Positions 1-34,848 of a stretch of 34,848 bases of DNA are shown piece by piece; the stretch's first letter is position 1, and each line of letters starts with the position of its first letter. The DNA is from Lachnospiraceae bacterium (GTDB lineage Bacteria; Bacillota; Clostridia; Lachnospirales; Lachnospiraceae). The position numbers and the translations under genes are program-made. The notes under the pieces are model-generated. The model had not been told where the DNA came from. It saw only the letters and a list, made by a program, of their open reading frames with translations, and did no database searches. The DNA is taken from contig JAIKVT010000121.1 in the NCBI GenBank assembly GCA_024685495.1, positions 1 to 34,848 on the forward strand, read 5' to 3'.

Positions 1-1
1 T

Positions 2-442
2 AAGGATGAGAAACTTACCTTTGCATCGCAAGAGAGCTTCTGGAAAGATTTTATGAAGGAAGATTTTGATATAGAGGGCTTTCGCGAGTATTACGACACA
101 TTAGTTGACGGACACATTGACATTGAAAAGCTCAAGGCAGAAGGAAAGACGCTTCGCGATGCCTTTAATGAGCCGTATCATGACTATATCAATAATACAC
201 ATTTCATTGGCAGAGTGTTCACAGAAGAAGAACTCTATCAATATGTTGATGAACAAGTTAGGGGTAATCAGGACAAGAAGAAATCTCTGTACGATTTATT
301 AAAGGATTCTTGTCCTGAAGGAATAAATGCAACATTCAGATTCGCAGGAGAGTCTGAAATTTACAGTTTCTATGACTTTATTGATGAGTTCATGAGAAGG
401 TCTAACGACGGGAGAGAAAGAGGTGTGACATATGCAAATTAA
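2..442 (+). CDS. hypothetical protein, 5'-truncated by window edge
   Basis: Frame is open from position 2 (KDEKLTFASQESFWKDFMKEDFD...) to the stop at 442; overlaps the start of the next ORF. Confidence 0.6.
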   Translation, partial: KDEKLTFASQESFWKDFMKEDFDIEGFREYYDTLVDGHIDIEKLKAEGKTLRDAFNEPYHDYINNTHFIGRVFTEEELYQYVDEQVRGNQDKKKSLYDLLKDSCPEGINATFRFAGESEIYSFYDFIDEFMRRSNDGRERGVTYAN

Positions 443-1415
443 TCCAATAGCAAGAAATCCATACACATCAATTACAAATAAGAATAGAAATGCTTCAACC
501 GATAGTTTTGTTAGTACTATGGGTAAAGTGTCTGATAATCATTCAAGCTATAGGGTTTATACGAAAAAGGATGATATGCTTTATTCCGGTGGCAATGGTA
601 CGGGACTATCTTTCTATCTGAAGTATGCTGAGGATTCGACCGAGGATAATCCCAAGGTTCTTGCGCGTGGGGTTGATGAAAATGGTAATGAATTTGAACA
701 GACGATAAATGTTAATGATGTTAATCCGAGAAATGCTACCATTATTGAGATGCATGCATTAGAAGCAACTAGTGGTGCGACCAAGAGGAATGGTTTGACA
801 TCGTTACCTATGGGGAGCGAGAATGTCGGGATTAATCAAAGACAGGATTTTATGGCGGCGTTCAAAAAGAATATAGCCGATATGAACTTACTTGGAGAAA
901 AGAAGACAGCTACTGAGTATAGTAAACTACATGATTTTTATGAAAATGTAGGAAATGCTACGACTCGCTCAACATCATCCAACAATGGCAAGAACATAGG
1001 TGTAATGACAATTGGTAATCAAGGATATATTGCGAAATACGCTGACTCATCAACGGACGCAGACCCGGTAATCAAGGTTGGTGACCATGAGGTTCATGTA
1101 AACAATGTTGACCCGAAGAATGCGACCGAGATAGAAATGTTCGCTTTGACTTCATATATGGATGATAAAGGGTTAACGGATAATACGGGAATGAAGTCGT
1201 TTAACAAGATGAGAGCATATTCTAAGCAGGCAGAGTATAACGGATTTATTGACGGAATCGCTGATTCGGATAATGCTTGGTCAATGAGCAGGAACTGGAT
1301 TTCGATTCTTGAAAATGCCGAGGATTCGTATTTTAAGATGTCGGAGAACTATAAACATGGTGTTGACTGTGAGAACTTGATTAGTTCTCTGCTGAGATGG
1401 AACCAGAAATCATAG
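432..1415 (+). CDS. hypothetical protein with two internal copies of a ~45-aa motif
   Basis: 327-aa ORF; YLKYAEDSTEDNPKV...NVNDVNPRNATIIEMHAL and YIAKYADSSTDADPVI...HVNNVDPKNATEIEMFAL are clearly related. Confidence 0.7.
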   Translation: MQINPIARNPYTSITNKNRNASTDSFVSTMGKVSDNHSSYRVYTKKDDMLYSGGNGTGLSFYLKYAEDSTEDNPKVLARGVDENGNEFEQTINVNDVNPRNATIIEMHALEATSGATKRNGLTSLPMGSENVGINQRQDFMAAFKKNIADMNLLGEKKTATEYSKLHDFYENVGNATTRSTSSNNGKNIGVMTIGNQGYIAKYADSSTDADPVIKVGDHEVHVNNVDPKNATEIEMFALTSYMDDKGLTDNTGMKSFNKMRAYSKQAEYNGFIDGIADSDNAWSMSRNWISILENAEDSYFKMSENYKHGVDCENLISSLLRWNQKS

Positions 1416-1449
1416 AAACACTAGTGAATTTCTTTTGCTTTTTACAATT

Positions 1450-1577
1450 CTACCGAAATGGGACAGTATATCAAGCCCAAGCGACGAAGTCGTGCTACGC
1501 AGGCTTGACATACCGTCCCTTTTTTCGGTGTGTGGCAGACAAGCAAAATATAGGATAACCATTGCGTGTGTACGCAA
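1450..1577 (+). repeat. 128-bp structured repeat, copy 1 (long imperfect hairpin 1452-1529 plus small hairpin 1562-1577)
   Basis: Same sequence and same length as 4803-4930, direct orientation; ACCGAAA..GGGAC.GTAT.TCAAGCC pairs with GGCTTGA.ATACCGTCCC..TTTCGGT. Confidence 0.85.
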
Positions 1578-1880
1578 TATTAGTATTCTTACATTCATAA
1601 TAATGAAAAAATATGTATTAAACGTTGGAAAGGTGTATAATATCAATAAAGGATGCAACAAGGAGTTGCTTTATAAATGAAAATGGCTATTAGACAATAT
1701 GGTATTTGTTGATAAAATTTGAAAAAGATTATAATGATTATGTCAATTAGAATTATATCAAGATATAGAGAGGATAATTGACTTTTGTATAAAGAACATC
1801 ATTCTAAACTTGATTTTTGATGTGCAGAGAAAACTTATATGGAAGCCATCTATATAGATACTTTACGAGGAGGACGGATA

Positions 1881-4427
1881 ATGGAGTTAAATGAAGCTAT
1901 ACAACATGCGATTGATGGAGATGCAGTATTGTTCTTAGGTGCAGGATTTTCTTGTGATGGAAAGAATAAAAATGGTGAATCACTTCCTTCTGCAGGTGAA
2001 TTATCTAAAAGGATGTGTAGAGAAATGGGAGTGTCTGAATCGACTGATTTAGCAACAGTAAGTGATATGTATATTGACCATCCTCAATATGGAAAAGGGG
2101 TAAATGAATTAATCAAGTTTTTGAAAAATCAATGCTTATGTTTAAGCGCATCAAATGTGCACAATGTAATAATAGACCTTCCGTGGAAAAGAATTTATAC
2201 GGCAAATTATGATAATATTCCGGAAATATGTTCGCGTAAAAGTGGTATTGAAAGAGAAACGATTACTGCCACATTACCACATAGAAATGTTTCGTATACA
2301 AAAGGAGCAATTGTTCATTTGAATGGATACATCCAGGATGTTACAGAAGAAAGATTCTTTGAAGAATTTAAAATTACAAATTCAAGTTATTTAAGGTCGG
2401 GTTTTTTAGAATCTGAGTGGGCAGGGCAATTTATAAGAGATATTAATACATGTAAGGCAATCATATTTGTTGGGTATTCTATGAAATATGATTTGGAGTT
2501 AAGAAAAGTAATGAGTGATGCTGTTCAGAATAAAGCTATATTTATTGATAGGCACGACATTTCGGAAGAGCAGAAATATATATTTGAAAAATGGGGAACT
2601 TTTTATCCTATTGAAGTCGAGGGCTTAGCCAAAGAAATTGAAGATGTTAGTAAAGTATATAGTGCACCTGAAAGGGTTGTTAAGCTAGATAGTTTAGAGG
2701 AAATACAAATTGATAAGTATCATATGGGTCAAGTGACACCAAATGATGTTGTAAATTTACTTGTTTATGGAAAATGTGACAAGTATGATTTCAGAAAAAG
2801 TGACTACTATTTGGAAAGAAATGAACTTTTAGAAAATGTAAAATCAACATTGCAAAACAAAAAAATATGTTTGCTACATGCAAATCTAGGTAATGGGAAA
2901 TCAATTGCACTGTTCTATTTAATGAGTCAATTGGTTGAAGATTATAGGGTATATGTTGTTGATAATTTAGAAAAAATCCAAGAGGATTTAGAACTCTTGA
3001 AACAGAGAAAGTCCAATAAACATTTAATTGTTGTTGACGACTATGACATGCAAATGTCTTTGTTTAGAGAGTTGGGATATGATTTTGAGGATAATATTAA
3101 AGTTTTGGCATCGTGCAGAACTTCAATGAGTGAAATACTTTTAGATAGTATGATGGATTTATGTGGTATTTCTGATGATTGTATAGGAGTAATCAATATT
3201 GAAATTATCACTGATGACGAAAGAAGAAAGCTAATAAATCTCCTTGACAATTATAATTTGTGGGGGACAAAGACTGCATATAGTAAGACAGAAAAAAATA
3301 AATTAATATTAAAAAAATATAAGAATCGGTTATCATCAATTTTTTATATGTTATTAGAATCAAATGTGATTTCGGATAAATTAAACAACGTTTTAGATGC
3401 AATAAAAAAAGATGAGGTTAAGAAATATTTATATGCACAGGCTGTATGCGACATTTGTAATTTTAAACTGCGTGGTTATGAAATTGCATATTTGTCAGAA
3501 AGTGATTATTCAGAAATTGAAAAGGCATCATCGCTAAAAGACATGAAAGAGGTTTTTGTTAGAACATCAGAGTGTATAGAATTACGTTCAGCTGTCTTCT
3601 CTCAATATTTGATTAAGGAAAACAGAGATTACGAAATGTTGTCGGGTATTTTGATACGTATGTACAAGCGTTCAGTGAATTTGAAAGGATATGAGAGTGA
3701 TAATGTTCGAAAAAAATTGATTTCAAGATCTAATCTGATTGAAGTGTTTGGAGGAAGGAAGAATAATTCTGATTGGAGGCAGAGAGATAAGGATATATAT
3801 GCTTTTTACTGTTCCATACAGAATGATGCGAAAACAAATCCTTTTTTCTGGTTACAATATGCCATTACGGCGTTGAATCTAGAATACTATGTTGATGCGA
3901 AAATATACTTTGAAAATGCATATAGTTATGCTTCTGAATTGGATGGATTTGATTCGTTTCAGCTTGATACACACTATGCAAGATTTTTGCTTGAAGAAAT
4001 ACTGAAGTATGATGAGAAATTTGACTTTGATAAATTTACAAAGGCACATAGACTCTTGATGGATAGTAGTAATGCTGAAATACGATTATCTTATGTGTTA
4101 CGTCAAGTTGGGATATATGGAAAAATAAATCAACAATTTCAAGACGATTTTGGCGCTAATAAAAGAATGGAGTTTATTGCTGATGTAAAAGAAGTTATTA
4201 GTAAATTTGAAGAGTATTTTTCAGCGGTAGAAAAAAAGAAAAAGCAAACGTTTTATTTTGCTGTGGAGAAATCGGTTAGAAAACCATTTAAACGATTTAG
4301 AGATTTATTGTTTGATGTAATCCCATTAGAAGATATTGTAGATTTGGATAAAAGATATAATCATCTTGTATCAAAAAACGATAGAGTTAGAGTTGGAAAA
4401 CGCGATTCTAAAATAAAAAAAGGATAA
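1881..4427 (+). CDS. SIR2-like N-terminal domain fused to P-loop (STAND-like) NTPase; candidate antiphage NADase effector
   Basis: GGAGG before ATG 1881 (downstream of the track start 1839). SIR2-like motifs: AVLFLGAGFSCDG, IYTANYDN, VHLNGYI, IIFVGYS. Walker A-like ANLGNGKS and Walker B-like HLIVVDDYD. Helical repeat-like C terminus. Confidence 0.85.
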   Translation: MELNEAIQHAIDGDAVLFLGAGFSCDGKNKNGESLPSAGELSKRMCREMGVSESTDLATVSDMYIDHPQYGKGVNELIKFLKNQCLCLSASNVHNVIIDLPWKRIYTANYDNIPEICSRKSGIERETITATLPHRNVSYTKGAIVHLNGYIQDVTEERFFEEFKITNSSYLRSGFLESEWAGQFIRDINTCKAIIFVGYSMKYDLELRKVMSDAVQNKAIFIDRHDISEEQKYIFEKWGTFYPIEVEGLAKEIEDVSKVYSAPERVVKLDSLEEIQIDKYHMGQVTPNDVVNLLVYGKCDKYDFRKSDYYLERNELLENVKSTLQNKKICLLHANLGNGKSIALFYLMSQLVEDYRVYVVDNLEKIQEDLELLKQRKSNKHLIVVDDYDMQMSLFRELGYDFEDNIKVLASCRTSMSEILLDSMMDLCGISDDCIGVINIEIITDDERRKLINLLDNYNLWGTKTAYSKTEKNKLILKKYKNRLSSIFYMLLESNVISDKLNNVLDAIKKDEVKKYLYAQAVCDICNFKLRGYEIAYLSESDYSEIEKASSLKDMKEVFVRTSECIELRSAVFSQYLIKENRDYEMLSGILIRMYKRSVNLKGYESDNVRKKLISRSNLIEVFGGRKNNSDWRQRDKDIYAFYCSIQNDAKTNPFFWLQYAITALNLEYYVDAKIYFENAYSYASELDGFDSFQLDTHYARFLLEEILKYDEKFDFDKFTKAHRLLMDSSNAEIRLSYVLRQVGIYGKINQQFQDDFGANKRMEFIADVKEVISKFEEYFSAVEKKKKQTFYFAVEKSVRKPFKRFRDLLFDVIPLEDIVDLDKRYNHLVSKNDRVRVGKRDSKIKKG

Positions 4428-4802
4428 ATTCCTTAGGGGAAAATACCAAATATTCATATAGATGATTCTTTGTGATATATAACGGAAAAGGTACTATGAG
4501 AATACTAGGGTTGCACATTGTTGCAACTCCAATTTCTGTATCGAAGTTTTAGATGGTGTAAACCACACCATGAGAAGAAGCTTGTTGAATAATAGTTTTG
4601 AAAGCCTAAAAGACACAGATTTGTGAGTTGGCTGGATATAATTTATATTTCAAGCAAACGCTGACTTGAAAGTAAGCCACCTAAATATCCTTTGAATAAT
4701 AAACCTTTTTATCGAAAACATAGTTGGTTATTACAGTTTAATGTTTTGATGTAATCCGTAAATGTTACAACAATGCTATCGAAAGTTATTGACACATTTG
4801 TG

Positions 4803-4930
4803 TCTACCGAAAAGGGACAGTATATCAAGCCCAGGCGGCCATGCCGTGCTTCGCAGGCTTGATATACCGTCCCTTTTTCGGTGTGTAGCAGACAAGCAAA
4901 ACAAAGGATTACTATTGCGTCAGTACGCAA
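4803..4930 (+). repeat. 128-bp structured repeat, copy 2 (hairpin 4806-4882 plus hairpin 4915-4930)
   Basis: Near-identical to 1450-1577; stem continuous except one bulge and one A:C mismatch. Confidence 0.85.
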
Positions 4931-4950
4931 AGCGTGATATTATAAAATGT

Positions 4951-5160
4951 ATGAATACGCAAGAAGAATTGATTGAATTAAAAGAAAAAAGTGGATTAAG
5001 TTTAAAAAAGCTCTCGGATTATTTCGGCATCCCTTACCGTACATTGCAGGATTGGTATTATGGGAATCGTAAGATGCCGGAGTATTTGTTACGCCTTATG
5101 ATTTATAAGATGGAGATGGAGAAATTGTTGAATGATAAAAAGGAGGATGCTCCGGAATGA
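4951..5160 (+). CDS. small helix-turn-helix DNA-binding protein
   Basis: MNTQEELIELKEKSGLSLKKLSDYFGIPYRTLQDWYYGNRKMPEYLL. ATG 4951 is preferred because the upstream part of the track ORF (from 4762) runs through the structured repeat. ATGA overlap with the next gene. Confidence 0.75.
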   Translation: MNTQEELIELKEKSGLSLKKLSDYFGIPYRTLQDWYYGNRKMPEYLLRLMIYKMEMEKLLNDKKEDAPE

Positions 5161-6737
5161 AGACAGAAAAAGAAATACGTGAATTACTCCTACGGGGAGA
5201 GAAAGCTGATCTGGAGTGTAAAACCGCAGAAAGAAAGACGCCTAAATCCATATACGAATCTTATTCAGCTTTTGCAAATACAAATGGTGGAATAATTCTT
5301 CTTGGTGTAAGCGAAGATAAATATGCAGAGATGCCTCAAAAAAAGTATGTTTTATCCGGTGTAGAGAATACTGATAAGATTATTACAGATTTTTGGAATA
5401 CTATAAACGGAAATAAAGTTAATGCTAACATTCTTAAGGATGAAGATGTTTATTCATTTGACATTGACGGCGTGCAGCTTGTCGTTATTGAGGTTCCACG
5501 AGCAGATTATGTGACACGACCGGTTTATATTGGTGATAATCCATTTAAGGGTTCTTTTAAGAGGAATCATGAGGGCGATTATCACTGTGCACAGGCTGAA
5601 GTTCGGGCAATGATTCGTGATGAGAATGAAGGCGGAAACGACGGCTTAATAATGGAGAATTATACAATGGACGATATAGATGATAATACACTCCATCAAT
5701 ATCGGAATCGATTTCGTGTTGTAAATGAGGATAATGTCTGGAATAATTTGGAGGATAAAGAGTTCCTTGAAATGTTAGGAGGATATCGCTACGACCGCCA
5801 AAAGAAGGTGGAAGGACTTACTTTAGCCGGATTACTGATGTTTGGAAAAGGATATCCTATTCGTGATAAGTTTGATATGATCAATATGGACTATCGAGAA
5901 GAAACGGATGTAAATTTTGATGTTCGTTGGAATGACCGAATAACATATGATGGAACATGGGAAAACAATCTGTATACTTTTATTCAGAAGGTAATGCCCA
6001 AATTGACATCAGAGCTTCCTAGACCTTTTAAGCTAGAAGGTGTACTTCGCGAAGATGATACACCTCAACATAAGGCATGTCGTGAGGCAATGATTAATAT
6101 GATTATACACGCAGATTTTCAAGGAGAAGGGACACTTAAGGTTATAAAGCGTTCAGATGCATTTGAATTTTCAAATCCGGGAACACTAAAACTTCCTAAA
6201 GAGCTTATCTATAAAGGTGGTAACTCTAAAGCAAGAAACCCAAAGATGCAGACGATGCTTCGAATGATAGGGTATGGAGATACTGCGGGATCTGGTTTTC
6301 CCACCATACTATCAGCTTGGAGCGAAAAGAATTGGCCTGAACCGGAACTTTTCGAGGATACTGTTCTAAATCAGGTAACACTAACATTGAAGCATGAGCT
6401 TGGCAAAGAATCTATCAGAGAAAACAATTCAACTACCAAAGAAACTGCTACAGCTACTAAAGAAAATGGTACAACTACCAAAGAAACTGCTAAAAAAACG
6501 GTTGGAACTACCAAAGAAACGAAAAAGACTACCAAAGAAAATACGAAAGAAGTGGCCGAGAGAATTATGGAAATTCTAAGGGAAAATCCGAAAAAGTCAG
6601 CGAAGGAAATTGCTGACTATGTAGGGATGACACCAGATGGAGTTCGTTATCATTTAAATAAACTAAAGAAGGAAGGGTTACTACATCACAAAGGGCCAAC
6701 AAAAGGCGGTTATTGGTTAATTGACAAAGACAGATAG
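5157..6737 (+). CDS. AlbA_2 (Schlafen-like) ATP-binding regulator with C-terminal winged helix
   Basis: LLLRGEKADLECKTAERKTPKSIYESYSAFANTNGGIILLGVSED (AlbA_2); REAMINMIIHADFQGEGTLKVIKR..FEFSNPG (ATPase-like region); C-terminal wHTH after a TTKE-rich linker. Confidence 0.85.
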   Translation: MKTEKEIRELLLRGEKADLECKTAERKTPKSIYESYSAFANTNGGIILLGVSEDKYAEMPQKKYVLSGVENTDKIITDFWNTINGNKVNANILKDEDVYSFDIDGVQLVVIEVPRADYVTRPVYIGDNPFKGSFKRNHEGDYHCAQAEVRAMIRDENEGGNDGLIMENYTMDDIDDNTLHQYRNRFRVVNEDNVWNNLEDKEFLEMLGGYRYDRQKKVEGLTLAGLLMFGKGYPIRDKFDMINMDYREETDVNFDVRWNDRITYDGTWENNLYTFIQKVMPKLTSELPRPFKLEGVLREDDTPQHKACREAMINMIIHADFQGEGTLKVIKRSDAFEFSNPGTLKLPKELIYKGGNSKARNPKMQTMLRMIGYGDTAGSGFPTILSAWSEKNWPEPELFEDTVLNQVTLTLKHELGKESIRENNSTTKETATATKENGTTTKETAKKTVGTTKETKKTTKENTKEVAERIMEILRENPKKSAKEIADYVGMTPDGVRYHLNKLKKEGLLHHKGPTKGGYWLIDKDR

Positions 6738-6830
6738 ATAATGCTAGGGTTAATTCCTTAGACAAGGTTGGGAATTGATGTATAAATGATGGGACAAAAG
6801 AAATTACAGAAAGTAGAGAGTTAGTATAGT

Positions 6831-7568
6831 ATGGCTACAGCAAAAAAACCAAAGAAACGAAGACGTCGGCTAATGAATAAGCGTTCAGTAGTAGATAGTG
6901 CAGTAAGGAATGCGGCATCGCTTTCTGATGGTTGTAATCCAGAACTTGTTATCGGGGCTGAATTTGATGGCATTTTTGAAATGCCTATTATTAAGAAACC
7001 AAAGAAATACGTTATACCTAAGAATCTTGTTCCGTTTAGCAAGATGGAGAAAGCAGATAAAAAGTCATTTGCTGTGTGCGAATACGAGAATGACGTGGAA
7101 TTTAAGGATTTACTTGTTAATCCAGATGAGTATATTGAAATACTAAAGCAATATCAAGGGTTCATATCGCCTGATTGTTCTGTTTATAGAGACATGCCGC
7201 TTGCAATACAGATTACGAATATTTATCGCAGTCGTGCAATTGGCTATTGTTTTCAGAAACACGGAGTATATGTAGTTCCTTGTGTAAGATGGGGAGATGA
7301 AAGAACCTATACAAGAAAATTCCTTCCCGAGAAAATTGCTTTTAGCGGAGTTGAGAAGAACTCTATTGTTTCAGTTGGTAGCTATGGACAGTTGAAGGAT
7401 AGAGTAAATAGATATTATTTTGAAGCAGGCATGGATGCCATGATGGAAGAATTGGAGCCGGAAATAGTACTCGTTTATAGTAAAATGCCGGATTATATAG
7501 AAGAAGAATATCCGAAAACCAGATTTGTAGAGTATCCTGATTGGACCAGTATCGTGAGGAATAATTAA
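6831..7568 (+). CDS. DUF4417 family protein
   Basis: FISPDCSVYRDMPLAIQITNIYRSRAIGYCFQKHGVYVVPCVRWGDERTY...KNSIVSVGSYG matches the DUF4417 pattern as recalled. Confidence 0.7.
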   Translation: MATAKKPKKRRRRLMNKRSVVDSAVRNAASLSDGCNPELVIGAEFDGIFEMPIIKKPKKYVIPKNLVPFSKMEKADKKSFAVCEYENDVEFKDLLVNPDEYIEILKQYQGFISPDCSVYRDMPLAIQITNIYRSRAIGYCFQKHGVYVVPCVRWGDERTYTRKFLPEKIAFSGVEKNSIVSVGSYGQLKDRVNRYYFEAGMDAMMEELEPEIVLVYSKMPDYIEEEYPKTRFVEYPDWTSIVRNN

Positions 7569-7996
7569 TGGGAGCGGGACAGAGTGATTTATACAAGGGA
7601 ACTTATGGAGATGATGTAGGTAACATCCCGAGTGAAGTGTCGGGTATATCAATGCCTAATCACAAAAATGCAGTTACACCAGAGGAAAAGTTTATAAATT
7701 ACTCATTAAATCCTAATAATCCTAATGCGAAGGGAAAAGCAGAAGCATATGAAAGGGCGCTGGGATTTAATAGAAACAATGCGCAGGAGCTTATTCGTCA
7801 AATTGAGGGAGCAGTAAAAAACGAAAGCGTAAGCCCTATTAGTATTTCTAAGACGGAGTTTGGAGCTAAGTATAAATACCGAATTCCGGTAAAGGGTGAA
7901 AATGGGCAAATCAAGAATGTTATTGCTGTTTATCAGATTGATAAAGGGAGTCAAATTCCAAGAATGATAACAAATTATGTGGAGAAAAAGCGATGA
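7568..7996 (+). CDS. DUF6883-like small protein (toxin-domain-like)
   Basis: EKFINYSLNPNNPNAKGKAEAYERALGFNRNNAQELIRQI...YKYRIPVKGENGQIKNVIAVYQIDKGSQIPRMIT; overlaps upstream stop and downstream ORF. Confidence 0.6.
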   Translation: MGAGQSDLYKGTYGDDVGNIPSEVSGISMPNHKNAVTPEEKFINYSLNPNNPNAKGKAEAYERALGFNRNNAQELIRQIEGAVKNESVSPISISKTEFGAKYKYRIPVKGENGQIKNVIAVYQIDKGSQIPRMITNYVEKKR

Positions 7997-8181
7997 TTAA
8001 AGAAAATGATAGAGTAAAAACACTGGTAGAAAAAGAAGGATTTCCTGTGGGTACAATGGGTGTTGTGGTTAGTGTTTATTCTGAAGGGACTCAGTGTGAA
8101 GTGGAGGTATGGGATGCAGACGAATACCCTGTTGACGTAGTGACTTATAGTGTTGATGAGATTGAGAGCGTTGAAGAATAG
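7993..8181 (+). CDS. DUF4926-like small protein, candidate immunity/antitoxin
   Basis: MIKENDRVKTLVEKEGFPVGTMGVVVSVYSEGTQCEVEVWDAD; overlaps the upstream ORF by 4 nt. Confidence 0.6.
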   Translation: MIKENDRVKTLVEKEGFPVGTMGVVVSVYSEGTQCEVEVWDADEYPVDVVTYSVDEIESVEE

Positions 8182-8245
8182 GATGAGTGATTCGGAGTGA
8201 TAGTTGTTTTTGGCGATGTACAGGTAATAGAATAGGGGCATAGAA

Positions 8246-8410
8246 ATGAATGAGAAACAAGTAAAAGTTTTGTGTAAATTCTTAATTGATAATGGTAATA
8301 ATCAATTCACAGACGGGCAAAAGGAACTGATAAAACACGCAGTTGATCAAGCCCGTACGCCACAACAACTTGTGGAAATAATTATTACATCAAGAGTTTT
8401 TGGTGGGTGA
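8246..8410 (+). CDS. small ORF, 54 aa, hypothetical
   Basis: MNEKQVKVLCKFLIDNGNNQFTDGQKELIKHAVDQARTPQQLVEIIITSRVFGG; below the ORF-track cutoff, plausible helical protein, AGGGG upstream. Confidence 0.45.
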   Translation: MNEKQVKVLCKFLIDNGNNQFTDGQKELIKHAVDQARTPQQLVEIIITSRVFGG

Positions 8411-8555
8411 ATTTAAGAAAAAGGAATAATCTAAATTGCGTGATACCTTTTAAATGGGAAAGTATAAAAACAAGAAAAACTGTGTAAAATAAGTGTGCAT
8501 AAAGAAAGGCTTTATAGCGATATGTATAACAAATATGTTATATAATTATAGAACT

Positions 8556-9166
8556 GGAATAACAGAAGAAACGTTAAAAGTTTTGCAAGCAATTAATTCG
8601 AGCAATGATGATAAGATGGTGCAACGCTTCTTATAATATCATGAGAAGTTAGTGGATATTTATGCCTCGAAAAAAGAGAATAACAATGATGCCGGTTAGA
8701 ATCAACGGAACGGATTTTCAGTTTTCGTCAGGGAAGCATAACGAATTACAGAAGGCATTATTGAGGAATTTGCGCCTAGATTCGCACCAAATGCGGAAGG
8801 TCTTTATGTGGGAGATACAATTGCTAAAGATTTAGTAAAAAATGATGATAAATTGAAAAAGCTAGGATTTGAAATATCTTTACATGATAAGATGCCGGAT
8901 GTCGTTTTGTATAGGGAAGATTCGGATTGGATTTATTTTGTAGAGTCAGTAACGTCAGTCGGGCCAATGGACGCAAAGAGAGTAATTGAGGTTTTAGAAA
9001 TGACAGCCAATGTTTTGGCTGGGGAAATATTTGTTACAACTTTTTGGATTTTGCAACATACAAGAAATTTGCGGAGTCGTTGGCATGGGAAACAGAAGTA
9101 TGGATTGCAGATATGCCAGACCATATGATTTATCTAAATGGCGATAGATTTACGGGACCGAGATAA
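8556..9166 (+). pseudogene. decayed BsuBI/PstI-type restriction endonuclease
   Basis: EEFAPRFAPNAEGLYVGDT...[34 protein letters not shown] in one frame; [39 protein letters not shown] in a second; stops in the N-terminal part (e.g. QRFL*). Confidence 0.75.
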
Positions 9167-9360
9167 GGGGGATAAGGAGATGGATTTGAGTGGGATCGAT
9201 CCAACTATTGGAGATGCGTTAATTGAGCTGGTATAAGGATTTAATTAAAAAGCCGCAATTGGGGAACCATTAACAGAGTTGTGTGCGAGTAAAAATAAAG
9301 GGGCTACTGGTAGCCTTCAAAGGAAAAAGCGGTAATATGTAAAAAGGAAGGTAGTGTTGA

Positions 9361-10962
9361 ATGAGTTTTAAATATTGGCTCCCTGATGAAAACGGGCAGA
9401 AAACAGAGTATGAAACGCAAGATAATGCGGTTATTATTGGGGCTAATGGTTCTGGTAAAAGTAAATTGGGTGCATGGATTGAGTGTCAAAATTTTGATGG
9501 TGTGCATCGTGTTGGAGCACAACGTAATCTGAATTTCAATGAAAATATTCCACTTAAAAACTATTCTGACGCGAAGAATTGGGTTTTTATGGGAGTGGTG
9601 ATGGAAATGATCATAATAAAGGGAAAAGATGGAATTGGGGGCATTATACCACTAGATTGATGGACGATTATGATAGTGTTTTGGCGGCAGTTATAGCATT
9701 AAAAAATAATGAGATTTCTAAATTCCATCAAGAGTGTAAAGATAAAGGAAATAATAAAGAGGAATGGCCTGATACACCCGTTACGTCGATTGATAAAATT
9801 CAACATATATGGGAATCGGTTTTTCCACAACGAGAACTTATAGAAGATGATTCGAAATTTTATGCAGGATTATATAAAAATGGAAATTTTAATAAGTACT
9901 CTGCGACTGAAATGAGTGACGGAAAGCGAGCAGTTCTTTATTTGGCCGCTCAGGTTTTATCTGTGCCAAAGAACAAAATGCTAATTATTGATGAGCCAGA
10001 GGTGCATTTACATCCATCTATAATGAATAGGTTGTGGAAAGAGCTAGAAAAATGTAGAGAAGATTGTTTGTTTATATATATTACTCATGATTTGAATTTT
10101 GCATCTGATTATGTTAATGCAAAAAAATTTGGATTAAAGATTATGATGGAGAGCACTGGAAACTTGAACAGATAATTGAAGAGAGTATACCAGAGAACTT
10201 GTTTTTGAGATATTAGGTAGTAGAAAAAACGTTTTATTTGTGGAAGGTGAAACAAGTAGTTATGATAGTCAATTATATACGCAAATATACCGCGATTATG
10301 TAGTCATTCCGTGTGGAGGATGTGCACAAGTAGTTGAAAGAACTAAGGCATTTAGAAATAGTAAAATATTACATGAATGCACTGTATATGGATTAATTGA
10401 TCGTGATTATAGATCAGAACACGAAATTGCTTCATTGAAGAAAAACGGTATATATGTAATAGATGTTGCTTAGGTAGAAAACGTATTCTTGGTTGAAGTA
10501 TTAATAAGTTTTGTTGCAAAACGTTTTGCGACGGAAAGAGTTGAACAAACAATAGAAAATATAAAGGGTCATGTAATCAATACTAAATTTGCGAATATGA
10601 TTGAACTTCAATTATGTCAAAGCGTGGTTGCAGAGATAAAATATCAACTGTCTTGTATAGAAATTAAAAACAAAAGTGAAGAAGAAGCGAAAAATACATT
10701 GCAGAAAGGATTGGATTCTATTTCATATAATGATATCCGAAATGAAAGAGAAATAATTTTTCGGCAGGCTTTAGAGAGCAATGATTATAAAAGTATATTG
10801 AAAATATTTAACGAGAAGGGTATTTCAAAGACAATAGGCGAGTTTATGGGCATTAAAAATGAGGAATATCAAGGAAAAGTTATTACTCTGTTAAAAGGAG
10901 AGTGTTATGAAGAGATTGCAAGTATATTGAGCGCTTATTTGCCGGATGAAATTCCAAGATGA
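9361..10962 (+). pseudogene. decayed AAA ATPase-DUF4435 fusion (PARIS/AriAB-like)
   Basis: GANGSGKS Walker A, LIIDEPEVHLHPS Walker B, THDLNF; then VEGETSSYDSQLYTQIYRDYVVIPCGGC..TVYGLIDRDYRSEHEI (DUF4435-like); multiple frame changes and an in-frame TAG at 10471-10473. Confidence 0.75.
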
Positions 10963-10981
10963 AGTGATATATATGTTGTAA

Positions 10982-11161
10982 ATGAATAATGCACAAGCTC
11001 CTAAGGGTGCGAAGGGGGTTAATATGTGTCAGGCAGTAGAGGGAATGAAGATAGGAGCAGTTGAAAAAGTAATTTATAATATGCTTGTTAAGTTTATAAA
11101 GAATTTTATGAATAATTTGAAAAAGACAGCTGGACGTCCAAGACAGGACTATATGGTATGA
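10982..11161 (+). CDS. small ORF or fragment, 59 aa, unknown
   Basis: MNNAQAPKGAKGVNMCQAVEGMKIGAVEKVIYNMLVKFIKNFM...; possibly a remnant of an Rpn-like nuclease C terminus. Confidence 0.25.
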   Translation: MNNAQAPKGAKGVNMCQAVEGMKIGAVEKVIYNMLVKFIKNFMNNLKKTAGRPRQDYMV

Positions 11162-11201
11162 TAAATTGACATCATTGTTTGCAAGAAAGTCAATTCTATT
11201 A

Positions 11202-11230
11202 GGGTGGCATCAGAACCACCCGTGCTTTTT
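11202..11230 (+). terminator. rho-independent terminator-like hairpin
   Basis: GGGTGG-CATCAGAA-CCACCC followed by GTGCTTTTTT. Confidence 0.5.
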
Positions 11231-11526
11231 TATATGAATAAAACTGATAGAAGATAATAAACCTTAGTTAGATGACTTTGACTTTTAGGAAGATAGACAA
11301 TTATATTGAAACATTTATTGTGTTAAAGTTGCAGATGAATGGAAAAAGAAGGGTTAATATTTATTAATTGTTGGATCCAATAATCTTCAAGTCATAAAAA
11401 AACCGATGTATATGGACAAAACATAAATAAAGGATGCAATAAAACTAGCGAAGATAATAGGATGTAAACACATTTGAATTATGATTAGGTTGTAGTAGAA
11501 TATAGGAGTGAAAGGAGGTAGAAGCT

Positions 11527-12684
11527 ATGCCGACAGTAAAAGTAAGTATTCAACCAGAAATTATTAGTTGGGCAATGAGCCAAACAGACGAAAGTCAACT
11601 TGGAACAGCATTATTAAGTAATATTCGGAAATGGCTTGATGGCACAAAGACGCCTACCTTCAATCAGATAGAAGAATTTAGCCGTAAATCACATATACCG
11701 CTTGGTTATTTCTTTTTGCAAAAGCCACCGGTTGAGAATATTGAGCTGTTAGAATATAGAACTATTGATAGTGTGGAACTTGCTAACCCAAGTAGAGACA
11801 TGATTGATACCATCAATGACATGAAAAGGGTACAAGATTGGATGAAAGAGTATCGCCAAGAGACAGGCTTTGATACGCTTAGAATTGTGGGTAGTTTGAG
11901 TGGGCAAAAAGAACATGAGTATATCGCAGAATGTATAAGGCAAGACATGGATTTGGATCGCGAATGGTTTAGGCAGCAAAAAGATGCAAATGATTCTTTT
12001 AAATATATTAGAGGGCAGTTAGAAGAAAGTGGTGTATTAGTAATGCTTAATGGTATTGTTGGGAAAAACACTCATAGGGCTTTGAATATTAATGAGTTTA
12101 GAGCCTTTGCGATGGTGGACGAGTGGGCACCGTTGATATTTATAAATAGTGTTGATTCTCAAGGGGCAAAAGTATTTTCTTTATTTCATGAAATTGCGCA
12201 TATATGGCTGGGAGAGGACGATCTATATAATGATAGAGGAAACAGTGAAAATGTTAACCAAATAGAGGTAATATGTAATGCTGTAGCAAGTGAATTGATG
12301 GTTCCATTTGATGTGTTTTTAAATGAATGGAATAGTATTAATGAAGGAGACGAACAAGAAACAATAACTTGTTTGTCAAGGGTTTTTAATTGTAGTAAAA
12401 CAGTAATTGCAAGAAAAGCGTTGGACATAAAAAAAATTAGTAAAAAAATGTATGATGATATAGTAGAAGACGCTATTATAGAGTATAAGACTATGAAAGA
12501 GAATAAAACATCAGGTGGCAATTACTATAATAATGCAAAAAATCGGCTTGATGGATGCTTTGTGAAAGCTCTTTGTAATAGTGTTGCATCTGGTAGAACA
12601 ACCTTTACAGAAGTATTTAGGTTAACGAATACTAGTAGAAAGACTTTTTTGGAAGTTGCTTCGAGTCTAGGAGGTGAGATTTGA
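11527..12684 (+). CDS. ImmA/IrrE family metallopeptidase-like protein with N-terminal HTH-like region
   Basis: FSLFHEIAHIWLGEDD (HExxH); SNIRKWLDGTKTPTFNQIEEFSRKSHIPLGYFFLQKPP; AGGAGG upstream. Confidence 0.85.
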   Translation: MPTVKVSIQPEIISWAMSQTDESQLGTALLSNIRKWLDGTKTPTFNQIEEFSRKSHIPLGYFFLQKPPVENIELLEYRTIDSVELANPSRDMIDTINDMKRVQDWMKEYRQETGFDTLRIVGSLSGQKEHEYIAECIRQDMDLDREWFRQQKDANDSFKYIRGQLEESGVLVMLNGIVGKNTHRALNINEFRAFAMVDEWAPLIFINSVDSQGAKVFSLFHEIAHIWLGEDDLYNDRGNSENVNQIEVICNAVASELMVPFDVFLNEWNSINEGDEQETITCLSRVFNCSKTVIARKALDIKKISKKMYDDIVEDAIIEYKTMKENKTSGGNYYNNAKNRLDGCFVKALCNSVASGRTTFTEVFRLTNTSRKTFLEVASSLGGEI

Positions 12685-13202
12685 TGGGAAAACAGGAGAC
12701 ATTTCTTGTTGATTCAAATACATTTATTACACCATTTAGATTGTATTATTCGTTTGATTTAGTCCCCTCATATTGGAAAGAATTAAAAAAATATCTTGAC
12801 TCTGGAAGCATTGTAGTTCTTGATTTAGTAAAAAAAGAGATTGAGGGAGGAAAAGATGAACTGTCTGAATGGCTTTCTGGGGTGGATGATCTTATTGTTG
12901 TACCTAAAGTAACTGAACAAACAGTAAAATCGTATCAAGAAGTAATGCGGTTTGTGTCAAGTTCAGGATACTATAAGGAATCAGCGTTATCGAGTTGGGC
13001 ACCATCGAATGTTGCAGATCCATGGCTTATTGCATCAGCTAAAACAAATGGTTATACACTTGTGACTGAAGAAAAAAAGTCGGGTGGATTAAGCAAGAAG
13101 AATCCCAACAAGTATGCAAAGATTCCGGATGTAGCGGAACAATTGGGGGTCAAGACAATAAGAATTTATGACATGATGAGGAGATTAGGAATCATTATTT
13201 AA
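12684..13202 (+). CDS. DUF4411 PIN-like protein, partner of the ImmA/IrrE gene
   Basis: FLVDSNTFITPFRLYYSFDLVPSYWKEL..VADPWLIASAKTNGYTLVTEE; ATG overlaps the upstream TGA; AGGAGGTGA RBS. Confidence 0.8.
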   Translation: MGKQETFLVDSNTFITPFRLYYSFDLVPSYWKELKKYLDSGSIVVLDLVKKEIEGGKDELSEWLSGVDDLIVVPKVTEQTVKSYQEVMRFVSSSGYYKESALSSWAPSNVADPWLIASAKTNGYTLVTEEKKSGGLSKKNPNKYAKIPDVAEQLGVKTIRIYDMMRRLGIII

Positions 13203-13563
13203 CATTGACTATTAGTTGCTGAAAACACTGCTTGTAGCAGGTTTTGAATTAAACGCGTTCATAATCCTATGCGATGATGACATTGTTAAGAATAATTGCT
13301 ATTGGCACCGTATTTGATACAAGAAATGGGTAAAGAAGAACGACAAATTATGTAAAACACATAGGTTGCGATTTGCTTATTAGTGAGACCATGTTTTCAA
13401 AAGCAGATACTACTACGTTAAGAAGAGAGAAGCGTGAACTTCAGATTGTTTATGAAGATAGAGATTATTATTGTTCTGCACTGCGTCGAGATGGATCACT
13501 TATTGATGTGACAGTATGGCTTCAGTAGGTAATGGTAAAAAGTATACATAGCAGGAGAGCATT

Positions 13564-13764
13564 ATGAAGGCTAATGATGAAGCAATGTATTGGATGGAAA
13601 ATGAATAATGGTTCAGGCTTAATAAAGAAAACGATTGTATAGAGCTTACTGCATCTGCACCACAGCGAGCGGTAGAAAGCTTTCAGTTGTATCTTCTAAG
13701 GAATGATTTGCCTGTGGAAGATATGGTGATTCCAGATGAAACAAAATGTTTAACTAGTACTTGA
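13564..13764 (+). pseudogene. small degenerate ORF with in-frame stop
   Basis: MKANDEAMYWMENE*WFRLNKENDCIELTASAPQRAVESFQLYLLRNDLPVEDMVIPDETK; TAA at 13606-13608 inside an otherwise continuous 66-codon frame. Confidence 0.45.
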
Positions 13765-13766
13765 TA

Positions 13767-13799
13767 TTTTGGGTACATTTTGGGTACATTTTGGGTACA
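13767..13799. repeat. three perfect tandem copies of TTTTGGGTACA
   Basis: Directly readable 3 x 11 bp. Confidence 0.9.
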
Positions 13800-13982
13800 G
13801 GAGGTTTTGAATGATACGAATTTGACGGAAAACGTATCAAAAGATACGCAGAAAATGTACGTAGAATAAAGGATATAACGGTTTGAAAAAGACGAGCCAT
13901 TGAGTCTTTATAGGTTATTCGAAGAAACTGAGGTTAACAAAGCAGGACAGCGTGTTAATAAGTATGGGGTATCATTATGATC

Positions 13983-14193
13983 ATGTTTATAGATATGAAT
14001 GCGCGTATAGATGAACATTTGATAAACTATGCGTATTTTTACGAGCCAGGATTAGAGTTTTACAAAGAACAAAAAACGGTTGGAACATAATCTATTTTGT
14101 ACTTTTTTTAGTGAAGACAATATTATAGATGCATATAATATTGAAGAAGAATGGTTTCCATTTATAGAGGCGGACATATCTTTTGGATTAGGA
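13983..14193 (+). pseudogene. truncated, frameshifted fragment, possibly the N-terminal part of a TIR-type protein
   Basis: MFIDMNARIDEHLINYAYFYEPGLEFYKEQK then, in another frame, CTFFSEDNIIDAYNIEEEWFPFIEADI before abrupt loss of similarity at the retron junction. Confidence 0.3.
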
Positions 14194-14203
14194 TAAATGA
14201 TAT

Positions 14204-15115
14204 ATGAATGATGCAGAAATAAAAGCAAAGGCAGATGAGATTGCTCGACTGTGTTTAGTTAAGTGGGAAATAAAGGATGATGATGTAAGGATTCTGAAAT
14301 TTAAGGAGGAATTACCGCATTTCATACGAGAATTTGATGATTCATCGATGCCTATGATAGAGAATCTACTTCATCGTTTTGATTATTTTTCGCATGAGAA
14401 TGTCAATAAGAGACTTGTTGAATTATATACCAAGATAAGTGCGAAATATGATTTAGATCCAATACTTACTGCATATAGTACGGTTAAATCAGCAACTGGG
14501 AGAATTAACAGTAGTAACGATTATGTCTCAGAATTTGGTTTTTTAAACCATATCAGTAAAAACTACATCTTTACAGATGTTGATACAGAAGCAGGACGTG
14601 ATGAATGGATTTATTTTGACACTGTCGTACTTATAGATGATATCTGTGGATCGGGAGATACTTTAAAGAGTTTTCTAAAAGATAGATATGATATTTTTAA
14701 AGATAAAAGAGTGATTTACGTTGTGATTTGCGCAATGAGTAAAGCAATAACTAAGATTGAAGAATTTGCGTCAATTAAAGGGTTTAATGTCGTTGTAGAA
14801 TGTTCTGTAAAATTTGATAAGGCGATTGAGGATTCAGAATTGAAATGCAGGAAGAATGAATTTATAAGATTATCTGAGGATCTTGATATATATGGTCACG
14901 ACATATTAGGGCATAGACATGCTGAGTCATTGGTTGCATATTATAATAATACGCCTAATAATACTTTAGGTGTTTTTAGAAAAGTTACAAGTAAAAATCA
15001 TGCTATTTTCCCAAGAGATGACGATGCAAAGATAAACATAGAAGAAATGAAAAAGGCTAGCGAAAAGAGAAAAAGAAATAATTATAATAATAGGATGGTA
15101 AGCTATAGTGAATGA
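14204..15115 (+). CDS. phosphoribosyltransferase-like protein, retron-associated candidate effector
   Basis: VVLIDDICGSGDTLKSFL (PRPP-loop-like), HRHAESLVAYYNNTPNNTLGVF; overlaps the wHTH ORF by 8 nt. Confidence 0.75.
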   Translation: MNDAEIKAKADEIARLCLVKWEIKDDDVRILKFKEELPHFIREFDDSSMPMIENLLHRFDYFSHENVNKRLVELYTKISAKYDLDPILTAYSTVKSATGRINSSNDYVSEFGFLNHISKNYIFTDVDTEAGRDEWIYFDTVVLIDDICGSGDTLKSFLKDRYDIFKDKRVIYVVICAMSKAITKIEEFASIKGFNVVVECSVKFDKAIEDSELKCRKNEFIRLSEDLDIYGHDILGHRHAESLVAYYNNTPNNTLGVFRKVTSKNHAIFPRDDDAKINIEEMKKASEKRKRNNYNNRMVSYSE

Positions 15116-15443
15116 ATATGTTGAACTGTTAATTTTAGCTTATTTTAGGGAATATAGGACAAGTTACTCTGTGTCAGATTTGGCGTATAAATTAGGCTTG
15201 ACAATAGAGTTGTTGAATTCATACATTGAAGAGTTATTGGAGAAAAAAGAATTATGTATAAAAGAGAATATGATTTCAATTTCTAAAGGAGGGCGTCTTG
15301 CATTAGAAAATTCTGATATGGAAAACTATTCTTTTGATAGTGAATCATATTTAATTGATGGTGTTAAAGAGAAATGGCCTATAGAAAAGGTCTATCCGGT
15401 TCATAGTTTTTCTAAAAATAAGTGGAGAGGAGGGGAGGAATAG
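15108..15443 (+). CDS. winged-helix DNA-binding-like protein, retron-associated
   Basis: YSVSDLAYKLGLTIELLNSYIEELLEKKELCIKENMISISKGGRLALE. Confidence 0.7.
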   Translation: MNEYVELLILAYFREYRTSYSVSDLAYKLGLTIELLNSYIEELLEKKELCIKENMISISKGGRLALENSDMENYSFDSESYLIDGVKEKWPIEKVYPVHSFSKNKWRGGEE

Positions 15444-15684
15444 CCATTATTTTAAAGCACATTTGTTAGAAGGCGAAAGGACAGTGGACTTTCATAGTTT
15501 TAAGGTTTCTTAATTTGCAGTAAGAGAAAGGCAAGCTTTCTCTTACTGTGAATGTTGGCATAACAACATTTACAGTCTATATTTTCCTCTTCGCGCGGAG
15601 ATATCCGCGCTCAGACTCAAATATAGACTGCATATCACAAATACAGATTTTAGTAGCAAATGTGCTTTAGAATGATGGTTGTTT
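15438..15684 (+). ncRNA. retron msr-msd ncRNA
   Basis: 31-nt a1/a2 pairing 15438-15468 with 15654-15684 (with G-U wobbles). Hairpins: 15518-15548 (13-bp perfect, GCAAG loop); 15551-15570 (7 bp); 15573-15630 (12-bp outer stem with 7-bp GC-rich inner stem, GATA loop). Immediately 5' of the RT. Confidence 0.88.
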
Positions 15685-16704
15685 AGATATATGGGATATA
15701 TAGAGGAACTTCAGATAGTATTAATTGAACAAAATGAACCGGAGGAAGATATTGATGCTGCGTGTAAATATGCAGAGAACCTTATTTCATTGGATATGCC
15801 AGTGATATTTAATAGAGAACATTTTTCATTGTTGGTTGGTCGAGAGAAGGAGGATATTTACAAGATAATATCGTCTCTTGAAAGTCATTATTACCAGCAG
15901 ATAACCATAAAGAAAAAAAGCGGTGGAGATCGTATCCTTTCTGTGCCGGCTTTAACATTAAAAGAAATTCAGAAGTGGATTTTAGATAATGTCCTTAGTA
16001 AGATGTATGTTTCTCCATATGCAATGGGTTTTCAAAAAGAAAGGTCTATAGTAACGAATGCCAAAGCACACGTTGGGAAAAAGTGCGTTGTAAATTTAGA
16101 TTTAAAAGAATTCTTTCCAAGTGTAAAGCTTGAAAAGGTCTTTAGAGCTTTTTATTATTATGGATACACCATAAGTGTTTCATATCTTATGGCTAGACTA
16201 TGTACATATAATAATGAATTACCGCAAGGAGCGCCAACAAGTCCTTATCTATCAAATGTTGTTTGCTTAAAAATGGATAAAAGGATTTCGGAACTTGCAA
16301 AAAAGTATGATGCATCCTATACAAGGTATGCTGATGATATTACGTTATCTGCAAATACTGATATATCAAATATTATACCGATTGTCGAGAAAATAGTAAC
16401 CGATGAAGGGTTTTCCTTAAATGAAAAAAAGACGCGAGTGTTATATGAATATCAAAGGCAAGAAGTTACAGGACTCTTGGTTAGTGGAAATAAGGTTAGG
16501 GTTGATAAGAAATATATTAAGAAGCTAAAACAAGAAATATATTACTGCAAGAAATATGGAGTAACTGATCATTTAAGGCATATTAGGTGTGATAAGCGTT
16601 TTTATAAGGAACATATGTATGGGAAGGCATATTTTGTTAAGATGGTAGATGCTCATCTTGGACAGTGGATTATTAAGGAATTAGATTCAATAGCATGGGA
16701 GTGA
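15679..16704 (+). CDS. retron reverse transcriptase
   Basis: NAKAH (retron NAxxH), NLDLKEFFPSV, LPQGAPTSPYLSN, YTRYADDITLS, EVTGLLVSGNKVRV. TTG 15679 or ATG 15691 start unresolved. Confidence 0.93.
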   Translation: MFRYMGYIEELQIVLIEQNEPEEDIDAACKYAENLISLDMPVIFNREHFSLLVGREKEDIYKIISSLESHYYQQITIKKKSGGDRILSVPALTLKEIQKWILDNVLSKMYVSPYAMGFQKERSIVTNAKAHVGKKCVVNLDLKEFFPSVKLEKVFRAFYYYGYTISVSYLMARLCTYNNELPQGAPTSPYLSNVVCLKMDKRISELAKKYDASYTRYADDITLSANTDISNIIPIVEKIVTDEGFSLNEKKTRVLYEYQRQEVTGLLVSGNKVRVDKKYIKKLKQEIYYCKKYGVTDHLRHIRCDKRFYKEHMYGKAYFVKMVDAHLGQWIIKELDSIAWE

Positions 16705-16713
16705 TTTGATTTT

Positions 16714-17301
16714 ATGGTTGCAGATATGGATAAACTATACAAAATGAGAGACTATGCAAATCAGCTTTCCCAAGGGATAGATCCTACATCAGGCATATCT
16801 TTTCCAGATGATTCGATTATGAATATTAGAAAAATTAAGCTTCATAATAAAGAAGTATGCAAACTTATAGACTCAATTATTATTGCGGCAAGTCGTCGTA
16901 CCTCAGCAGAAGCGAGAAAGATTCCTTTCTTTATGCTAGCAGAAGCTAAGGAGAGTTTTCAATATTTTGAAGAACATCCAGTATCTATCAGTATGTTATG
17001 TAATAGAATCAACGAGTGTGCAATGAATGGAATGTCAAAGGTTCGCCCGATGGTGATTACTCGTGGACTAACTAATTTGGGGTATCTGGAAGAAATATTT
17101 CGAGATGAAGAAGAGCGTTTTAAGGTTCCAACCGAGAGGGGATCAATGATTGGTATCAGTAAGGAAAGAAGAAAAAACCAATATGGGAATGAGTATACAG
17201 TTAATTTATATGATTTGCAGGCACAGAAGTTTGTAATTACAAATATAGAAGAAATCTTGAATGCTGCAGTAGAAAAGAAGATGTTGGATGGATTATTGTA
17301 A
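16714..17301 (+). CDS. conserved-looking hypothetical protein downstream of the retron RT
   Basis: 195 aa, 9 nt after the RT stop; KLYKMRDYANQLSQGIDPTSGISFPDDSIMN...FKVPTERGSMIGIS...YTVNLYDLQAQKFVITNIEEIL. Confidence 0.7.
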   Translation: MVADMDKLYKMRDYANQLSQGIDPTSGISFPDDSIMNIRKIKLHNKEVCKLIDSIIIAASRRTSAEARKIPFFMLAEAKESFQYFEEHPVSISMLCNRINECAMNGMSKVRPMVITRGLTNLGYLEEIFRDEEERFKVPTERGSMIGISKERRKNQYGNEYTVNLYDLQAQKFVITNIEEILNAAVEKKMLDGLL

Positions 17302-17449
17302 CTAAGTGAACAATGTGGTAGATGATTCCTAAGTATAAATGTATATTAAAGGTTGAAAGATGGATGTTCAATTACTTATATAAATAGTACAAGAAGTATT
17401 AAGAAGATTTGAGTATTATTTGAATAAAATCACCAAGGTAAGGGGAAAT

Positions 17450-17790
17450 ATAGAATCGTTGAGGACACTTTATGGGAAATTGCGAGTCAGATAATGGACA
17501 ATAATCTGGCTAATAAATAGCTTAAATCGGATATTTTTAGAGATAGAACATATAAAAATAGGACTGTTGCCGGTCTTGATCGAATTAAGAAATTTTGCGA
17601 GAATAATAATCTGATTACCGATTATATTCAGAAGGCTGAAATACGATTTGATGATTCCTTTGCCGAGAAGAATGCAAGGGGAGCTGCTTGAATCTAGAAA
17701 ATGTCAGATGCTGTTGGATGCAGCGGATGAGATTGACCTTTCTGATACAAGGGTATTTCAGACACAGTTTTCTGAGCTGTTGTAGCGATA
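17450..17790 (+). pseudogene. degenerate coding remnant, family unknown
   Basis: Protein-like stretches broken by stops/frame changes, e.g. TVAGLDRIKKFCENNNLITDYIQKAEIRFDDSFAEKNARGAA. Confidence 0.35.
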
Positions 17791-17986
17791 TCCATATAAA
17801 TAGTATGTTATAACTGGTTTCGAAAAGAAGAGTATACAATTAATATCTGAATCCTGTATATGGAACAAGTAGAGGATTACAATATGGATGCTTTCAAGGA
17901 AGAATATATGAACATTCAAATCTTGAGACGTATGCTTGAGGAGTTCTGAAACAATACATGAATTATTGGAGGCAGTTTGAAATCAG

Positions 17987-20719
17987 ATGCTACGAATAGA
18001 TAGGGATATATTGAATATAGATCAAGTCATTTGTTCAAATATTGATTTGATAGATTTTGAGACTGTTACTAGATCTTTGGTGGCTCAGAATTTGCTCAGC
18101 TACTCACGTAATCTTGTTGAGCACATTGCTGTAAAACTGTATGGAGAGGGAAGAGATATCGTTGTAGGTTTGCAAACAATCAAGCCTGCAATGGAATATA
18201 TTAAACGGGATAATAGATATCAGTTTTTACGGAGTTTTCATGGGTTTCTTCAAGAATCAGAGTCTCATTATACTCCTGAAAATGAAGGTGCTGAGCGCCT
18301 TGCGCTAAAATACTATCAATATTATTTACTCATAAAGGATTTTATGAAGAAGCAGTTTCAAATGGATATTCTTCATAATCTTGATAAGTTCCCACTGGAC
18401 ACGGATAAAAGCATTCAGGAATATCATGAAAAAATAGCAGATAGACTAAATGTTTTAAGGCCTATAAATGATTTAAACCGAGCACAGAGACTGTATGTTC
18501 ATAAGGTCGTGCCTTTTATTGCGCTGGAAAAGGTTTATTTCGAGGTAACGCTCACACCGGCATATGATACAACAAGTAAATTTGATCGGTTCGTGTGCTA
18601 TTCGTCATTTTGGGTGCCGCCGCATTATTCTTTAAAGGCGGATATATACCACGATGATATCATTCTTGATGATAAAAAGATGCCAATTAATATCCTTTCT
18701 GGTTATATGGTTTCTATAAGGCCGTGTGAACTAAATAATTATGCCAGTATCTTTGGCATTGACATAGATATCAAGGCTAACCATGCGGAATATCGTGGAA
18801 TGATGACATATCTGTCAAAATCCGGAGCCAGTTTGCTGGAAATAGTTCTTTCGTCGGATGGGGAATATAGGCGGATTAAACGGGAAATGTTTTCAAGGAG
18901 TCAGGTGCATCATTTTGAAAACATTTTGGATAAGAGTAGAGCGTTGATATTAAGCGGCAGAGCAGGATCAACAACAATTAGATACTTGCTTCATACTATG
19001 AATAATAAAGTTATTAAGAATCAGCGTAGTGATGAGGGTAATGGGTATCTATCCGGACTAAGGCTAAACTATGGTTGTATTCCTTTCGACACGATGCCAT
19101 TTGCATCTTCTTTGATTCAGCATATTCCAGGGAATTCTGCTCTTTTTGGAAGTGTTGAGAAAGAAGGAAGGGATTGTGAATTCTTTGCCAGCTATATTCA
19201 GTCGAACATGAATATTAATTCCTGTTTGTATACGAAGGAAACAGATATTGTTGAAAGATTTCCTGATGTAGATAAACTGATAGCGGCATTTAATGATAAG
19301 CTATATAAACCAAAGCATTGGAGGAGACGAATAGAAAAATTTGGCAAAAACCTCTATGTTGTAGAAGCGTTTGATAATACAAAGAAGGTAATCGAAAAGC
19401 TTCAAGAATGTTCTCAAAGCGGTATGCAGGGGTATGACGCAGCAATATCTTCGTGGATCGATTCACAAACTGACATTGATAGCGAAGAAAAGAAATATAT
19501 CCTTCTTGATATGTTTACAAAATCTTGTGTGGCTTTAATATATGGCGCGGCAGGAACGGGGAAAACATATCTAATTAACCATATTTCTCAGTTTTTCGGC
19601 GACTATGAAAAGTTGTATTTGGCAAATACAAATCCAGCGGTTGAAAATCTTAAAAGGAAAGTGAATGCGCAGAACTGCAGGTTCTCAACAATAAAGAAGT
19701 ATCTTATGTCACAGTGTGTCCAAACGGAATACGATATGTTGATCATGGATGAGTGCAGTATGGTTAGCAATGCTGATATGAATGCGATTTTGTCGAAGAC
19801 AAAATATAAAATGATGATCCTTGTGGGAGATACATATCAGATAGAGGCTATAAATTTTGGGAATTGGTTTTCCTTTGCAAGATACTTTATACCGAAAGCA
19901 GCATGGTGGGAGTTGGAAAATCCATATCGTACCAAGGATGAAGGACTTTTGGAATTGTGGAGAAAGGTGCGACTGTTAGAGACGGATCTTACGGAGCATA
20001 TAGTAAGTCATAGATATTCTTCAAAATTGGACTCTACTGTTTTTGATAGGCGAACAGAGGATGAAATTATTCTGTGCTTGAATTATGACGGATTGTACGG
20101 GATTAATAATATTAACAGATTTCTGCAGAATAATAATCCCAATAAAGCGTTCTACTGGGATTTGTGGACCTTCAAAGTGGGAGATCCTATTCTTTTTAAC
20201 GAATCTGAAAGATTCACACCGGTTCTATATAACAATTTGAAGGGTACCATTGTAGATATAGAAGCAGATAATGTGGCAGAAGAAATTTGGTTTTCGATAG
20301 AGGTTGATAAGCCATTGATGGCTATTGATGCTGACAATGTCGGATTGGAATTGCTGGAACCCTTAAATTCTGGCAAGTCAGTAATTCGCTTTAAGGTGAA
20401 AAAGAAAAAAGAATCTGACGATGACAGGGACTTTGCAGATGATACAGATATCCCATTTCAGGTTGCCTATGCCGTATCCATACATAAAGCCCAAGGTTTA
20501 GAATATGATTCTGTAAAGGTGATAATAACAAGAGATATTGATGAAATGATCACACATAATATTTTCTATACTGCAATAACACGGTCGAAGAAGTATTTGA
20601 AAATATTCTGGAGTCCAGAAACAATGCAGAGTGTCATAAGTAAATTTGAAACGATGAATGTAAGAAATGACGCGAATATTTTTTCTGCACAAAGCGGAAT
20701 CAAAATGCATAGGTTGTAA
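17987..20719 (+). CDS. SF1 (UvrD/RecD-like) helicase with large unrecognised N-terminal region
   Basis: ALIYGAAGTGKTYLI (Walker A), DMLIMDECSMVS (motif II), ILVGDTYQIEAI (motif III), NPYRT, YAVSIHKAQGLEYDSVKVII and FYTAITRSKKYLKIF (motifs V/VI). Confidence 0.88.
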   Translation: MLRIDRDILNIDQVICSNIDLIDFETVTRSLVAQNLLSYSRNLVEHIAVKLYGEGRDIVVGLQTIKPAMEYIKRDNRYQFLRSFHGFLQESESHYTPENEGAERLALKYYQYYLLIKDFMKKQFQMDILHNLDKFPLDTDKSIQEYHEKIADRLNVLRPINDLNRAQRLYVHKVVPFIALEKVYFEVTLTPAYDTTSKFDRFVCYSSFWVPPHYSLKADIYHDDIILDDKKMPINILSGYMVSIRPCELNNYASIFGIDIDIKANHAEYRGMMTYLSKSGASLLEIVLSSDGEYRRIKREMFSRSQVHHFENILDKSRALILSGRAGSTTIRYLLHTMNNKVIKNQRSDEGNGYLSGLRLNYGCIPFDTMPFASSLIQHIPGNSALFGSVEKEGRDCEFFASYIQSNMNINSCLYTKETDIVERFPDVDKLIAAFNDKLYKPKHWRRRIEKFGKNLYVVEAFDNTKKVIEKLQECSQSGMQGYDAAISSWIDSQTDIDSEEKKYILLDMFTKSCVALIYGAAGTGKTYLINHISQFFGDYEKLYLANTNPAVENLKRKVNAQNCRFSTIKKYLMSQCVQTEYDMLIMDECSMVSNADMNAILSKTKYKMMILVGDTYQIEAINFGNWFSFARYFIPKAAWWELENPYRTKDEGLLELWRKVRLLETDLTEHIVSHRYSSKLDSTVFDRRTEDEIILCLNYDGLYGINNINRFLQNNNPNKAFYWDLWTFKVGDPILFNESERFTPVLYNNLKGTIVDIEADNVAEEIWFSIEVDKPLMAIDADNVGLELLEPLNSGKSVIRFKVKKKKESDDDRDFADDTDIPFQVAYAVSIHKAQGLEYDSVKVIITRDIDEMITHNIFYTAITRSKKYLKIFWSPETMQSVISKFETMNVRNDANIFSAQSGIKMHRL

Positions 20720-20780
20720 AAGGGTAGTGGCCTTCTGGCGATGTACTGGCAGACGCCATAGAATCTGGAGGTAAATGTTT

Positions 20781-21308
20781 ATGGCATAGAGTCAAAACAT
20801 AGAATATAGGGAAAGCTGGCGAGAGGAATACCGGAAGTGGCTTTGTGGTTTTGCCAATACTCAAGGCGGCACCAGCCACATCGGTATCGATGATGCCGAG
20901 AAAGTTGTCGGCGTGAAGGATGTCAAAAAGTTAATGGAAGATATTCCGAATAAAACCCAGTCGGGATTGGATATCGTTGCAGATGTGAATAAGCATATGA
21001 AGGATGGGAAAGACTATCTTGAAATAAAAGTTGTTCCGAGTTCATTTTCCATTTCCCGGCGCTCAAGAGTGCTCTTATAGATTAGCCCAAAGCACCAAAG
21101 CACGGAAAAGCACGGTGCTTTGGACGATGCAATGGTGCTTAGGATTGTTGAAATTTTGAAGGAGCAACCTGACATTTCTCAGGAGGCATTAGGCGAAAGC
21201 TTGGGCGTAACACGACGAGTTGTACAAAAGTTTATTAAAGTTCTTAAAGAAACCGGTCGCATTGAACGTGTTGGTGGTAAGCGTTATGGTCATTGGAAGG
21301 TAAAATAG
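20781..21308 (+). pseudogene. decayed AlbA_2-type regulator; C-terminal wHTH segment remains open (21120-21308)
   Basis: MA*SQNIEYRESWREEYRKWLCGFANTQGGTSHIGIDDAEKVVGVKDVKKLMEDIPNK..; TAG at codon 3; internal loss of the ATPase region; C-terminal ISQEALGESLGVTRRVVQKFIKVLKETGRIERVGGKRYGHWKVK. Confidence 0.75.
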
Positions 21309-21325
21309 GCTATTAAGTAGATATA

Positions 21326-23041
21326 CTATCTCTCGATATCTAATATACGCTTTCTTTGATGCTCAAGGCTAGGCTCTTGTAGCATATTATCAACATTACG
21401 TTTAATTGTATAGAGTCGTTTTTCTTCATTTTTGGCAGATTTATAGCGCGCACGGATAGGTTGTTGCTTTTTGATGAGCTTATCCCTTGTGGATTTTAGC
21501 GTGTTTAATGTAGGAGTCTTGCCTGGAGCAACTTTTATATAGGCTCGGGAGGGCAGAGTGCCTTCCTCAATATGCTCTTTTATGTATCGCTGGGCTGCTT
21601 CATAGAGCACGATTTCCGTCCTGTGTTCAAATCTAAATCTATCTTTGTTTCTTGCCTTCAAATAGGCATTATATACGTCCTTATTGACAAGATATTGACC
21701 GGTGTAGTGTATCTGCTCATTAAGTGCATCTATGCTATTTTCAGAATTCTTCAGAGCAGAACGAGCGTTGTATAGCTTATCGCGGGTATTCTGATATGCA
21801 TTATCTAAGGCTTCTCTGCTACTAATACCATGTTCTTCCATGTATATGATAGTGTCTGCCATATCTTTAAGGTTATTAATCTTAATACCACGGTCGATAG
21901 CACGGTTGGTAGTTGTGATGGCAGATATCTGTAAATCACGCACGAACGGAAGCCTTGTATCCATAGTAAATGCTGGAGGATACTTGATGTTTCGTCTTCT
22001 TACAGAATCGAGCTTCTCAAGGTTAGATGTTTTACGGTCAGGTGTGCTATGTTCAATAGGAACCCTATTCTTGGTGGCTTCATTAGTATTGTTCCTAAAA
22101 GTTTTGTTAACTCTATTATCAGCATTTGCCCTAGTCCTATTCTTATTCCTAGCATTTTCCTTAAAACGAACACGCAAAAAATCTTCCGTATAATCCGTTC
22201 CCAGAGCCCTTCCACGTATAGCCTTCTTATAATTAGGCAGGATATAACTGTATCTTCCACGACTAATTTTAAATGTGATATTATATTTGCTTTTAAGAAT
22301 ATGGGCAAACTCTTTTTCAGATCTGCTTTTGGCGAAAGCGTACTCTATAGCAGAGCGCAGGATATCCTTGTTAGTTCTGAAGCTTTCCCCTTTAGCTTCT
22401 TTTCCACGTTCTTTAGCCCAATATTCCTTCTCTGTAACTCTTTTCTTGGCAGGCTTCTTTAAGTCTACCTGATGTAACTTCTTCCGCTTGCATACGTCCA
22501 TTAGGTCGATTTTAAGGTATTCAAGGTATTTATCTGTAAGATGATGCTTATAACCGGCACGGCAGTCAATTTTTCTCTCCATAAAGTAACGTCTTTTAAC
22601 ATCTCGTTTTCTCAAACTATTAAAGATTATATGCACATGTATGTTTCCACTTCCATGTTCACCGTCATCATGAGTACAGACGATTGCCTGGTGCCCGGGA
22701 AAATTTCTTTCGGCGTATTCCATTCCGATTTGCTGTGCGTCCTTCATAGTGAGCTTGCCTTCAATAGCATCCTTCGGATCAAAGCTTATGATGTAATGGT
22801 GGGATTTTATATCGCCGTATTTCTGATTCTTGTGGTATCTATTATTAAGCATTCTACATTCGGCATCGAAAGTGGATACATTACAGTTAAGAGAATCAAT
22901 TATAAAATTTTCGCGCATAATAAGACGACCGTTCTCATCTTCAATAGAACGATTAGTAAGTCTGTCTTGTTCATACATAAGATATTCAACTGCTCTCCCA
23001 TAGTTTGCACTTTTTGATGATAAATGTTTTAAGATTGCCAT
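21326..23041 (-). CDS. relaxase/mobilization nuclease (MobP-like, VirD2-type)
   Basis: HHYIISFDPKD, GNIHVHIIFNSLR (HxHxIIF), Lys/Arg-rich C terminus. Confidence 0.88.
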   Translation of the reverse strand: MAILKHLSSKSANYGRAVEYLMYEQDRLTNRSIEDENGRLIMRENFIIDSLNCNVSTFDAECRMLNNRYHKNQKYGDIKSHHYIISFDPKDAIEGKLTMKDAQQIGMEYAERNFPGHQAIVCTHDDGEHGSGNIHVHIIFNSLRKRDVKRRYFMERKIDCRAGYKHHLTDKYLEYLKIDLMDVCKRKKLHQVDLKKPAKKRVTEKEYWAKERGKEAKGESFRTNKDILRSAIEYAFAKSRSEKEFAHILKSKYNITFKISRGRYSYILPNYKKAIRGRALGTDYTEDFLRVRFKENARNKNRTRANADNRVNKTFRNNTNEATKNRVPIEHSTPDRKTSNLEKLDSVRRRNIKYPPAFTMDTRLPFVRDLQISAITTTNRAIDRGIKINNLKDMADTIIYMEEHGISSREALDNAYQNTRDKLYNARSALKNSENSIDALNEQIHYTGQYLVNKDVYNAYLKARNKDRFRFEHRTEIVLYEAAQRYIKEHIEEGTLPSRAYIKVAPGKTPTLNTLKSTRDKLIKKQQPIRARYKSAKNEEKRLYTIKRNVDNMLQEPSLEHQRKRILDIER

Positions 23042-23042
23042 A

Positions 23043-23405
23043 TCACTTCTCCAATAATTCGTTAATCCTATTCGTTAATTCTCGTAAGTCATCCGCGCGA
23101 GAAATCAAATCGTTAGCTATCGGTTCTGTGAAATCATATCCACTATTTAGATGATGAGCGATTTGATTAAGATTGATTCCAATTTTATGAAATTCTTCTG
23201 TGAGTGCTGAGGCTTTTGCTAGTTCGGACTTATTGTTTTTTGAAATCACAACCTTTCCGTTTTTGATTTGCTCTCTTACAAAATCCGAAATCGATATTTT
23301 TGATTTTCTTGATTTAGATTTCAAATTATCTAATTCCTGATCGGTCAATCGAAAGGTAATTCTGTTTCCTCTTTCTTCAGATTTTTCTTTCCTTGGTCTA
23401 CTCAT
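23043..23405 (-). CDS. MobC-like relaxosome accessory protein
   Basis: ITFRLTDQELDNLKSKSRKSKISISDFVREQI (RHH-like) and HKIGINLNQIAHHLNSG. Confidence 0.85.
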   Translation of the reverse strand: MSRPRKEKSEERGNRITFRLTDQELDNLKSKSRKSKISISDFVREQIKNGKVVISKNNKSELAKASALTEEFHKIGINLNQIAHHLNSGYDFTEPIANDLISRADDLRELTNRINELLEK

Positions 23406-23434
23406 TTTGAATTCCTCCTGTGTGAAAATTGATT

Positions 23435-23610
23435 ATCGACGGAGTCGATTTGTGCGAAGCACCATTGCTGTTTTCTGCGAAGCAGAAAACCATTATCGGG
23501 TCTGGGGTGATAACCCCAGCAAGATTTGCCGAAGGCAGACAAAACGAGCGTAGCGAGTTTTTGTCTGACGCAGGCGAATCTTGCGTTAACTAAGTAGTGC
23601 CCTTTATATA
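23435..23610. other. putative origin of transfer (oriT): cluster of short hairpins
   Basis: Immediately upstream of mobC/relaxase; ATCGAC-GGA-GTCGAT, GTGC-GAA-GCAC, GTTTTCTGC-GAA-GCAGAAAAC, CTGGGGT-GATA-ACCCCAG, TGCC-GAA-GGCA, CAGACAAAA..TTTTGTCTG, then TAAGTAGTGCCCT. Confidence 0.65.
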
Positions 23611-23800
23611 TAGAAATTTCAGAGCACTTATTTTTACTTCTTTCAGATGTTATTTTGAATTAGTAAAAATTCATTGCTTTAAATTTCTATAAAATGAGGG
23701 GCAAAAAATCCCTTTACTAATAACAAATCTAGAACACTAAAAGTAAACATCTCTGAAAAATTATTTGAAAATGTTTACTTTGACCTTCGTAGATTTGTTA
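23609..23800. repeat. AT-rich region with nested inverted repeats upstream of xis
   Basis: TATAGAAATTT (23609) / AAATTTCTATA (23681); TAACAAATCT (23721) / AGATTTGTTA (23791); AAAGTAAACAT (23740) / ATGTTTACTTT (23771). Confidence 0.75.
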
Positions 23801-23821
23801 TACATGGGAGGTTTATAAGAT

Positions 23822-24040
23822 ATGGTCAATAAGGAAAACAATTTGGTTCTACCTTGGTGGAAGAAATATACGTTGACATTGAATGAGGCATCGGAATATT
23901 TCGGAATCGGATACAAGAAGCTTAAACTTTTTGTTCAAGAACATAAGGATGATGACTTTGTTTTGTGGAACGGTAACAGAGCGTTAATCAAACGAGCACA
24001 GTTTGAAAAGTACATGGATGAAAAGATGAATGTAATTTAG
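23822..24040 (+). CDS. excisionase, Tn916 Xis-like
   Basis: LPWWKKYTLTLNEASEYFGIGYKKLKLFVQEH...FVLWNGNRALIKRAQFEKYMDE; directly upstream of the integrase. Confidence 0.85.
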   Translation: MVNKENNLVLPWWKKYTLTLNEASEYFGIGYKKLKLFVQEHKDDDFVLWNGNRALIKRAQFEKYMDEKMNVI

Positions 24041-24171
24041 CCTGATGACAAGGTTCTTATAGAGAAAGAGCTGGTTCTGTGTTATGCTATTTGTACATAG
24101 TTATATAGGACTATGTATCTATAAAAGCATATAGAATACGGCTCTCCGAATAAGAAAGGAGACAACGTAGA

Positions 24172-25449
24172 ATGAGCGAGAAAAGACGAGATAATAAGAA
24201 TCGTATTTTACGCACAGGGGAGAGCCAGGATGCGGACGGACGCTATAGGTTTAGATATACTGACTCTAATGGTAAACGTAAATCGGTTTACAGTTGGAGA
24301 TTGGTGGCGACTGATAGTCTTCCGTACGGTAAAAGAGACAACTTGCCTCTGCGAGAACAAGAAAAAACTATTAACAGAGATCTTGAGGATGATATTCTTC
24401 CTGATGGTGGTGGACTTACAGTTCTTCAGCTGTCGAAGAAATATGTTGCAACAAAAACCGGAGTTAAGCATACGACGAGAGCCGGATATGGAACAGTACT
24501 CAGATTATTGGAAAGAGATCCATTTGGCGCTAAGAGAATCGATAGAGTAAGACTCTCTGATGCCAAAGAATGGTTGATTAAATTACAGCAGGTGGATAAG
24601 AAAAGCTATTCTTCTATTCATACTATTAGAGGAGTGCTTCGCCCAGCGTTTCAGATGGCTGTCGATGATGACATACTTCGGAAGAATCCATTTGATTTCC
24701 TGATAGCTACTGTTTTGGTAAATGATTCTGTAACAAGGGAAGCTATTTCGAGAAAGCAAGAAAGGACATTTCTTGAATTTGTTAAGAATGACTCACATTT
24801 CTGTAGATATTACGATGGCTTTTACATTCTTTTTAATACGGGGATGCGTATTTCGGAGTTCACAGGCTTAACCATATCAGATGTCGATATGGAGAACAGG
24901 ACGATTAACATTGACCATCAATTACAGAAGACAGGGACATTAGTATATATTAATACAACTAAAACCAATGCCGGGAAGAGAGTTATTCCGATGCAGGATG
25001 ATGTGTATGAGTGCTTTGAGAGAATCCTTGCAAGAAGACCAAAGTTAAAGGTGGAGCCGATGATTGATGGTTATTCCGGATTTCTTTGGTTTGACAAGGA
25101 TGGGAAGCCGATGGTTGCGCTGCATTGGGAGAAGTACTTTCAGCATGCGGTTGATAAGTATAATAGCATTTATCGTGTACAGCTTCCGAGAATTACACCG
25201 CATGTGTGCCGTCATACATATTGTTCGAATATGGCTAAGTCGGGAATGAATCCAAAGGTACTGCAATACCTTATGGGTCACTCTGATATAAGTGTTACGT
25301 TGAATACGTATACTCATCTGAAGTTCGATGATGCCAAGGACGAGATGGAGAAGATGGCTAAGAAACAGGCCGAGGCAAATGAAGAGTATAAGAAGTTGGG
25401 CATAAAAGATAATGAGCATTCGGTAATAAAATTTGGTGCGAATGGCTGA
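24172..25449 (+). CDS. tyrosine site-specific integrase, Tn916-type
   Basis: N-terminal GRYRFRYTDSNGKRKSVYSWRL arm-binding-like domain; LFNTGMRISEFTGLTISDVD; HVCRHTYCSNMAKSGMNPKVLQYLMGHSDISVTLNTYTH (HxxR..GH..Y). Confidence 0.95.
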   Translation: MSEKRRDNKNRILRTGESQDADGRYRFRYTDSNGKRKSVYSWRLVATDSLPYGKRDNLPLREQEKTINRDLEDDILPDGGGLTVLQLSKKYVATKTGVKHTTRAGYGTVLRLLERDPFGAKRIDRVRLSDAKEWLIKLQQVDKKSYSSIHTIRGVLRPAFQMAVDDDILRKNPFDFLIATVLVNDSVTREAISRKQERTFLEFVKNDSHFCRYYDGFYILFNTGMRISEFTGLTISDVDMENRTINIDHQLQKTGTLVYINTTKTNAGKRVIPMQDDVYECFERILARRPKLKVEPMIDGYSGFLWFDKDGKPMVALHWEKYFQHAVDKYNSIYRVQLPRITPHVCRHTYCSNMAKSGMNPKVLQYLMGHSDISVTLNTYTHLKFDDAKDEMEKMAKKQAEANEEYKKLGIKDNEHSVIKFGANG

Positions 25450-25520
25450 AAAACCGCAGAAAATAAGGGCTTAGAAAAAATTATGCCATAGGAAAACGGC
25501 AAATGTCGGAATAATATTTG

Positions 25521-25694
25521 AATGGTCTAAAATGAAAAAATTAGGCCAATTTAGACCAATTTTTAGACCATTTGAAGGACGAAATAGGCTGAGATAAGCC
25601 GAGAAATGCCGAACAACGGTCATTTGACCAAAATTCCGAAAACCTTGAAAAAAGGCTAATATCCGAGATAAATCCGGGATAAACCGAGATAAAA
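25521..25694. repeat. element right-end region with putative integrase arm sites
   Basis: AATGGTCTAAAA (25521) / TTTTAGACCATT (25561) perfect 12-bp inverted repeat; direct TTAGRCCAAT repeats; TCCGAGATAAA/TCCGGGATAAA/CCGAGATAAA at 25662-25693. Confidence 0.6.
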
Positions 25695-25710
25695 CAAGAG
25701 AGGAAAATGA

Positions 25711-26217
25711 ATGACTAGGATACTATTCATCTGCCACGGCAACATCTGTCGCTCGCCGATGGCGGAATTTGTTATGAAAGATATGGTGGAGAAGCTCGGG
25801 GTGCAGCAGGACTTTTATATCGAGTCGGCGGCGACGAGCACCGAGGAGATCTGGGGCCGTGAGGGTAACCCTATCTATCCGCCTGCCAAAGAGATGCTTA
25901 GGCGCCACGGAATCGGCAGGACTGCCTACACGGATTTTAGCGGCAAGCGGGCGCGCCAGATCACGAGAAGCGACTACGATAAGTACGATTACATCCTATG
26001 CGCCGATTCGAATAATATAAGAAATGTTAAGCGCATTACGGGCGAAGACTACGACGACAAGATTAAGTTGATGCTCGATATTCCGAAGAGTACCGGCCGA
26101 AGCATCAGCGATCCGTGGTACACGGGAGACTTCGTTGCGGCGTATAATGATGTGCGTTATGGTTGCATTAATCTTCTGAATTATTTAGGATATAATACAG
26201 ACGCATTGTCTGATTAG
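25711..26217 (+). CDS. low molecular weight protein tyrosine phosphatase
   Basis: ILFICHGNICRSPMAE (CX5R P-loop) and SDPWYTGDF. Confidence 0.92.
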   Translation: MTRILFICHGNICRSPMAEFVMKDMVEKLGVQQDFYIESAATSTEEIWGREGNPIYPPAKEMLRRHGIGRTAYTDFSGKRARQITRSDYDKYDYILCADSNNIRNVKRITGEDYDDKIKLMLDIPKSTGRSISDPWYTGDFVAAYNDVRYGCINLLNYLGYNTDALSD

Positions 26218-26299
26218 ACTTCTTTGAAATGTGTCATTAATCGGACATATCTGTCTGATATGAAGTGAAAGGCGAAAGTCTAATATACGGAGGTAAACT

Positions 26300-27742
26300 A
26301 TGCTGGAGAATCTATACCCGAATGAGGTTTTTAAATATTTTGAAGAGATTTCTAACATACCGAGAGGTACATATAACGAGAAAGCAATCAGTGATTATCT
26401 TGTTGCATTTGCCAAGGAGAGAAATTTAGAAGTATATCAGGATGATTTATATAATGTCATAATATTTAAAGAGGCGAGCACAGGGTATGAAGACAGAGAG
26501 CCTATAATACTCCAAGGCCATATGGACATGGTATGCGAACAGGATTCCGATGTTAATAAGGATATGGCGACAGAGCCGATTGAACTTGAGATAGTTGACG
26601 GATTTGTTACTGCGAAGGGTACGACATTAGGCGGTGATGACGGAGTATTTGTGGCCTATGCTCTTGCAGTGCTAGACTCAGATTCTGTTAAGCATCCTAG
26701 GCTTGAAGTAGTATTTACCGCAAGCGAAGAAGACGGTATGGACGGTGCGAGTGGAATAGATTTATCCATGCTTCAAGGACGGAGACTTCTCAATATCGAT
26801 AATGAAGAGGAAGGGCTGATTACTGTTGGTTGCGCAGGCGGATGCAGGCTTAATATTACTTTGCCCGTTCTACGTAAAATGTGTAATTATGACTTGCTCG
26901 AAATCAATATATCCGGTCTTTTGGGAGGCCACTCAGGCTGCGATATTAATAAGGGAAGATTAAGCGCATATACTGCTCTTGACAGGTTAATTAGAAAGCT
27001 GGCTAATGGTGTAGATGTACGTTTGGTTGAATTCAAGACAGGCAATAAGATTAATGTTATATCCAACAGTGCAAGACTACTTATTGCGGTAAGTGATGTT
27101 AAGAAATGTAATGAGTTATTAGATGAGTTTATTAAGGAAATCGATACAGAATACGCCGGCATAGAGAAGGATATTAATATTGAATGTGCTACGGTTCAGG
27201 AAAATGGTGACAGTAAACTTACACCTTTAACTAAAGAATCGACAGATAATGTGATTTCGTTGTTGTCATCTGTTCATCAGGGCATTTACAGGATGAGTAG
27301 TGATATGGAAGGCGCTGTTGATACTTCAATCAACTGTGGAGTATGTACATTATCCGAGAAAGAACTTAGTATGAATGTTCTGGTTAGATCTCAAGTTGAT
27401 TCGAGTGCAGACGACTTAATTGATAGGGTACGATGGGTTGCAAATGGTCAGGGTGCAAAGTGTGAGATATTAGACAGATATCCCGCCTGGCAATATGTTA
27501 GGACTTCACCGCTTAGAGATAAGATGGTTGATATATACGGGGAAATGTTTGGCGTTGAAGCCAAGGTTGAGATAACACATGCAGGATTAGAATGCGGTTT
27601 TATTGCAGAGAAGATTAAGGGAATTGATGCAGTAGCCTTTGGACCTGATGTAAAAGATATCCACACAACGAAAGAGCGATTAGATATTGAATCAGCCGGT
27701 CGAATGTGGGATTATTTAATAAGAATATTAGAAGAGGCATAA
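26300..27742 (+). CDS. pepD: aminoacyl-histidine dipeptidase (M20)
   Basis: ILQGHMDMVCEQ, GTTLGGDDGVFVAYALA, TASEEDGMDGA, HAGLECGF. Confidence 0.92.
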   Translation: MLENLYPNEVFKYFEEISNIPRGTYNEKAISDYLVAFAKERNLEVYQDDLYNVIIFKEASTGYEDREPIILQGHMDMVCEQDSDVNKDMATEPIELEIVDGFVTAKGTTLGGDDGVFVAYALAVLDSDSVKHPRLEVVFTASEEDGMDGASGIDLSMLQGRRLLNIDNEEEGLITVGCAGGCRLNITLPVLRKMCNYDLLEINISGLLGGHSGCDINKGRLSAYTALDRLIRKLANGVDVRLVEFKTGNKINVISNSARLLIAVSDVKKCNELLDEFIKEIDTEYAGIEKDINIECATVQENGDSKLTPLTKESTDNVISLLSSVHQGIYRMSSDMEGAVDTSINCGVCTLSEKELSMNVLVRSQVDSSADDLIDRVRWVANGQGAKCEILDRYPAWQYVRTSPLRDKMVDIYGEMFGVEAKVEITHAGLECGFIAEKIKGIDAVAFGPDVKDIHTTKERLDIESAGRMWDYLIRILEEA

Positions 27743-27836
27743 TTTAAGTAAGGATTATAATTTCAATAAGGAGTATCGAAGAAGTATACTTTCAGCAAAT
27801 ATATTAGAAGAAGTATAATTTCAGAAAGGAGCGCTT

Positions 27837-29222
27837 ATGTCTATAGTTGGTGCATTTATGGTGCCGCATCCACCGATGATAGTTCCGAGTGTCGGAAGGG
27901 GAAGTGAGAAGCAAATCGAGATGACAATTGCCGCTTATGAGAAGGTGGCAGATATGATTGCTAATCTTAAGCCCGAGACCATTATCATATCGAGTCCGCA
28001 TTCGATTATGTACTCGGATTACTTTCACATTTCACCGGGCAAAGGTGCAACGGGTTCCTTCTCAGACTTCGGCGCGGGAGATGTGAAGTTCAATATTGAT
28101 TATGATAAGACACTTTCTGATTATATAAGTAGGATGGCTAAGGAGCAGGATTTTCCTGCCGGCACGATGGGTGAAAGAGAGAGAAGACTTGATCATGGCA
28201 CGATGGTCCCCTTGTATTTTATCTTGAAGAAATATACACATTTTAAAGTTTTAAGAACAGGGTTGTCGGGACTCGACCTTATGACTCATTATCAATACGG
28301 CATGATGATTAAAAAGGCTGTAGAAGATTTAGATAAGCGTGTTGTATATGTGGCGAGCGGAGATTTGTCGCATAAATTGCAAGACTACGGACCTTACGGA
28401 TTTGCCAAAGAGGGACCTGAATATGACAAGCGAATAATGGAGGTTTGCTCATCGGGGCAGTTCGACAGACTCTTTGATTTCGATGAGAATTTTTGTGATA
28501 AAGCATCGGAGTGCGGTCATCGCTCATTTGTAATTATGGCGGGTGCGCTCGACGGTGTTAAGGTAGAGGCCGAGCAGTTGTCGCACGAGGATGTGACGGG
28601 AGTCGGATACGGCATATGCACATTTATTCCGAAGGGGCCTGATGAGAGCCGTCATTTTTTGGATGACGTACTTCGAAAGGAAGAAGATAAATTGAATGAT
28701 ATAAGAGCAAAGTCGGACGACTACGTTAAGCTTGCGAGGACATCGCTTGAATATTTTGTTAAGAATAAAAGGGCAGTTGATATGCCTGATTGGGTGCCTG
28801 ATGAGATATTAAACAGACGAGCGGGTGCATTCGTATCTGTCCATAAAAACGGACAGCTTAGAGGATGCATCGGAACCATTCTTGCAACACAGGATAATCT
28901 CGGTGAAGAGATTATTAACAACGCAATCAGTGCCGCTTCAAAAGATTATCGCTTTAATCCGATTACGGAAGATGAGTTGAAATGGCTTGATATCAGCGTT
29001 GATGTATTAAGCGAGCCTGAGAAAATTGCATCCAAAGACGAGCTCGATGTTAAACGCTACGGAGTCATTGTCGAGTCGGGCTATAAGAGGGGGCTTTTGC
29101 TTCCGGATCTTGACGGAGTAGATACTGTAGAAGATCAAATTGACATTGCAAGACAGAAAGCCGGAATCGCACCGGGAACTAAAGTACAATTATATAGATT
29201 TGAAGTTGTGAGACATTACTAG
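27837..29222 (+). CDS. AmmeMemoRadiSam system protein A-like (LigB/MEMO-like N-terminal + AMMECR1 domain)
   Basis: GAFMVPHPPMIVPSVGRG, IIISSPHS, YVASGDLSHKL; C-terminal GAFVSVHKNGQLRGCIGTI. Confidence 0.88.
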   Translation: MSIVGAFMVPHPPMIVPSVGRGSEKQIEMTIAAYEKVADMIANLKPETIIISSPHSIMYSDYFHISPGKGATGSFSDFGAGDVKFNIDYDKTLSDYISRMAKEQDFPAGTMGERERRLDHGTMVPLYFILKKYTHFKVLRTGLSGLDLMTHYQYGMMIKKAVEDLDKRVVYVASGDLSHKLQDYGPYGFAKEGPEYDKRIMEVCSSGQFDRLFDFDENFCDKASECGHRSFVIMAGALDGVKVEAEQLSHEDVTGVGYGICTFIPKGPDESRHFLDDVLRKEEDKLNDIRAKSDDYVKLARTSLEYFVKNKRAVDMPDWVPDEILNRRAGAFVSVHKNGQLRGCIGTILATQDNLGEEIINNAISAASKDYRFNPITEDELKWLDISVDVLSEPEKIASKDELDVKRYGVIVESGYKRGLLLPDLDGVDTVEDQIDIARQKAGIAPGTKVQLYRFEVVRHY

Positions 29223-29286
29223 AGAATACAGATTAGAAGTTTGAGACATTACTAGAGAATACAGATTTGAAGTTTGAGACATTACT
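29201..29286. repeat. 33-bp tandem repeat covering the 3' end of the AMMECR1 gene (~2.5 copies)
   Basis: GAGACATTACTA at 29210, 29243, 29276 with intervening AGAGAATACAGATT(A/TG)AAGTTT. Confidence 0.9.
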
Positions 29287-29313
29287 AAGATGGTTTTTGG
29301 TTAGGAGGTTAGT

Positions 29314-30075
29314 ATGTTTTCAGAAGATTTTGAGAAGATGGGTAACGCCGCAGTTGCAAAACGCGACTTTCTTAAGAACAATTTTTTGGGATATTTCCTG
29401 CTGTCGATGCTTGCGGGAATGTTCATAGGATTCGGCGTGTTATTAGCATTTACCATAGGAGGACTCATGGACGGTGCACCGGTGACTAAAGTGCTTATGG
29501 GCGTGTCGTTCGGCGTGGCCTTATCACTTGTCGTTATGTGCGGAGCGGAGCTTTTTACGGGCAACAACCTCGTTATGACGGCGGGAGCTTTGATGCGTAA
29601 GACTTCGGTTTTAGATGCTGTCAAGCTATGGGTTGTGTGTTGGATTGGAAATGCGTGTGGTAGCGTACTTCTTGCAGTGATATATCATTTCACGGGGCTT
29701 GGAGACGGCAGCGCGGGCGAGTTCATGGCGAAGGCAGCCTTAGCTAAGATGTCAGCGGGACCGGTGGAACTTTTGTGTAGGGGCATCCTCTGTAACGTGC
29801 TTGTCTGTCTTGCCGTATGGGCGTCGTTCAGATTAAAATCAGAAGCCGGCAAGCTTATTATGATTTTCTGGTGCCTGTTCGCATTTATCACAACAGGCTT
29901 TGAACATAGCGTTGCGAACATGACGCTTCTTACGATAGGATTATTCAGACCGTGCGGAGTGGACTTGACCGTAGGCGGACTGTTCTATAATCTTTTGATT
30001 GTAACTCTTGGCAATATGATAGGTGCCATTTGCCTTGTTGCTGTGCCGTATTTCATTGGCCAGCGCAAGAAATAA
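29314..30075 (+). CDS. formate/nitrite transporter family protein
   Basis: LLSMLAGMFIGFGVLLAFTIGG, GAELFTGNNLVMTAG, GFEHSVANMTLL. Confidence 0.9.
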   Translation: MFSEDFEKMGNAAVAKRDFLKNNFLGYFLLSMLAGMFIGFGVLLAFTIGGLMDGAPVTKVLMGVSFGVALSLVVMCGAELFTGNNLVMTAGALMRKTSVLDAVKLWVVCWIGNACGSVLLAVIYHFTGLGDGSAGEFMAKAALAKMSAGPVELLCRGILCNVLVCLAVWASFRLKSEAGKLIMIFWCLFAFITTGFEHSVANMTLLTIGLFRPCGVDLTVGGLFYNLLIVTLGNMIGAICLVAVPYFIGQRKK

Positions 30076-30153
30076 CGCGTGTCGCGTATTGAGAATATAG
30101 CTCCAATATTGCTGCAAATTATGGTGGCAATTGAATTAGGTGTTTAAGGAGAC

Positions 30154-31176
30154 ATGATGAGAAATAATATTGTTGTTGTGGACGACGATCCTGTAATTTT
30201 ACAAAGCGCATGGAACATTCTTAGTAAAGCCGGAATGAAGACGACCGTGCTAAGATCGGGAAGGCAGCTTCTTGACTATATCGAAGATAAGCCGCTTCCT
30301 GACTTGATTCTTCTTGATATTATGATGCCGAAGATGAATGGTTTCGAAGTTATGAATGAGCTTAAGAAGACTAAGGCAAAAGATGTTCCCGTAATTTTTC
30401 TTACCGCGAGGGATGATGAGCGCTCGGAAGAAGAAGGACTGTCATACGGTGCGATGGATTACATAAGAAAGCCGTTTGTTGCAGGGGTGTTAATCTTAAG
30501 AGTTAAGAATGCGGTCGAACTTATCAGGCTTCAGCGAAATCTCGAGGAAGAGGTTAGGATTAAGACTAAGGAAAATGAGCAGCTTTTTCTTCATGTCGTA
30601 AGTTCACTTGCAGCGGCAATCGATGCTAAGGATGCTTATACTAACGGCCACTCTAGGAGGGTTGCCGAGTATTCGAGGGAAATCGCGAAGAGGTACGGAT
30701 ATAATGAGACGCAACAGCAAAAGATTTATATGATGGGAATTTTGCACGATGTCGGCAAGATTGGTGTGCCCGACGAAGTTATTAATAAGCCCGGCAAATT
30801 GAATGATGAAGAATTTGCACAGATTAAGAAGCATCCCGTTATGGGCGGTGAGATATTAGATAACATTACCGAGATGCCGGAGATTGCTGATGGAGCGAGA
30901 TGGCATCATGAGAAATACGCAGGCAACGGTTATCCCGACGGCCTGAAGGGCGAAGATATTCCGGAGGTTGCAAGAATAATCGCAGTTGCCGATGCGTATG
31001 ATGCGATGACGAGTAACAGAAGCTATCGCAAGGTTATGCCGCAGTCGAAGGTTAGACAGGAACTTGTTGACGGAAGAGGAACGCAATTCGATCCTAAGTT
31101 CGCCGACATCATGATATCCATGATAGATGATGATAAAGATTACGAGATGGTTGGTGGTGGAAAATGTGATAAGTAA
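30154..31176 (+). CDS. response regulator with HD-GYP domain (putative c-di-GMP phosphodiesterase)
   Basis: VVDDDPVIL..LILLDIMMPKMNGFEV..ARDD; GILHDVGKIGVPDEVINKPGKL, HHEKYAGNGYPDGLKGEDIP. Confidence 0.93.
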   Translation: MMRNNIVVVDDDPVILQSAWNILSKAGMKTTVLRSGRQLLDYIEDKPLPDLILLDIMMPKMNGFEVMNELKKTKAKDVPVIFLTARDDERSEEEGLSYGAMDYIRKPFVAGVLILRVKNAVELIRLQRNLEEEVRIKTKENEQLFLHVVSSLAAAIDAKDAYTNGHSRRVAEYSREIAKRYGYNETQQQKIYMMGILHDVGKIGVPDEVINKPGKLNDEEFAQIKKHPVMGGEILDNITEMPEIADGARWHHEKYAGNGYPDGLKGEDIPEVARIIAVADAYDAMTSNRSYRKVMPQSKVRQELVDGRGTQFDPKFADIMISMIDDDKDYEMVGGGKCDK

Positions 31177-31180
31177 CATA

Positions 31181-31209
31181 TAAAAAATAGTCATAACGAC
31201 TATTTTTTA
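31181..31209. terminator. bidirectional terminator between convergent genes
   Basis: TAAAAAATAGTC-ATAAC-GACTATTTTTTA perfect 12-bp stem; contains the stop codon of the minus-strand gene. Confidence 0.8.
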
Positions 31210-31574
31210 TTTAACTCATTCATATGATCTTTTATTGCTTGAAACGTCTTATCGCTTATATAGTGTTCGATTCGACACGCATCTTCTGTCGCTGTTTCTT
31301 CATCGACGCCAAGCTCTTTGAAGAATTCCGATAATACGGTGTGTCGCTCATATATATTAGTGGCGATTGATTGACCTTCTTTGGTAAGTTTGATAAACCC
31401 GTTGTCATCTGTAGTGATGAGTCCTTCTTTCTTGAGGACTCTGATGGCACGGCTTACTGACGGTTTGGAATATCCCATGTGCTCGCTTATATCTATTGAG
31501 CGAACATTATTAGATTTTTGAGACAGAACATGTATAGTCTCGATGTACATTTCCCCAGATTCTTTAAGTGCCAT
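31200..31574 (-). CDS. DtxR/MntR-family metal-dependent repressor
   Basis: YIETIHVLSQKSNNVRSIDISEHMGYSKPSVSRAIRVLKKEGLI..RHTVLSEFFKELGVDEETATEDACRIEHYIS. Confidence 0.9.
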   Translation of the reverse strand: MALKESGEMYIETIHVLSQKSNNVRSIDISEHMGYSKPSVSRAIRVLKKEGLITTDDNGFIKLTKEGQSIATNIYERHTVLSEFFKELGVDEETATEDACRIEHYISDKTFQAIKDHMNELNKK

Positions 31575-31793
31575 TATTAGTCTCCTTTAACCCCTAGCAA
31601 TTATATTCAAGATGTATTTTTTATTCGGTAAAGTATTTCAAGTATATTATAAGGTAGTTTACCACATCGATATTTAAAATTCAATTATGCAAAAATAGTG
31701 TGTTATTACTTGCAATAATACAAGATATAGTATAAAATAAGGTAAGTTTATGAGTGTACTCATAGCAGCAGATTGTTTAAGGAGGATTTAACA

Positions 31794-32351
31794 ATGATTA
31801 CAGCTGGGGATTTCAGGAACGGTCTGACGGTAGAATACGATGGAAAGGTATGTCAGATTGTAGAATTTCAGCATGTTAAACCCGGTAAGGGTGCAGCATT
31901 TGTAAGAACTAAATTAAAAGATATTGTCAACGGAGGTGTTGTAGAGACTTCTTTCAGACCTACAGAGAAGTTTCCACAGGCACATATCGATCGTAAGGAT
32001 ATGCAATATCTGTATGCAGACGGAGATTTATACAATTTCATGGATGCAGAGACTTATGATCAGATTGCTTTATCAGCAGATGATATCGGTGATGCGCTTA
32101 AGTTCGTTAAGGAGAATGAGACATGTAAAGTTTGCTCATACAAGGGCAAGGTATTCTCAGTAGAACCTCCTATTACGGTAGAACTTGAGATTACAGAGAC
32201 AGAGCCCGGATTCAAGGGCGATACAGCTACCGGAGCAACAAAACCTGCTACAGTTGAGACAGGAGCCAACATCCTTGTTCCTCTATTTGTAGAGCAGGGT
32301 GATGTAGTTAAGATTGATACAAGAACCGGAGAGTATTTATCGAGGGTGTAA
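31794..32351 (+). CDS. efp: translation elongation factor P
   Basis: [47 protein letters not shown] 31794 with AAGGAGG upstream. Confidence 0.96.
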
Positions 32352-32354
32352 AGT

Positions 32355-32576
32355 ATGGCGAAATTGAGAGATGAACCTCTATCACAGATTCTTCGAACGG
32401 AGCAGATTTATAATTTGTTTTATGAAGAATTTCAGAAAGAAGAATGGCTTGATGCCACTGTTTTACTTCAGTGCGATTGCAGTGCTGATGAATTAATTGA
32501 CGACGGCTCTGTGCCTAAGACAGTTATGCTTCGTATTGTTGATAGACTAGATGATCTTGATAGGGCGAATGCATGA
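32355..32576 (+). CDS. hypothetical small protein
   Basis: 73-aa ORF tightly packed between efp and the transglycosylase gene (ATGA overlap at 3'). Confidence 0.75.
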   Translation: MAKLRDEPLSQILRTEQIYNLFYEEFQKEEWLDATVLLQCDCSADELIDDGSVPKTVMLRIVDRLDDLDRANA

Positions 32577-33364
32577 AGATATCAGTAATAAATGATCAGG
32601 GAACAACTGTATATACAGAGACGGTTGAGAAGGCTGCGCCAAGCGCTGACTTTGCCAACACGCTTGCAGAAGAAGCGACTAAGTTAGCGGATCACTACAA
32701 CGGACTGAGTACCGCTAATGCAGATTCGAGGACGATGTCTCTAGAAGATATGCTTAACGAAGCAGCTGAGACATATAACATCGACGTCAATTTTCTTAAA
32801 GCCGTTGCTAAGTTAGAATCGGATTTTGATCCTGATTGTGTAAGTTCGGCGGGTGCTGTAGGAATTATGCAGATGTTACCGTCGACTGCTGAAGGACTCG
32901 GCGTTGAAGACATCTACGATCCGTATCAGAATATTATGGCCGGTGCCAAATATTTAAGACAGATGCTTGATCGATTCGACGGAGATTACGAGTTGGCATA
33001 TGCCGGATACAACGCAGGTCCCAATGCCGTGGCAAGAGCGGGAGGAATTCCCGATAACGGCGAGACGCCTAAGGCGGTAGCTCTTGTTATGGGCTATTAC
33101 AATAACGGCGTTGAAGTGCCGGATAGAGTTTATACAGTGAGTGCAGGCAGTTCGAGTGAGGTATCTGCTTCATCAGCTGAAGCCAGAGCCAAGGTGGCAG
33201 CGGAGTTAGCTGAGAAGCTTAAAGAATTTCCCAATCACACGTCATACGAGTTTTTTGTAGAAGAACTTCAGAAACAAGGCAATTCTACGACAGATACAGC
33301 TTATGAAAATTTATTAAGTCAGGCCAATCAGATAATCAGGCAGATGATTGAAGATGGCAATTAG
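32573..33364 (+). CDS. lytic transglycosylase (SLT domain)
   Basis: FLKAVAKLESDFDPDCVSSAGAVGIMQMLPSTAEGLG..LAYAGYNAGPNAV. Confidence 0.92.
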   Translation: MKISVINDQGTTVYTETVEKAAPSADFANTLAEEATKLADHYNGLSTANADSRTMSLEDMLNEAAETYNIDVNFLKAVAKLESDFDPDCVSSAGAVGIMQMLPSTAEGLGVEDIYDPYQNIMAGAKYLRQMLDRFDGDYELAYAGYNAGPNAVARAGGIPDNGETPKAVALVMGYYNNGVEVPDRVYTVSAGSSSEVSASSAEARAKVAAELAEKLKEFPNHTSYEFFVEELQKQGNSTTDTAYENLLSQANQIIRQMIEDGN

Positions 33365-33380
33365 TTTAAAATGATTATTT

Positions 33381-33405
33381 CGCCTTCATTATGAAGGCGA
33401 TTTTT
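33381..33405 (+). terminator. rho-independent terminator
   Basis: CGCCTTCA-TTA-TGAAGGCG followed by ATTTTTC. Confidence 0.75.
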
Positions 33406-33442
33406 CTGCGATTAACAGAGTATTATTTTAGAGGTGATAGAA

Positions 33443-34210
33443 TTGAGAGATATTGATTATATTATTGATTTTGCGGCTCATTTCGGCCGGGAATTATTAT
33501 TCGCCGGCGCCAACTTAGAGAGAGCCAATAATACGATGGAGAGGATATGTAAGACATATTCGCTTCACGAGGTAAGTATCTTTTCGCTCAGCAGTAATAT
33601 TACATTAAGTGCCAAGACGGCAGACGGTGAGACTCATATTAGACAGGTGTCCGTTCCCGGTCCTGCAATCCATCTTACCAAGCTTACTAAGCTTAGCCGT
33701 TTAGCTAACAAAGTTTGCGAAGAGGCTCCCGAACCTAAGAAGCTGCAAGACATGTTGTATGAGGCCATCATGGTTCCTTCATATGGTACATGGATTGATA
33801 TGGGAGCATTTGTCCTCGCAATTACATGTCTTTGCCGTATATTTGGCGGAAATTGGCAGGAGCTTGTGGTGACGGCATTAGTTACCGTGATGGCGTATTG
33901 GATATCCCGCCCGCTTCGAAGAGCGAATCTTAACAGAATTATTATTAACATAACTAATATGTTTGCGGCAGCGTCAGTATTCTTCTTTACGACGTGGATT
34001 AATTTTACATCAGATATAATGTGTATGCTCACGGCGATATCGCTGATGTTCATTCCGGGTGTGCCACTCGTTAACTCAATGCGAAATATCTTATGTGGCA
34101 ACGAGATGAACGGTATACTTGAGTTTCTCAAAGTAGTCTTAGAGACGCTTACTATTTGTCTAGGCGTATTCATTGCATACGCTTTATTCGGGAGGTGGTA
34201 TACATGGTAG
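33443..34210 (+). CDS. threonine/serine exporter ThrE-like N-terminal subunit
   Basis: AHFGRELLFAGANLERANNTMERICKTY; multiple TM segments; TTG start at 33443 (GAGGTG RBS) or GTG 33434. Confidence 0.85.
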   Translation: MRDIDYIIDFAAHFGRELLFAGANLERANNTMERICKTYSLHEVSIFSLSSNITLSAKTADGETHIRQVSVPGPAIHLTKLTKLSRLANKVCEEAPEPKKLQDMLYEAIMVPSYGTWIDMGAFVLAITCLCRIFGGNWQELVVTALVTVMAYWISRPLRRANLNRIIINITNMFAAASVFFFTTWINFTSDIMCMLTAISLMFIPGVPLVNSMRNILCGNEMNGILEFLKVVLETLTICLGVFIAYALFGRWYTW

Positions 34211-34653
34211 AATCGTTAGAATTAATCGGATTATCGTTCCTTGCGTCTTTGGGCTTTGCAATAATATTCCAGGTTAGAGGCAAGTTCTTACTTATAGCAG
34301 GAGCCGGTGGTGCCTTAGTTAGGACAGTTTATATAATATGTCAAATGTTTATTCCGTATAGAATCCTATACGCCGGGCTTGCAGCTATGGCAGCAGCCAT
34401 ATTCGCTGAGATTGTGTCAACTAAGAAGAACACTCCGGCTACGGTATTCTTATATCCGTTCATAATTCCGCTGATTCCTGCAGACTTAATATACTACACG
34501 ATAGGTGGACTTATCCTCGGGGAGACTAATACTTTCGTAGAAAACGGAATAGATTGCTTACTTGCACTTCTTGGAATCTCAATCGGATTCGTTGTGGCAT
34601 CAACGATTTCGCATTACATAAGAAAATTTGCCCTTTCAAAAGAAGGCGCATAG
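34204..34653 (+). CDS. threonine/serine exporter ThrE-like C-terminal subunit
   Basis: GGGAGGTGG RBS before ATG 34204; FLYPFIIPLIPADLIYYTIGGLI; overlaps upstream gene. Confidence 0.85.
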   Translation: MVESLELIGLSFLASLGFAIIFQVRGKFLLIAGAGGALVRTVYIICQMFIPYRILYAGLAAMAAAIFAEIVSTKKNTPATVFLYPFIIPLIPADLIYYTIGGLILGETNTFVENGIDCLLALLGISIGFVVASTISHYIRKFALSKEGA

Positions 34654-34848
34654 AGTGCAGGTGGCCTATTGAAGTCAAAGTGGCATAATAAGGATAATGT
34701 AGCATATAATTACTTTGTTACTTGATAACATCTATATAAGGGCAGATACCGGCTGCAGTACTTTCTGACTGACTACCCGGCTGCACTTTGTGCAGACGCT
34801 TTGTTCCGCCAGCACCTGAACACCGTCCTTTACAGTCAGGACGGTTTC

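Follow-up and report, generated by a model that had tools for sequence, protein, structure and literature searches.

The region at 23435-23584 of the window, which is the whole stretch of 34,848 nucleotides analysed here from the 2.2 Mb assembly of a Lachnospiraceae bacterium, is probably (at a probability of roughly 0.68) the oriT of a MOBP element of the Tn1549/pC221 type, integrative and mobilizable (or conjugative), in which the relaxase nicks the + strand at CTTG|C and a row of hairpins at the trailing 3' end represents a structure selected on the transferred strand. The identity of this oriT, its orientation and its nic are predicted by homology, with a table in a different publication supplying the nic of Tn1549. 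Its core is a further member of an already known oriT type, and the features of the region and its surroundings are as follows.

21326-23041, minus strand: relaxase, MobA/VirD2-like (MOBP type), with an invariant Y20 and the histidine motif H124/D126/H135/H137 (Pfam PF03432, alignment)
23043-23405, minus strand: MobC/NikA-like ribbon-helix-helix relaxosome protein (Pfam PF21983, PF19514, PF05713)
23435-23449, + strand (transferred strand): hairpin 1, ATCGAC-GGA-GTCGAT, with a C(GGA)G loop
23452-23462, + strand: hairpin 2, GTGC-GAA-GCAC, with a C(GAA)G loop
23470-23490, + strand: hairpin 3, GTTTTCTGC-GAA-GCAGAAAAC, with a C(GAA)G loop
23498-23523, + strand: conserved core motif GGGTCTGGGG-TGATAA-CCCCAGCAAG, covering the second hairpin of the core and the left arm of the nic repeat
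23502-23519, + strand: CTGGGGT-GATA-ACCCCAG hairpin
23519-23584, + strand: long imperfect hairpin with the nic in its 3' arm; apex GC-GTA-GC with tandem G.A mismatches at 23544-23558
23527-23537, + strand: TGCC-GAA-GGCA hairpin, inside the long imperfect hairpin
23580-23584, + strand: predicted nic CTTG|C, cut at 23583|23584, the strand to the right being transferred first (homology to the Tn1549 nic RYGCTTG|C)
23591-23603, + strand: TAAGTAGTGCCCT, the nic candidate of an earlier note; not conserved and probably not the nic
23822-24040, + strand: Tn916-type excisionase, xis (Pfam PF09035)
24172-25449, + strand: Tn916-type tyrosine integrase, int (Pfam PF00589, PF02920)

The array is positioned between the xis/int pair (23822-25449, + strand) and the divergent mobC/relaxase pair (23405-21326, minus strand). 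No conjugation-pore gene was seen among the window ORFs scanned with Pfam, and the element is therefore probably an integrative mobilizable element (IME), whose left end may lie beyond the contig. When a set of genome contigs was scanned with the relaxase, two close relatives turned up, along with a single partial match that was weak. A different contig of the genome from which the window comes (G000:C226:1-369) carries a C-terminal relaxase fragment, 71% identical to the window relaxase, which is, judging from this similarity, a second related element or its remnant. Several other genes in the window resemble defence systems: a type III-A retron-like set at 14204-16704 (+), comprising a PRTase (PRTase_III-A), a small winged-helix protein (WH_III-A) and a reverse transcriptase (RT_III-A) according to PADLOC models, and at 17987-20719 (+) a 910-aa RecD2-like helicase with a full-length match to the PADLOC candidate defence model PDC-S53 (E 0). 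In addition, a SIR2/STAND-NTPase protein (1839-4427, +), a Schlafen AlbA_2 protein (5157-6737, +) and an IrrE-type peptidase adjoining a DUF4411 protein (11527-13202, +) are likely defence-gene cargo of the element. Directly before xis, a 30-nt inverted repeat (23721-23800; 80%, 20-nt gap) is a candidate regulatory or recombination site.

The core on the + strand of the window reads GGGTNTGGGG(loop)CCCCANCRAG, then a hairpin, then CTYG|C. This pattern was matched in 79/397 family genomes, 67/392 genomes of the order sample and 31/391 of the class sample (the three samples overlap), and the reversed pattern used as a control matched none of the family and class genomes listed and gave a single match in the order sample. 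The same core was found again upstream of mobC in relatives of the relaxase, and 97 cores align end to end, including those of the Tn1549-like pMG2200 and the pC221-like pPH1-3. The hairpin is a long inverted repeat, GCAAGATT...AATCTTGC at 23519-23584, which the earlier note had missed. The base after CTYG is C in 163/168 cores, whereas the base at the mirrored position in the left arm is variable; in addition, a left arm CGAG is paired with a nic arm CTCG in loci L032, L033 and L099, a compensating change to which L122 is an exception. The nic of Tn1549 is given in oriTDB, as quoted in a table of PMC7755788, as RYGCTTG|C, and in the oriT of pMG2200 this consensus is matched by ATGCTTG|C in the mobC-antisense strand, the equivalent in the window being 23583|23584 on the + strand. 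Taking the conserved core together with the nic consensus of Tn1549, we therefore place the nic at this position; it follows that the + strand would be the transferred strand, with the int side entering first and the mobC/relaxase side last.

Comparison with known systems revealed both shared and distinct features. The Tn1549 oriT (pMG2200 copy, L044) has a GGGTTTGGGG-loop-CCCCAACAAG hairpin, a long hairpin and CTTG|C in the same order on the strand antisense to mobC, as well as the same mobC-relaxase gene order, whereas its relaxase is just 26% identical to that of the window and no C(GNA)G array lies next to its core. In the pC221-type staphylococcal plasmid pPH1-3 (L045), GGGTTTGGGATATAATCCCAACAAG...GTATCTTG|CC aligns to the core, but mobC is on the other side of the oriT, the hairpin is short and the flank has one C(GTTA)G hairpin. 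Two features of a Tn1549/pC221-type MOBP oriT are found in the window: the core motif with a hairpin ending in CTYG|C, and the neighbouring genes for a MobC-like RHH protein and a MobA/VirD2-type relaxase. A similarity search of plasmids gave no direct match. Among viral contigs, six matches to the core pattern were found, of which five look unrelated (coding-like, without the nic arm) and only L259 is oriT-like. At two loci (L077 and L090; G123:C11 and G289:C2), two oriT cores were observed head to head on opposite strands, about 190 bp apart. The possibility of the minus strand being nicked 3' of the TGGGG hairpin, where ACCC is strongly conserved, was considered and dropped: the other strand is the only one that RYGCTTG|C fits, and the near-constant C lies after CTYG, the mirrored base of the left arm being the one that varies.

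The earlier note had proposed an oriT with an IncQ-like nic region at TAAGTAGTGCCCT. Its reading of the region next to mobC and a MOBP-type relaxase as an oriT is supported, but the nic region and the kinship to IncQ are not. The window relaxase matches PF03432 (MobA/VirD2-like) and aligns with relaxases typed as MOBP by PLSDB, an assignment made by alignment. In IncQ oriTs (R1162/RSF1010), the transferred strand has a hairpin with a GAA loop 5' of nic, and this likeness is shared by the window, but their relaxase class and nic motif are different, and the conserved TAAGTGCGCCCT-like nic region that follows the hairpin in IncQ-type oriTs has no conserved counterpart here. A nic inside TAAGTAGTGCCCT would draw on a loose resemblance in sequence and on a CCCT that a few relatives (L032, L033, L043 and L007) retain at a comparable position. 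However, TAAGTAGTGCCCT is missing from 29 loci of other genomes at up to 2 mismatches, save for one match within a relaxase gene, its distance to the repeat is variable, and the sequence that is conserved is CTYG|C instead, which makes the IncQ-like reading very improbable indeed.

All the hairpins listed in the earlier note proved, on a check of the sequence, to be present where it had placed them. The + strand triloops are GGA, GAA, GAA and GAA, each with a C-G closing pair, and the apex of the long hairpin, GC-GTA-GC (23548-23554), is a further loop of the GNA class, flanked by tandem G.A mismatches, which had been overlooked. C(GNA)G is a DNA-stable triloop class and C(GNNA)G a DNA-stable tetraloop class. 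Four + strand hairpins, with stems of 4-9, have the structure of phage N4 promoter hairpins, namely a loop with 5'G and 3'A, a closing C:G pair and an inverted-repeat stem. C(GNA)G hairpins with a stem of at least 4 have a density of 0.084 per kb per strand over 435 kb, made up of the window and 400 kb of control DNA (20 stretches), and groups of at least 3 such hairpins within 110 nt were found in these 435 kb solely in the present array, the two groups counted being overlapping starts of it. The clustering of C(GNA)G hairpins in the array exceeds chance.

The same loop classes are distributed asymmetrically in related oriTs. Among unique hairpins with loops of 3-8 and a stem of at least 4 in the 200 nt lying 5' of the 97 discovery cores, we found 28 C(GNA)G/C(GNNA)G hairpins on the transferred strand vs 3 of the opposite-strand class (p 5e-6), and for the same hypothesis 75 independent cores from the order and class searches gave 15 vs 1 (p 5e-4). 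Of the hairpins in 400 kb of control DNA, these loop classes account for 0.8% on one strand and 0.6% on the other, and 3' of nic no significant strand bias of loop class was observed. With one representative per sequence cluster (79 clusters) the count was 27 vs 3, where dinucleotide shuffles expect 1.3 with a maximum of 5 in 200, clustering correcting only in part for the shared descent of the cores. The stable-loop hairpins are concentrated within 100 nt of the core. DNA folding energy also favours the transferred strand, both for the nic hairpin (113/166) and for the 5' flank (110/164), with no strand preference 3' of nic (92/164, p 0.14). Strand-biased selection of the loops is supported statistically, and we infer that selection acts for structure on the transferred strand. 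As for the suggestion of the earlier note that folded ssDNA is recognized during transfer, the GNA loops on the transferred strand and the C(GNA)G/C(GNNA)G strand bias in related oriTs suggest that folding matters; that a protein recognizes the hairpins may be the case. The apex of the nic hairpin often takes the form GA-[G/A]C-loop-G[C/T]-GA, with tandem G.A mismatches under a G..A loop (GTA, GAA, GATTA or GATAA; window 23544-23558, L032, L043, L021 and L023), and this recurrence is another hint of structure on the transferred strand.

One or more such hairpins within 150 nt were found at only 53/178 cores, and the array is therefore not essential for this oriT type but an elaboration of it. 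At least two such hairpins were found at eight cores, and three at the window, L032 and L033 (G.T pairs allowed). In these three loci the order of the hairpins is kept and the middle one is identical, while the outer two have wholly different stems with the same loop classes; for example, hairpin 3 of the window is replaced in L032/L033 by GTAGTGC-GTA-GCGCTAC, in which a G.T pair is tolerated on the + strand that becomes A.C on the other. Hairpin 2 and the CATTG that follows it are identical in two genomes of the same genus (G303 and G304).

Functionally, the array might instead be a mere by-product of transfer, whose single-stranded intermediates would fold at stable loops and be corrected into functionless palindromes. 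The wholly different outer stems of near relatives with constant loop classes, and the lack of an array in most oriTs of this type, are what such a process would leave; however, the whole strand is single-stranded in transfer, and yet the hairpins are limited to one side of the core, over about 100-150 nt, with none 3' of nic, and hairpin 2 together with its flank is the same in three genomes, so that we regard this explanation as unlikely. Less likely again is that the hairpins work as RNA in the mobC leader and control translation or termination of the mobC-relaxase message. The array does lie 30-100 nt upstream of the mobC start, and one weak terminator-like site on the minus strand overlaps hairpin 1, but the C(GNA)G class is special for DNA on the + strand, opposite to the mRNA, and the T.G pair of the third hairpin in L032/L033, which pairs on the + strand, would become A.C in the mRNA. 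Moreover, in eight oriTs with mobC sense to the transferred strand the stable loops are still on the transferred strand (4:0), a weak test given the small set and the fact that no mobC was found for 100 of 172 cores.

A further alternative, possible though on the unlikely side, is that the array is a single-strand origin or a ssDNA promoter/primosome site, whose hairpins recruit RNA polymerase or a primosome in the recipient so that the complementary strand is copied leftward through mobC and the relaxase gene. Rolling-circle plasmids have single-strand origins upstream of the nick site, and the position and strand of the array, immediately 5' of nic where the transferred strand trails, fit this role, as does the strand bias of the loops; known single-strand origins are, however, longer than the array, and no Rfam match at gathering score was obtained (Rfam covers RNA only). 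C(GNA)G hairpins do serve as ssDNA promoters in phage N4 (PMC4496689).

Under the preferred reading, a selected structure at the trailing end of an oriT, the relaxase would nick the + strand at CTTG|C, probably aided by the MobC/NikA-like protein, and the + strand would enter the recipient with the int side first and the mobC/relaxase side last, so that the C(GNA)G row just 5' of the core would end up at the trailing 3' end. Held there in a defined fold under SSB, it would most likely serve first in relaxosome assembly, when transfer starts, and later in recognition and closure, when transfer ends, complementary-strand priming being the next most likely role. This biochemical role is one that we infer, and the sequence data do not separate closure from priming. 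The array lies about 95-150 nt from nic, beyond the usual reach of a relaxase, which counts against this reading. By analogy with phage N4 and pMV158, the array may also help to open the oriT in the donor. In phage N4, the 5'G and 3'A of the loop and the closing C:G pair are required for hairpin extrusion, which was observed at a superhelical density of -0.035 with Mg2+, and SSB melts the hairpin of the other strand while the GNA-strand hairpin is kept (PMC4496689). The N4 early promoters share with the array the C(GNA)G loop rule, the strand asymmetry and likely extrusion (PMC4496689), but they are promoters of a phage RNA polymerase and no oriT, and no such polymerase is implied for the window. 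In pMV158 (MOBV), the substrates of the relaxase MobM are hairpins that the transferred strand of the supercoiled oriT extrudes, and such hairpins act in nicking; that system differs in its relaxase family and its mutually exclusive repeats, with no GNA rule reported there (PMC5863519).

More generally, we tentatively propose that in MOBP Tn1549/pC221-type oriTs it is hairpins of the loop classes C(GNA)G/C(GNNA)G, and not sequence, that may mark the trailing end of the transferred strand, as a strand-specific, SSB-resistant and supercoil-extrudable signal for strand closure or second-strand start. In the collection of papers searched, some cite the GNA loops, but none ties GCGAAGC or GNA loops to an oriT and none has a transferred-strand loop-class rule, an absence that is no proof of the rule being undescribed.

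Oriented oriTs of this type are frequent among gut Firmicutes, with that of the vancomycin resistance element Tn1549 among them, and the core motif is sufficiently specific for such oriTs to be located and oriented, and their nic predicted, from sequence alone. If the loop rule is functional, the DNA-hairpin rule of phage N4 promoters would extend to conjugation.
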